A stretch of 48,743 nt of DNA from a virus: positions 1-48,743 of IMG/VR virus record IMGVR_UViG_3300044695_005834; one strand, 5' to 3'. The notes below the pieces were generated by a model, which was not told where the DNA came from, ran no database searches, and saw only the letters and a list, made by a program, of their open reading frames with translations. The position numbers and the translations under genes are program-made. Every line of letters begins with the position of its first letter. Position 1 is the first letter of the stretch. Below are positions 1 to 48,743 of the stretch, piece by piece.

Positions 1-106
1 GTTGAATATACCAGACCTCCGACTTGGGCGGATGCGCCTCGCCGCCTTCGTCTGCCTTCCGCCGTGCCGCCGTGGGCTGGATGCGCCGCGCCTGCCGCCT
101 CGCCAT
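1..106 (-). CDS. Possible partial small basic protein, cut by left edge
   Basis: An open frame starts at ATG 106 and runs leftward off the window (35 codons visible). The visible part is Arg/Ala-rich at first and then has a less biased stretch ending near a Trp-Tyr-Ile. A second frame from ATG 129 is also open but looks like an arginine-rich shadow. No family is recognised. It lies downstream of the terminase-small-like gene on the same strand and could be co-transcribed with it. The remainder must be read in the adjacent sequence before the call can be trusted. Confidence 0.3.
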   Translation of the reverse strand, partial: MARRQARRIQPTAARRKADEGGEAHPPKSEVWYIQ

Positions 107-341
107 GCTGTCGTCATGTCCTTGTCCATGCCGTCGTGCCCGCTCGTCGTATCGGATTGGCTGGCGGGGATGTGAGCGGGGGCGAGTTCGTGGCTGATTG
201 GCTCGGATTCGGACGCTCTAGGATGCCCGTGCTCGCGTTTTGATTCTCATTTAGTATGACGGACGCGGGTGTTTTCCCGCGTTTTCGGACACCTTCTCTC
301 TGACGGCTTCATTCTCAATAAGCCATCCCGCCTCTGTCCTG

Positions 342-1046
342 CTATGGTTCGGGCAGGCTCGGCGTGGTGCTCGGTGCCGATAGTTGGCCCGATACCGTGG
401 GCGAGAGTCGCCTGACCGCATCGCGGATCGCTTCGGGGCTTGCCATGATGACCGTGTTATTAGTGGTCTGCTCGGTCTTGAGTGCTCGGCGGTCGAAGAC
501 TTCGGGCCGTAGTCCTTTGAGGAGTTCGACGTGTAGCTTCTCGCTGTATTCGCGCCTGTATCCGATAAGCTGGCCCATCTGGTAGATAGGCACCAGCCTG
601 CCCTCGGTGGCTGCGCTCCATGCATCCGCTACGAGTGCATCAACGGCATCGGCGGCGGCGTCGGCTTCCACGGCCCTAAACGCTTCATCCTGTCGCCAAC
701 GCCTGAGAGTCTGCACCGTGACCTTGGCACGCTTGCAGGCCATCCGCTCGGCGGGGAAGTTGGCGAGGATCGCCAGATATGCCCGCTGCTCGATGGTTGG
801 GAGGAATGTCACCTCGGAGCCGTCGCGCAGGATGTGCTTCTCCCATCCTTCGTTCGTCCCTCCTGCCGCTTTGCTCGCTCGTTCTTCTTCGTCTGTTGTC
901 CAATATACCGCCTTAGCGCGTTCTCCTTCTAGGTGTGCGGCGAGTGGTTGCGAGGGATGTGTGCCAATCTGTCCGTGAGGGCTTTGCTCGGTGTCTTGTT
1001 GGCTTTGCTCGGCTAGTTCGTGGGCTGTGAATGCTGGCGTGCTCAT
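342..1046 (-). CDS. Terminase small subunit-like HTH protein
   Basis: A 234-residue protein with a disordered N-terminal third. The middle (about residues 85-130) has the pattern of phage HTH proteins: an AYLAIL-type helix, then TVQTLRRWRQDEAF as the probable recognition helix. It is followed by an acidic-alanine helix, a short beta insertion and a C-terminal LLKGLRPEVFDRR motif. That last motif resembles the end of the core domain in small terminases and related phage HTH proteins, which would recognise the packaging site. The large terminase lies at the other end of the window on the opposite strand, so the pair is not adjacent unless the genome is circular or permuted. It could instead be a regulator with the same fold. 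Confidence 0.55.
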   Translation of the reverse strand: MSTPAFTAHELAEQSQQDTEQSPHGQIGTHPSQPLAAHLEGERAKAVYWTTDEEERASKAAGGTNEGWEKHILRDGSEVTFLPTIEQRAYLAILANFPAERMACKRAKVTVQTLRRWRQDEAFRAVEADAAADAVDALVADAWSAATEGRLVPIYQMGQLIGYRREYSEKLHVELLKGLRPEVFDRRALKTEQTTNNTVIMASPEAIRDAVRRLSPTVSGQLSAPSTTPSLPEP

Positions 1047-1090
1047 GCCTGTGACCTCTGCCCGACTTCCTGCCGCCAGTCAAGCAAGGG

Positions 1091-1113
1091 TTTTTACGGT
1101 TTTCCCGTAAAAA
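1091..1113. other. Perfect 9-bp hairpin upstream of 342-1046 gene
   Basis: TTTTTACGG (1091-1099) and CCGTAAAAA (1105-1113) form a perfect inverted repeat around a 5-base loop. It sits between the start of the small-terminase-like gene (1046) and a second, GC-rich hairpin at 1121-1150. It could act as an operator, or as a U-tailed terminator in either direction, since both ends of the stem are A/T tracts. Confidence 0.45.
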
Positions 1114-1120
1114 GGGAAAT

Positions 1121-1150
1121 GCCCGCTTGCCGTGTTACTGGCGAGCGGGC
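1121..1150 (-). terminator. GC-rich hairpin terminator
   Basis: GCCCGCTTGCC (1121-1131) pairs with GGCGAGCGGGC (1140-1150), with one G-T wobble and an 8-base loop. Read leftward it follows the stop of the 1180-1365 gene and is followed by ATTTCCCTTTTT, a plausible U-rich tail. The rightward side also has TTTG, so it may work in both directions. Confidence 0.6.
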
Positions 1151-1179
1151 TTTGTCGTCCCTCCTTTCTTGTGTGGGTT

Positions 1180-1365
1180 CTACTCTGCGTCTATGAAGTC
1201 GCTCAAATGTTGTGTGTGTCGTTCGTTGCTGGTTTCGCTCAAGTGGTTTTGGCAGTCGTCACAGTAGGGGTTCTCCGTTTCGTGTTGGCCTCGGCCCCAC
1301 GTGAATACGGCCCGACATTCGGGGCAGGTGCCGCGCTGTGTTTGTGTTTTCGTGGTGTTTTTCAT
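1180..1365 (-). CDS. Small zinc-ribbon protein
   Basis: A 61-residue protein beginning at ATG 1365. The longer upstream frame is rejected because it is arginine-rich and overlaps the neighbouring gene. Two Cys pairs, CPEC (about residues 14-17) and CDDC (about 33-36), are spaced as in zinc ribbons. The C-terminal tail is acidic. Function unknown; such small zinc proteins are common among phage early or accessory genes. The gene lies in a leftward cluster and is followed by a hairpin terminator. Confidence 0.6.
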   Translation of the reverse strand: MKNTTKTQTQRGTCPECRAVFTWGRGQHETENPYCDDCQNHLSETSNERHTQHLSDFIDAE

Positions 1366-1391
1366 TAGCTGGATGGTTGATCGGGCGTGGT

Positions 1392-1772
1392 TTAGTGACG
1401 GAATCGCTCGGCGTTTCGTTCGGCCTGCTCCTGTGCTGCGTATACGGCGAGACGTTCCTCTAGCGTGCTGTCTGGCCCGCTGGTTTCCTCCCATTCGTCC
1501 AAGTCAATCACCCCCACCGCGTTCACCGCGTCCGCGAAGGCTTGCGCCTCGGCTCGGCTCTGTTTGATGCAGGGGGTTTCTTGGCCGTGCTCGTCGCGGT
1601 AGGTTCCTGCTCCGCGTGCGAGGAAGGTTTTGTGTGTGTATGTGGTCAGTTTCCCGCCGTGGCTCACGTCCGCCGTCACGAGACAGTCGAACGTGATGCC
1701 GATCCCGTCCTCGGTTGGGCATTCGTAAAGGTCGCCCTCTAAAGGCTGGGCGTTGTAGTTGTAGCGTTTCAT
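1392..1772 (-). CDS. Hypothetical protein, 126 aa
   Basis: Starts at ATG 1772. The N-terminal half looks like a small beta-rich fold (YNYNAQPLEGDLYECP, then a THKTFLARG stretch). The C-terminal half is acidic and helical, ending in an Ala/Glu/Arg-rich segment. No family is recognised. It lies 26 bases upstream of the zinc-ribbon gene and is probably in the same transcript. The opposite-strand frames here are shadows. Confidence 0.55.
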   Translation of the reverse strand: MKRYNYNAQPLEGDLYECPTEDGIGITFDCLVTADVSHGGKLTTYTHKTFLARGAGTYRDEHGQETPCIKQSRAEAQAFADAVNAVGVIDLDEWEETSGPDSTLEERLAVYAAQEQAERNAERFRH

Positions 1773-1794
1773 GGTCGTTTTTTGTCCGTGATTC

Positions 1795-2133
1795 TTACAT
1801 TTCGAGGCTGGTGATCTTGTCCTCGGCGCGTTCCAAAACGTCTAGGATTTCGGCGGCTCGGCTAATGTCGCCCTCATACCGCGCCCATGCGTGCGGGTCT
1901 TGTGGTGATACTTCGCGGGCGGCTTGGTATGCTGCACGGGCGGCTTGCGCATACTGCTCGGCCCGCTCGATTGCGTGGTTGAAGTTTTGTGCGAGGTTGT
2001 CGAGTTCGTTTTGCAGGCGGCGGGCGGCTGTCCTGCTCGCTGCGTTTGCGATCTGCGACTCGTTGATCTGTTCCTGTGTTGGTGCGGGACTCGTCGCGCC
2101 CGCTGCGTTGGTGTTGGTGTTGGTGTTGCTCAT
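1795..2133 (-). CDS. Hypothetical coiled-coil protein, 112 aa
   Basis: First gene of the leftward cluster. The N-terminus is Asn/Thr-rich and probably disordered; residues 30 to the end are predominantly helical with an alanine-rich heptad-like pattern. AAGGAGG lies just upstream of ATG 2133, with only three bases between GGAGG and the ATG. It is one of the few SD-like sequences in the window, and its spacing is unusually tight. Function unknown. Confidence 0.55.
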   Translation of the reverse strand: MSNTNTNTNAAGATSPAPTQEQINESQIANAASRTAARRLQNELDNLAQNFNHAIERAEQYAQAARAAYQAAREVSPQDPHAWARYEGDISRAAEILDVLERAEDKITSLEM

Positions 2134-2156
2134 GGCCCTCCTTGTAGCGTCATTTT

Positions 2157-2214
2157 ATGGCACAGCAACAAGAAAGTGCCATGTGCCGAAAACTTTTTCA
2201 CCTTCGTGTGGCAC
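2157..2214. promoter_or_regulatory. TGGCAC operator-like repeats in divergent control region
   Basis: ATGGCAC (2157-2163) and GTGCCAT (2176-2182) form a perfect 7-bp inverted repeat with a 12-base spacer. A third TGGCAC lies at 2209-2214. The 2134-2301 region separates the leftward cluster (from 2133) from the rightward operon (from 2302), as expected for a phage switch. The 10-mer AAAGTGCCAT, which spans one half-site, recurs at 47751-47760 in front of the other rightward cluster. The XRE protein at 17988-18281 is one possible binder (inference). Confidence 0.45.
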
Positions 2215-2265
2215 GGTCTTTGAAGCTGCTTTTTTAGCACTTCAAAAATACCGCACAATCTTTTA

Positions 2266-2293
2266 TTGACTCCCTCGCTTAGGTCGCTATCTT
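2266..2293 (+). promoter_or_regulatory. Promoter of rightward operon
   Basis: TTGACT (2266-2271), a 16-base spacer and TATCTT (2288-2293). The expected start of transcription is only a base or two before ATG 2302, so the first mRNA would be leaderless or nearly so. The preceding bases read TTTATTGAC, and ATTGAC recurs in other promoter candidates here. Confidence 0.55.
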
Positions 2294-2301
2294 GTCGGCC
2301 T

Positions 2302-2442
2302 ATGAAAGCACCAACAACAAAACCGAGACGGCGGGCAAACCTCGCCGCTTACCATCGCACGATCATCGTGCAGCAAGTGATCATTGCTGCCGCAACCATC
2401 GCCACACTCGCCGCCTTGATCGGGTGGCTCTTTAGCCTCTAA
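2302..2442 (+). CDS. 46-aa single-pass membrane protein
   Basis: Small gene starting at ATG 2302. A basic N-terminus (KPRRR at about residues 7-11) is followed by a long hydrophobic stretch (about residues 21-45, IIVQQVIIAAATIATLAALI) that should span the membrane, ending in WLFSL. It is the first gene after the rightward promoter and would be strongly expressed early. It could be a host-takeover or membrane-anchoring peptide, but nothing shows its function. The next gene starts 4 bases after its stop. Confidence 0.6.
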   Translation: MKAPTTKPRRRANLAAYHRTIIVQQVIIAAATIATLAALIGWLFSL

Positions 2443-2446
2443 CTAT

Positions 2447-2818
2447 ATGACACTAATTGAACAACTCGTCAAAAACCACCACCCCGCAATCAAAGCACGC
2501 GCCCGCATGGAGGCGAGCATCGTGCTCCGCTTGCTCGAAACATTGATCGCCGCTGGTTACTCGGTCAGCGTGGACGACGGAGACGGTGACGCGCAATCGG
2601 GCACCGTCGAGAAGTTGGCTGGCATCATCTTCAGCGTGGACGCCTCGCTCGTCGAAGTCTGCCGAGGTCGCAAGTGGATCGGCACCGTGTCGCTCGTCCT
2701 TGGGAATGATGGGTGGGACGTTATCAGCGATTACACAACCAGCTTGGAGGACATCATCAAACCCGCCAACGACTACGCCGATCGTCTGGCCGAGGGTGGC
2801 CCGATAGAAGAGAACTGA
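2447..2818 (+). CDS. Hypothetical protein, 123 aa
   Basis: Second gene of the rightward operon. The N-terminus is helical (LIEQLVKNHHPAIKARARME). A mixed alpha/beta part has an acidic DDGDGD turn near residue 45 and several strands (residues 60-90). The C-terminus is acidic. No family recognised. It starts 4 bases after the membrane peptide and is probably translated by reinitiation. Confidence 0.6.
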   Translation: MTLIEQLVKNHHPAIKARARMEASIVLRLLETLIAAGYSVSVDDGDGDAQSGTVEKLAGIIFSVDASLVEVCRGRKWIGTVSLVLGNDGWDVISDYTTSLEDIIKPANDYADRLAEGGPIEEN

Positions 2819-2907
2819 GCCGCACCGCGTCCGCGCATCGCCCCCACGATGTCGCGGGAGCGGGGAGGCACACCGCCAACTCGTAACCAATAAACCACAA
2901 TACTACA

Positions 2908-3120
2908 ATGCCGAAAACATCCACAAAGTTCACCGACACGCCCGCCCTATACGGGCACGCCTGCAACTGCCGAAGCGGTCAGGAGCGCGACAACTGCCCC
3001 GCTTGTGAGGGCACAGGCAGGCGCATTGACTTCGCGGACATCCGCGCACGCCGCGCCCCGCTTGTCCTTGATCTCAGTTCTCCCGCCGTCCTTGAAAAGT
3101 TTCTTCACCGCAGCCGCTAA
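2908..3120 (+). CDS. Small Cys-rich (DnaJ-type zinc motif) protein
   Basis: A 70-residue protein with CNC at about residues 20-22 and CPACEGTG at about 30-37. The second resembles a CxxCxGxG zinc module of DnaJ, of which only one complete copy is present. It probably binds one zinc ion. The start is preceded by the A/C-rich leader typical of this operon. Function unknown. Confidence 0.55.
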   Translation: MPKTSTKFTDTPALYGHACNCRSGQERDNCPACEGTGRRIDFADIRARRAPLVLDLSSPAVLEKFLHRSR

Positions 3121-3142
3121 ACCACAGAACCCACACAAAACC

Positions 3143-3787
3143 ATGAAAACATTCAACGCCAAATTCGCAGGCCGCGAGGCTGGAGCCATCGGCATTTTTG
3201 CCGACCACAAGATCACCATCACCGCCGTGGACGCCGAAGCGGCACGGATCAAACTCTACGACACCCACGATCACATCATGCACCTAAAGCTGGAGGAGAT
3301 ACCCACGATCCCCACGCGCTCGCCGTTCGATGCTGATAACCTTGTGCTCTACGTGCAGAACGACAGCAAGGCGCACGCGACGATCCGCGCCTGCGTCCAA
3401 CGCTTGCAGGACGCGATAGATAACGCCGCCGATCATCTTGCGAAGGCAAACAAGGAATGGCACGACGATCCCGAAGCGGACGATCACGAAGCCTATCACG
3501 CCGACAGCTTCGAGCAGTTCCCACGCGCCGAGCGCACGAAGGCACTGCGCGAGCTTTTGGAGCGGCACACGGACACGATCAACGAGGGGGCGGGCTTCTG
3601 GCCTGACGACTTCGCCAAGATCAAGGCGGGGGACTTCGTGCGACTCACGGACGGCACGCCCGCAGTAGTCACCAGCGAGCCGAGCGGCGGGCGCATCTAT
3701 GTCGCCTATAAAACGGACATCCACGGCCCCGCCATCACCAAGGCGGCGGAATGGAACGAAATCGAATCACACTCACCAGCAAACTAA
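3143..3787 (+). CDS. Hypothetical protein, 214 aa
   Basis: ATG 3143 is chosen over an upstream in-frame start because it follows an A/C-rich leader (ACACAAAACC) and the previous gene's stop. Residues 1-60 look like a compact beta domain. A helical middle is rich in Asp/His/Glu (about residues 95-130). Near the C-terminus is a small beta-barrel-like segment (GDFVRLTDGTPAVVTSE, about residues 175-195), reminiscent of short SH3- or KOW-like folds. No function can be assigned. Confidence 0.6.
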   Translation: MKTFNAKFAGREAGAIGIFADHKITITAVDAEAARIKLYDTHDHIMHLKLEEIPTIPTRSPFDADNLVLYVQNDSKAHATIRACVQRLQDAIDNAADHLAKANKEWHDDPEADDHEAYHADSFEQFPRAERTKALRELLERHTDTINEGAGFWPDDFAKIKAGDFVRLTDGTPAVVTSEPSGGRIYVAYKTDIHGPAITKAAEWNEIESHSPAN

Positions 3788-3800
3788 ACACAACAAAACC

Positions 3801-4427
3801 ATGAAAACACACATGATCAACATCAGCACGAAAAAGGGCGATGTCCAGCCAACGCGCTGGATCATTACTCAGTCACACCCACACCCCGACACCGAGGGGC
3901 ACAGCGGAGAGATCAGATGGAGGAACGCGGAAAACTTGTTTGACCGCTACCACCAGCCGAGCACAGGCATCGGGCAGTGCTATCTGTGCAGCCTTACGAT
4001 CCCCGCCGACGAGATACCCGACAACTATGATCGCACTCACTTCGCTGGCTTCGCCCCTTATGCTGGATACGGCAAACCCGCAGCCGAGCCGAATGCGGGC
4101 ACGTTCAAGATTCGCGGGCGCGACATGGGGGAGGTTCGTATCGAGATCAAAGTGGGGAGCGGCTGGCAAAACTACACCAGTTGCAACGTGAACGGAGGAG
4201 ATCGCCCGACACCGCAGGAAAAGGAGATCATCGAAAAGCAGATCGTGCCGACTCTCCGCGCCCTCATCGAACGCGATGCCGCCGAGCTACACGCGGCAGC
4301 GGTGGCACGCCTCAAAGCGACGTTTGCCGAGCAGGTCTCCCGCGTCCGCGCCTCTGCGAACAGACTTGAGAAGGAGGCAGCGGAGGCAATCGCAAAGCTG
4401 GCCCCGCCCGTCGCCGTCGCCGCCTGA
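3801..4427 (+). CDS. Hypothetical protein, 208 aa
   Basis: ATG 3801 follows AACAAAACC and fits the operon's start pattern. A CYLC pair near residue 59 could bind metal with nearby His residues. The last 70 residues form a long helix rich in Ala/Glu/Arg, likely a coiled coil. Unknown family; a nucleic-acid-related or early host-interaction role is only a guess. Confidence 0.6.
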   Translation: MKTHMINISTKKGDVQPTRWIITQSHPHPDTEGHSGEIRWRNAENLFDRYHQPSTGIGQCYLCSLTIPADEIPDNYDRTHFAGFAPYAGYGKPAAEPNAGTFKIRGRDMGEVRIEIKVGSGWQNYTSCNVNGGDRPTPQEKEIIEKQIVPTLRALIERDAAELHAAAVARLKATFAEQVSRVRASANRLEKEAAEAIAKLAPPVAVAA

Positions 4428-4522
4428 CCCCGCACACCGCCCGACGCGCCCCCCACGCGCTCGCGGCGGAAGCGGTGCCAGATTACCTGACACTGTAACC
4501 ACAAAAACCACACACCAAAAAC

Positions 4523-4939
4523 ATGAGCAACATGACACCCACGCTTTTCGTCGTAGTCCACGGCGGTTGCGTCACAAACATCATCAACCACAACCTCTCG
4601 GAAATACCCCGCGTTGTCGTCCTAGACATGGACGCGCTTCATATTGGCGATCCGTGCTTCAGCGTGTCACGTATTGATCTCGCGGAGGATATGGACGCGA
4701 ACGTGCAACGCGAGATCGCGGACTATCTGGACGACACACCGAACCCGATCAAAGAACTCGCTGAATCTTTGGATTGCGCGATCCTTCACCGAGCGGGCGC
4801 GATTGCGCTCCAGCTTCGTTACTACACGAAGGGCGGGGTGCAGATTACAAGACACCAACCAGACAACGGGGATTTCTACACCCTTGAGGAGTGGCAGTCA
4901 GCGATCAAGGACGGCAGCGCGGCGGAACTTACACACTGA
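4523..4939 (+). CDS. Hypothetical protein, 138 aa
   Basis: Starts at ATG 4523 after an A/C-rich leader. A beta-rich N-terminus (PTLFVVVHGG) is followed by an acidic alpha/beta region with FSVSRIDLAEDM and a helical YLDDTPNPIKEL. It ends in an acidic helix. Codon usage is like its neighbours. No recognised family. Confidence 0.55.
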   Translation: MSNMTPTLFVVVHGGCVTNIINHNLSEIPRVVVLDMDALHIGDPCFSVSRIDLAEDMDANVQREIADYLDDTPNPIKELAESLDCAILHRAGAIALQLRYYTKGGVQITRHQPDNGDFYTLEEWQSAIKDGSAAELTH

Positions 4940-4961
4940 ACAAACCACAAAACCACACACC

Positions 4962-5918
4962 ATGAAACACACCACAAAAACCGCAGACTTGATCTTAGCC
5001 GTCTCGCTCGCCCTCGCAAACGACGAGGCCGAAATGCAAAAGGGACACATGATCGCCCGCTCAACGGACAGCATCGAACGCGCCCACGCCGCGCTTGACG
5101 CTTACCGCATCGCCAAAACCGCCGCAGGCCTCGCCCGATCCCAGTGGCTTGCGCTTCCAGTCGCACGGCGCGAACTGGCAGAGACAACCCGCACGATCTG
5201 CCAATCGTTCGGCAGCACCGCAGCGCGAAGGGTGGGGCACTCTTACAGCGGCACCACGTATTACAGGATCAGGATCAACCCCGTGCTCTCTACACCAGCA
5301 GGACGCACCGAGACGACGAAGGGTGAGCACTACGGAGGGGACAAGACCCGATTTCGCAAGACGAACGCGGAACACATCATTGAACTCGCGCCAGAGTGGT
5401 GCCCGCTCTTGGCCGAGAGACAAGATCACGTTTTGATCTCCGCTTTCACGGGCCTGCACTTGATCGGCATCCATCCAGACGGGCGCGTTGCATGGGCGCA
5501 ACTGAAAGCGGGCGCACAAATCCGCGTTGTCGTCGGCTGGATCGCCATGTTTGGGCAGGCGATCTATCACAGCATCAAAAGCCAAGAGGATGCCGAGCGC
5601 GGGCTTGCCCGCCAGCTACGGGCCGAGGCCTCGACTTGGCAGGACTCCCACCCCACGCCCGAACAGCAGGCGAGAGCGAAGAAGTCCGACCGACGAGCAC
5701 GCTTGATCGCTCGCCTCTGTCAGACAGTGACCGCAACCGTAGCGGACGCTCGCGCTCTTGGCTATTGTCCTTCTGGCATCCAGCACTTCCAAGACGTTCA
5801 CAACATCAGCGACACGGCGACGTTGAAGCAGCTAATGCAGAGCGGCGATCCAGCCGCGCAACGACTCGCCCTCCACATCGCCCGCAAAGTTACCCGCAAA
5901 ACAACCTCCACACGCTAA
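4962..5918 (+). CDS. Hypothetical protein, 318 aa
   Basis: ATG 4962 follows AACCACACACC, the clearest example of the A/C-rich start context here; the longer upstream frame is a shadow over the previous gene. The N-terminal 100 residues are helical. The middle has a YSGTTYYRIRINP strand region and a LISAFTGLHLIGIHPDGRVAW beta segment. The C-terminal third is Arg/Lys-rich and helical, suggesting nucleic-acid binding. It is the largest protein of the early-type operon and its family is not recognised. Confidence 0.6.
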   Translation: MKHTTKTADLILAVSLALANDEAEMQKGHMIARSTDSIERAHAALDAYRIAKTAAGLARSQWLALPVARRELAETTRTICQSFGSTAARRVGHSYSGTTYYRIRINPVLSTPAGRTETTKGEHYGGDKTRFRKTNAEHIIELAPEWCPLLAERQDHVLISAFTGLHLIGIHPDGRVAWAQLKAGAQIRVVVGWIAMFGQAIYHSIKSQEDAERGLARQLRAEASTWQDSHPTPEQQARAKKSDRRARLIARLCQTVTATVADARALGYCPSGIQHFQDVHNISDTATLKQLMQSGDPAAQRLALHIARKVTRKTTSTR

Positions 5919-5923
5919 AAACC

Positions 5924-6511
5924 ATGAAAACACAAACCACGATTGACCCAAGCAACCCGCCAGCCGTCCACGAATGGACAGGCCCGACAGGTGTTCTTTT
6001 CCGCGACGTTCGCAGCGCAGATGGGAACTACTACCACGACACAACCCCGCCCGCAGTCGTCACGATCCTTGATCGTTGCATGAGGACGGGCGAGCGCATC
6101 CGTATCTTTCTAGGAGACACCGAGACGGGGACGGATTGGTGCGAGGAATACGACACCATAGGCACCGTTGGACGCTCTACGGGATGGAAAAAGACGGCAC
6201 TATTGATCCGCACAAGCCGCAGCATGGGCGGGGGCGCGATCCTCGCGGATTGCATCGTTCGCATCATGTCTGGAGCGCGGGAGATATACAGGCACCCGCG
6301 TTACACGGTGCCGAGCTTCACGATCCGCAGGAACACCGACAAAGACAAAACCCACGACGGGAAAACGCTCGCCAGCATCGGCTACGAATGGGCAGTGGAC
6401 AGAACAGACCGCAAGACCGAGGGGAAGGCGGGCGCGGAGGCCAACTTCAAAAACGAGAAAGCCGCGATCCGTTTCGTGCAGTTCATGCGCGGAGAACGTC
6501 ACAGCAAATAA
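5924..6511 (+). CDS. Hypothetical protein, 195 aa
   Basis: Starts at ATG 5924, five bases after the previous stop and after CTAAAAACC. It appears mostly beta in the first 110 residues (DGNYYHDTTPPAVVTIL, then RIRIFLGDTETG). A basic C-terminal part includes TIRRNTDKDKTHDGK and a helix that looks like a core-packing FVQFMRGER end. Function unknown. Confidence 0.6.
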   Translation: MKTQTTIDPSNPPAVHEWTGPTGVLFRDVRSADGNYYHDTTPPAVVTILDRCMRTGERIRIFLGDTETGTDWCEEYDTIGTVGRSTGWKKTALLIRTSRSMGGGAILADCIVRIMSGAREIYRHPRYTVPSFTIRRNTDKDKTHDGKTLASIGYEWAVDRTDRKTEGKAGAEANFKNEKAAIRFVQFMRGERHSK

Positions 6512-6531
6512 ACCAACACCACACACACCAC

Positions 6532-7131
6532 ATGAAAACCATAAAAATGACCGTTAGACACGGCGAAACACTCGAAACCGCCACAGCAAAAGGCGCAACA
6601 GTTCACGAAGCCATAACCGCGCTGAAGTCTCAGGCGAGACTCGGAGGCTACGTGATCGACAACACGCGCCCCGCTTTCATCGCCTTTATCTCTACGCTCG
6701 AAACATCGGGCCGAGCACAGCACGGATGGGCCGATTACGAGATCGTGCAGGAGGACGCGCCCGTTCACACGCCTGAACCTTGGGAAGTCTGGCGTTTTGA
6801 GAATGCGGACGACAACGTGAGCATCGGCGCGAAATCTGGCGGTGTCAGCGTTTGCGAAATTACCATGAGAGACGGTGGGGGGCGGGCCAACGCCAACACG
6901 ATCCAGAGAGGAAATAACAACGCCGCCCGAATCGTTGCGTGCGTCAATGCGTGCGAGGGGATGGCCGATCCCGCCGCAGAGATCAAGGCGTTGCGGGATG
7001 CGCTGGAAGATTGCATGACGAGCGAGGGCGCGGCCTGCTTTGGGCAGATGGACAGACACCCCGAATGGATGCAGCAGCGACTCTACGCAATCACTGACAT
7101 TGCCCGCGCAGCTTTGGGGGTGCAACCATGA
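6532..7131 (+). CDS. Phage hypothetical protein with NAARIVACVNAC motif
   Basis: A 199-residue protein from ATG 6532 (leader of alternating A and C). The first 60 residues are a small alpha/beta unit. From about residue 75 a WEVWRFENAD region leads to the NNAARIVACVNACEG helix, a motif I associate with widespread uncharacterised phage proteins. It ends in a helical segment. Its stop overlaps the start of the next micro-gene in ATGA, indicating coupled translation. Confidence 0.6.
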   Translation: MKTIKMTVRHGETLETATAKGATVHEAITALKSQARLGGYVIDNTRPAFIAFISTLETSGRAQHGWADYEIVQEDAPVHTPEPWEVWRFENADDNVSIGAKSGGVSVCEITMRDGGGRANANTIQRGNNNAARIVACVNACEGMADPAAEIKALRDALEDCMTSEGAACFGQMDRHPEWMQQRLYAITDIARAALGVQP

Positions 7132-7193
7132 GCGAGATCATCACCATGTCCATCATCGCCCTGATAGTCCTTGCCGCTCTCCGCTCACGATGA
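7128..7193 (+). CDS. 21-aa membrane micropeptide
   Basis: ATG 7128 overlaps the upstream stop (ATGA) and its own TGA overlaps the next ATG at 7190 (again ATGA), so it is locked between two coupled genes. The peptide is nearly all hydrophobic (IITMSIIALIVLAAL) followed by RSR. This is the minimal pattern of a single-pass membrane peptide with the positive end at the C-terminus. It is too short for standard gene callers. It could also act only as a translation relay. Confidence 0.45.
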   Translation: MSEIITMSIIALIVLAALRSR

Positions 7194-7690
7194 AAACACC
7201 GCGCATAGGTTGGGCGAAGGATTGGGACGCGATGCAGCAGGAGGAAGGTTTGCCTCCTGCTGCCCGTTTCTTTCGGGCCGACCCGCCGCCGACTTTGGCT
7301 GACATCGAGCGTGTCCGAGAGAACGGCAGGCAGGCGCAGCGGGACGCGAACAACGAAAAGGCGCGGCAGAAACGGGAGTGGTTGAAGCGGGCGAAGCGGG
7401 AAATGGAGAAGGACAAAGAGGAGGAGAGGACTTTCGACAGGCATTTACAGGAGCAATCGTTCAGTCACGCACTACGAGAGCGTGCGCTTGAACGCGAGGC
7501 AGAGGAGCGGGAGCGGTGGTATTTGAACGAACGCGCACGCATGGCGCAGGTTTCGTCTGAGATACGCCGCGCCGAGTGGGATGAATACGTGGAGAAACGC
7601 AGGCAACTTTACATGGGGGTGATCTGGCCTGAGTTGCCAGTGGCGGAATTGAACCGAGCGGCGAAGCGCATGGGTTTGGAACTGCATTGA
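7190..7690 (+). CDS. Charged coiled-coil protein, 166 aa
   Basis: ATG 7190 overlaps the micropeptide stop. After about 40 residues with a FFRADPPP turn, the protein is a long Arg/Glu/Lys-rich helix (about residues 45-140), surely a coiled coil or single alpha-helix. A short non-polar C-terminal region follows (YMGVIWPELPVAELNRAAKR). Function unknown. Confidence 0.6.
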   Translation: MKTPRIGWAKDWDAMQQEEGLPPAARFFRADPPPTLADIERVRENGRQAQRDANNEKARQKREWLKRAKREMEKDKEEERTFDRHLQEQSFSHALRERALEREAEERERWYLNERARMAQVSSEIRRAEWDEYVEKRRQLYMGVIWPELPVAELNRAAKRMGLELH

Positions 7691-7723
7691 CATGGAATCC
7701 TCAAGACGCTTTGCTCGCACACC

Positions 7724-8224
7724 ATGAACGCACCCGATCCGACACCCGCACCGAAGCCCAAACGCATCGTCAGCCAAGCCTTCCGAGACGCCATGCGCGA
7801 GATCGGGCGCAAGGGTGGCCTTGTCCGCTCCTTGAAGAAAACCGATGCCGTGCGGAGAAACGCGCACCTTCCACCGAAGCCGGGGAGCCTTCCACGCGGC
7901 GAGTGGGGCCGACGCGCAGCACGCGAGAAGATGGCCGCGCTCGAAAAGGCTGGCCTGATGACGGCGGCGGACATTCAGAAACGCAACCCGCGAATCTCAT
8001 GCTCCAAGTCTTGCGGATTCGATTTCATCGCCTCCAGCGAAATGCTGGCACAGGTGGACAAAGGCAAGTTGGTTAAATGGAATTGTCCGCAATGTAAGAC
8101 CGTGAACGAGCTACGGATGCGGAAACTTTCGGCACGCTCGCAGGGATACGTAAGGAAAGTTCCGTCGAAACGCGGCGGATGTGCGGACAAGTCGTATCCA
8201 ACACAGGCAACCCCCTCGAAATAG
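7724..8224 (+). CDS. Basic zinc-finger-like protein, 166 aa
   Basis: Last gene of the rightward operon. A Pro/Lys-rich N-terminus leads to an AFRDAMREIGRKGG segment and basic helices. The C-terminal half has CSKSC (about residues 92-96) and CPQC (about 121-124), followed by a very basic tail. The pattern fits a zinc ribbon that contacts nucleic acid. Its GRKGG stretch recalls basic N-termini of other phage DNA-binding proteins. Function not assigned. Confidence 0.55.
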   Translation: MNAPDPTPAPKPKRIVSQAFRDAMREIGRKGGLVRSLKKTDAVRRNAHLPPKPGSLPRGEWGRRAAREKMAALEKAGLMTAADIQKRNPRISCSKSCGFDFIASSEMLAQVDKGKLVKWNCPQCKTVNELRMRKLSARSQGYVRKVPSKRGGCADKSYPTQATPSK

Positions 8225-8316
8225 ACGGCTCGATCCGACACTCGAAGTGTTTGCAGTTGCACCGACCAGAGGGGAAGTCTGGATCGGACATATCCACAAG
8301 GTATTCCTCCGAAGTG

Positions 8317-8337
8317 GTATTGGAGGGCACCCAATAC
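8317..8337. other. 7-bp hairpin in convergent gap
   Basis: GTATTGG (8317-8323) and CCAATAC (8331-8337) pair perfectly with a 7-base loop. It lies downstream of the rightward operon. No U-tract follows, so it is a weak terminator candidate at best. Confidence 0.3.
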
Positions 8338-8366
8338 ACACCAACGCCAAAGGGACGGATGGGACG

Positions 8367-8421
8367 TTTTACTGGAATCGGCCTTTTTACTGGGCCAGTA
8401 AAATCGGCATTCCCAGTAGAA
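8367..8421. repeat. Four-box nested palindrome of TTTTACTGG
   Basis: TTTTACTGG occurs at 8367-8375 and 8385-8393. Its inverse CCAGTAAAA is at 8395-8403, and a one-mismatch inverse (CCAGTAGAA) at 8413-8421. The two direct boxes and the two inverse boxes are each 18 bases apart and symmetric around base 8394. The last box abuts the stop codon of the HNH gene (8422). The array lies between convergent transcripts. It may be a protein-binding array, a bidirectional terminator or a recombination/replication site. Confidence 0.6.
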
Positions 8422-8709
8422 TCACCTTTTCGCTTCGTAGAGGAACCCTTTTTCATAAGCCTCGGCAACGTGCGTTTTGTGAATCTTGTCATGGCACTCG
8501 GCGCACACAGGGAGCCAGTGTTCGGAGGCGCACAGCAGACGACCTTCTCGGCCTGCCATGTGGTGAATGTGTCGCGCCTTTCGAGTTCTGAACTGGCACC
8601 ACGCCTCGCAGAACGCATGAATGGCGAGAAACGCAGCCCGCATCCGTAGATACTCAGCGGATTGCTTCGCCCGCTTTTTCGAGATTCGGCGTAAAGGGGA
8701 GCGTTTCAT
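8422..8709 (-). CDS. HNH-type endonuclease-like protein
   Basis: A 95-residue phage HNH-like protein. The N-terminus is very basic (RRISKKRAKQ). Cys residues near 34-38 and in VCAECHDKIH (about residues 69-77) would bind structural zinc. IHHMAGR (about 48-54) supplies the His pair typical of the nuclease core, with HDKIH as the third element. Small phage HNH proteins nick or cut DNA and some assist packaging or Holliday processing. It overlaps the helicase stop by 4 bases (coupled) and its 3' end abuts the palindrome array. Confidence 0.7.
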   Translation of the reverse strand: MKRSPLRRISKKRAKQSAEYLRMRAAFLAIHAFCEAWCQFRTRKARHIHHMAGREGRLLCASEHWLPVCAECHDKIHKTHVAEAYEKGFLYEAKR

Positions 8710-10700
8710 GCCTGTTTGTAGCCGAGTTCCGCGTAAATGTCCCGCCTCTTTTGCGCGTGCTTCCGCATCAGCCCGTGAAACGTGTCCTTGAAGTCGTAGA
8801 TGATCGCACCCTTTTTACCCTCGCAGATACGCAAGGCGCGGCCTGTCCTTTGGATGGTTTTCACTTCGCTCCTCCCGCCCGATACCATGATTAGCACTTC
8901 GATGCGCGGCACATCGGCACCCTCATCAAAAAGCGAGGTCGAGACGACACGGTTCAGCTTCCCGCTCCGAAAGTCGTCCATCGTCTGCTTCCGTTTCTTT
9001 TTACCCATAGCCGCATAGCAGGCCACCGCCCCCAGCAACTGATCCGCCATCCATTGCGCGTGCTCCACCTGATTGACGAGCACAAGGGTAGGTTCCGAGT
9101 GCGAGAGCGCAGCCTTGATCGCGGCCTTGTTGCGCTCCTGATTCTTCACGATGCCATGCTCCACAGCACACAGCCACGCGCATTGCCCCCATAACTGCCC
9201 CTCGTCGCCCTTGAAAAACTTACCACGCCAACGCACCATCTTGTCCGTCTCTGCCTCCACGATCTGCCCTGCCATGATGTCCGAGGCGTCGAGCCACACC
9301 ACCGAGGCACTTGAAAGAGTGTGGATGACGGATGCTCTGGAGATCGTGTGGATGTCTCGCCAGAAGTCTTGAAACATCGTGTCGCGTTCGTCGTTCCCTG
9401 TCTCAGGTGTCGCGGTGAATCCCCACACAGCACCGAGGCACGTAGCGATGGACTCGCCCCATTGAGGCGCGGTGGAATGATGACAGTTATGAACTAGGAT
9501 ACCGTTTGCGAAATAGTTGTGCTCACACTCAACTTCGAGATTATAGACAACACCGCCTGAACACACTCCTCCAAATGTTCCATCACTTGTTTGTTCTTGA
9601 ACCGCAACATCGTCCACCCTAGCCCACGCAAAAGCTCCTCCTTCTTCGTATCTTGGGCTTGCCGTGAAAGTAGTCCGTGACTCAGGCCGTCCACTTCGAT
9701 CCCTATTTTCAGAAGAGGGTGAGCAACGTCTATCTTGTAGCAGGTTGGGTATCCGTTGCCCCTTTTGATTCCCGTTGGGACGGCATACGAGATCGCCCAC
9801 CCCAAAGCGTTCGCTAGTCGCATTTCTGGCGCAGTTGGTGGCCGTCCGTTCCCTCCCCTCACGAAAGGGCGATGCCCCATAGCCCGCAGCGTCATAGACA
9901 TTTTCTCCCGCGCCTCTTTCTTCCGCATTGGGTTGTTCCTCTTCATTCGCTCCGAGGCATACTTCAGATTTGTTCGCGCCATTGTTTCTGACGAAACCTT
10001 TCTGCGATACTCCTTTGAACATCGGGTCGAACAATAAACCCCGATTCCCTTCACTACCCTGTCCCGTTGATACTTGGAAAAGAGCGTTACTTCCTTGTGG
10101 CACCATTTGCAGTTTTGAGTGTTCACACGTGGTGAGTCTTAGCACCATTGAGCCGCTTTGCAAGTCTTTTGCCTTCTCGTATTTTTCACCCGTCCAGAAA
10201 GGATGTTCTGGCGTGCAATATATCACGCCTCCACTGAATGTTACGCGCACCAATCTTTGCGTCACCCGTTTGGATGTTCTTGTCACCTTCCTGAGTTGGA
10301 TCGAGTCGGTGTCATGGCAGAACGTCTCAACGTAGTCGCCAACTTGTATGTCCTCAATTTTCGCCCCGCTCACAAGCGTTCCAGCGGGAAAGCATTCATC
10401 CACAACCAGCACGTCTCTGTCGCTCCAATCGGTATTCGCAGCCGCACAGCGGATCTTCACGTCGAGGTTTGCCGTAGCGGGAAACCCGTCGAGTGCGCGG
10501 CGGGCCTGCTCGCATTGCTCGATGGTGTTTGCCATCCACCCCACGCGCACGGGTCGCTCGCGCACCTTGGCCGAGATCACAGCGTCGAGTGCGCCCGCAG
10601 CGATGACGGTCTTGCCCGATCCCGCAGGTGCCACGATGCACGCCCGCCGCTTTCGGGAAATCCACGCGACGGCTTGAGCCTGTTCTGGACGGAGTATCAT
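8706..10700 (-). CDS. SF2 DEAD/DECH-box helicase interrupted by an intein
   Basis: A 664-residue precursor. The host protein is a superfamily-2 ATPase. Motif I is APAGSGKT (24-31). Motif II is split as DE (101-102) and CH (406-407). Motif III-like is FTATP (428-432), and the second RecA domain has STSLFDEGADVP (587-598) and motif VI QRTGRALR (617-624). Removing the intein (103-405) yields a helicase of 361 residues, normal for phage SF2 enzymes that remodel DNA in replication or recombination. It follows a 71-aa gene (4-base overlap) and precedes the HNH gene. Without splicing the DECH box is split, so activity should depend on splicing. Confidence 0.9.
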   Translation of the reverse strand: MILRPEQAQAVAWISRKRRACIVAPAGSGKTVIAAGALDAVISAKVRERPVRVGWMANTIEQCEQARRALDGFPATANLDVKIRCAAANTDWSDRDVLVVDECFPAGTLVSGAKIEDIQVGDYVETFCHDTDSIQLRKVTRTSKRVTQRLVRVTFSGGVIYCTPEHPFWTGEKYEKAKDLQSGSMVLRLTTCEHSKLQMVPQGSNALFQVSTGQGSEGNRGLLFDPMFKGVSQKGFVRNNGANKSEVCLGANEEEQPNAEERGAGENVYDAAGYGASPFREGRERTATNCARNATSERFGVGDLVCRPNGNQKGQRIPNLLQDRRCSPSSENRDRSGRPESRTTFTASPRYEEGGAFAWARVDDVAVQEQTSDGTFGGVCSGGVVYNLEVECEHNYFANGILVHNCHHSTAPQWGESIATCLGAVWGFTATPETGNDERDTMFQDFWRDIHTISRASVIHTLSSASVVWLDASDIMAGQIVEAETDKMVRWRGKFFKGDEGQLWGQCAWLCAVEHGIVKNQERNKAAIKAALSHSEPTLVLVNQVEHAQWMADQLLGAVACYAAMGKKKRKQTMDDFRSGKLNRVVSTSLFDEGADVPRIEVLIMVSGGRSEVKTIQRTGRALRICEGKKGAIIYDFKDTFHGLMRKHAQKRRDIYAELGYKQA
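9486..10394 (-). mobile_element. Intein in helicase motif II (residues 103-405)
   Basis: Splicing elements are complete. Block A begins with Cys103 (CFPAGTLVSGAKIEDIQVGD). Block B has TPEHPF (163-168) with the conserved Thr and His. Blocks F/G are VVYNLEVECEHNYFANG to VHN (384-405), followed by Cys406 as the +1 nucleophile. Between them lies a roughly 190-residue Gly/Arg/Glu-rich linker that does not resemble any in-frame homing endonuclease. That stretch is the out-of-frame reading of the nuclease gene at 9494-10126. Base composition is more AT-rich than in the flanking exteins, consistent with transfer. Confidence 0.9.
9494..10126 (-). CDS. Vsr-like (EDxHD/DUF559-type) homing endonuclease nested out of frame in the intein
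   Basis: A 210-residue frame offset by +1 from the helicase/intein frame, wholly inside the intein. An N-terminal CxxC (6-9) with CxxxC (32-36) looks like a zinc finger. A NUMOD-like basic helix pair follows (NNPMRKKEAREKMSMTLR, 64-81). The C-terminal domain has the Vsr/DUF559 nuclease pattern: Glu101, Asp133 (YKIDVA), EVDGLSH (144-150), Asp159 and LRF (174-176). These are the acidic and His positions of the EDxHD family known from fractured split-intein genes. The start is GTG 10126 after CTCACCAC. It also overlaps the intein's C-terminal splicing block. It probably cuts intein-free alleles to spread the intein. Confidence 0.82.
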   Translation of the reverse strand: MNTQNCKWCHKEVTLFSKYQRDRVVKGIGVYCSTRCSKEYRRKVSSETMARTNLKYASERMKRNNPMRKKEAREKMSMTLRAMGHRPFVRGGNGRPPTAPEMRLANALGWAISYAVPTGIKRGNGYPTCYKIDVAHPLLKIGIEVDGLSHGLLSRQAQDTKKEELLRGLGWTMLRFKNKQVMEHLEECVQAVLSIISKLSVSTTISQTVS

Positions 10701-10912
10701 TTCTTGGATAGTCTCACGACTTGGTTGATGAGTTCCGAGGCTTGTTGGAGAGCCTTTTCGTCGCTTCCCTTATGTAATCCCTGTAAGATGCCGACAAGCG
10801 CAGTAGCAAGCACCATCGGCACCACATCCGCCGCCCCCTCTATGAATAGGTATTTATCAACCGCAGCCAGAATGTCTTTCTCAAGTTTCACGAACAGTTC
10901 GTCCTTCCTCAT
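10697..10912 (-). CDS. Hypothetical protein, 71 aa
   Basis: A mainly helical, amphipathic protein with a hydrophobic middle (VVPMVLATALVGIL, about residues 29-42) that could be buried or membrane-associated. ATGA-type overlaps join it to the RHH-like gene upstream and to the helicase downstream, so the three are translated together. It may be a small partner of either one. No family recognised. Confidence 0.55.
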   Translation of the reverse strand: MRKDELFVKLEKDILAAVDKYLFIEGAADVVPMVLATALVGILQGLHKGSDEKALQQASELINQVVRLSKK

Positions 10913-11103
10913 GGCTTCCTCCTCAGTTCCTTCACCTGTTCCTCAAGACGTTGCACCCGCTCACATATCCCGCTGTCCTTCTCCCGCTCGATGAGGCGGC
11001 GGACGAACGAGGAACGGTTATCGCCCGCGAGCTTGGCCTGCTTCGTGAGCCAATCCGCAAGGTCTGGACACATGGCGATAGGGACGGAGATCAGTTTTCT
11101 CAT
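10909..11103 (-). CDS. Ribbon-helix-helix-like regulator, 64 aa
   Basis: Start at ATG 11103, overlapping the previous stop. The first residues RKLISVPIAM form a short basic strand. Helix 1 (CPDLADWLTKQAKLAG) and helix 2 (RSSFVRRLIEREKD) follow, which is the classic MetJ/Arc arrangement. The C-terminal LEEQVKEL would be a short coiled coil. It probably dimerises and binds DNA as a repressor, or acts as an accessory to the downstream helicase operon. Confidence 0.6.
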   Translation of the reverse strand: MRKLISVPIAMCPDLADWLTKQAKLAGDNRSSFVRRLIEREKDSGICERVQRLEEQVKELRRKP

Positions 11104-11276
11104 TTCTTTAGTCTGGTTACGAAGCCTGCCTTGCCGTGCTTGCCCTTGTTGGGTTTTGCGCGGGGGCCGAACAGTTGCTCGTAGGAGATACGCGCAGCTT
11201 CCTTGGCCGAGATTCCGCACTTCCTCGCGGTGGTGGCCGAGCCTTGGATGCGTGTGGGTAGGTTTTCGCGTGTCAT
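11100..11276 (-). CDS. Small basic protein, 58 aa
   Basis: Starts at ATG 11276, which overlaps the upstream stop; its own stop overlaps the RHH gene. It is rich in Lys/Arg/Gly with a possible helix-turn-helix-like centre (SATTARKCGISAKEAARIS). It might contact nucleic acid. No family recognised. The longer upstream in-frame extension would overlap the neighbouring gene deeply and is rejected. Confidence 0.5.
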   Translation of the reverse strand: MTRENLPTRIQGSATTARKCGISAKEAARISYEQLFGPRAKPNKGKHGKAGFVTRLKK

Positions 11277-11620
11277 ATCTTGGAGGCGATGAAGTTTGCG
11301 AGTTTGCGCGGACTTGCGAACATGAGCGCAGCCCACCGCGCACCTTTCGGATCTCCATGCGCGTAAAGGGAAAGGCGATACATCGAACGCGCCCACCAGA
11401 GACGATGTAGCCAGTTCCTTCTGCCATGATTATGCAGGAACTCGCGCAGTTCATCCTTGCGGCGAATCAGGTCGAGGTATGCGTCTTTGTGGGAGCGGAT
11501 GACGAGCACGTTTTCGGTGCCGTTGTCCACCCACACCATGCCAGTTGCGGTGGCGGTTTTGAGGCAGCAGGCACAGCGGTAAAGCCTGCCTTGGTGGTGG
11601 TTGGTTGGGTTCTTTTTCAT
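11273..11620 (-). CDS. Hypothetical protein with short Cys pair, 115 aa
   Basis: ATG 11620 follows TTTACAC and is preferred over a start 12 residues upstream. A CACC pair near residues 16-19, after a His-His, could hold zinc with other ligands. The rest is helical and rich in aromatic and Arg residues (RRNWLHRLWWARSMYRL). Overlaps the next gene by 4 bases. Function unknown. Confidence 0.5.
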   Translation of the reverse strand: MKKNPTNHHQGRLYRCACCLKTATATGMVWVDNGTENVLVIRSHKDAYLDLIRRKDELREFLHNHGRRNWLHRLWWARSMYRLSLYAHGDPKGARWAALMFASPRKLANFIASKI

Positions 11621-11674
11621 GTGTAAATAGGTCGCGCCAGCCACCTTTCGGTGCAACTGCCGCCCGTGACGGCT

Positions 11675-11941
11675 TTACCCACCAGTTAAAGTAGGAGTCG
11701 CGGGCGGGTGCGTATGCACAGCGCGGTTATTAAGTTCTTTCAGTTCTTCGGCTTTAACGAGTTCCGTGAATCGGTTCACGGCGCGGCCGTAATCGTCAAT
11801 CTCGCTCTTGCCGTCATCACCTTCGGGCAAGTCTCTTTCGATTGCGGCGGCAAGTTCATTTTCCGCATCAGCCAATGCGCGGCGAGCGGATTGCAGGGGT
11901 GTAGGTTGCGAGGGAGGAATGGTGAATAGTTCGTCGCTCAT
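11675..11941 (-). CDS. Hypothetical protein, 88 aa
   Basis: An acidic, helical protein (ARRALADAENELAAAIERDL) with a Pro/Thr-rich, probably unstructured C-terminus. It overlaps the VRR-NUC stop by 4 bases (coupled). No motif recognised; it could be a small adaptor. Confidence 0.5.
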   Translation of the reverse strand: MSDELFTIPPSQPTPLQSARRALADAENELAAAIERDLPEGDDGKSEIDDYGRAVNRFTELVKAEELKELNNRAVHTHPPATPTLTGG

Positions 11942-12342
11942 GGGTTCAGATGCTTAAGGATAAAGGACAGGGTGGTGTCGAAGTTGAACGCGACGGTGAC
12001 GGGTATGCCCGCAGATTCCAAGTCCGAAATGCACTCACGCTGATCTTTACTGAGTGTCCCACCCTTCGCCTTCAGTTCCACGCAGCACACCTTCCCGCTG
12101 TGCATGGCCGTTATGTCGGGCCAGCCTTTTCGGATGGTGCTCGCCTTGTCGGTTCGGGCCTTGATGTAGGGGATGCCACGCCGCGAGAGGTCAGCGCAGA
12201 CGAGTTCGGACAGTTTCTTTTCCTCGCCCTTCGCCCACTTCGTCTCGTTCACGTCCTGCTCCACTGGCGCGGGCGGCGGGCCGAAGATGTGCGGGTTCAG
12301 TCGGCGGAACTCGGCGGAAGGTTCTTTGTCGTAGAATGCCAT
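11938..12342 (-). CDS. VRR-NUC domain nuclease
   Basis: A 134-residue PD-(D/E)xK enzyme. The VRR-NUC core is at residues about 55-125: a helix with SELVCADLSRRGIPYIK, then GWPDITA (catalytic Asp), VCCVELKAKGG (catalytic Glu-x-Lys) and the SKDQRECISDLESAGIPVTVA motif. Such nucleases in phages are thought to process branched DNA during replication or packaging. ATG 12342 begins 1 base after the upstream stop; an alternative start is 6 codons earlier. It belongs to the leftward replication block. Confidence 0.8.
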   Translation of the reverse strand: MAFYDKEPSAEFRRLNPHIFGPPPAPVEQDVNETKWAKGEEKKLSELVCADLSRRGIPYIKARTDKASTIRKGWPDITAMHSGKVCCVELKAKGGTLSKDQRECISDLESAGIPVTVAFNFDTTLSFILKHLNP

Positions 12343-12343
12343 A

Positions 12344-13210
12344 TCAGTTTTTCTCCACAAGTTTCATGCCGTAGTTGTTCACGCCTTCGGGGATGACCAC
12401 GCCCGCCTTTCGCTTCAGCTTCGTCCGCTTGAATGGGGTGTAGTCCACATGATGATGCCAACGGTTGAATCTCCACACCACTTCCGCCACGTCAGGGTGC
12501 AGCCGCTCCAGCATTTGCGACTTCGGCAGCGTGCCTTCCTTCGCGTAGAACTCCGCTGTGTTGCCTCCCTCCATTGTCTGTGTGGTGGCTTTTTCTTGCA
12601 GGAATGCGTTGAACTGAACGGTGCATAAGCCCGCTTTGAGAACTCGTAGCGAAAGGTCTGTGTCCTCGTTGTAGCGTCCGCGCCAGCGAAACGTAAGGTC
12701 GTTGTTTATCAGTAGGCAGGAGTAGATTCTTGTGTTCAGCACGTAGGCAGGGAGTGGTTCTTTTGCCTTGGCGAAGAAGTCGTAGTTGAAGCCCGCGAGT
12801 GCGATGTTTTCGTATCGGTCAAAGAAATCCTCCGCCGCTCTGAATATGGCTCCGTTCGTCACCTTGACCATGAGATTCCTGTTCAGTCGGTTGAAGGAAG
12901 CGATGTTGTCGTCCATCACCCAATGCCTTGAGGCACCGAGATAGATGCTGTGCGCCCAACAGAAGTTGCGGGCGGGGCCGGGGCCTTTCCCCTTTTCATC
13001 CCCCGCTTCATCGCACGCATCGTATCCCTGTTTGTATTCCTCTGGCAGCACCAGCACTTTATCGCTTCCTACCGCTTGCTCGTATGCCTCGCGCTCGCTC
13101 GCTTCCACTACGATCCGATACGGGACACCAATTCGTTCCAGTGCCTTGCTCGTCAGGCGTGTTTTCCAGCGTCCTTTCGAGACGATATAGACGGGATAGT
13201 TAGGATTCAT
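12344..13210 (-). CDS. TET-associated glycosyltransferase-like protein
   Basis: A 288-residue protein with the pattern of the phage TAGT family: YPVYIVSKGRWKTRLTSKAL at the start, GPGPARNFCWAHSI (about 77-90), HWVMDDNI (about 96-103; the DD would bind metal and nucleotide-sugar), NRLNRN, YNEDTDLSLRVLK (about 181-193), and WHHHVDYTPFK near the C-terminus. The family is predicted to glycosylate hydroxymethylated bases made by TET/JBP dioxygenases. No such dioxygenase is visible here, so the substrate is open: it may lie outside the window or be host-made. Overlaps the next gene by 11 bases. Confidence 0.75.
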   Translation of the reverse strand: MNPNYPVYIVSKGRWKTRLTSKALERIGVPYRIVVEASEREAYEQAVGSDKVLVLPEEYKQGYDACDEAGDEKGKGPGPARNFCWAHSIYLGASRHWVMDDNIASFNRLNRNLMVKVTNGAIFRAAEDFFDRYENIALAGFNYDFFAKAKEPLPAYVLNTRIYSCLLINNDLTFRWRGRYNEDTDLSLRVLKAGLCTVQFNAFLQEKATTQTMEGGNTAEFYAKEGTLPKSQMLERLHPDVAEVVWRFNRWHHHVDYTPFKRTKLKRKAGVVIPEGVNNYGMKLVEKN

Positions 13211-13457
13211 AGCGTAGATGCGATGCCTTGCGATGCTCTGCTTTCGGAAACCACAACGCCTTTTGCTTCGGTGTTATGATTTGACCTACCAGCCGAGCGA
13301 ACTCTTGCACGTCCTTCTCGTTGCGGAATCTGAGATTGAGCACACGGAACGGAGTCAGGTCGTCTTGCACGAACTCTGGCATACCGTTCCATTCTGCCTG
13401 CCAATCCGTCTGAGTGTCGAACAGGCATGGTTCCTCTTTTGGGTTCTCGTTGCTCAT
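13200..13457 (-). CDS. Hypothetical phage protein (MPEF/ITPK-type), 85 aa
   Basis: Starts at ATG 13457. A DWQAEWNGMPEFVQ motif leads to a single alpha/beta unit, RVLNLRFRNEKDVQEFARLVGQ, and ITPKQKALWFPKAE. This small domain resembles one I have seen alone or fused in phage DNA-modification regions. That fits its place immediately before the TAGT-like gene, which it overlaps by 11 bases. It may support base modification (inference). Confidence 0.55.
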   Translation of the reverse strand: MSNENPKEEPCLFDTQTDWQAEWNGMPEFVQDDLTPFRVLNLRFRNEKDVQEFARLVGQIITPKQKALWFPKAEHRKASHLRYES

Positions 13458-13458
13458 A

Positions 13459-13644
13459 TCAGTTAAGGCCAAGGTCTGAAGGTTCATCCTCGTCAATCTG
13501 TCCCTCCAGCCTGTCAATCATTCTGTTCGCAAGCTGGAGTTGGTCGCGCAGGTGTTTGATTTTCCAGAGCATCACGGCGGCAACGATCCATCCGCACAAC
13601 GAGAAGCCGAGCGAGAGTCCGCAGATGAAGTAGAGGGTGTTCAT
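13459..13644 (-). CDS. Small membrane-anchored coiled-coil protein, 61 aa
   Basis: One strong transmembrane segment (about residues 3-27, rich in Leu/Phe/Ala/Val) is followed by KIKHLRDQLQLANRMIDRLEGQ, a predicted coiled coil, and an acidic tail. This is a signal-anchor layout with the coiled coil on one side. It could be a spanin-like or replication-anchor protein; genomic context (replication genes) favours the latter weakly. Overlaps its neighbour by 4 bases. Confidence 0.5.
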   Translation of the reverse strand: MNTLYFICGLSLGFSLCGWIVAAVMLWKIKHLRDQLQLANRMIDRLEGQIDEDEPSDLGLN

Positions 13645-13850
13645 AGTTCTTCAGAGGTCTTTTCCATGTGCGCCTTCGTCATTTCAACAAGGTTCGGTTG
13701 CGTGTGCTTCGTGTTCGCGGCGATGATCTCTGGCTCCAGCATCGCACACGCTTTGCACACACGGCGATGTTTCTGTAAGAGCGCGTTCCGTTCTTTTGTC
13801 AGTCCCGCTATCTGCGCTATGGCTTCCTCTAGGGTGGCGGGGATGTTCAT
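13641..13850 (-). CDS. Hypothetical protein with CKAC motif, 69 aa
   Basis: A helical protein with a coiled-coil-like N-terminus (EEAIAQIAGLTKERNALLQK) and a CKAC pair near residues 32-35. Coupled by 4-base overlaps to the UvrD-like gene upstream and to the membrane peptide downstream. No family recognised. Confidence 0.45.
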   Translation of the reverse strand: MNIPATLEEAIAQIAGLTKERNALLQKHRRVCKACAMLEPEIIAANTKHTQPNLVEMTKAHMEKTSEEL

Positions 13851-15448
13851 AGTGCCTCCTTGATGAATCGTGACGGCTCCGCATACACAGGCGGGCCATA
13901 CTCACGGCTCCGTTTCTTCGCCCATGATAACGAGAGCGAGTGGCGGGCGCGGGTGAAAGCCACGAATGCGAGGCGACGTTCCTCCTCAACTGGCGTGTTG
14001 TCGCGCAGCATCGGCAGCGTGCCCTCCTCCATGCCGAGCACATACACGGAATCAAACTCTCTGCCTTTACTGCCATGTATCGTCGAGAACGTGACTCCGC
14101 TTGTGATGCGCTCGATCCACTCGGCGCGGTTCCAAAGGTCATGTAGGAGTTCGGCGATGCTCTCATGTAGGCCGATGCGCGACACCACCAGTGCCACTTC
14201 CTCCATGCCGACACCTTTCTTTGCGAGGATTTGCGGCACATCGAGGAGCGGGGTGTTGCCGCGGTGAGGGAGTATCGCGGCCACATCGTTGAGCGTGCGC
14301 CCTCCCGCCATCGCTTGAAGTTTCATCCGCGCCACGTCCGTTGCCCGCATCGAGCACCGCAGGAACTTTTCTGCGAGCAGGTTCGATCCTCTGTCGAGCA
14401 TGAGGCCGACGAGCGCGAGCACCTTGTTCCACTCCAGTTCGTTGCCTCTCTTCGGCGGTTCGTTGATCGGGATGCCAGCCTGCTTGCACGCATACCGAGC
14501 CTCGTTGGTGATCTTGTTGAGGCGCGAGAGCACAGCGACTTCGTTCGGGTTCGGCTCCTCTTGGAGTCGTGAAATCAACCAGCGGATCTCGGCGTTGTCG
14601 TCCGTGTGAGTGTCCACGGTGACGTTTCCCTCCTCTTGCGAGAGCGGTATGAGTAGCTTCGGGATGCGGTTCGTGTTTTTTCCGATAAGGCAGTTCGCAA
14701 CCGAGCAGATAGCTATGTCGCTGCGAAAGTTGTCCTCCAGCAGCATCGGAGTGGTTTTCGGGTCGTTGAAGAACTCGGTGAGCAGTTCTGGCCTGCCGCC
14801 GCGAAAGGCGAAAATGCTCTGGTCGGGATCTCCGATAATGAACAGGTTCATGGCGGGGAAGGCTTTGATGATCTTCCAATCCACGTCGCTGCTGTCCTGC
14901 GCTTCATCAAGATACAGGTCAATCACTCGCCACGCTTCCTGCGCTTCCTTCGTCTGAATCAGTGCGAGGCCAGCGTCGAGGATGCCATCGTAGGTGGTAG
15001 TATTGTCCTGCTTGAGCCTGAAGTGCAGTTGTTTCCACACCAACGCGGCATCTGGCCCGCTCCGCTTCATCAGCGCAGTCTTGGTGAGGCGTTTCTTCAT
15101 GCCGAGTTCGGCCACGATCTCGTCGAGCATCGCGTCCCGTGTCTCCTCGTCCACAATGGCGATGGTGCCGTTGCGGTAGCCAATGAGGTTTCCAAACTGC
15201 TGCATGAGCATGAAACAGAACTTGTGCAGGGTGCCGACAAAGCGGGGTTTGTAGTCGCCGAGCCTGTGCTTCATTTCGTTCGCTCCAGCGTTCGTGAAGG
15301 TGAGCAGAACGACTTCCTTCGCGGGAAGGCTACGGTGAAGCACGCGCTCCTTGAGGGTGGCGGTTTTGCCGCTCCCCGGCCCCGCTATGATGCAGATTTG
15401 CCTCTGAGCGCAGTCTATCGCGGCTTGTTGTTGGGGTGTTGGGTTCAT
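13847..15448 (-). CDS. UvrD/PcrA-like SF1A DNA helicase
   Basis: A 533-residue 3'-5' helicase, shorter than cellular UvrD (about 720), with most accessory subdomain sequence reduced. Motifs: Q-motif (TPQQQAAI), Walker A GPGSGKT (23-29), TFTNAGANEMK (50-60), DEAQD (181-185), GDPDQSIFAFRG (206-217), LLEDNFRS, TFSTIHGSKGREFD and VEEERRLAFVAFTRAR. It should unwind or translocate on ssDNA during replication or recombination, along with the SSB-like protein and SMC ATPase nearby. Start ATG 15448 overlaps the upstream gene by 4 bases. Confidence 0.92.
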   Translation of the reverse strand: MNPTPQQQAAIDCAQRQICIIAGPGSGKTATLKERVLHRSLPAKEVVLLTFTNAGANEMKHRLGDYKPRFVGTLHKFCFMLMQQFGNLIGYRNGTIAIVDEETRDAMLDEIVAELGMKKRLTKTALMKRSGPDAALVWKQLHFRLKQDNTTTYDGILDAGLALIQTKEAQEAWRVIDLYLDEAQDSSDVDWKIIKAFPAMNLFIIGDPDQSIFAFRGGRPELLTEFFNDPKTTPMLLEDNFRSDIAICSVANCLIGKNTNRIPKLLIPLSQEEGNVTVDTHTDDNAEIRWLISRLQEEPNPNEVAVLSRLNKITNEARYACKQAGIPINEPPKRGNELEWNKVLALVGLMLDRGSNLLAEKFLRCSMRATDVARMKLQAMAGGRTLNDVAAILPHRGNTPLLDVPQILAKKGVGMEEVALVVSRIGLHESIAELLHDLWNRAEWIERITSGVTFSTIHGSKGREFDSVYVLGMEEGTLPMLRDNTPVEEERRLAFVAFTRARHSLSLSWAKKRSREYGPPVYAEPSRFIKEAL

Positions 15449-15936
15449 GGTTCGTCGTCGGCTTCGATTGAGTCAAAAAAGCGACTGCTGATTCCGAGTG
15501 TCGTTTTCATTGAGTAGTATGTTTCCATGCTAGACTTGGCCCGTGCCTTCGCCTCTCTCTCCTTCGTGTCCATATATTCCGTTGCCTCTTGGAGTGTTGA
15601 GGGTAGAAAGTAGCCTTTTGTGGATGATAAAACTGGCACCTTATGGGTCACGCGAAGCTCTCTGATGATAAGGCGCACCTTTCTTAGCGTGCTGTCGTTC
15701 GGGTCTGCCACAAAGTCAATGTCGTGGCGCGTGCATCCTAGTCGGGGTTCTGCCTTGGCTATATCCCTCTGGCTTATCGCCGTGCGCTCCGCCCAAAGGC
15801 TGATGAGCAATTCCAGAACACATAGATGATCGCTTGTTAGTGCCCCGCCGTTTTTGGCGTTCTTGATTGCCCTCTGAACTCCCGTGACTATATCGCCCCT
15901 CGGTTCGTTGAAGTTCAGTTCTGGTTCCTCGCTCAT
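15445..15936 (-). CDS. Possible winged-helix protein, 163 aa
   Basis: ATG 15936 overlaps the SMC-like gene's stop (ATGA) and is preferred over a start 6 codons earlier. The centre (about residues 40-95) looks like helix-turn-helix segments: LTSDHLCVLELLISLWAERT, then AISQRDIAKAEPRL and RKVRLIIRELR. It may be a winged-helix DNA-binding domain. The C-terminal third is helical and charged. It may be an initiator, loader or regulator for the helicase that follows. Family not recognised. Confidence 0.5.
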   Translation of the reverse strand: MSEEPELNFNEPRGDIVTGVQRAIKNAKNGGALTSDHLCVLELLISLWAERTAISQRDIAKAEPRLGCTRHDIDFVADPNDSTLRKVRLIIRELRVTHKVPVLSSTKGYFLPSTLQEATEYMDTKEREAKARAKSSMETYYSMKTTLGISSRFFDSIEADDEP

Positions 15937-17858
15937 AGCGTTACGATCTGCCACCCTTCCCGTGGTGTTCCGCGTAGATCAATGGCGAGCACTTGGTCGA
16001 GTGTCCCGTCCTCCACGCACGCGGCGAGGTTGTGTAAAAGTTTGTCGGTGTTCGCATCGTCCACTCGCGCCAACTCGTCGAGCATCACGATCTTCATCGG
16101 AAACTTGGCTGAGAGCGCGGCGGCGATTGAGATATGGCAGATTGCCTGTTCCGTCCCGCTGAAGGTCTTGTGAGAGATAAACCGTGAGCCTTCCCACCGT
16201 CCAATCTCCCCTTCGTGGTAGGCCAGCGGACTTTTCAGCACGTCACCAGCTACCTTGTTGGCAACCGTGAGCATCCCCTTGAAAGCGTCGTTGATGATCT
16301 CCTGCTGGATGACCTTGAGTTCCTTCCCGAACGCTTTGATGACGGCTGCGTGCGCGGCGGCGACGTTGTGTTCGAGCGCGGCTTGCGCGGCCCGTGCGAT
16401 GTCGAGCGCGAGTTTCTTCGCCATGTCCCGCGTGTTGCGTAGCGTTTGAGCCTCCTCTTTGTAGGCTTGCACGCGCTCACGGATGGTGTCGGCGTTGTCA
16501 GGGGTTTCGAGCGCAGGCGAATCGGCGAGTAGCTTCCTCGCGTTGTCCCTGTCGCGTTCGTCCCGCTTGATCGCGTCTGTCAGGTTCGCCATGTCCCGCT
16601 CAATGTTCACCAGAGGCTTTCGGGCCTGCTCGCTGGTCTGCCAGCCTTTCAGCTTCTCGGCATAGGCGATGTTCACGCTCTCGTATTCCTTTTTCTTGAG
16701 GGTGTAGTAGGCAGTCAGTTCGATGGCCTTTGCGTCGTTCTCATCGAATTGCTTCCCGAAGGTCGAGCGCAGCGTCTCTTTCCAGCCTTCGCCGACACTC
16801 TTACAGAACGGGCAGCACTCCATCTTTTTCAGATTATCGAGTTCAAACTTCGCCTCGTCCGCCTTTTTCTTGGCCGTGTTGAGTGAAGCATGGGTGTCCA
16901 CGCAAACTTTGTATAAGGACTTGGCGAGGTCGTCCGTGGGCATCGGGTCGTCGCTGACCAGCTTTCTCAGTTCCTTGTGGCGGACATCCAACTCGGCCAA
17001 CTCCTTCTCGTAAGCAGGGCGAGGGTGGTTGATGGCGGCGTTCAGCTTGTCCCGCAGTGCCGCACGCTCCATCGCGGCCACGGATGCCTGCGCCAGTGCG
17101 CCAGCTTCGCGTTGCAGGGATTCGAGCGCGGTGGCGTTGTGCTTCATCTTGTCCTCGATGTGTAGGATCGTCTCGGCGGACGCTTCGTTCTCGCGCAGTT
17201 TAAGTTCAGTGAGGATGCGGACGGTGCCCTCGCTGTCCTTGGCCCGCCGATTCCATTGAGTAAAGGCAGTGGTGAGCACTCCGTCCTCCTTGTTCACTAG
17301 CTTCGTGATGCCGTCCACGACTTCGGTGCCCTTGAACGCACCGCGCACTTCCTCGATCTGTGCGTTCAATGCGTCCTCGGTCTGCTCTGTCGTCTCATCC
17401 AGCTTCACCCGTTTGAGGCGGGCGATGATGCTGTTCGGTGTCACTTCGGACTCCATCAGGCAGTTCTGGAACACGAACTGGATGCGCTGATTGTCCGTCA
17501 TGGCGAAGTATTCCGCCGTATTGAGAAGCGGACTCTGCGCCAGCTTCACAAGGTCGTCGTCGCCGAGCGTCGTCTTGCAGTCCGACTTCACCGTGCCTTT
17601 CTCCAGCCAGTAGGAGCGGGCGATGGTGTTGCCATCGTCGAGTTCTACCAGACATTCCATGCTGGTTCCGCTCGAAAGGTCGAACGTGTCCTTGGAACGT
17701 GCGCCGAGTTCTGGCAGCTTACCGCAGATGGCGAGTCTGGCGGCGTCGAATCGGGCGGTTTTGCCCGCGAAGTTGCGCCCCGTGAATATGGTGCATGGGG
17801 CTAGGTTGTGTATGAAGCTAAGTCCTTTGAGGGCTGTTGCTTTTAGTATTGTTATCAT
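15933..17858 (-). CDS. SMC/Rad50-like ATPase with zinc-hook CPFC
   Basis: A 641-residue ABC-type ATPase with long coiled coils. Walker A is GRNFAGKT (27-34). The coiled-coil arms surround a hook-like CPFC (349-352). The C-terminal part has the signature-like FSGTEQA (near 565) and Walker B IVMLDELARVDD. It resembles RecF/RecN/SbcC-type proteins that bridge DNA ends or load repair factors. An SbcD/Mre11 nuclease is not seen next to it. The leader before ATG 17858 is A/C-rich, and the small gene 17818-17991 overlaps its first 41 bases. Probably part of phage recombination. Confidence 0.85.
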   Translation of the reverse strand: MITILKATALKGLSFIHNLAPCTIFTGRNFAGKTARFDAARLAICGKLPELGARSKDTFDLSSGTSMECLVELDDGNTIARSYWLEKGTVKSDCKTTLGDDDLVKLAQSPLLNTAEYFAMTDNQRIQFVFQNCLMESEVTPNSIIARLKRVKLDETTEQTEDALNAQIEEVRGAFKGTEVVDGITKLVNKEDGVLTTAFTQWNRRAKDSEGTVRILTELKLRENEASAETILHIEDKMKHNATALESLQREAGALAQASVAAMERAALRDKLNAAINHPRPAYEKELAELDVRHKELRKLVSDDPMPTDDLAKSLYKVCVDTHASLNTAKKKADEAKFELDNLKKMECCPFCKSVGEGWKETLRSTFGKQFDENDAKAIELTAYYTLKKKEYESVNIAYAEKLKGWQTSEQARKPLVNIERDMANLTDAIKRDERDRDNARKLLADSPALETPDNADTIRERVQAYKEEAQTLRNTRDMAKKLALDIARAAQAALEHNVAAAHAAVIKAFGKELKVIQQEIINDAFKGMLTVANKVAGDVLKSPLAYHEGEIGRWEGSRFISHKTFSGTEQAICHISIAAALSAKFPMKIVMLDELARVDDANTDKLLHNLAACVEDGTLDQVLAIDLRGTPREGWQIVTL

Positions 17859-17991
17859 TGGGTGTGGTTTTGGTTTCGTCGAAGGGGGAGGATTCGTTGT
17901 CAGGCACGCCGCCAGATGGATGCTTTGGGAACCGCGCCACGGTGGACGGGTTCGGTTGCTCCTCTGACGGCTCGCCTGTCCAGTTTTTCAC
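17818..17991 (-). CDS. 57-aa hydrophilic protein overlapping SMC gene start
   Basis: A GTG at 17991 overlaps the stop of the XRE gene (GTGA), giving translational coupling. The frame runs 57 codons to TAG at 17818, past the SMC-like start at 17858. The product is Pro/Ser/Asn/Asp-rich with no hydrophobic core (SGGVPDNESSPFDETKTTP), so it is probably disordered. It fills what would otherwise be a gap. It is easily missed because of its length, GTG start and 41-base overlap. Function unknown. Confidence 0.45.
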   Translation of the reverse strand: MKNWTGEPSEEQPNPSTVARFPKHPSGGVPDNESSPFDETKTTPNDNNTKSNSPQRT

Positions 17992-18281
17992 TTTGCTGTT
18001 TTGATTGCCGCACGGATGCGGTTGATGAGTGGTCGTTTCGGCAACGTCATCTTGCCTCGCTCAATGGAGGAAAGGTAGGTCGGTGCCATGTCGAGCCTCC
18101 GCGCCACTGAGCGCAGAGACTTGCCTGCTGCCACGCGATCATTGCGGATCGCAAGGCCGAGCATACGAGCGTAGTAGTCGCCGTCGCGCTTTGCCCCGTC
18201 CCAATGGGACTTGGCCCGCATCCACGCGCAGCCTACGCATTGGCAGTCGAGTTGAGGGATTTGCGTGTGTGGTTTGAGCAT
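17988..18281 (-). CDS. XRE-family HTH regulator
   Basis: A 97-residue protein. Residues about 38-95 are a Cro/cI-type helix-turn-helix: LGLAIRNDRVAAGKSLRSVA, then RRLDMAPTYLSSIERGKM (recognition helix with the conserved YLSxIExG pattern) and a third-helix LINRIRAAI. The N-terminal 20 residues hold several Cys (CQCVGCAW), unusual for the family and possibly a small metal site. It is a candidate repressor or activator of the divergent control region at 2134-2301 or of the TTTTACTGG array (inference). Confidence 0.75.
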   Translation of the reverse strand: MLKPHTQIPQLDCQCVGCAWMRAKSHWDGAKRDGDYYARMLGLAIRNDRVAAGKSLRSVARRLDMAPTYLSSIERGKMTLPKRPLINRIRAAIKTAK

Positions 18282-18286
18282 GGTGT

Positions 18287-18613
18287 TTAGAAGTGGTCGC
18301 CTATGTTCTCATCGTCCTTCTCAATCTTGGCAGGAGATCCTTCATGGGTTACTGAGTCGTCTCCTTCTGCGAATAAATGCACCCAAAGAACTTCGATCAG
18401 TTCTCGGTGGATTTTCTTTGCGGAAAACTTCCACGTTATCGTCAGGTGTCCCTTCCAATCTTGGATGTTCCCGATTTTGACCTGCACTTCGATGGGTAGT
18501 AGTTCGAGTAGTTGCCGCAGTCTGTTTCGTCGCCCTTCGCTACCGTCACTGAGGCTGTGAGGAATGCGATCCAGAATGTCGCCGCTGAGTATGTATTTGA
18601 AGTGTTTGAGCAT
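18287..18613 (-). CDS. Hypothetical protein, 108 aa
   Basis: A mixed alpha/beta protein. A first helix-rich part (HFKYILSGDILDRIPHSLSD) is followed by a strand pair (EVQVKIGNIQDWKGHLTITWKFSA) and an amphipathic helix (LIEVLWVHLFAEGD). The C-terminus is acidic. It lies 5 bases upstream of the XRE gene and after the SSB-like gene. No recognised family. Confidence 0.5.
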   Translation of the reverse strand: MLKHFKYILSGDILDRIPHSLSDGSEGRRNRLRQLLELLPIEVQVKIGNIQDWKGHLTITWKFSAKKIHRELIEVLWVHLFAEGDDSVTHEGSPAKIEKDDENIGDHF

Positions 18614-18628
18614 GGTATTTGTTCCTTT

Positions 18629-19393
18629 TTAGAAGGGCACGTCCGTATCTTCCAGATCCGCATCGGCGGGATACTCCGCAGACTTGCGCGGTGCTTCCTC
18701 TTCCACGTCTGGTTCGGTGGGCGCGGTCTTGCGCGGAGCGGGTTCGGTCTGCGCCTCCTCCTGCGCCTTGTTTCGGATGAGATATTCGGCGAGGAACTTC
18801 TGGAGCGTCCTATCGAGGCCGATTGCCTCCTCGGAGCTTTCCTTGGAGCAGTCCACCAGCTTGAAGTTCGGCTCGTAGTAATCGTTCGCTCCTGTGGTCT
18901 GCTGGTCGCCGCGTGTCATCTTCACGGCTTTCTTGAACAAGTCCTCGCCCGATGCTTTGCGAAACTCGATCCACGGCATGAGGCTGGAGGTCGTCATGCG
19001 GATGTTGCCGATGCGAAGTGGCCCGTCCTTCGTCTCGCGGAAAGCGATGTAGGTCGAGCACGCGAAGTGTCCGCCGTTGCGCTTCACTTCCTCCTTGATG
19101 GCGGCGTAGAGGCCGTTGGCGATGATGCCTTGGCCGTGAATCTTCACGACGAGGGGATTCGCTGTCACGTCGCGGACTTCGTTGGAGTAGAGGCCCGTCT
19201 TGGCGCGTTTGTTGAAACCAGTGATCGTGCTGAGTTCGTCGAGAACAAGGAAGCCGAAGGGGAGCGGCACGGGGACGTTCTTTTCGAGTTTCTTGTCGTA
19301 GCGGCGGAGGATGCCTTCGCCGCCGCCCCACTCGAAAAAGAATGGGCTTGCGGGATTAGGGGCGCGTTCTGCTTGTGGATTGGATCGTGACAT
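18629..19393 (-). CDS. Single-stranded DNA-binding protein-like
   Basis: A 254-residue protein from ATG 19393, which follows an A/C-rich leader. A beta-rich body begins with FFFEWGGGEGILRRYDKK and LPFGFLVLDELSTITGF. The last 60 residues are low-complexity and acidic, ending in DLEDTDVPF. That tail matches the partner-binding tip of SSB proteins, which usually ends in an acidic stretch followed by PF. The protein should coat ssDNA and recruit the phage helicases, next to which it is encoded. The OB-fold cannot be proven from the sequence alone. Confidence 0.65.
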   Translation of the reverse strand: MSRSNPQAERAPNPASPFFFEWGGGEGILRRYDKKLEKNVPVPLPFGFLVLDELSTITGFNKRAKTGLYSNEVRDVTANPLVVKIHGQGIIANGLYAAIKEEVKRNGGHFACSTYIAFRETKDGPLRIGNIRMTTSSLMPWIEFRKASGEDLFKKAVKMTRGDQQTTGANDYYEPNFKLVDCSKESSEEAIGLDRTLQKFLAEYLIRNKAQEEAQTEPAPRKTAPTEPDVEEEAPRKSAEYPADADLEDTDVPF

Positions 19394-19450
19394 ATTTTTG
19401 TGGGTGTGTTTTGTTTTAAGCGGACAGGGGTTGTTTGACTGTCCACACCT

Positions 19451-19480
19451 TGTATCGCACACCCCGCGTCATACCGTCAA
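19451..19480 (-). promoter_or_regulatory. Promoter of replication block
   Basis: Leftward TTGACG (19475-19480), an 18-base spacer and GATACA (19451-19456). The leader to ATG 19393 is about 50 bases. The element CGGTATGACG (19467-19476, leftward) also occurs in the promoter at 28344-28372. The -35 matches the TTGAC family seen in other promoters of this phage. Confidence 0.45.
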
Positions 19481-19489
19481 ACTATTTAT

Positions 19490-19771
19490 TCAATTATTTT
19501 CTGCCCATCGCGGAGGCTTGTCGGGACAATGCTCCGTCGCCATCCATGCCTTGAGCTTCACGACGCAACCACACAACGCGCACGTCGGCTGCGTGGTCGC
19601 CGTAGCTTCTTGAAAGTGCTCGCACTTCCCGCACACGGCGAGACGGGCTTTCCATTCGTCCGTTGAAACGAACACGGGATCGCCCACGGCAAACGCTTTG
19701 GCAGCGCGAGCCATCGCCTTCGTGAAGTTGGCGACTTTCCCGCCAGTTCCTATGCAGCCGCCGCAACTCAT
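19490..19771 (-). CDS. Zinc-binding protein of the virion gene block, 93 aa
   Basis: Starts MSCGGC and carries CGKC (about 47-50), TCALCGC (about 63-69) and a final Cys (about 82) in a phage-type zinc-ribbon layout (CGKCxxF...CxxCGC...CPxxxW). Related small Cys-rich proteins accompany phage tail or head genes, but their function is unclear. Overlaps the next virion gene's stop by 4 bases. Confidence 0.6.
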   Translation of the reverse strand: MSCGGCIGTGGKVANFTKAMARAAKAFAVGDPVFVSTDEWKARLAVCGKCEHFQEATATTQPTCALCGCVVKLKAWMATEHCPDKPPRWAENN

Positions 19772-20202
19772 TCGAGTATCCTCACCGTGCAGCGGGTGCG
19801 CTCAATGCCATTGTTGTCGTAGAGGATGACCGTTAAACAATAATCCAGCGGAGCAGACAGAGCCGGAATCTCTATCGGAGTGCCGTAGGCAGGATAGGAA
19901 AACGAGTAATCCGGCGAAACAACCGAATCATTTGGGAAGGGCGGGCAATACTCGATCCACACCAGCACAGTCGTAATATAAAAAGTGCCAACCCCGTCCA
20001 CGATTGTTCCCAAACAGCGCAATAGACCGCCATCGAAGTTAATCCAATCAGCGTCTATTGTGATCACTCCATAACCGCTCCCCACCGCAAACGTCAAATA
20101 CTGGCAGCAGCACCCTTCACACTCGCAATCACAGATAGTCGCAACGGTTCCAGAACTTCCGCCGTCCACCGTCTGTCCGCAAGCGTTGATGAGCCTGCCC
20201 AT
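19768..20202 (-). CDS. Cys-rich virion-associated protein, 144 aa
   Basis: A CDCECEGCCC cluster (about residues 24-33) opens a beta-rich protein with many aromatic and small residues (YLTFAVGSGYGVITIDADW). A proline-rich later part follows. The Cys cluster suggests disulphides or metal. It sits in the leftward structural block after the 368-aa protein. Role unknown. Confidence 0.5.
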   Translation of the reverse strand: MGRLINACGQTVDGGSSGTVATICDCECEGCCCQYLTFAVGSGYGVITIDADWINFDGGLLRCLGTIVDGVGTFYITTVLVWIEYCPPFPNDSVVSPDYSFSYPAYGTPIEIPALSAPLDYCLTVILYDNNGIERTRCTVRILE

Positions 20203-20203
20203 A

Positions 20204-21310
20204 TTATGCTCCGAATCCAGTGAGTGCGCCGGGGCCGGGCACCAGTTTCCATCCCGTGCGCGTCACACCAGCCTTGTCTTTCATGCACTGTTGCTGCGCG
20301 ACAAGATGCGTGTTCGTGAGTTGGTTGGTTGTCCAGAGTTCCATTCCTCCGAGCGGCCTTTCTTCGCCGCTGTCGGGCTGTGCGCTGTTGCCGCTCTTGC
20401 CGAATCGTGATGCACGATAGCGAACGAGCGGATGATACCATGTGTTCTGAGTGCCTGCGCTCGGCCCGTCCTCGTAGAGATAGAAAGGCGCGACTCCGCC
20501 GTTGTTTGGCAGTTCCGTGAGCGGGCCTTGATACATAGTGCATGAAACAATCGCGCCCGTGGCTACGGTGAAGATGGTCTTGAGGTAGATCAATGGTTCG
20601 GAAGCGGTAAGCTGCCATACGGTGTTCAGCGTGTCGTCACCAGCTACGAGATCAACTCCAACCTGCGTGTCGGTGCCGTCACACACCGATCCGTAGGCGA
20701 GATACACGTCGAGCTTGTCGGCATAGTAGGTGAGGCCCGTCCAATATGCCTCGAATGGATGGCGGTTCGGTGGTTCTGGCAGCGCGGCCACTTCCTGAGT
20801 GTTCACCAACGCCTCGCCTGTAATATAGACGGGCGTTCCTTGTGCATCGAATACTGCCTGCCGCTCGAAGATGTAGGTGCGGTAGGTTTCGGGTGATGTT
20901 CCCTGTGCCTTCTCGTAATATCGGATCAGGTCGCACTTCACGCCCCATGTTCGATCCCCACTGGCATCGCGTGGAGGTCTGTCGCGGTGCCAAGTGTCGG
21001 TGCGAACGGTTATCGGATCGGCTGGTGGCGCATCGCCGCCCCACGGCCCTAACTGTGCCGCTCTACTGGTGTCGCCCCAAGTGAACGGATCAGCGGTGAA
21101 CGTCCCGCTACCCGTGGTCGTGCTGCCCATGATGTAGGGCGGATCGTATTTGGCGCGGGGTGGTCGCTGCGCGTCGTTCGGGTTGCGGCTGCTGTCGCTC
21201 GGCTGTGGAGGAGGCGAGTTCGGTTCCAGCGGGACGATGCGGCGTATCGAGTCCGCCGTCTCAGTCGGGATCTGTTGGCGGATCAACTGGTCTGTCTCGT
21301 CGGGTGTCAT
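20204..21310 (-). CDS. Probable virion protein, 368 aa
   Basis: ATG 21310 overlaps the 814-aa gene's stop (ATGA); a longer upstream frame is rejected because it runs within that gene. A Pro/Asn/Asp-rich linker (about 25-60) is followed by a beta-rich body with many Trp/Tyr/Thr residues. The protein is typical of tail-tip or fibre-base proteins of short-tailed phages, but no family is recognised. Probably in the tail knob or adhesin complex. Confidence 0.5.
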   Translation of the reverse strand: MTPDETDQLIRQQIPTETADSIRRIVPLEPNSPPPQPSDSSRNPNDAQRPPRAKYDPPYIMGSTTTGSGTFTADPFTWGDTSRAAQLGPWGGDAPPADPITVRTDTWHRDRPPRDASGDRTWGVKCDLIRYYEKAQGTSPETYRTYIFERQAVFDAQGTPVYITGEALVNTQEVAALPEPPNRHPFEAYWTGLTYYADKLDVYLAYGSVCDGTDTQVGVDLVAGDDTLNTVWQLTASEPLIYLKTIFTVATGAIVSCTMYQGPLTELPNNGGVAPFYLYEDGPSAGTQNTWYHPLVRYRASRFGKSGNSAQPDSGEERPLGGMELWTTNQLTNTHLVAQQQCMKDKAGVTRTGWKLVPGPGALTGFGA

Positions 21311-23751
21311 ATCGAGATCGTGGTGACTTCCTTCCGATAGAGGCCATACTTCCACGGTCTGATTCGGCAGGAGATTGTTTTCGTGCCTGTCGGGAATGTC
21401 CCTTGGCCCGCTTTCACGAACGTCTCGCCGACATAGCCATAGATCGGGTTCTGTGAATTGGTGTTGAAACGTATCGCCGTGTTCTGTTCGAGCCACACGT
21501 TCTGCTCCCGAAGGTTGATGAACCAGCCATCATAGATGATGTCGATCAACGCGGGGTCGAACGGCGCGTCGTAGGCTAGGTTGGCGAAAGTGTTGTAGGT
21601 GATGGTCGTCGTCGCCTGCTTCGTCCGTCTGCGGTTGGATCTCGCCACAACATGAGTCGTCACCTTGACCTGTCCGCCGTCCATTTCGAGAGCGGTGGAG
21701 TAGATGCCTGTGATGATCCGTGGATACTCGTATTGCACGTCTGCGTATTCGGTTCGGGATATGTCATCGAAGTCTGGCAGGGAAACCGTTGTAAGCTGCC
21801 CGTGGACTGTGCTCAGTGGTTCGTATTCAACTGTGGCAGGGAGGTTCGCGCCTCCTACGAAGTTGGTCGTGGTCGCCCGCCCGCTGCTGATTCCTGTTCC
21901 AGAGATCGTGAGGTTGCCCGCTCCGTAGGCTACTCGCGTGACGGTGATGATTGGATCTACGCCTGCTGTATTGACCGAAGTTGTGAAGTAGCCCGATGCG
22001 GTGAATGCTGCCGCCAGTGCGGTTGCGCTCGCGTTCTTGCTGCCCCCGATAGTTACCGCTGTGTTGCCCGATGTCAGCCCCGATTCCGTTGCACCTCCGC
22101 TGAAGTTGGTCTTGGCGATGAGTCCTGCCGTGGTGTTCGCGCTGGTCGGTGCGTTGGTGGCCCCCGTGCAGCTTCCGTTCGCCAAGGCGATGTTGAGCGT
22201 CGAGTCGTGACCGGTACTGGCGGCGGAGTTGGCACTCAGAATGATGTCGTTGCCGCTACGGGTGGCTGTGTAAAGGGCGGAGATGACTCCGTTGGCGTTG
22301 ATGGCGTCCTTCACCTTCTCTGCCCATTGTGCGGGGTTATCGCCATTCAGAACGGCAACCGACAACGCAATAGGCGAACCCGTGAGCGCGGCTCCAGTGA
22401 CAGTTACGGTCAGGTTTCCAGTTCCCGATATTGCTCCCGCCGCCGTCGCTGTCTCCACTTGAAGAGGAGCGAAGATGATCGTCTGGTAGTCCGCCCCTGT
22501 CGCTACGCGGGAGATCGTTACCGAATTATAGCTGCTCGGCATGGTGGCCGTGAAGTTGCCGTTATTGTTCACCGCCGCCGCAAAGTTCAACGCGGTCATT
22601 TCCCTCGTAACTCCGATGGATACCTGCGTGCCCGATGTCGCCGCCCCATTTACAAGCTCAAATACGTGCATTATTCCAGCATGAGTGGTGAGAAAAATGG
22701 TTCCTGCTGTTGGATTGTCGTAAAACGTCACCACCCCGCCGCTACTCGCAACGCCCGTGACGTGATCGTTGTCCATTTCAAACGTGGTGGACGTGCCGTT
22801 CGGCGTCAGGAGGATGAAGGTGTCGCCGTTATTCGAGTTCGAGGCGAAGGTGATCGTGCCCGCTGATTTGACGAGAGTGCCACTGGTTTGCGTCGGTGGA
22901 ACTGTCGCGTAGGTATTTGTGGACGTGGAACCGTCTGGATTCACGTAGGAATGAGAGGCCGATTTTGCCACAAGCTGCGTGTCCACCTTCACCGCCGTCT
23001 GCGTCTCGCCGTCGATCTTCCATGCTGTGAGAACGGGGCCGGGGAGCGTCATATACACCCGCGTCACATCGTAGAACAGGTTCCCCATCGGCCCCTCTGT
23101 CGGCACCGCGCTCTGGTCAATGAGGATGGCCGTCTGATCCTGAACGTAGGCTGTTACTGTCGCGCTGGTTCCGTCGCCCACTACGGCCACTGTCGGCGCG
23201 GACGTGTAGCCTGTCCCGCCTGCCGTGACGAGGATGCCCACAACCACTCCGCCCCGAAGCTGAACCTTGCCTGCCGCGCCCGTGCCGCCTCCACCTGAGA
23301 ACGAGAGCGTGGCCGTGGTGTAACCCGATCCTCCTGCGGTGATGGCGAGGCCGATCACGGTGTCGAGCGGGTTGCCTGCGGTCTTTGCGAGATCCGCCAA
23401 GGCGTTCGGCTGAATCATCGTGGACTTACGGATGTAGATCGGGTGCGAGGCCGATGCGCTGGCATACTTGAGCGCGGCGTTGTAGGCGTCCTGCGCCAGC
23501 CTGTCTGTCGCCCATATCCTTCGCATGAACTGCTGTGCCCCCGTGCCTGCCAATTCCTTTTCAGATACGAGTTTGAGGTTGGTGTAGCCTTGGCGGTTTT
23601 GGCCGGGGTAAAGGGCCACGTAGTTCCCGTCCACTGGCACGTCCTCCACCATGATCAAGTCCTCCACGTTCGCCGTGGGATACTCTACATGGGGGCGGAG
23701 TTGCCTGTCTTGCGGGAGTGCTTGGCCGAAGTCTTTGGTGTCGCCGAACAT
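21307..23751 (-). CDS. Large virion protein with tandem Gly-rich beta repeats, 814 aa
   Basis: N-terminus: alpha/beta head with VPVDGNYVALYPGQNRQGY. From about residue 133 two repeats of AxTAGGSGYTxATL/AGGTGYTSAPTVAV type appear, a motif common in phage fibres and adhesins. A long Ser/Thr/Gly/Ala-rich beta region (about 290-640) probably holds Ig-like or beta-helix units. The C-terminal 170 residues look conserved and aromatic-rich (YDAPFDPALIDIIYDGWF; PWKYGLYRKEV). It is the largest virion protein after the portal and is a candidate tail knob or spike protein. Confidence 0.65.
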   Translation of the reverse strand: MFGDTKDFGQALPQDRQLRPHVEYPTANVEDLIMVEDVPVDGNYVALYPGQNRQGYTNLKLVSEKELAGTGAQQFMRRIWATDRLAQDAYNAALKYASASASHPIYIRKSTMIQPNALADLAKTAGNPLDTVIGLAITAGGSGYTTATLSFSGGGGTGAAGKVQLRGGVVVGILVTAGGTGYTSAPTVAVVGDGTSATVTAYVQDQTAILIDQSAVPTEGPMGNLFYDVTRVYMTLPGPVLTAWKIDGETQTAVKVDTQLVAKSASHSYVNPDGSTSTNTYATVPPTQTSGTLVKSAGTITFASNSNNGDTFILLTPNGTSTTFEMDNDHVTGVASSGGVVTFYDNPTAGTIFLTTHAGIMHVFELVNGAATSGTQVSIGVTREMTALNFAAAVNNNGNFTATMPSSYNSVTISRVATGADYQTIIFAPLQVETATAAGAISGTGNLTVTVTGAALTGSPIALSVAVLNGDNPAQWAEKVKDAINANGVISALYTATRSGNDIILSANSAASTGHDSTLNIALANGSCTGATNAPTSANTTAGLIAKTNFSGGATESGLTSGNTAVTIGGSKNASATALAAAFTASGYFTTSVNTAGVDPIITVTRVAYGAGNLTISGTGISSGRATTTNFVGGANLPATVEYEPLSTVHGQLTTVSLPDFDDISRTEYADVQYEYPRIITGIYSTALEMDGGQVKVTTHVVARSNRRRTKQATTTITYNTFANLAYDAPFDPALIDIIYDGWFINLREQNVWLEQNTAIRFNTNSQNPIYGYVGETFVKAGQGTFPTGTKTISCRIRPWKYGLYRKEVTTISI

Positions 23752-23754
23752 GGG

Positions 23755-24777
23755 TTATCCTCTGAATATCGGGGTTGCGCTCATCGATCCTCTGAATATC
23801 GGGGTTGCGCTCATCGAGTGTGCCGCCGTTATCGAAGGCTTGAGGTCGCCCAGAGACTCCAATGCCTTCAAATACTGACGGTTGATCTCGTCCTTGGCCC
23901 CTACATTAACGAATCGGCCATCACCGCACAACCTGCGTCTGGCGAAGGCTGTGAGGAAGAACAACGAGAATGGCAGGATGACGTTCTTGGCTGGATCTGT
24001 GGCGTGATCTCCGTTGTCAATATCCGTGGTAACATACACGGGCGGTTTGATCATCGTATTGAACTCCACCATCATTGCCGAGGTCGGCATCGGGTTCACT
24101 CGAAGCAGGTTTGTGTAGCTGGCATTGCCAAGGTTCATGGCATCCACAAAGTAGCTCGTCGGCGTGCCTGTCTGTTTATTGAAGTTGCTGGTCTGTGTCC
24201 CTGCTGGAAGCGTGTGCGGTGTGGTCACGTCGAGCAGCCCGCTCCATTGAAGAAACTCAACCCTCGAACCCGCTGGCCGAAGATTCCCGTAGCCTGCGAG
24301 TCGAATAGGCGGTAGAACACGCGCAATCTTGTCGCTGTCGGTGAGTGCTCCAGTGACGAACGGGATGCAGTCGGCATACACCGTGCCCGTAGTTGTCCCT
24401 GTTGCGCCCATGTAAGGTTTGACGAGTGCCGTGGAACTGGCGATCTCGTTGTATATCGAGTCGCCCGTTAGGGCAACGGTGCAGCCCGTCATCCAATCCG
24501 CCCAAGTGGTAATCGTGACGGTCTTGGAGTATTGCGTGACTGTGACGCTCACGGTGGCTGGCTCCCGAAGGACGCCCCCGTAGCGTTGCTGGAAAATCTC
24601 GGCAGGCACCGCGCACCATATCTCCTCCAAGGCTCCGTTGATTGCGTTGCAGACTGCTTGCAAGTCTCCCGTGCTCGGCCCGCGAATGTTGGTGTTGTCC
24701 GTGCTGTTGGCGGGAGTGAGCGTGGTGATGCCGAAGTCTCGAAGGAGTTCTACGGCGATGGTCTTGAGAGTTGGCAT
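23755..24777 (-). CDS. Connector/tail-tube-A-like virion protein, 340 aa
   Basis: A helical N-terminal arm (TLKTIAVELLRDFGI and NAINGALEEIWCAVPAEIF) leads to a beta-rich body with FVDAMNLGNASYTNLLRVNPMP and a last helical section (LPFSLFFLTAFARRR and INRQYLKALESLGDL). This layout and its place between capsid and large tail protein resemble gp11-type tail-tube or adaptor proteins of podoviruses. The C-terminus ends in a perfect tandem duplication of SMSATPIFRG encoded by a 30-base repeat. Confidence 0.55.
   Translation of the reverse strand: MPTLKTIAVELLRDFGITTLTPANSTDNTNIRGPSTGDLQAVCNAINGALEEIWCAVPAEIFQQRYGGVLREPATVSVTVTQYSKTVTITTWADWMTGCTVALTGDSIYNEIASSTALVKPYMGATGTTTGTVYADCIPFVTGALTDSDKIARVLPPIRLAGYGNLRPAGSRVEFLQWSGLLDVTTPHTLPAGTQTSNFNKQTGTPTSYFVDAMNLGNASYTNLLRVNPMPTSAMMVEFNTMIKPPVYVTTDIDNGDHATDPAKNVILPFSLFFLTAFARRRLCGDGRFVNVGAKDEINRQYLKALESLGDLKPSITAAHSMSATPIFRGSMSATPIFRG
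23758..23817. repeat. Exact 30-base tandem duplication at gene 3' end
   Basis: Bases 23758-23787 are repeated exactly at 23788-23817, adding ten residues (SMSATPIFRG) to the end of the connector-like protein. The perfect identity implies a recent slip or assembly artefact. Confidence 0.85.
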
Positions 24778-24792
24778 GGTGCTTAAAAGAAA

Positions 24793-24821
24793 CGGCGACG
24801 TAGGTTTGACCTATGCCGCCG
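24793..24821 (-). terminator. Hairpin terminator between virion genes
   Basis: CGGCGACGTAGGT (24793-24805) and ACCTATGCCGCCG (24809-24821) form a 13-bp stem with two mismatches and a 3-base loop. Leftward it is followed by TTTCTTTT, a U-rich tail. It lies after the 158-aa gene and before the connector gene and may lower downstream expression. Confidence 0.6.
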
Positions 24822-24845
24822 TGTTTGAAATTGGTGAACTGGTAA

Positions 24846-25322
24846 TTACGCTGGCACGGGTTCGGACAGCATGGCGATAATGTCCTCTTTTTTCGCCACG
24901 TTGCTGACTTTCAATCCCTTTGCCCTCGCAATCTCGCGCAGTTCGCGGAATGTTTTCGATGCGTATTCAGACACGGCGGGTGTCTCGGCTGGAGCCTCTT
25001 CGGTTGCGGCTGGTGCCTCTTGCTCCAAATCCTTGAATGCGTCGGTCAAATCAGGAACCAGTGGTTCCACTTTGGGTTCTTCCTTCGGTGCCTCTGTCTC
25101 AGTGACGATATACGGCAACCAACTCAAAAGCCCGAATCCTGCCATCTTCGCCAAGTCGGGAAGCATGACGGTATTGAAGTATTCGATTTCAAAGGGTTGC
25201 GTTTCGTGGCGTTGCTCCTTCACGTTAAAGACTGCGCGTGAGTATTGCCTGCCAGAGCGTCCAGCCAGAGTAGGCATGGAAGGTCTTGGCTGACCGTAGA
25301 GGACGAGGATGATTTTGTTCAT
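24846..25322 (-). CDS. Virion-region protein with SAP/Rho-N-like C-terminus, 158 aa
   Basis: The N-terminal half is alpha/beta (IILVLYGQPRPSM). A Pro/Glu/Ala-rich acidic linker (about 78-120) precedes FRELREIARAKGLKVSNVAKKEDIIAML (about 126-153), the helix-extended-helix pattern of SAP/LEM/Rho N-terminal domains. This binds nucleic acid in other proteins. It is encoded immediately after the major capsid protein and so could be a head-completion or DNA-contacting protein. Confidence 0.6.
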   Translation of the reverse strand: MNKIILVLYGQPRPSMPTLAGRSGRQYSRAVFNVKEQRHETQPFEIEYFNTVMLPDLAKMAGFGLLSWLPYIVTETEAPKEEPKVEPLVPDLTDAFKDLEQEAPAATEEAPAETPAVSEYASKTFRELREIARAKGLKVSNVAKKEDIIAMLSEPVPA

Positions 25323-25340
25323 AGAGTGTTACAAGCGTTC

Positions 25341-25370
25341 CCCCACGGAGGTTGTTACGCCTCCGTGGGG
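25341..25370 (-). terminator. Strong GC hairpin after capsid gene
   Basis: CCCCACGGAGG (25341-25351) pairs perfectly with CCTCCGTGGGG (25360-25370) around an 8-base loop. It lies 15 bases beyond the stop of the N4-gp56-like capsid gene. There is no long U-tract, so it could stabilise the 3' end as well as terminate. A matching hairpin follows the other capsid-like gene (31498-31526). Confidence 0.65.
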
Positions 25371-25385
25371 TTCTGCTTGAATGGT

Positions 25386-27017
25386 TTAGCTGACGACTGG
25401 TGCGCCGTCCACAGGGATAGCGGAGTTCACCACGACGAAGCCGGGAGCCACCGTGTCGGCCCGCTTGATGAGTGCCGCGCCCCACACGACTTCCGCGCCG
25501 ATGGCGTGGTCGAGGTCATGGTTGCGGTGCTCCTCAGTGCGACGACCAAACTTCGGACTCGATTTCGAGCCGTTGATGGTGCCCACACCGTTGATCAGTG
25601 CTTCGCGGCCAAAGGCGATTGAACGTCCAACTGGCACGCCGAGCACGTTGCACTCGACAACCAGCGAACCTGTTGGGAACAACCAATCGGTTGTCTCACC
25701 AGAGGTGCCGAACTTGACGTTGTGCGTGATCTTGATGACCTTGCCGTTATTGTGGGTGTATTTGAACACGCCCCATGCACCCGTTGTAGGATGGATGAGC
25801 ATGACGTAACGTGCCGTGGACGTATCCGCTGCAATCGTGTCGCCCCAATGGTATGTCCAAGGTGCGTTAGAGAAGTAACGTGTGTATTCAGGCGTCGGAG
25901 TGACTGCCGCTGCCGCAACCGAACCGCCAAGGGTAAGGCTGAAGGAAGCTGCCGCGTTGTTCGCGTCTGCGCCGACTGCGGTGGTTGCCCAATCCGCTGA
26001 CGTGATAGCGTTCGCGCCAACCGATGTTCCAGCAAAGGTGACATCGCCGCCGCCGCTTGCGCCGTCATTGAGGCCAGTGGCGAGGTAGCCACGGGGAGCG
26101 AGCAAGGAACCAATCGGGCCACGGTTGCCGTGATCCTTCTGATACCAGCGATAGATACCCACACCTGACCAATCGGTGTAGTTGCCTGCGAACACAGGAT
26201 TATCGTTGCCGCGAGCGTTGGCGTTCTGCTGCGCTTGGAGATATGCGCTCTCGAAGTCCAAGTGGCCGAGGCCGTGTTGGGTCGAGAAGAACATATATTT
26301 TTCAAGGCGACTGCCGCCTGAGTCCATCTTGCCGAGCGACATTGGAAGTGATCCAAGGCTGCTGAGTTTGTTGCGGACGCTGGAGATCGTGGCGGTGTCC
26401 ACGTAATGCGCGGTCTTGATCGTTGCCACGGTGGACGGGCCACCAGAGGTAAAGGACAAGTTGCGCGAGTTCGCGTCGGCGTGGGCGAGCATGAGGCGAA
26501 TCATGTCGTCGTTGCGCTTTTGGGCATGGAGGGCGCGGAGGCCGTCAATGATCATGCCGTCGAGCTTGCCGTTGATCATGGTTTCGTCGCGGGCAACAGC
26601 GTTGTAGCCAACGCCGAACCAGTAACGACCAATCTTAACGTCGAACGATCCGACTTGGATCTTCTGCTCGTTGCCGATGCGGTCTGCGCTGCCTTGTGAG
26701 CCGGGGCCACCGAACCCGCCATAAGTCGGGATGTGAATGGTGGTTCCATCCACTTTTTCCGTGTCGGTGATGCTGATGATGGCCTTTCCACCATCGCCTT
26801 CGCCCATGAAACCATCCGCGAGCGGGTAGGTATCATACATGGCTTGTGCGCCGAGGATAACCTTACGGCACCACAACTCTTCCTGAATGTCCGCTGTCTG
26901 GTCGGTCAGGTTGGCTTTCGTGGTGGCGTTGATGACGGGGTAGGAGACTCCCATGACGGGAACCGAGAAGAATGCGGCGATGACCGCAAACATGAAGTTT
27001 TTGAATGAGTGTTTCAT
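25386..27017 (-). CDS. N4-gp56/DUF4043-like major capsid protein with hydrophobic N-terminus
   Basis: A 543-residue protein. Residues about 40-190 have the pattern of N4-gp56-type capsid proteins: a helical arm (IQEELWCRKVILGAQAMYDT), TEKVDGTTIHIPTYGG with GGPGSQGSADRIGNEQKI, KIGRYWFGVGYNAVARD and DMIRLMLAHADAN. A Thr/Ala/Gly-rich insertion lies near 330-375. The first 25 residues (K-rich, then FMFAVIAAFFSVPVMG) look like a signal peptide, which is odd for a shell protein. ATG 27017 follows the ACTCAACTCACT leader. Upstream is a scaffold-like gene, downstream a strong hairpin. Confidence 0.75.
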   Translation of the reverse strand: MKHSFKNFMFAVIAAFFSVPVMGVSYPVINATTKANLTDQTADIQEELWCRKVILGAQAMYDTYPLADGFMGEGDGGKAIISITDTEKVDGTTIHIPTYGGFGGPGSQGSADRIGNEQKIQVGSFDVKIGRYWFGVGYNAVARDETMINGKLDGMIIDGLRALHAQKRNDDMIRLMLAHADANSRNLSFTSGGPSTVATIKTAHYVDTATISSVRNKLSSLGSLPMSLGKMDSGGSRLEKYMFFSTQHGLGHLDFESAYLQAQQNANARGNDNPVFAGNYTDWSGVGIYRWYQKDHGNRGPIGSLLAPRGYLATGLNDGASGGGDVTFAGTSVGANAITSADWATTAVGADANNAAASFSLTLGGSVAAAAVTPTPEYTRYFSNAPWTYHWGDTIAADTSTARYVMLIHPTTGAWGVFKYTHNNGKVIKITHNVKFGTSGETTDWLFPTGSLVVECNVLGVPVGRSIAFGREALINGVGTINGSKSSPKFGRRTEEHRNHDLDHAIGAEVVWGAALIKRADTVAPGFVVVNSAIPVDGAPVVS

Positions 27018-27051
27018 TGGTGTTGAGTGAGTTGAGTGTTTGTGCCTCTAC

Positions 27052-28140
27052 TTATTGCCTGAGCAAGAATCCCTGCGGGCGTCGGGTTGGCTGTGCCTTC
27101 TCGATTGCTGCGAGGTTCATGGATTCAGGCGAACTAAGATCAAGGGCTTTTGCATTCGTTGCGGCGGGCGGTATGCTCGCTGCTCCTCCTGCGGTTGTGA
27201 TTTTTGCCTGATTTGGGCGAGGTTCCTGATTTCTCAGCGGGTAAGGAGTTGCCTCCATCATCGCTGTGAGTTCCGCTGCCACGCTGCGCCCGCTGGCTTC
27301 GGCCCGTCTTTCGGCGAGTCGTTGTGCTGCGGACTGCGCCACTAGGACGGGCGCATTGGTGGCTGACAAGATGGAACGATCTGGATGGTGCTGATCGGTT
27401 CGGATTTCGGTGATAAGAGATTGAATCTCTTGACCTAGCTCGCTCTGCGGGTCTTTGGAGGAAGGGAAGATGTGCTTCGCTTTCTCGATACTCGCGTTGC
27501 GTGCCTGAGTAAATGCGTCATTGGCAAGGTTCGCTTTTTGCGTCTTTGCGTTTTCGGCCTCACTCTTTTTCCGTTCCAGTTCGGCAATCCGCTTGTTTTT
27601 CGCATCGTATTCTTCGATGCCAAGGGACTTCACCAGTTCGTCTTTCTCCGCAATCGCTTCAGCAAGCTCCATGTCCACTTCCCCTAAGACTTCTTCGGGT
27701 TCGGGTTCAGGTGGGTTTGCTGCTGCGTGTTCGGCGCGTCTCGTTTTCACGATGGCGATCCGATCTTCCAATGGCGGGGCTTCCTCCCCTGCATCCCGAT
27801 ACTGTTTTCCAAGGGCAATAGCCTCTTGTTCAATATCAGTGAATTGCGCGGTGGTTATCCGATTTGGAAGAACCTTCGACCTTGCTTCGGGGTTTGCTGG
27901 CGGCGTGTCGCCTGCCTGCGTCTCCGTCTGCGCGGCATCCTGTGCCGTTGTCGTTGGTTCGGCTGCGGGTTCCTGTTGTTCTGCGGGCTTGCCATTCTCG
28001 GCCATTAACTGATCGATCTTGTCAAGCGGCGTGTCGCTCAATGGCGGCAATCCACCGTTCGATGCCTCCTGTGTTACGGGTTGCGTTTCGGTTGGCTGTG
28101 GAGCGGCATTTTCTGCCTGCTCTGGAGTTGTCGCGTTCAT
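27052..28140 (-). CDS. Scaffold-like protein of capsid module 2
   Basis: A 362-residue acidic protein. Residues 1-110 are Pro/Glu/Thr/Gln-rich and disordered. About 130-260 are Glu/Lys/Ala-rich helices (LAEAIAEKDELVKSLGIEEY; AKNKRIAELERKKSEAENAK), a coiled-coil scaffold pattern. The C-terminus is Pro/Ala-rich, ending PTRRPQGFLLRQ. Position directly before the capsid gene, which starts 34 bases later, is typical of internal scaffolds that guide shell assembly. ATG 28140 overlaps the upstream stop; a TTG 13 codons earlier is less likely. Confidence 0.6.
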   Translation of the reverse strand: MNATTPEQAENAAPQPTETQPVTQEASNGGLPPLSDTPLDKIDQLMAENGKPAEQQEPAAEPTTTAQDAAQTETQAGDTPPANPEARSKVLPNRITTAQFTDIEQEAIALGKQYRDAGEEAPPLEDRIAIVKTRRAEHAAANPPEPEPEEVLGEVDMELAEAIAEKDELVKSLGIEEYDAKNKRIAELERKKSEAENAKTQKANLANDAFTQARNASIEKAKHIFPSSKDPQSELGQEIQSLITEIRTDQHHPDRSILSATNAPVLVAQSAAQRLAERRAEASGRSVAAELTAMMEATPYPLRNQEPRPNQAKITTAGGAASIPPAATNAKALDLSSPESMNLAAIEKAQPTRRPQGFLLRQ

Positions 28141-28334
28141 TGCGATCTGGCGCGTCCGCCTTCGACTCGCGGATGGCAAGATTTTTCTTCAGGTTTTTTT
28201 GAGGGGCGGATCTCGCCGAATGATCTGCGGGGTTCCTTGGGGTGCTTGTCGAGAAACGCATCCATCCTCTGTCGCATATATTTTGCGTCGAAGCGTCCGC
28301 TCTCGAAGGGTGTGTAGTCCTTGTTTCGTGGCAC
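28137..28334 (-). CDS. Small basic protein, 65 aa
   Basis: GTG 28334 starts 9 bases after a -10-like TATTAA of the 28344-28372 promoter. It is a charged, Arg/Lys-rich protein with one helix (AKYMRQRMDAFLDKHPK) and a basic C-terminus. Its stop overlaps the scaffold-like start, so it is the leader gene of module 2. A small gene also precedes the other scaffold (34334-34615), but the two do not look alike. Confidence 0.45.
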   Translation of the reverse strand: MPRNKDYTPFESGRFDAKYMRQRMDAFLDKHPKEPRRSFGEIRPSKKPEEKSCHPRVEGGRARSQ

Positions 28335-28343
28335 GGGGGTTAC

Positions 28344-28372
28344 TTAATACGATTCCCACCGTCATACCGCAA
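28344..28372 (-). promoter_or_regulatory. Promoter of capsid module 2
   Basis: Leftward TTGCGG (28367-28372), a 17-base spacer and TATTAA (28344-28349). It lies between the endolysin stop and the first gene of module 2, so the scaffold/capsid transcript can be separate from the lysis genes. It shares CGGTATGACG (28360-28369) with the promoter at 19451-19480. Confidence 0.5.
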
Positions 28373-28378
28373 GCAAGC

Positions 28379-28936
28379 TCAGATGGTTGCCTGAAAGTGC
28401 ATGGCATCCCTGCCCCAGAAAGCCCCTGCTGATAGCCAGCCTTCGCGTGCAAATGCCTCCATGACTGCGAAAGGCATCCTTGCCGCCACGGGCCAAGCCG
28501 TGAGATTACCGTTCGTGTCTGCCAATAGGTCAATCGCTGCACCGCGTGCGTGCAATGAGGGAGTGCTTCCGCCGCGCATAGGGCGGTTGTTATAGCAGCC
28601 GTCATAAACAATCGGCTGAAATCCTTCGATCTCAGAAACCTTGATAAGAACGCGCTCCAAAGACTCAGCAACGCGCCGATTGCAGCGAATGGTTTTCACC
28701 TTCACGCCTTCGTAAGTCATCCATTCCAGCGCAGGCAAATTGACAAGCTGCGATTCGTCGCCAGCCTCGCCAAAGAAAGCCGTCAAACTGCGCTGGTCGC
28801 TTTCCGGCCAAGGGTTCGGCACGGGCATGAGCGAGCGCAAATAAGACTGACACGCCGCAATAGATTTCGGCCCCCAGAAGCCGTCCGGCTCAGTGCCAAT
28901 CTTGCGCTGAATATCTTGGATTTCCTCGCGGTTCAC
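28379..28936 (-). CDS. Endolysin, M15-type D-Ala/L-Ala-D-Glu peptidase-like
   Basis: A 185-residue lysin. The N-terminal 30 residues resemble a peptidoglycan-binding repeat (IQRKIGTEPDGFWGPKSIAACQSY). The peptidase core has HARGAAIDL (His129, Asp136) and a C-terminal MHF (His180), the zinc-binding pattern of M15/VanY enzymes, with SLH before it. It would cut peptide cross-links of the host wall at the end of infection. It opens a lysis cassette with a lipoprotein, a holin-like protein and another membrane protein, all coupled by 4-base overlaps. Confidence 0.82.
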   Translation of the reverse strand: MNREEIQDIQRKIGTEPDGFWGPKSIAACQSYLRSLMPVPNPWPESDQRSLTAFFGEAGDESQLVNLPALEWMTYEGVKVKTIRCNRRVAESLERVLIKVSEIEGFQPIVYDGCYNNRPMRGGSTPSLHARGAAIDLLADTNGNLTAWPVAARMPFAVMEAFAREGWLSAGAFWGRDAMHFQATI

Positions 28937-29136
28937 TTGGCGTATCCACGAAGGCTTTTACCTACCTCATCGCCATTCACGTCCAGCAGCACGCGCTTGC
29001 CGTCATAGGACGCGCTGGCACCTCCGTAGTTAAGCGAGACTCGATACGGAATAGCGGAGCAGCTTGTTAGATAGAGCGATGCGAGCACGGCGAAAATTGC
29101 GAGCACGATGAAAAATGCGGAATGTTTTGGCTTCAT
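28933..29136 (-). CDS. Small lipoprotein, possible outer spanin
   Basis: A 67-residue protein from ATG 29136. A basic start, hydrophobic residues (about 8-23) and the lipobox LTSC (Cys26) mark signal peptidase II processing. The mature protein is short and beta-like (YRVSLNYGGASASYDGK). With its place in the lysis cassette this suggests an o-spanin or other lysis lipoprotein. It implies a host with an outer membrane. Coupled to both neighbours. Confidence 0.65.
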   Translation of the reverse strand: MKPKHSAFFIVLAIFAVLASLYLTSCSAIPYRVSLNYGGASASYDGKRVLLDVNGDEVGKSLRGYAK

Positions 29137-29339
29137 TTTGTGGCGTCTTTTTGAACGGATGCGTTGATAGCTTTCAAAATTACCGTAGCGATTATGCCAG
29201 CTACCACGACGCGGGCTTTCCACGCGGGCGGAATAATTGTGGCAACGTCGCCGAGTTGATATGGCAAAGCGGCGATTGCGGTTAGGGCGGAGGTCAATGC
29301 GGCTCCGATTCCGCTGAGTGTGGTTTTCCAGTTGTTCAT
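29133..29339 (-). CDS. Holin-like membrane protein, 68 aa
   Basis: Starts at ATG 29339. Two hydrophobic segments (about residues 6-20 and 42-58, AGIIATVILKA) surround a short polar turn. The C-terminus is charged. The size, small residues and position beside the endolysin fit a holin that opens the inner membrane. Alternative: an unrelated small membrane protein. Confidence 0.6.
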   Translation of the reverse strand: MNNWKTTLSGIGAALTSALTAIAALPYQLGDVATIIPPAWKARVVVAGIIATVILKAINASVQKDATK

Positions 29340-29566
29340 AGCTTTGTGGTTTCTTTGAAGGGGCACGGCTTGTTCGGGCACATCCTGTATGCCATTAGCA
29401 TACCGTGGTTCTCGCCTGCTTGAGTTTTCACTGATTCGATTTCGCTTCTAAGCTCCTTACGGTCAGTCTCGCATTGTTCGCTGCGATGCCAGAGAATCCT
29501 TGCAAGAAAACATAACGCGCCAGTCACGGAACTTACGGCTACGAGCAAAGCGTTTTCGAGTGTCAT
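29336..29566 (-). CDS. Signal-anchor coiled-coil protein, possible inner spanin
   Basis: A 76-residue protein. An N-terminal hydrophobic segment (about residues 5-24) and then ETDRKELRSEIESVKTQAGE form a short coiled coil, the i-spanin layout. The C-terminus has two Cys (CPNKPC). Together with the lipoprotein it could form a spanin pair bridging the two membranes. Coupled to the genes on either side. Confidence 0.5.
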   Translation of the reverse strand: MTLENALLVAVSSVTGALCFLARILWHRSEQCETDRKELRSEIESVKTQAGENHGMLMAYRMCPNKPCPFKETTKL

Positions 29567-29988
29567 GGAAACAGCGCGAGGATTTCAGTTTTCTTCACCG
29601 TCCACGTTGCCAGTTCTTTGGGTGAAGTTCCTGGCACTTCGGAGGGAATGGCAATCATCTGCACGGTCAGCTTGGCAGCGGCTATGTCGCCACGGCGGAT
29701 GTGATTGACTACGGTATCGTAGGCAGAACCAAAGGCCCATTTTCCGCCGTCGCTGAAATTGGCGTATGCTGCTTTGAGCGACACCAGCAAGTCGGCGGCA
29801 ACTCGCTTCGCTTCCTGCTTCGACAAGACTTCCGGCCATGCTGCGAGCAAGGTTTCGTTGCTTGGTTGCGCGCCGAGCGCGGCGACATTCCAGTTGGTGA
29901 CTTGCTGCTCGCCGCCGACACTGGAAACCCGATAGTCATCGCGACTGGCGTTAGGGAAAAGAAACTGGATACAGGATGCTAGGTTCAT
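29563..29988 (-). CDS. Virion-region hypothetical protein, 141 aa
   Basis: ATG 29988 overlaps the upstream stop. The first part (CIQFLFPNASRDDYRVSSVGGE) resembles the start of phage tail-fibre assembly or XkdW-like proteins. The middle and C-terminus are helical (EAKRVAADLLVSLKAAYANF). Gene order, after a fibre-like gene and before lysis genes, supports a fibre accessory role, at low certainty. Confidence 0.45.
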   Translation of the reverse strand: MNLASCIQFLFPNASRDDYRVSSVGGEQQVTNWNVAALGAQPSNETLLAAWPEVLSKQEAKRVAADLLVSLKAAYANFSDGGKWAFGSAYDTVVNHIRRGDIAAAKLTVQMIAIPSEVPGTSPKELATWTVKKTEILALFP

Positions 29989-30791
29989 GGCGTTAGGTAT
30001 TTGACTGTCCAACTGGAAACCTCCAATGCGCTGAGTGTAGCACCGCCAGCATTATCTTGTAAGTTTCCTTCTATTACAACGGTATCGCCCGCTGCCACTG
30101 TCAGCGGGAAATTAAAGGGCACTCCGATTGTCCCATCTGCCCAATTGCTAGTAAATTGAGCCGCGCCTAAATCCTGCGAGGAATTGCCGTTTTTGCTATA
30201 ATACACATCCCCGCGTATATCGTATTCCGTGCCGCCACTTTTGTAGAAAAACACGATCCCGCTCAATAGAACTGTCCCTGCCCTTGGTGCGGTAAATAGG
30301 CCATAGTCGCCATCCAATGCGCTCGCCATCGAACCAACTGCACCTTGGAAAAGCAATGTCTCGGTTGTGTTGTAGGTGAGTGACTGATTGCTGCCGAGTG
30401 TAGCGGTGAACTCCAAGGCAGGCGAAAGTCCCACCACATCCCAAGCCGCCGCTGTGGTGTCTGCGGAAATGCTTCGGCAAATCAGCGTCACCGACTGTCC
30501 GCTGGCGAGTCTGAGAATGTTATCGACTGTGCTGCTACTAGTCAGTATTATAATATCCGAGGACTTATTAATAAAAGTTGTTGCCCAACCAACTACAAGT
30601 GTAGTGACATCCGGGAGAACGTAATTCTGCTGATTGGAGCCTGTCGCCTCCTGTGTGCTCGCGCTTGTGACAGTAAGCGTCGTGGTGGCATTTGCCGTAA
30701 CAGTCGTGGCGAAGATGGGGCGGGCGAGGATGCCTGTCTCTACTCCTGTCCCTAACGTGAGTATCTGGCTGTATTCGGTTTCGGCTGGCAT
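29985..30791 (-). CDS. Fibre-like virion protein with C1q-type beta domain, 268 aa
   Basis: Thr/Ala/Ser-rich beta repeats occupy the first 100 residues. The last 110 residues (LFTAPRAGTVLLSGIVFFYKSGG, then DVYYSKNG and the final WTVKYLTP) look like a jelly-roll C1q/TNF-like head, as in some receptor-binding proteins. It may contact the host surface. It begins immediately after the 114-aa gene. Confidence 0.55.
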   Translation of the reverse strand: MPAETEYSQILTLGTGVETGILARPIFATTVTANATTTLTVTSASTQEATGSNQQNYVLPDVTTLVVGWATTFINKSSDIIILTSSSTVDNILRLASGQSVTLICRSISADTTAAAWDVVGLSPALEFTATLGSNQSLTYNTTETLLFQGAVGSMASALDGDYGLFTAPRAGTVLLSGIVFFYKSGGTEYDIRGDVYYSKNGNSSQDLGAAQFTSNWADGTIGVPFNFPLTVAAGDTVVIEGNLQDNAGGATLSALEVSSWTVKYLTP

Positions 30792-31135
30792 TAGCTTGGT
30801 GTGTCGTAGCTCACAAGTGCGCTTCCTGCCGCAATAGTGTAAGCGATTGCAGTTTTAAGGGTGCGTCCACCGTAACCGCCTCCGCGCACCGTGTTGCCGT
30901 TAGCAAGCGATGTGCCGTTGACGGTGACTGTGCCGGAGATGGCCGTAATGCTCCATCCGAGAACCCCGGCTGGAATTGATCCGCTGGCTACTACGAGAGC
31001 AGGAGCAGAAGTGTATTCGTCAGAACCGACATCCCCGCCAGAGGCGGCAATGAGAGAAAGCAGCGCACAATAGATGCTCTGCTGAACTTCATTCGGTGTC
31101 TGTGTCTTGACGCAATCGCAAGTAGGAAGTGCCAT
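30791..31135 (-). CDS. Virion-region protein beginning MALPTC, 114 aa
   Basis: From ATG 31135. Begins MALPTCDC, like the neighbouring protein at 31137. A helix (EVQQSIYCALLSLIAASGG) is followed by a beta-rich half with repeated short strands and Gly-Gly turns (RGGGYGGR), perhaps a small stalk or decoration domain. Function unknown. Confidence 0.5.
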   Translation of the reverse strand: MALPTCDCVKTQTPNEVQQSIYCALLSLIAASGGDVGSDEYTSAPALVVASGSIPAGVLGWSITAISGTVTVNGTSLANGNTVRGGGYGGRTLKTAIAYTIAAGSALVSYDTPS

Positions 31136-31136
31136 G

Positions 31137-31475
31137 TTATGCTCCAAGCGAGCACATCGGATTGGCAAGCTGCCAGAGAATCATCTGTTTCAATTCTGCG
31201 GAGTTCGCCTGTATCGGTGCGCTCAGGGTTGTGAGTTGAACGTATGCGTTATGGGCGTTATCCTCGCCGTCGCATTGGTTGTAACCGGACAAGTTCTGAA
31301 AGCCTTCCGCGCCAATGACTGCAAGGCGTTGAAGCGAATCGAGAACCGTGAGCAGGAACGTGACATCTTGTAGCTCCTGTGCGCCAGCGCGTGCGCTCTT
31401 TTCTTTGCAGGCGGCGACTTGCTGGCTGTCGCGCACCGTATTGCTTGTCCAAGGATTGCAGGTTGGTAGTGCCAT
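31137..31475 (-). CDS. Virion-region protein beginning MALPTC, 112 aa
   Basis: Starts MALPTCNP, sharing the MALPTC start with the next gene downstream but little else; the body is helical (VTFLLTVLDSLQRLAVIGAEGFQ). Lies between the capsid-module-1 terminator and the other MALPTC gene. The shared N-terminus may be a common docking tag (inference). Confidence 0.5.
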   Translation of the reverse strand: MALPTCNPWTSNTVRDSQQVAACKEKSARAGAQELQDVTFLLTVLDSLQRLAVIGAEGFQNLSGYNQCDGEDNAHNAYVQLTTLSAPIQANSAELKQMILWQLANPMCSLGA

Positions 31476-31497
31476 ATAGTTTTAGAGTTGACCCATT

Positions 31498-31526
31498 CCC
31501 CGCTGCCGCTATGGACGGCAGCGGGG
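31498..31526 (-). terminator. Strong GC hairpin after capsid-like gene 1
   Basis: CCCCGCTGCCG (31498-31508) pairs perfectly with CGGCAGCGGGG (31516-31526) around a 7-base loop. It lies 15 bases downstream of the 477-aa capsid-like gene, exactly as the hairpin at 25341-25370 follows the other capsid gene. It should end or protect the abundant capsid mRNA. Confidence 0.65.
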
Positions 31527-31541
31527 TTTGGATGATAAGGA

Positions 31542-32975
31542 CTAGGCCGATGCGCAGGTTCCACCGCCGTTCCAGCCGCCGCACGTATAACGCTCGACAA
31601 GGGCTGGTGGGTAGAAGTCCTGTGCAGGACAGTTGTTCGTGCAATCCACCGAACCCGTGGTGCTGACTTGCAGCGTTGCGCAGGAGCGGGTGATACCACG
31701 AAGCGGGAAGCGGCGTGAGAGAACCACATGACCACGCTGACCGAACATCAGGGGTTTCGCGGCTTTCTTGAGCACCATGCGCCAGTAACCTTTGTTGCGG
31801 TCTTGGTTGCATGGGGTGACTTCGTTCACTTCGTTGATCCAACGCCATGTGCCATCCCAAGGAGAGGCAGCGGCGGCGAAGTTCACACCGGAACCAGCGG
31901 AGAGCGGCTGTTCGCCGTTCTGCATCTCAAAGACTGACTCCATATCCGACCAAGGAATGTGCAGGCTGAAATCAGCATCCACGTATTCCTGATTGGTTTG
32001 CGAGAAGCAGCCTTCGCTGATTGCGCGGTTGCTCCACTGATAGACGCGCTTGAGCACGCCAGCAGGGTAAGCTGGATCAGTGAGTGTCCAGTTGTAGCGC
32101 AGAGCGAAGTAATCGTTCTTGAGCTTGTATCCGGCGTATGAAGTGGTTGCAACGTAGTCCGGGTTCAGCGTGACGGGTGCGCGGTAGCGGTTGTCCTCGC
32201 GGCGATTGGTGTCATACAGCGGCAATGCGCTGAATGTCTCGTAATCGGTCAGGAGCTTGATTTCGCCTTCGGGATTGAAGGTTCCCATCGGGATGCCGTA
32301 GTTACGGACGCGATTGAGAATATCAGTCGAGAGCAGCGAGATGCTGTTCGGGTTGACCGTGGAATCGAGGATGATGTAGGTCGTGTCCACGTTGCCGTTG
32401 GCATCCGTAGCGAAACGCCATTGATCGTTCAGCAGGGCAGGAGAACCAGCCTGATTGCTGGCAGGGTCGTAGCCCATCCAGCGGAAGGCGGAAAGGCCAA
32501 CCTGATTGTTGCGGTAGAACTCGTCCATGACATCCGAGCGGATATACATGAGGTCTTTGTAGATTTGCTCAATCTGCTGATCGAGCGAAAGGGATGCCGC
32601 GAACATGGATTCCAAGCAATACGGTTGCGTATTGTAGGAGATGTTCATCAGGCGATACCATTGATGATTCGCGTTGCCTGGATTCACCACTTTGTTAGGC
32701 GGGTCGCAGGTAACGGCGCAATCGGATTGCAAGCCCACCATGTCTTGCCAGAGGTTCAAGTCCTCATAGCCGAGACGCTGTTGAGCGAGTGTGGTGACAC
32801 GGGACGAGAAGCCCGATCCAACGGGAAAACGCCCGCCGTTAGGAATCATCCCTTCCCAAACTCCCTGACGCCCGTTGAGACGCTTGAAGATAGGATCGAG
32901 ATAATGTTGCGCGAGCGAGAAGTGATTACTGATGTCGGCTGAACAGCCGATGGAGCCAATGACGGATTCTGACAT
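31542..32975 (-). CDS. Capsid-like virion protein, 477 aa
   Basis: An uncharacterised major-looking virion protein. The N-terminus is helical (ISNHFSLAQHYLDPIFKRLNG). The centre has YIRSDVMDEFYRNNQ and YEYETF-like beta/alpha parts. At 370-410 is a Trp-rich stretch (PWDGTWRWINEVNEV), and a Cys-rich tail has CTNNC and two final Cys. It follows a scaffold-like gene and shares the ACTCAACTCACT leader with the N4-type capsid gene. It may be the true major capsid, a second shell protein or a minor capsid protein. The Cys-rich tail suggests disulphide or metal stabilisation. Confidence 0.5.
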   Translation of the reverse strand: MSESVIGSIGCSADISNHFSLAQHYLDPIFKRLNGRQGVWEGMIPNGGRFPVGSGFSSRVTTLAQQRLGYEDLNLWQDMVGLQSDCAVTCDPPNKVVNPGNANHQWYRLMNISYNTQPYCLESMFAASLSLDQQIEQIYKDLMYIRSDVMDEFYRNNQVGLSAFRWMGYDPASNQAGSPALLNDQWRFATDANGNVDTTYIILDSTVNPNSISLLSTDILNRVRNYGIPMGTFNPEGEIKLLTDYETFSALPLYDTNRREDNRYRAPVTLNPDYVATTSYAGYKLKNDYFALRYNWTLTDPAYPAGVLKRVYQWSNRAISEGCFSQTNQEYVDADFSLHIPWSDMESVFEMQNGEQPLSAGSGVNFAAAASPWDGTWRWINEVNEVTPCNQDRNKGYWRMVLKKAAKPLMFGQRGHVVLSRRFPLRGITRSCATLQVSTTGSVDCTNNCPAQDFYPPALVERYTCGGWNGGGTCASA

Positions 32976-33196
32976 ATAAATGAGTTGGTTAAGTGAGTTG
33001 AGTTTTTCACCTGTGACGGTTGCGGGCCGTCCCTTCCAATCTCATTTCCGAGGTAGTTGCCGGACTACCCTGATGTTCATAACGGCTGAATCAGAAACTC
33101 AATTAGCTCGCCCTTCGGTGTGAAGAAAGGGCTACGCTGGTTTCTGTAAAAGCAGAATATCAGCAGACCGTCAATGTTTATTTTCGCTGATTATTT
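32976..33196 (-). promoter_or_regulatory. Long leader of capsid-like gene 1
   Basis: The 221 bases between the scaffold stop (33197) and ATG 32975 carry no gene. A leftward TTGACG lies at 33169-33174 with no good -10, so a promoter here is weak. Small inverted repeats include GACGG/CCGTC around 33015-33031. Near the gene, ACTCAACTCACTTAAC matches ACTCAACTCACTCAAC in front of the other capsid gene. Confidence 0.4.
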
Positions 33197-34330
33197 CTAC
33201 ACCCTAACAGAAGGGCGCAGAAGTTTTCCAACAATCGAATCAACATCAGCCGCACTCTGCGAAGGCGCAGAACCGCTTGGCACAGGAATAGAGCCATTGA
33301 CGCCCTTGATGAATGTATCCCGTTCTTCCAGCTTCGCCTTCAGCGCGGCATTTTCCTCTACGAGTTTTGCGCGTTCGCCGTCCACGCGCTTAAAGTGATG
33401 GGCTAAAGTATGCGTATGCGCGAGGCTGGTGAGCATATCGCGGGTTGATAATCCCTTGCCGTCTGCGCCGATTGCGCGATCTAGTATTTCCTCCGTTTGC
33501 CTGCGAATATCGGGATCGGCCAAGAGTTCTTTGTGCGATGCCTCAATCTCCGCAAACACGGAATTGCGTTCAGCCTTGAGCGATGAGAAATATTGCTTCT
33601 GATTATTCTCTGCCTCCGTCTGCCGCTGCTTCTGGATTTCCGTCCATGTTTTTTCGGAATCCGCCAACTCCTGATTCCGCTGCATATCGAGTTCGATTGC
33701 CTTTTGATAGGCGGCATTGAAGCGCAGACGCTTCGCCGCTGGAAGCATATCAGCCCAATCCGAAAACTGTTCCTCGTTCCATGTAGCGATTGCCGTTTTG
33801 ATCTCTGCGGCATCAGCCCCGGCTTCCGTGAAAAGCTGACTCATCACGCGCACGGATGCCTCGATAGGCTTGTTGTATTTGCCCTGGAACTCTGGATCAC
33901 GGGCAAGGTCTGCGATGCGAAGATTCGCCTGCAACTCCTGCGCCCGCTTTTCTGCTGCTGTCAGCTTTTCCTCGTATTCCTTCGGCACAGGATTCTTTTT
34001 GAACGTGTCATATTCCTCGCGCACCTTAGTCAATTCAGCTTCGCGCTCTGCTGCACGTTTCTCCGCTTCCTCTGCTTTCTTGCGGAGCGCGGCAAAGTTC
34101 TTGTCGGCATCGCTCTCGACCTTGGCTTCCGGCTCCTTCGTCTTGTCCTGCTTCGCGGCTGGCTTCTGCTTCTGGATTTCCGGCAGATTCGATACCTTCG
34201 GCTTGAGCAGGTTGCCGACTACGGCATCCACCTGTTCGGGTGTGAGTGGGCCTTTGTTTTCCTCCGCTTGCGGTGCGGCAGGGATTACGGGTGTGGTTTC
34301 TTTTGCTGGTGTTTCGGTTGTAGTTTCCAT
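33197..34330 (-). CDS. Scaffold-like protein of capsid module 1
   Basis: A 377-residue, highly charged protein. The N-terminal 90 residues are Thr/Pro/Glu/Lys-rich and disordered. From about 85 to 330 it is nearly continuous helix with coiled coil (FAALRKKAEEAEKRAAER; DTFKKNPVPKEYEEKL). The tail has QSAADVDSIVGKLLRPS, which echoes the DAVVGNLLKP near residue 38, so the two ends carry the same short motif. It precedes a capsid-like gene by a 221-base leader and follows the portal. Typical of scaffolds. Confidence 0.65.
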   Translation of the reverse strand: METTTETPAKETTPVIPAAPQAEENKGPLTPEQVDAVVGNLLKPKVSNLPEIQKQKPAAKQDKTKEPEAKVESDADKNFAALRKKAEEAEKRAAEREAELTKVREEYDTFKKNPVPKEYEEKLTAAEKRAQELQANLRIADLARDPEFQGKYNKPIEASVRVMSQLFTEAGADAAEIKTAIATWNEEQFSDWADMLPAAKRLRFNAAYQKAIELDMQRNQELADSEKTWTEIQKQRQTEAENNQKQYFSSLKAERNSVFAEIEASHKELLADPDIRRQTEEILDRAIGADGKGLSTRDMLTSLAHTHTLAHHFKRVDGERAKLVEENAALKAKLEERDTFIKGVNGSIPVPSGSAPSQSAADVDSIVGKLLRPSVRV

Positions 34331-34333
34331 AGA

Positions 34334-34615
34334 TTATAGTTTTGGGCGGTTTTCTGAAATTGGATCGGCGTAAAGCTGTGTCTGTTGTTTTGGGGCTTCC
34401 TCCGCTTTGAGCTTCCCGATGTTCTTGAGGAAGGCGATACAGCCGCGCCACCCCTGCATATACCCCTCGTTTCGGATGATGCTGGTTGGATCGGTGATTG
34501 CGCCTACGTTCGTCATTTCTTCACGGGCGCATTCAAGTATGTGCGCGAACGTGGTGTCCGAGATCATTTCAACGACCTTGGGGCCGATGTGCGAATGGAG
34601 TTCTTTCTTTGTCAT
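34334..34615 (-). CDS. Small protein between portal and scaffold, 93 aa
   Basis: A mainly helical protein (ELHSHIGPKVVEMISDTTFAHILEC), with a WRGCIAFLKNIGKLKAEE helix after residue 55. The portal stop overlaps its ATG by 4 bases, so it is made with the portal. No recognised family; could be a portal-associated or head-size factor. Confidence 0.5.
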   Translation of the reverse strand: MTKKELHSHIGPKVVEMISDTTFAHILECAREEMTNVGAITDPTSIIRNEGYMQGWRGCIAFLKNIGKLKAEEAPKQQTQLYADPISENRPKL

Positions 34616-37095
34616 TTGGTTTTAGGTTTTGCTGCTGCTTCCTTATTCTTGGTTTCGATTGTAGCCTTTGCTTCCTCCTGCCGGATCGCCATGTCCTGCT
34701 GCGCCCGCGCCACTCCAAAAGTCAGGTCTTGCGCACCCTGCGCCTGTTCGTGAAACAAGTCCTGCCGCTTCTGCTCATCCTTCTGCGCCTGTGTAAGCTG
34801 ATGATCCGCCAGCTTCATTTGCGTCCGCGCCTGTGTCGTCACCGCGAGATTGCCGAGCTTGGCTTTATGCGCCTGATCCTTCAACGCCATATCCTGTTGC
34901 GCCTGCGCCTGCTTGATCTGCATCTCCTGTTGCGCCTTCATCATCTCCGGCGATGCCTGCGGCTGCTGTTGAACGTCTGCTTTCTGAATATCTTCCGCCA
35001 GCGATGTGCTCAACTGTTGCAGGTTGTGTAGCTGCTTGGTGATTGCGGCAACCATCTGCTCGTAGAGCGCGGGTTGATTCCCTGCGCGTGGAATCGAAGC
35101 CATAAGTTGAACGTGTTGCCCGATATGCTGCACCCCTGCATCCATGAGGTTATTCAGCTTTTTCGCGCCTTCAAGATTCTGCGGGTTGATCCCCTGCTCC
35201 ATGATTTGCGGAACGACCTGTGATGCCTGCGATAGTAATTCCAGATGCTTCGATACGTGCTGCTCTTGGTCTTGGAATCCGTAGGCTATCGGAACTTGGC
35301 CGAGTTGAATCAGGCTGTTCTCGTTATCAATCTGCACTTGGTTCTGTCCGGGTTGCGGTTGCTCTTCCTCCACAAATGCCGATACCATTTCCACTCCCTT
35401 GAGCGCGGCTACAATCTCTTTCCTCGCGTTCAGTTGCCCTCTGCCGGGAGTTGCTACACCCATGAGTTCCTTGCCTTTCATCAGGTCGAGCGACAAGTCG
35501 CCGCTGCCGATGTTGCGGTTGGCGCGAATACACTTCACATCCATCAATTCGCCCTCTGGAATCCCGCGCTTGGCGCATCGTTCACGGAATCGCTTGGCGA
35601 CTTCACCGCCACCCCATGATTCGGGATACTTGCTCGCGGGTTGCGCCAACCTGCGATACATCTCGCTGAAAAGCACATCGAGTCCGACTGAGCGATACAC
35701 CATAATCTGCAACGTGGAGAACTGCGCCCTATCCGCCCTATCCGCTGTTACCTGTGTTGCTGTTGGCTGCTCCCCTGTTGTCGTTTTGTCGTTCTGCGGG
35801 CTAATGCGCGTGTTCTCTGCAATCAACTGACTGCCCATGCCGACAATAGACAGCGCACCTTCGATGTCTGCTTGAAACCGTTGCTGCTCCATCTCTAGCC
35901 CTGGAGCCATGATGCCGAGATTCGATAGGGTGATCTGATCCAGCTTTTGCGTATCCGACTCTGACATTCCCTTGAACATCAGCATATTCGTCAGCACGGC
36001 TCCCGTAGCACCACGATTGAACATCAGGTTGTTCAAGTGGCATCCGTCAAAGATGAGATCGCCAAATCCCTTGACCCCGTGCCAATCGTTTTCCGGCCCT
36101 GCATTATCAGCGAACGGAACTATCACTTGCTGCCAGCGTTTCGCTATTCTGACTCTCTCGTAGATGAATGAACTTGCGTCCTCGTCTTTTGCTGTTTCAT
36201 CGGCGCGACCTTCTCCGAACAAATCCGTGAACGTGCATTGCGTGATCGTGCCGTCGAACTCCTTCACGAACATATGAATCAGTCGAATCGGAAGGAACTC
36301 GCTCAAAAGCCATGTGTCGTTGTTGCGAATCTGATTGACCCATTCGCTATACGTGAACCTGCGCTGGCTTGTCTGCGAAGTCAGTTCTACGTGTTCATAC
36401 AAGTTGCGCAGAATCGCTTTCTCGTTCCATCCAGCCATCCCACATCTCCCGTAAAGGTCTGTCACTGAAATCTGATCCTCGATCCACATTGCCGAACAGT
36501 TGTCCATCGAGAGGCGAGTGCCCTCTGGCAGTAGCACCCGGCGCGTCGGTATTACCTTGAACCGAAAATCCACTGAATCAGGAAAGAACGCAATGCCGAT
36601 ACCGAATAGCCCCATCTGTGTATCCCGCGCTGCCGATTCTAGGATATACTGATTCCCCTGCTCGAAATCAGAGTTGTCCCAGCGGCGGATTGCCGAGTTC
36701 ATTTCTTCCGTGATAACCTTGCCGCGACGTTCAGCCTCCATCGAGTCGTCGTGTTCAGCTATGACTTCGGCATAGCCGTCTCCCTGTGCCGCCATAGCCA
36801 TCCACGTTGAGCGGTAGGTGTCCACCTTGGCTTGAAACTGCTTGGTGTTGATGTTGGGCATATCCGCCTGCCCGTTTGCCTCCTGTGTCGCTGGCGGCGT
36901 AGGCGGAAACCCTGCATAGATACCCGCGATGTCCGCGAACCGCTGATCCCGCTTCATGTTGGCGTTACGCGCTTTCACGTATGCCGACCATGCAGCGGTA
37001 GTAGTGGCTACCCTACGCTTGGGTGCTTTGCCTTTTGAATCAACGGTTTGAACGCTGAGTGGCGTTGTGTCAGCGGGTGAATTATTGTCAGTCAT
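34612..37095 (-). CDS. Portal protein
   Basis: A large (827-residue) portal of the P22/podovirus size class. N-terminal residues 60-160 contain FQAKVDTYRSTWMAMAAQGDG and the SAARDTQMGLFGIG helix. The central domain has FKVIPTRRVLLPEGTRLSMDNCSAMW and WLLSEFLPIRLIHMFVKEF, then DWHGVKGFGDLIFDGCHLNN. From about 640 a Gln/Lys/Ala-rich helix forms the barrel or crown extension (AQQDMALKDQAHKAKLG). It forms the dodecameric DNA entry ring and is translated with the 93-aa gene. The large terminase is separated from it by the sugar island. Confidence 0.85.
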   Translation of the reverse strand: MTDNNSPADTTPLSVQTVDSKGKAPKRRVATTTAAWSAYVKARNANMKRDQRFADIAGIYAGFPPTPPATQEANGQADMPNINTKQFQAKVDTYRSTWMAMAAQGDGYAEVIAEHDDSMEAERRGKVITEEMNSAIRRWDNSDFEQGNQYILESAARDTQMGLFGIGIAFFPDSVDFRFKVIPTRRVLLPEGTRLSMDNCSAMWIEDQISVTDLYGRCGMAGWNEKAILRNLYEHVELTSQTSQRRFTYSEWVNQIRNNDTWLLSEFLPIRLIHMFVKEFDGTITQCTFTDLFGEGRADETAKDEDASSFIYERVRIAKRWQQVIVPFADNAGPENDWHGVKGFGDLIFDGCHLNNLMFNRGATGAVLTNMLMFKGMSESDTQKLDQITLSNLGIMAPGLEMEQQRFQADIEGALSIVGMGSQLIAENTRISPQNDKTTTGEQPTATQVTADRADRAQFSTLQIMVYRSVGLDVLFSEMYRRLAQPASKYPESWGGGEVAKRFRERCAKRGIPEGELMDVKCIRANRNIGSGDLSLDLMKGKELMGVATPGRGQLNARKEIVAALKGVEMVSAFVEEEQPQPGQNQVQIDNENSLIQLGQVPIAYGFQDQEQHVSKHLELLSQASQVVPQIMEQGINPQNLEGAKKLNNLMDAGVQHIGQHVQLMASIPRAGNQPALYEQMVAAITKQLHNLQQLSTSLAEDIQKADVQQQPQASPEMMKAQQEMQIKQAQAQQDMALKDQAHKAKLGNLAVTTQARTQMKLADHQLTQAQKDEQKRQDLFHEQAQGAQDLTFGVARAQQDMAIRQEEAKATIETKNKEAAAKPKTK

Positions 37096-37375
37096 TGGAG
37101 AGCAGGCGGATTGAGATCAGGTGCATTGCGCCACAAAGCGCGAAAAGGTAGAGAGGGTAATGATAACCATTTCCTCCCGTGTAAAAATAGACAGTCGTGC
37201 CCCATACGCTGGACATACAAGCAGGACAGAGGAACAGGGGCTTGCAGAACCACTTCGGCAGAATCACTTCCAGCGCATCGGCAATCGGCTCAAGGATCAT
37301 GCCCTTCCCGCACGCCGCCCATGCACCCGTGATAACGAGACACCCGATGACGATGCGTAGAAGGAACTCGATCAT
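37088..37375 (-). CDS. Multi-pass membrane protein with LFLCPACMSSVWG, 95 aa
   Basis: ATG 37375 overlaps the upstream stop. Three hydrophobic segments (about 3-20, 44-65 and 75-92) and a central CPACMSS motif. Phages encode small membrane proteins with the same Cys motif, of unknown function. It overlaps the portal start by 8 bases. Confidence 0.55.
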   Translation of the reverse strand: MIEFLLRIVIGCLVITGAWAACGKGMILEPIADALEVILPKWFCKPLFLCPACMSSVWGTTVYFYTGGNGYHYPLYLFALCGAMHLISIRLLSND

Positions 37376-37665
37376 CGCTTTCCTCCACAAGTCTTTGTAG
37401 GACATCCACCGCCGCTCCGGTGCATTACTGGCGCATGGTAGTTCCTGTTTCCCGTGCATACGTGATGCGGAAATTGGGTGCAGGCGAGTTCGTCTAGCTC
37501 GTCCTCTGTCGGTGCGGTGATGCCGTTTGCCGTGCAGTAGGTATTCACCTTGCCGACCCACTGATTGAACGTCTCGTGAACGGTGCGCCATTCGACAACG
37601 TGTTTCCCGTTCCTCCAAATTATCGGGATTGACGGAACCATTGATTTGTTTTTGATGCGTGGCAT
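37372..37665 (-). CDS. Hypothetical protein with Cys-rich tail, 97 aa
   Basis: Basic start (MPRIKNKSM) followed by an aromatic strand (IPIIWRNGKHVVEWRT), a helix and a His/Cys-rich C-terminus (CTQFPHHVCTGNRNYHAPVMHRSGGGCPTKTC read over 97 residues). The Cys/His pattern suggests metal binding. Position just before the portal operon. Function unknown. Confidence 0.45.
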   Translation of the reverse strand: MPRIKNKSMVPSIPIIWRNGKHVVEWRTVHETFNQWVGKVNTYCTANGITAPTEDELDELACTQFPHHVCTGNRNYHAPVMHRSGGGCPTKTCGGKR

Positions 37666-37666
37666 A

Positions 37667-38290
37667 TCAGTTTTTAGTCCAAGAGCCTAAGTTATGAGTG
37701 TCGTGTAATATCAGTGTTTCGGGATATTTCTGCTCACAATATATGTAACGCTGATTGAGTAAAGCGGTTGTGTAATCGCAGTTCTCAATAATTGCAAGCC
37801 CTGTCCTATGACCGTTAATCGCGTGGTTGGCAGAAGTAATCTGCGCGGGTGTCCAAAGCGCGGCGATAATCCCGATCATTCTGCCGTTCGGAACAGATGC
37901 CATAAACGTGTTGTCCACAATAGGGACGGCACGATGAAGGGCTACGTCTTTGCGGAATGGCGAGCGCAACCCCGCAACGAAGTCGAACCGATTCCATACG
38001 TCAATCGAGTCAAACGGGCGTATCGGCTGGCTATCCACATCCACGTAGATTCCGCCTTCCTCTTGAAGCAGCAGCACGCGTAGGCGATCCGTGATAAACG
38101 CGATGCGCTCTCCTTTAGCGACCATATATTTCACAAATGGGTCTTGCCCGTAGCGTTCCAGCAGTTCGTTGCCGTGTATCTTGTGCGACCAATCTGCATT
38201 TAACGCTTTCATATCCCAGCACCAAGCGGATTCCCTCTCTGGAATCACCTTATCCCCGATCCAAATCTGATGGATGATTTTCGGAATCAT
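37667..38290 (-). CDS. GT32-type (OCH1-like) glycosyltransferase
   Basis: A 207-residue protein with IPKIIHQIWIGD at its start, HGNELLERYG and DRLRVLLLQEEGGIYVDVDSQP (about 73-94), where DVD is the DxD metal site. This is the pattern of glycosyltransferases with a DxD motif that transfer hexoses. It is the most downstream gene of the leftward island. The product may be attached to virion proteins, to host surface or to DNA; context alone does not say. ATG 38290 overlaps the upstream stop. Confidence 0.8.
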   Translation of the reverse strand: MIPKIIHQIWIGDKVIPERESAWCWDMKALNADWSHKIHGNELLERYGQDPFVKYMVAKGERIAFITDRLRVLLLQEEGGIYVDVDSQPIRPFDSIDVWNRFDFVAGLRSPFRKDVALHRAVPIVDNTFMASVPNGRMIGIIAALWTPAQITSANHAINGHRTGLAIIENCDYTTALLNQRYIYCEQKYPETLILHDTHNLGSWTKN

Positions 38291-39186
38291 AGCGTTGACC
38301 AATACCGGATAATCGCCTGCTCCTGCTCCCGTGACGCGATTCTCATGTCAGGCGCGAAAAAGATTTCCGGTGACAACTGGAATCCTCTGCCGTCGAATGG
38401 CTGTGAATAGCTCTCGCCGCCAACCGCCCCGCCCCATTTATGGATGTAGTGGCTTAGGTTGCGCTCGAAAAACTTGGAGTGCTGCCGATTCTCGCCCTGG
38501 TGTATGGTGCGACTCCAAAAGTGGAAGTATGCTGCTTCGCTGAGTCCGCACGCCTTCACCCCGCATAGGTTTGCCCGTCTCGCGGCGTCGTTATCCTCAA
38601 AATATGCGTTCGGCCAGAAGTTCACATCGGCATATCCCGTCTTGTCGAATACGCTGCGCTTGAACAGCGCGAGATTGCGAACGTCTTTCAAAGAATCCGC
38701 TTCGATATGTGGTGCATGAAAATCCCTGTGCATTTCCCACGGTCTTGCGTCGAAGTTGGTGAACTCTAGCGTATCTCCCTTGAAGTATTGCGCGGCTTCG
38801 GGGTATCGGGCTACAAGGGATTTCGAGTCAAACTGTGAAGCGCATATCCATTCCCAATCGGTTGTTTCCGCGCAGTTAATCATGGCATCGAGTGCGCCGG
38901 GATACGGGATAACGTCATTTCCCATGATGATCACGTTGTCGTAATCGCCCTTCACCCACGCATACTCAAAGATGTCGTTGATGCTTCCGGCGAACCCGAT
39001 GTTTTCAGTGTTTCGGATGTGGTTGATCATGCCAGCCGACAACCAATGCTCCATGTTGAAGTCCTTCGGGTCTGCTATCACCACTAAAATATCGGCATCC
39101 TTTGTCAGCGTTTCCTTAATGCCGCGCACAGCGAGTTGCAGGAATGGCAAGTTGCCGTATGAGACTATTCCGATGAGCGTTTTCAT
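38287..39186 (-). CDS. GT2-type glycosyltransferase
   Basis: A 299-residue GT-A protein from ATG 39186 (overlap with the upstream stop). KTLIGIVSYGNLPFLQLAVRGI begins the fold, followed by DILVVIADPKD, ENIGFAGSINDIF and VIIMGNDVIPYPGAL (the D-x-D-like site is NDV). A FEDNDAARRANLCGVK segment (about 220-235) matches the acceptor ED motif of family 2. It would add a sugar to a growing glycan. Confidence 0.8.
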   Translation of the reverse strand: MKTLIGIVSYGNLPFLQLAVRGIKETLTKDADILVVIADPKDFNMEHWLSAGMINHIRNTENIGFAGSINDIFEYAWVKGDYDNVIIMGNDVIPYPGALDAMINCAETTDWEWICASQFDSKSLVARYPEAAQYFKGDTLEFTNFDARPWEMHRDFHAPHIEADSLKDVRNLALFKRSVFDKTGYADVNFWPNAYFEDNDAARRANLCGVKACGLSEAAYFHFWSRTIHQGENRQHSKFFERNLSHYIHKWGGAVGGESYSQPFDGRGFQLSPEIFFAPDMRIASREQEQAIIRYWSTL

Positions 39187-39992
39187 GTTTCTGATGTGAT
39201 TTTGTTTGTCCAGTATCCAAGTGTAAGCTTTTCGTAATTGAACGCCTGATTCTTGGTTCTTTCTATAAATTGCTCCATTCTGAACCCGTTCACATGGCTC
39301 CATTCCTCTACAATCCAAACAGGAAGATCGTCAAATAATGGATTCAACGGAGATGATTTCACTATCGGAATACATCCCAACGCCAACGCTTCCCATGTCC
39401 TATGGCAATCTAGTCCAACTCCATGCGGAGACAGAACAAAGGCGTGTTCGCACATCCGAGTCCACGTATCTTTTCTTGAAGTCCACCCATCTTGAAAAAC
39501 CAATGCCTCTTTTTCCGGGAGACTCCATGCGTGCTGTCTGTCCTGTATTCTTCTATTGCTGAAATGGAAGTTGCAGAAGCCTAATTTTTTCCTTTCCCAA
39601 AATGGCGGGTATTTTTCTTTGATGCTTAAAAGTTGTTTCTCCTGTTCAATAGGCGTAGCTTTTGGCCCCCAATGTTCAGCGCGACCTTCTGATAAGGTGT
39701 GGTAGTCTAGTCCTATCGGTATCTGTCTTAGCTTCGGGTGTCCTAATACACAATTTTGGGAAAACCACAGCTTTAGTTTGGGATTATCAATAACAGAAGA
39801 AGCCTCTGGAAAATCATTTGGAATAGTAGAGTCGGATAGGCCAGAAACGAAGATGAAGTCATTGTCTGGAAACTCTTTAAGATACCTTCTCAAAGAACCC
39901 GTATCGCTGCCTGAGTATGGTATTCCGTTGGATACACAAAACTTGGCTATCCCGTCAGTTGAAACAAGGCTGCAATTCGTGGAATCCGTCAT
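39183..39992 (-). CDS. Exostosin-like (GT47-type) glycosyltransferase
   Basis: A 269-residue protein whose C-terminal half has LSPHGVGLDCHRTWEALALGCIPIV, the nucleotide-sugar site typical of exostosin-like GT47/GT64 proteins. WKAHFCNFHFSNRR-like basic residues (KLGFCNFHFSNRRIQ) precede it. The coding DNA is clearly more AT-rich than its neighbours, suggesting recent acquisition. It is coupled to the flanking genes by 4-base overlaps. Confidence 0.75.
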   Translation of the reverse strand: MTDSTNCSLVSTDGIAKFCVSNGIPYSGSDTGSLRRYLKEFPDNDFIFVSGLSDSTIPNDFPEASSVIDNPKLKLWFSQNCVLGHPKLRQIPIGLDYHTLSEGRAEHWGPKATPIEQEKQLLSIKEKYPPFWERKKLGFCNFHFSNRRIQDRQHAWSLPEKEALVFQDGWTSRKDTWTRMCEHAFVLSPHGVGLDCHRTWEALALGCIPIVKSSPLNPLFDDLPVWIVEEWSHVNGFRMEQFIERTKNQAFNYEKLTLGYWTNKITSET

Positions 39993-40621
39993 AGTAGCGG
40001 CGTGGTTCGATTGAAAGTGATGATGGATTTACATCCACTCCCCGCATGAGGATATGTCGGCTGATAGTAGTATTCCTCGACACATGGCGCGTTCATGGAG
40101 AAGGCGAGCGAGTTATCCCCGCGCCTGTCCTTAATGCTGGTATCCACTTGTCTGTTGTTGTTCTCGATGATGAAGGTGCATGGCAGTTCATGCCCTGTGA
40201 CGTATAGCGCGGCCTCAAACAGATGCCCGTTCTCGTATGCCCCGTCACCGAGGAAACACCACACCCGTTCATTCCCGCCTGCCCGCTTGATTCCGGCAGC
40301 AACGCCAGCCGCGATGCCGCAAGTGCCGCCAAGGATTGCCGACTGATAGATTTTCAGTTCCTTGCTGAACACGAACATGGAACGATCCTCGCGTATCTCC
40401 TTTTCTAGTTGTTCCTCGCTCATCCCCTTTAGGAGACAGTGATAATGGGCGCGGTGGCTGGTGAATACCCAATCGTCGTGATTGATGCGCTTAAAAATCT
40501 CGATCAGTTCATCCTCGTTACCTCCGCACAGGTGCAGCAAGGAAGGCAGTTCCCCTTCTTCCCATAGCCCCTTGATTCGGTTTTCAAAGGCGATCAGTGA
40601 TTCTTTGGTATGCAGGTTCAT
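39989..40621 (-). CDS. TPP-enzyme alpha subunit (E1-alpha-like, short)
   Basis: A 210-residue homologue of the alpha chain of 2-oxo acid dehydrogenases or acetoin-type enzymes. SHRAHYHCLLKGMS (about 55-68), LGGTCGIAAGVAAGIK (98-112) and the ThDP motif GDGAYENG to ENNN (125-156) are present. It lacks the C-terminal half of typical E1-alpha (usually 320-400 residues). With the beta-like gene at 41655 it may form a minimal transketolase-like enzyme. No E2/E3 is present, so an acyl-CoA product is unlikely. Probably a C2-transfer or decarboxylation in sugar synthesis. Confidence 0.75.
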   Translation of the reverse strand: MNLHTKESLIAFENRIKGLWEEGELPSLLHLCGGNEDELIEIFKRINHDDWVFTSHRAHYHCLLKGMSEEQLEKEIREDRSMFVFSKELKIYQSAILGGTCGIAAGVAAGIKRAGGNERVWCFLGDGAYENGHLFEAALYVTGHELPCTFIIENNNRQVDTSIKDRRGDNSLAFSMNAPCVEEYYYQPTYPHAGSGCKSIITFNRTTPLL

Positions 40622-41658
40622 CGTAGAGAAATCATTACTCGTCCAGCCAATCCGTTGCGAACTAGGTCTATTCCATCGTTAATCTGTTCCAGCGGCAACT
40701 TGTGCGAAATCGTTCCCGTCAAATCCAGCAACCCCGCACGCCAGAGATTCACGTAGCGCGGGATGTCGAGATGCGGGCGAAACCCGCCGCCCTGCGTAGC
40801 GATAATCGTCTTTCCCTCGCCGTAGAACATATCGAGAGCAGACAACACGCGATAGGATTGCCTCGGCTTAGGTTGCCCGACCATAATAAATCTGCCGCCG
40901 CTGGCGAGCCGCTGTATCCCGTCCTCAATCGCTTGAATGTTGCCCGTTGTGTCCACGATTACGTCATACTTTTCCACCGGATGCTTAAATGCTTCACTGA
41001 TGTTGATATAATGTGTAGCTTGATTATACATTGCCGCTGACCTTTTATCTTCATTAACATCGCAAGCAACAATCGGATATGCGCAAGATAGTTTAGCTGC
41101 CTGTATGAGATTCATCCCCACACCCCCGCACCCGATGATCAGGATGCTCTCGCCAAACTTCAACTTGGCTTCCTGTTCCACGGTTCCTAGTGCCGTGCTG
41201 AGTCCGCATCCGAGCAACGCGCAAAGCTCCATAGGCACATCGTCGTCAACAACGGTAACACGGTTACGGCTCACCACGGCTGATTCGCAGAGCGTGGTTA
41301 CGTGACCGCCGCCAATCGTTCTGCCGTCTTTCGTGTCGTAGCGTGCAGTCAAATAGGCATCGCTGCCTTCGCCTTTGCGCCAGTGGCAAACGACTTTCTT
41401 GCCGATGAGTTGAACATTAACACCAGCCCCGACTTCGCGGACAATCCCGCATCCCTCATGCCCCAACAAGTGCGGCATAAATGCAGCGTTGCCCTTGTTG
41501 CCTGCAATCTCTTGTAGCTGGCTGCCGCAGATGCCGCTCATCAGCATTTCCACGCGCACCTGTCCAGTGGCGCAGGTTTTGCCGAATGACGTTGGTGCGT
41601 GTTCAATGTCCCATATCTCTAAGGGCGAGTTCAGTTGTGTCAGGATTGCGGCTTTCAT
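40618..41658 (-). CDS. MDR-family zinc alcohol/sugar dehydrogenase
   Basis: A 346-residue medium-chain dehydrogenase. Catalytic zinc ligands: Cys44 in SGICGSQ and His67-Glu68 in GHEGCG. A Rossmann GCGGVGMN (about 176-183) binds NAD(P). The structural-zinc lobe with four Cys is missing, and a shorter KGEGSDAYL stretch replaces it. Encoded between the two TPP-enzyme chains and probably acting on their product or on a sugar intermediate. 4-base overlaps on both sides. Confidence 0.82.
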   Translation of the reverse strand: MKAAILTQLNSPLEIWDIEHAPTSFGKTCATGQVRVEMLMSGICGSQLQEIAGNKGNAAFMPHLLGHEGCGIVREVGAGVNVQLIGKKVVCHWRKGEGSDAYLTARYDTKDGRTIGGGHVTTLCESAVVSRNRVTVVDDDVPMELCALLGCGLSTALGTVEQEAKLKFGESILIIGCGGVGMNLIQAAKLSCAYPIVACDVNEDKRSAAMYNQATHYINISEAFKHPVEKYDVIVDTTGNIQAIEDGIQRLASGGRFIMVGQPKPRQSYRVLSALDMFYGEGKTIIATQGGGFRPHLDIPRYVNLWRAGLLDLTGTISHKLPLEQINDGIDLVRNGLAGRVMISLR

Positions 41659-42182
41659 AGATTGTCTTTCAGTTCTACGATCATCGTGCTGCGATTCTGC
41701 TTCTGATCTGCAATTGCCGCCTCGTATCCCGCAGCAACCTCGTCGGGCGTTGTAACCCGATACACTGGCATCCGAAGTATCTTGCGAAACGCTGCCGTGA
41801 AGTCCTGTGTGTGAGTTGCGCCCGTGAACAGCGGCTTCCGGCTATTCCCGACAACCACGCGAACGATTACGCCTGGAGTCCATTGACCACGGCTGATGAT
41901 TGCCGATTTATCAATATGATTGACCAGCGCATCAAAGCAGTTGCCGATGAAATCGAATCTTTCGAGTATCACCATTGGCCGAAGCCCCTTTAACGCGAGT
42001 CCCATTGCCATGCCCATCATCAGGTTCTCGGCTACCGTTGTTTCAAATATCCTGTCATTCGGGATTTCCTTCATCGTGCCGTTACCCCCTTTGCCGTTGA
42101 GCAACCCGTAGCCGACAAAGCAGGCAAACGGATCGCGGGCGAACGAGTTCATCTGATTTGTGAGCGATTCCTTGTATGTCAT
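41655..42182 (-). CDS. TPP-enzyme beta subunit (E1-beta pyrimidine domain only)
   Basis: A 175-residue protein beginning at ATG 42182. It matches the pyrimidine-binding domain of E1-beta/transketolase: TYKESLTNQMNSFARD, FETTVAENLMMGMAMG with the cofactor-activating Glu at about residue 52, GLRPMVIL and the HTQDFTAAF stretch. The C-terminal transketolase domain (about 130 residues in E1-beta) is absent. Together with the alpha-like gene it could make a heterotetrameric ThDP site. Direct evidence for the substrate is lacking. Confidence 0.75.
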   Translation of the reverse strand: MTYKESLTNQMNSFARDPFACFVGYGLLNGKGGNGTMKEIPNDRIFETTVAENLMMGMAMGLALKGLRPMVILERFDFIGNCFDALVNHIDKSAIISRGQWTPGVIVRVVVGNSRKPLFTGATHTQDFTAAFRKILRMPVYRVTTPDEVAAGYEAAIADQKQNRSTMIVELKDNL

Positions 42183-43003
42183 AACAGTCCTTCCCTGCAT
42201 AAGAGTTGTCGCGCTTCATCCACTGTCGCGCATTGATAGATTTCCGGCAGATTTAGTTGCTCCCCGTTATCGAGCAGCGCAATTCGCATCCTGCCGCTTC
42301 TGTTGTGATTGTTGTGCGTGTTGATTGTCGGCCACATCGGGCCGGATGCGACCATAAGGTGATGCTGGCAGCGCGATGACATTTGCCCGATTTCCGTGAC
42401 GCTTAGATTAGCGACAAAGGGTGCGCGGGTGCATGGCAGATTACCGACCTTGTTCGTGGTAATCACGCGATGCCTTGTTGCCAAGTCGAGAATCAGCTCA
42501 TCGAGATACCCGCTGCCGTGTTGTTTCATTGGGCCGAATTGCCCGCTGCATGGCTCAGAGTTGATGATGAGGAAGTCGAACACGTTATCACCTTTATTCT
42601 CCAACCCCGGATAATCGAACAACAAATGTTCCTTGATCACAAATGGCGACTTGAAGCCCATCCGTTTTGCCGTCCATTCGTGATGCTCAAGGTAGAAGTT
42701 GGAGAAGTCCCAACGGAATTGACTGCGCTCCCAAAACCCAGGCTTCCCCTCACCCGCGCCTGCGTTCTTCCATGTATCAATCGAAACGTCCTTGATGTTG
42801 TCCCATAGCGACCTTGCATCAAATGAATCGAGCATGATGTTCGGTAAATCCCGAACCATGTCGCGTAGCGGCTCCAAGTGACACCCGTTGCAGAAATGGA
42901 TGAACCAATGATCGGGGTGCGCCTTCGCAATCGAGCGAAGCAGATGCAGGAACAGCATATTGTCGCCAAGGTTGAAGTGGTTGTGCGTCCAAGTGGTTTT
43001 CAT
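42179..43003 (-). CDS. Probable glycosyltransferase (GT9/GT-B-like), 274 aa
   Basis: HNHFNLGDNMLFLHLLRSIAKAHPDH at the start is the LGD plus hydrophobic helix pattern of GT9 heptosyltransferases. The C-terminal region has LSVTEIGQMSSRCQHHLMVASGP, as in the nucleotide-binding half of this class. It is the second gene of the leftward island, after the 77-aa gene. Donor and acceptor unknown. The fold is an inference from those short motifs. Confidence 0.55.
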   Translation of the reverse strand: MKTTWTHNHFNLGDNMLFLHLLRSIAKAHPDHWFIHFCNGCHLEPLRDMVRDLPNIMLDSFDARSLWDNIKDVSIDTWKNAGAGEGKPGFWERSQFRWDFSNFYLEHHEWTAKRMGFKSPFVIKEHLLFDYPGLENKGDNVFDFLIINSEPCSGQFGPMKQHGSGYLDELILDLATRHRVITTNKVGNLPCTRAPFVANLSVTEIGQMSSRCQHHLMVASGPMWPTINTHNNHNRSGRMRIALLDNGEQLNLPEIYQCATVDEARQLLCREGLL

Positions 43004-43233
43004 ATACGCCAGATGTCGAATCTTCCTGTGCCGTTCTTCGCGGTTCTCACTTCAATGCCAAGTCTGCGAGCATACCCGATAACCCGCTGCCGAAACTTGT
43101 GCGTATCCACCACAAACGAGAATCCGCTTTTACACTGTGTCAGCGCGAGGCGCGGATCAATGATTTCCCCGAAGCTGGTAATCGGAACCCTTGTCGGGAT
43201 CGGCTTTTCTTCGTATGTAGGCAACTTGCTCAC
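43000..43233 (-). CDS. First small protein of the island, 77 aa
   Basis: GTG 43233 starts 8 bases after the TAATTG -10 of the 43242-43270 promoter, so the leader is very short or absent. A Pro-rich start (KLPTYEEKPIPTRVP) leads to a DTHKFRQRVIGYARRLGIEVRTA alpha/beta segment with basic residues. No known family. It couples into the GT9-like gene. Confidence 0.5.
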   Translation of the reverse strand: MSKLPTYEEKPIPTRVPITSFGEIIDPRLALTQCKSGFSFVVDTHKFRQRVIGYARRLGIEVRTAKNGTGRFDIWRI

Positions 43234-43241
43234 TTATTACG

Positions 43242-43270
43242 CAATTACCCTTTTACTTCATGTCCGTCAA
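43242..43270 (-). promoter_or_regulatory. Leftward promoter of the island/virion operon
   Basis: Leftward TTGACG (43265-43270), a 17-base spacer and TAATTG (43242-43247), 8 bases before GTG 43233. It belongs to the TATTGAC-type -35 family of this phage. The rightward terminase unit begins on the other strand at 43318, so this is a divergent site. Confidence 0.5.
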
Positions 43271-43317
43271 TAACATTTTGACCGCCGTATTCTTTTTTGT
43301 CACTTTTCCCGCCTCAC

Positions 43318-44184
43318 ATGAAAAATATCATATTACTCGTTCAAACTCAACCCGACATCGCCGCGCTAGCCACGGCATCACGGGAAATCAAAAAACTCAA
43401 CACGGAGGGCGTGTGGCTGGTATTCAGTCCTGCTGTCCTCGTAGATACCGCTGCTGCCGCCAAGGAGCATGATGTAGCTATCCGCGACATCAACGACGCG
43501 ATGACAGCTTGCGCTGGCCGTCTCGACTTTGAAGGCGCAAAAAACTACAAGCTCAAGCTGGATGCCGCGATTCTCGACAAAGCGGAATCCGTGAAGAACG
43601 CTTACAAGAAGATGACTGCCGCTGAGCAGGAATCCGCTTTTCAGCGTGTGTTCGGTGACTTCGTAAAGAATCCGCCAGCCGCGAACATGAAGGTGACGCA
43701 GCACAGCGACCACTACGAACCCGAAAGCTGGATTGAGTTCTTGAACAGTCTCAAGGGTGCATGGTTTGCCCCATTCACGCCGGGAACCTTCTCAATCCTT
43801 TGGCCGACTTCGCTGCCGGAGACGAAAAGTGGAACAATTGTTCCGAAAGCAGAGAAATCGGTTGCCCCGACAAAATTAGACCCTGCGCCTACGCCCGTAG
43901 TTCCGGTTGCACCCGCACCCGTGTTCTATGAAGCACCCGCGCCCGCAGCCTTAGCTCCTGCCGCCGCCCCAACCCCGCCGCCGACTCATCCCGCGCTCCC
44001 TGCCCCTGGTGTTCGTCCAAAGGGTATCGCCCCGCAGATGACGCCGGAGTTCAAGCAAATCATGGCTATGGGGCTGGACGGTGTTGCAGCCGAAGCCTTC
44101 AAAATCGGCATTAATCCCAACGGAAAATCCCTGCGCAAACTCGTTCACATGGTCTATGATGCCAAGTATCCAAAACTCGCTTGA
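43318..44184 (+). CDS. Terminase-adjacent protein with Pro/Ala-rich linker, 288 aa
   Basis: ATG 43318 follows CGCCTCAC. The N-terminal half is helical with KNAYKKMTAAEQESAFQRVFGDF. Residues about 165-240 are a Pro/Ala/Val-rich disordered linker. A C-terminal helical cap (MTPEFKQIMAMGLDGVAAEAFKIG) is present. Immediately upstream of the large terminase, whose TTG overlaps its stop. It may be a packaging partner, but the HTH expected of a small terminase is not evident. A rightward TTGACC at 43278-43283 could drive it, with a weak -10 near 43300. Confidence 0.5.
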   Translation: MKNIILLVQTQPDIAALATASREIKKLNTEGVWLVFSPAVLVDTAAAAKEHDVAIRDINDAMTACAGRLDFEGAKNYKLKLDAAILDKAESVKNAYKKMTAAEQESAFQRVFGDFVKNPPAANMKVTQHSDHYEPESWIEFLNSLKGAWFAPFTPGTFSILWPTSLPETKSGTIVPKAEKSVAPTKLDPAPTPVVPVAPAPVFYEAPAPAALAPAAAPTPPPTHPALPAPGVRPKGIAPQMTPEFKQIMAMGLDGVAAEAFKIGINPNGKSLRKLVHMVYDAKYPKLA

Positions 44185-46055
44185 TACCGTGCATCACAAA
44201 GCTCTGGCGACCTTCTGCCGCCGCTGAATCGCTCTACGATGAGCAAATGCAACTCCTGTCGCCGGATGTTCGGCGGCAGGAGGGGCGGGATGCGACGGAA
44301 TACGAAATCCTGCTGGCGACATTCGGCGCACTCCCGCACAAGCACCCGCTGAAATACGAGTTCCTGATCCTATGCTGGATGCAGCAATGGCCGGAGACGA
44401 TTCAGTTTGAGAATGACGGCATCCTCAACCATTGGCTGTTCCGCATGGCAAAAGGGTTCTGCTTCTCGCGCCGTTTGCTGCTCATGGGTTGCGGTTCATC
44501 GGGCAAAACCCAAGCATCAGCCGCCTACGCCTACACCATCTGGAAGGCGCGACCATTTAACACATCCGTATTCCTGTCCACCACATCAGCGGAAGCAGGC
44601 GAGTCGAGAACATGGGGTGCGGTGAAAGACTTGCACAAGGCTGACAAGTTCAAAATCGGCAAGCGCATTGATTCCCTCCACCTGATTACTCTCGATGAAG
44701 AAGTGCGCGATGAGGACGGGGTGAAGGAGCGGGATTTCCGCGACGTTATCAAGTGCATCAACATCAAGCCGGGGCAGGAGGGCAAGAACGTAGTCGCATC
44801 CATCGTTGGACGTAAAAACGAACACGTAGTCTGGATTTGCGACGAGTTTCCGTTTATGGACGTTGGCGTATTGACGGCTCGCGTGAACTTGAACACGAAC
44901 CCGTTCTCGCAGTTCATCGGACTCGGTAATGCACCCGAAGAAGGCGACCCGATGTATATTGATGCCGCACCTTTCGGTGATAAGTATCCCGATGGCTGGA
45001 AATCGCTGGACAAGGATACGATGGATAGCTGGCCCACTTCATCCGGTCTATGCCTTTACTTCAACGGCGCGAAGTCTCCAAACTTCAAGGAACCCGGCAA
45101 GATGCCGTTTCCGCGCCTGATGAACGAGAACTTCCGCAAAGAGATTCTATCGGATGCAGGAGGCGAGGATGCGCCGATGTATTGGAAGCAGTTCTACGGC
45201 TTTCCGCCTTCCGTAGATGTGTCGGATAAGGTTCTTTCTGGAAAGCTGATGGAGTCTTGCGGTGCATTCCAGAAAATCAACTGGCAGGACAACAACCTGT
45301 CCGCCCTTGCAGGACTCGACCTTGGATTCCGCGCAGGAGGCGATCCCTGTGTCATTCAATTCGGAAAAATCGGTTCCGGCAGGCATGAGGACGACATTGA
45401 TGCCCGCTACAAGCGCATGATTGCCTTGGAGCGCGATGCTATTGCGCTTGTGCCAAAGCAATCAAAAGAAGCCTTTGAAGTGCAGATTGCAAAGCAGGTA
45501 GTCGAACAATGCCGTAGCCGAAGCTGCCACGAACTCGCCTTGGACGTTACGGGTGATGGCGGTATCCTTTTGCAGCACATCGAGCGCGAAGCCCGTGAGC
45601 AGTCTTACAGCCTCACCGTTCACGCGATCTCGTTCTCCGGTATCGCTGAAAACCGAATCGTGATTCCCGGCGAGAAGCGCAAGGCCCGCGAGATGTTCGC
45701 CAACATGGTGTGTCAGATATGGGGCACTACCCGTCTCGCGATAATGAATAGAGCGGTTGGCGGGATGAACAGTCAATCGAACGTCACCAAGCAACTATGC
45801 GCCCGCAAAATGGGCACAGACGAGAAAAAGCGCATGACGATTGAGCGCAAGAAGGACATGAAAGAACGGATTCGCCGTTCACCCGATCACGCTGATGCCG
45901 CCTGTCTGCTGATCCATCTGGCAATGCGCAACGGGCTTGCGGGGTATGAGCAAAAGCGGGAAGCCAAGCCGTTCAACCCGGAGGACTACTTGAAGAAAGT
46001 CAATCCAGCAGGGAAATATGGGACGCAGCAGCGAAGTGTATATAGCGGGAGATAG
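44181..46055 (+). CDS. terL: Terminase large subunit
   Basis: A 624-residue packaging motor. The ATPase domain has a variant Walker A CGSSGKT (104-110) and Walker B VVWICDEF (216-223), followed by a coupling-motif-like GLGNAP. The RNase-H-type nuclease has acidic residues in LAGLDLGFRAGGDP (near 375), ELALDVTGDGG (near 455) and SPDHADAACLLIHL (near 570). It cuts and pumps DNA into the procapsid through the portal. Start TTG 44181 overlaps the previous stop (TTGA), giving coupled translation. It is transcribed opposite to the portal, which is unusual, and is separated from it by the sugar island. Confidence 0.88.
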   Translation: MIPCITKLWRPSAAAESLYDEQMQLLSPDVRRQEGRDATEYEILLATFGALPHKHPLKYEFLILCWMQQWPETIQFENDGILNHWLFRMAKGFCFSRRLLLMGCGSSGKTQASAAYAYTIWKARPFNTSVFLSTTSAEAGESRTWGAVKDLHKADKFKIGKRIDSLHLITLDEEVRDEDGVKERDFRDVIKCINIKPGQEGKNVVASIVGRKNEHVVWICDEFPFMDVGVLTARVNLNTNPFSQFIGLGNAPEEGDPMYIDAAPFGDKYPDGWKSLDKDTMDSWPTSSGLCLYFNGAKSPNFKEPGKMPFPRLMNENFRKEILSDAGGEDAPMYWKQFYGFPPSVDVSDKVLSGKLMESCGAFQKINWQDNNLSALAGLDLGFRAGGDPCVIQFGKIGSGRHEDDIDARYKRMIALERDAIALVPKQSKEAFEVQIAKQVVEQCRSRSCHELALDVTGDGGILLQHIEREAREQSYSLTVHAISFSGIAENRIVIPGEKRKAREMFANMVCQIWGTTRLAIMNRAVGGMNSQSNVTKQLCARKMGTDEKKRMTIERKKDMKERIRRSPDHADAACLLIHLAMRNGLAGYEQKREAKPFNPEDYLKKVNPAGKYGTQQRSVYSGR

Positions 46056-46934
46056 CTACTTTTGCTTCCCTAAACTCACCGCATCCCATTCCTTGAACAG
46101 ATTCTTCAACCACGGGAACATCGGAAACTCGCCGCGCTTGGTAGCCATGCAATGCTCGAAAACGGCAACCCCTTTGTAGCTATGCGCGATGCCGAATCCA
46201 CCCCATTTCGGGGCATCCCCAATTTCTATCGGGACTCCCGACATTCTGAAGCCTAGCTCAAACGTGAACTTGTCGCCGTGTCCAAGATTAAACCAAACAT
46301 CGGTATGCTCGTTTAACCAGCCCGTCCAGCGCAACCCCATCCACCCCTCAACCTTGTCCACTATGAACTGCCCGGTTTCCCATTCCACATCCGGCAGCAA
46401 CCCGCAATAGGTGTATCCCCAGCGGCTCGGATGGCACGGCTTAACGTCATTGAAGAATAACGTCTTGCCTTCGCACAACTGGAATATCGTTTCCGGCTTC
46501 ACCACTGGAAAGCAGTCAGCATCTATGAACATGACATGACGCCAGGGGCTATGCGTGACAGCGTAATTCTTCAACACCCACCCGCTCATCTTCCGAACCA
46601 TGTGCTTCCTTAGGACGTTGAACACGTTGACCGTTTCTACCCTCATCTCTGCAAAACTTTTCGCGGCCCATACTGGCATCTCCTTCTCGCCTATGTGCCA
46701 CACCTGTATCGGCAACTCGCACCCCAATTCCCGTAGCCTTCGGCATAACACCCAACTCCATGACAGATACTTCCCGCCACCAGCTATCACAATACCGCAT
46801 CCGGTGCAGTCGGGTGGCTCCGATTCCAGTAGCCGATTCTTCCTGACATGATTCACCATTGCGCCGCATCGCTGTTCCTCAAATCGAGGCAACCCGATGC
46901 TGTCCTTCGCCTGCGTTTCAGCAAGTGACGGCAT
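46056..46934 (-). CDS. Mannosyltransferase-like (GT71-type) glycosyltransferase
   Basis: A 292-residue GT-A protein. TGCGIVIAGGGKYLSWSWVLCRRL resembles the first strand/helix of eukaryote-type alpha-mannosyltransferases (GT71/Mnn1-like), with HVMFIDADCFPVVKPE (about 133-148; DAD is the DxD site) and KPCHPSRWGYTYCGLLPD. The stop abuts the terminase stop (convergent, no gap). It is the fifth or sixth glycosyltransferase of the window and is transcribed with a 52-aa leader gene. Confidence 0.75.
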   Translation of the reverse strand: MPSLAETQAKDSIGLPRFEEQRCGAMVNHVRKNRLLESEPPDCTGCGIVIAGGGKYLSWSWVLCRRLRELGCELPIQVWHIGEKEMPVWAAKSFAEMRVETVNVFNVLRKHMVRKMSGWVLKNYAVTHSPWRHVMFIDADCFPVVKPETIFQLCEGKTLFFNDVKPCHPSRWGYTYCGLLPDVEWETGQFIVDKVEGWMGLRWTGWLNEHTDVWFNLGHGDKFTFELGFRMSGVPIEIGDAPKWGGFGIAHSYKGVAVFEHCMATKRGEFPMFPWLKNLFKEWDAVSLGKQK

Positions 46935-46937
46935 ACG

Positions 46938-47096
46938 TTAGATCGAGAACACAGGTTCAGCAGATCGCGCTTCACGTTCCTGCTCCAATTCAGCAAGAAA
47001 CCGATCCTCGCGCTCACGCCGAAGCTGCTCGTCAGCCAGTTCATTCAACTGCTCATCAGTCAATTCCCCGGTCAAGATGTCAAACGGTAATCCCAT
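46938..47096 (-). CDS. 52-aa charged helical protein
   Basis: ATG 47096, 12 bases after the -10 of the 47109-47136 promoter. Very acidic and basic residues alternate (GELTDEQLNELADEQLRRERE; read 52 residues), forming an amphipathic helix. It precedes the mannosyltransferase-like gene by three bases. No family recognised. Confidence 0.55.
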   Translation of the reverse strand: MGLPFDILTGELTDEQLNELADEQLRREREDRFLAELEQEREARSAEPVFSI

Positions 47097-47108
47097 ATAC
47101 GTGTTAAC

Positions 47109-47136
47109 CTTTTACGGGGTTTAACGATTACGTCAA
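47109..47136 (-). promoter_or_regulatory. Leftward promoter for 52-aa gene and GT71-like gene
   Basis: Leftward TTGACG (47131-47136), a 16-base spacer and TAAAAG (47109-47114), 12 bases before ATG 47096. It shares TATTGACG with the promoter at 43242-43270. The G-rich array of 47164-47232 lies just upstream of it. Confidence 0.45.
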
Positions 47137-47163
47137 TACCTTTTATCGGGGTGAAGTGCAGCA

Positions 47164-47232
47164 GGGTTATAGGGATGCAGGGCAGCAGGTGTATCCGGTG
47201 TAGAAGGGTTTAGCGGGTTATGGTGAGACGGG
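47164..47232 (+). repeat. Phased GGG/GGT array (8-9 base steps)
   Basis: GGG or GGT occurs at 47164, 47172, 47180, 47188, 47197, 47206, 47215, 47222 and 47230, i.e. steps of 7-9 bases. The first three or four runs have 5-base loops, compatible with a G-quadruplex on the plus strand. It is upstream of the leftward promoter at 47131. Confidence 0.55.
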
Positions 47233-47577
47233 TGCAGCAATCTCCTACTAAAAGAAGATTACTGAAAGAGCTTCGCGGTTTAAAGGAGCCACGGTATGCA
47301 GTTTCAACAGTCCTAGCGCGATGGTCTGACTTTGCCTACGCTTGCCCTGCTTTCGTGGGGCTGACTGTAATCTCTCAGCTTGCGCCGATCAACATTAAGA
47401 GGGAAGTGATAGTGATACCCAGCCCTCTCCATCCATTCGTCGGGGAGTCCTTCTCAGGTTAGTTCCATAGTCGAGGGATAGAACCCCGCCCGATTACACG
47501 CTTGGAGCTTCCACCAAGAGGCCGGATACGCTGGCCCCGCTCTAGGAGAGTGCTGAAATGCTAGTCCCTAGAAAAAC

Positions 47578-47610
47578 GAAACCCAAACCGGAATCAGCGG
47601 TTTGGGTTTC
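47578..47610 (-). terminator. Strong rho-independent terminator (leftward)
   Basis: GAAACCCAAACC (47578-47589) and GGTTTGGGTTTC (47599-47610) form a perfect 12-bp stem with a 9-base loop. Leftward it is followed by GTTTTTC, a U-rich tail. No gene precedes it on that strand, so a leftward RNA from about 47671 or beyond is implied. Rightward it lacks a U-tract. Confidence 0.7.
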
Positions 47611-47671
47611 AACTGTCTTGTAGCCCTAGTTACCCAAGGCATCAGTGCTTTGCTCGCTCCGCTGATTCCGG
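47588..47671. repeat. 13-base complement between terminator loop and downstream sequence
   Basis: CCGGAATCAGCGG (47588-47600), which is the terminator loop plus two stem bases each side, is the exact complement of CCGCTGATTCCGG (47659-47671). The two 13-mers could pair in one RNA and compete with, or lock onto, the terminator hairpin. Confidence 0.7.
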
Positions 47672-47736
47672 CTTGCGATCTGCACGGATACTGCCATGCC
47701 CGTTCTATCCGTCAAATCTTTTTTCAATAAATCTTC

Positions 47737-47765
47737 TTGACCTTGCTAGTAAAGTGCCATATCAC
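47737..47765 (+). promoter_or_regulatory. Rightward promoter of the right-end cluster
   Basis: TTGACC (47737-47742), a 17-base spacer and TATCAC (47760-47765), 14 bases before ATG 47780. AAAGTGCCAT (47751-47760) overlaps the spacer and -10 and matches the operator-like 10-mer of the 2173-2182 control region, so the two rightward clusters may be co-regulated. Confidence 0.5.
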
Positions 47766-47779
47766 CTACGTCCACACCT

Positions 47780-47965
47780 ATGAAATGCCCACGCTGCAAA
47801 CTCGTCTGGAAAGTCAAAGCATACGCCGATGGAGGGAAAATCCGCTGGCGCAAAATGACAAAGGAACAACGCCTCGCATGGGCTGCAAAGATGCAGGAGG
47901 GGCGCAGGAAGCAGGTAATCGAAGCACGGCTGGCGAAGGAACAAGCTAAAACACAACAACCATGA
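47780..47965 (+). CDS. Small basic protein with CPRC, 61 aa
   Basis: Begins MKCPRCKLVWKV (one Cys pair) and continues as a Lys/Arg/Glu/Ala-rich helix (TKEQRLAWAAKMQEGRRKQ). The remaining zinc ligands are missing, so the pair may act in a dimer or be a redox site. First gene of the rightward right-end cluster. Function unknown. Confidence 0.5.
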   Translation: MKCPRCKLVWKVKAYADGGKIRWRKMTKEQRLAWAAKMQEGRRKQVIEARLAKEQAKTQQP

Positions 47966-48225
47966 ACATACCAAAAATTAACTTCAACGTAGATAAGTAT
48001 AGGAAAATCTGCCAAAAGCTAGACCCGATTCTAGCTGAGTCAATCAGTAGCCGAAGCGTGGACGATTGGAACTGTGCGGTAATGGCACTAGCGAGTTCGC
48101 TTCTTAGTATGCACATGGACAGCAAGACAAGCCTTGAAGATTCCATAAATATGGCGCAGCAGACTATCCAATGTGTGCCGAGCCTCTTTATCGTGATAAG
48201 CCAGAGGGAGACCAAGCAACCATGA
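47962..48225 (+). CDS. Hypothetical protein, 87 aa
   Basis: Starts at ATG 47962, overlapping the previous stop. Helical throughout (YRKICQKLDPILAESISSRS and CAVMALASSLLSMHMDSK), amphipathic, with no obvious membrane segment. No family recognised. Ends overlapping the next micro-gene start. Confidence 0.5.
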   Translation: MNIPKINFNVDKYRKICQKLDPILAESISSRSVDDWNCAVMALASSLLSMHMDSKTSLEDSINMAQQTIQCVPSLFIVISQRETKQP

Positions 48226-48278
48226 ACGAAACCAACCTCAAGACCTTATTCGCATCCGTGAAAGGGGTGACGCTGTGA
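48222..48278 (+). CDS. 18-aa coupled micropeptide
   Basis: ATG 48222 overlaps the upstream TGA (ATGA) and its TGA overlaps GTG 48275 of the next gene (GTGA). The peptide is MNETNLKTLFASVKGVTL. It is bracketed by coupled genes, as is the 21-aa peptide at 7128-7193, so it may exist mainly to relay ribosomes. Confidence 0.4.
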   Translation: MNETNLKTLFASVKGVTL

Positions 48279-48541
48279 CCACCACCGAACACCTATCACT
48301 CATCGAGTCTAAGTGCGAAGCCAACCTAGATTATCTGCAACTGTGTCGCAGCGGCGGTGCTCTAATTACAAAAATAGACCTACTTGCCGAAGCTGGATGG
48401 AAAAGCACGCTGGCGGCGATTGAGGGGTTGCGAAAGCTAGCCTTAGAAACAGAGCTTTATCCCGGACATGGCGGAAGCCCGAATGTCCTGCGTGTCATAG
48501 ACGCAATCATCGCCGCATGGCCCATCGAACTACTCCAATGA
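48275..48541 (+). CDS. Hypothetical protein, 88 aa
   Basis: GTG 48275 overlaps the micropeptide stop. A helical N-terminus (EHLSLIESKCEANLDYLQLC) is followed by LITKIDLLAEAGWKSTLAAIEGLRK and a YPGHGG turn, ending in VIDAIIAAWPIELLQ. No recognised family; probably another small early-type protein. Confidence 0.5.
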   Translation: MTTTEHLSLIESKCEANLDYLQLCRSGGALITKIDLLAEAGWKSTLAAIEGLRKLALETELYPGHGGSPNVLRVIDAIIAAWPIELLQ

Positions 48542-48743
48542 ACAATCAACAATGTGCTAATCCAGCTATGACTCCCCACACCTACGACTTCGCGATCTAC
48601 AACGGCAGGGTCAAGGTCTATGTGGACGGCTACGTGATGTTCACGTTCAATCAGATCGATTTTAAGGGCTACTACGCCTACAAGGACGACACGTTGCTGT
48701 TCGGCATAGACATCTACCTCGTTGATACGACGATGGAAATCTA
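48538..48743 (+). CDS. Partial protein running off the right edge
   Basis: ATG 48538 overlaps the preceding stop; 68 codons are visible and open to the end. After a short polar start, the sequence is beta-rich and aromatic (YDFAIYNGRVKVYVDGYVMF, then FKGYYAYKDD). It may be a small beta-barrel or lectin-like protein. The remainder is outside the window. Confidence 0.5.
   Translation, partial: MNNQQCANPAMTPHTYDFAIYNGRVKVYVDGYVMFTFNQIDFKGYYAYKDDTLLFGIDIYLVDTTMEI

Follow-up and report, generated by a model that had tools for sequence, protein, structure and literature searches.

Four versions of a short element from related, uncultured phages keep the loop of an intrinsic terminator complementary to the loop of a 5' hairpin while the sequences of the loops change. 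The element lies in the window, by which we mean the whole virus record of 48,743 bases that was analyzed, and it appears to encode a leftward non-coding RNA that folds into a 5' hairpin and one or more middle hairpins ahead of a long intrinsic terminator (Table 1). Because both loops have changed together in four versions of the RNA, the pairing itself seems to matter. We consider it probable that this RNA of about 110 nt folds so that its 5' loop kisses its terminator loop within one molecule, an arrangement that would close the RNA or mask its seeds.

Table 1. Features of the element and its surroundings, in window coordinates
Feature	Position	Strand	Basis
Putative small RNA, ~110 nt, beginning just upstream of the first hairpin and ending with the U-tract	47572-47681	-	Comparison of alleles A to D
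Intrinsic terminator hairpin, 13-bp stem, 7-nt loop CUGAUUC (47591-47597)	47578-47610	-	Sequence
Terminator U-tract	47572-47576	-	A-run on plus strand, giving U's in the leftward RNA
Middle hairpin GCCUUGG-GUAA-CUAGGGC	47623-47640	-	Sequence, alleles
5' hairpin, outer stem UCGC...GCGA, loop GAAUCAG (plus-strand CTGATTC, 47662-47668)	47654-47678	-	Sequence
13-nt segment, perfect complement of the terminator loop and three closing bases on each side	47659-47671	-	Sequence
Promoter-like TTGACG (47715-47710), 16 nt, CAGTAT (47693-47688), with TGG before it	47688-47715	-	Sequence
Divergent promoter-like TTGACC-17-TATCAC, outside the RNA, preceding a small rightward ORF at 47780	47738-47766	+	Sequence

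The terminator, its distal complement, and the extent of the RNA

The arms of the terminator (47578-47590 and 47598-47610) form 13 bp plus one weaker pair around a loop that reads GAATCAG on the plus strand. The preliminary description had proposed a leftward terminator with a loop of 9 bases; the terminator is confirmed, and the pairing given here leaves a loop of 7 nt. Its further observation, that the loop and closing bases have a 13-base perfect complement, also holds: CCGGAATCAGCGG (47588-47600) is the perfect reverse complement of CCGCTGATTCCGG (47659-47671), and when read as leftward RNA the pairing extends beyond the 13 nt to 17 pairs, including one G.U. Among perfect inverted repeats of 12 bp or more whose arms are 20 to 100 nt apart, this one is unique in the whole window, and the same scan of ~184 kb of related sequence returned only the homologue of this pair. 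Shuffling the upstream part 20,000 times never produced the 13-mer. As had been stated, no protein gene explains the pairing, insofar as none of the window's ORFs of 40 aa or more does so; allele D (see below) has a 255-aa ORF spanning the site and the same stretch of the window only a 42-aa ORF, and a protein-coding explanation was rejected.

The direction of the RNA is indicated by two features. The stem pairs that depart from Watson-Crick geometry are G.U on the leftward strand (one in the stem of allele B, one in that of D, and several in the middle hairpin), and in all four alleles a stable, G+C-containing terminator stem is followed on its 3' side by a U-rich run; both favor a leftward RNA. 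A rightward RNA is disfavored, since the minus-strand G.U pairs become A.C on the plus strand.

We infer that the small RNA is expressed from a start near 47681, a 5' end placed by a weak match to a promoter (TTGACG-16-CAGTAT) at which a promoter scan gave no call; this region is near-identical across alleles A, B, and C, and its -10 element is not kept in D. The scan likewise made no call at the divergent promoter-like sequence. The predicted RNA is shorter in allele B, at ~80 nt. The outer stem of the 5' hairpin is conserved in A, B, and D and takes the form GAU.GCA/UGC.AUC with a bulge in C. The middle hairpin is paired in every A and D sequence, with two one-sided variable pairs that stay paired through G.U, and its GUAA loop is also found in B.

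Relatives and the four alleles

Relatives were sought with the neighboring large gene, which we read as terminase-like and which had no match in Pfam or PHROGs, together with conserved DNA. A counterpart of the element is present in about a dozen IMG/VR contigs related to the window; the scans gave no match in named phages or in bacterial and archaeal genomes. Further pattern scans returned only the known contig set and one additional contig (L057), which was rejected as a chance match within apparent coding DNA. The counterparts fall into four alleles: A (the window, L003/L004, L006, L011, and L012), B (L007 to L010 and L019), C (L005), and D, carried by a more distant record (G006). Alleles A, B, and C occupy a homologous place near the terminase-like gene, whereas D lies ~8.7 kb from the large gene of its genome.

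In RNA form, the terminator loops are CUGAUUC in A, CUUGAUC in B, CUCGAC in C, and UCUCGACAU in D, and the corresponding complements in the 5' hairpin are GAAUCAG, GAUCAAG, GUCGAG, and AUGUCGAG, the last of these covering eight of nine loop nucleotides. In each of the four alleles an exact loop complement of 6 to 8 nt adjoins a constant UCGC anchor in the 5' hairpin. The terminator stems of B and C differ from that of A. The terminator-side flanks of B and C are ~99% identical while their cassettes differ, which argues that the cassette has been exchanged as a unit, and the loops appear to be exchangeable between alleles. The best or near-best match of each loop is its own partner; C and D have the 6-mer GUCGAG in common and their loops cross-pair, so these two are not fully distinct.

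To the left of the terminator, at 47150-47560 in the window and at the same place in L005, L010, L011, L012, and L041, lie ~350 to 830 nt of non-coding DNA that differ almost completely between close relatives, with patches such as GAATTGCCGCCTTCACCATGTTNCAGGGCTGCGG shared by L012 and L041. As a candidate large structured RNA, the L041 flank had a folding energy no better than that of shuffles. ARAGORN at default settings found no tRNA or tmRNA in the variable flank, and the many inconsistent calls obtained at relaxed settings were set aside. A tRNA T-arm-like sequence, GGGTTCAATTCCC, is present in L005 (3715-3836, minus strand) and at the equivalent place in L010, without a default ARAGORN call; the Rfam tmRNA score in L005 was 12.9 bits against a cut-off of 47. 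An imperfect tandem repeat of a 24-mer (47143-47189) adjoins the variable region in the window, and related sequence occurs in L010, L005, and L012. In a D-type relative, a tRNA-Met beside the large gene (L014, 9596-9670; L041, 12846-12917) occupies the place of the small RNA in the A, B, and C phages.

Several features elsewhere were recorded in passing. The window encodes a helicase-like protein (8706-10700, minus strand), the middle of which matches an intein-splicing domain, and has two strong rightward terminators, at ~1133 and 25353, with the same loop TGTTAC on different stems. A reading frame at ~3119 of L050 has a LFSGGLDSTVLLYD motif that by eye is QueC-like and suggests 7-deazaguanine metabolism in the L012 phage, and a predicted ORF with a DPPW motif in L003 (12333-13034, plus strand) resembles, again by eye, MT-A70 adenine methyltransferases.

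Covariation of the two loops

The covariation analysis that had been proposed as a check was run, and the loop and the distal segment covary. Over an A-D alignment of ~110 nt, 15 of the 26 differing columns fall within the two partner segments; five of the seven kissing pairs have changed on both sides and none is broken. The terminator stem shows one two-sided change and one G.U in D, and the stem is kept. A formal count, which represents a single divergence (A/D) sampled by five sequences, found all 31 pairs kept in every sequence (100% of cells paired); slid controls were 25 to 53% paired, and the observed covariation score was reached in 0 of 500 shuffles.

Alleles B and C could not be aligned with the others and were counted as independent instances; the four alleles derive from ~12 records. 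An exact loop complement arose in shuffled upstream parts at frequencies of 0.7% for A, 0.09% for D, 1.6% for B, and 8% for C, the 6-nt complement of C thus being unremarkable by itself. Among the 24 terminator-like hairpins listed from the window and its relatives, only one other had a full-loop complement; it lies in a queC-like reading frame of G002 and was taken as chance. Chance as the source of the complementarity in the element was rejected on the shuffles, the covariation test, and the inverted-repeat scan. The two marks of a kissing pseudoknot, complementary loops and compensatory changes, are both seen between A and D, and B and C join them through complements of their own. Comparison of the alleles thus shows that loop-loop complementarity is maintained while loop sequence changes.

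Interpretation and alternatives

We suggest that the loop of the 5' hairpin kisses the terminator loop, most likely within one molecule, and that this contact would hold the two ends of the RNA together. Such a kiss might serve to close the small RNA and so protect it, or it might keep two seed loops masked until they are opened by a target. The sequence of the loops probably sets specificity, for example between self and other, as is suggested by changes that cluster in the loops while the rest of the scaffold stays constant. A broader proposal, that a family of phage RNAs uses a diversifying kiss between 5' hairpin and terminator as a self-recognition tag or head-to-tail self-assembly code that differs between co-circulating phages, is offered as speculation that we think unlikely to be correct in full.

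The same loops could instead pair between molecules and generate head-to-tail dimers or rings, as with the phi29 packaging RNA, and the compensatory loop changes fit that arrangement equally well. The head-to-tail assembly of phi29 pRNA is driven by just such a design, in which one RNA bears two different loops that complement each other (PMC7357161), and in A, B, and C the element is near the large terminase-like gene. On a rough estimate, however, the linkers of ~36 to 75 nt seem to give the loops enough reach to pair within one molecule, which is why we favor the intramolecular form; the distance of D from its large gene and the lack of any match to an Rfam packaging RNA family at gathering score in the window also speak against the phi29-like arrangement, and we regard pairing between molecules as rather doubtful.

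We give somewhat less credence to an antisense regulator of the P4 CI/P1 c4 or OxyS kind, in which the mutual match of the loops would be incidental or would come from a common target. Variable loops on a constant scaffold do resemble specificity elements, the 6-mer common to C and D could be read in this way, and OxyS kisses fhlA with loop seeds of 7 to 9 nt (PMC5575007). Exact mutual complementarity is nevertheless not explained by an antisense reading alone; the pair itself aside, the 13-mer has no perfect match elsewhere in the window and only a single one-mismatch match, and no Rfam C4 antisense RNA matched at gathering score in the window.

An attenuator, in which the distal segment would pair with the terminator and leftward transcription would run on, had been put forward beside a pseudoknot in the preliminary description. 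For allele A, folding predicts that a 17-bp helix involving the loop and portions of the two stem arms would be favored over the hairpin state by ~6 kcal/mol, kissing energy being left out of that figure; the 5' partner would be transcribed first, and leftward ORFs lie downstream (46938-47096 and 46056-46934). This long competing helix is confined to A: the complements of B and C are limited to the loop and could not displace the terminator stem, energy-only folding of B gives three hairpins, and D retains the terminator fold. The downstream ORF, moreover, has its own promoter-like sequence near 47122-47145 (read by eye), set apart by ~430 nt of variable DNA. The kissing pseudoknot, which the covarying loops support, is for these reasons favored over an anti-terminator, which as a conserved feature we judge to be improbable. 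A DNA-level element without any RNA, such as a protein-binding inverted repeat or a recombination site, is highly implausible, for although perfect inverted repeats can serve as protein sites and the cassette boundaries coincide with allele exchange, the G.U character of the stem departures on the leftward strand and the U-tract 3' of the stem in all alleles count against it.

Relation to known RNAs

In the open-licence literature, consulted mostly as titles and abstracts, we found no description of a small RNA in which a 5' hairpin kisses the loop of the RNA's own terminator. The loop of a terminator is usually treated as passive; here it is seemingly half of a matched pair that covaries with the RNA's own 5' end, and if real, the element would offer a compact natural experiment of four alleles on whether such pairing stabilizes the RNA, builds multimers, or lets phages recognize one another by allele.

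No Rfam family matched in the window at its gathering cut-off. A sub-threshold match to the sar RNA of P22 (RF00262; 29.1 bits against a cut-off of 43) falls on the terminator hairpin and was rejected; it lies on the opposite strand, the hairpin is of a generic terminator-like kind, and the 5' partner is absent. The P4 CI and P1 c4 antisense RNAs are phage small RNAs complementary to sites on the same strand, with variable specificity, but they pair with a separate target site, whereas the partner here would be the RNA's own terminator loop. The loops of OxyS, similarly, pair with fhlA mRNA and those described here with each other. Kissing loops that covary also occur in GOLLD and ROOL, large non-coding RNAs of phages that are often found near tRNAs (PMC12286853); these RNAs are ornate and span 600 to 800 nt, in contrast to ~110 nt here, and had no Rfam match at gathering score in the window, L014, L041, L042, or G002. 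The phi29 prohead RNA is likewise a small phage non-coding RNA with two mutually complementary hairpin loops, and two different loops of the one RNA pair between molecules (PMC7357161). The phi29 loops, however, form 4 bp around a three-way junction and build a ring, whereas the element described here would pair over 6 to 8 bp with one of its two loops set in an intrinsic terminator.
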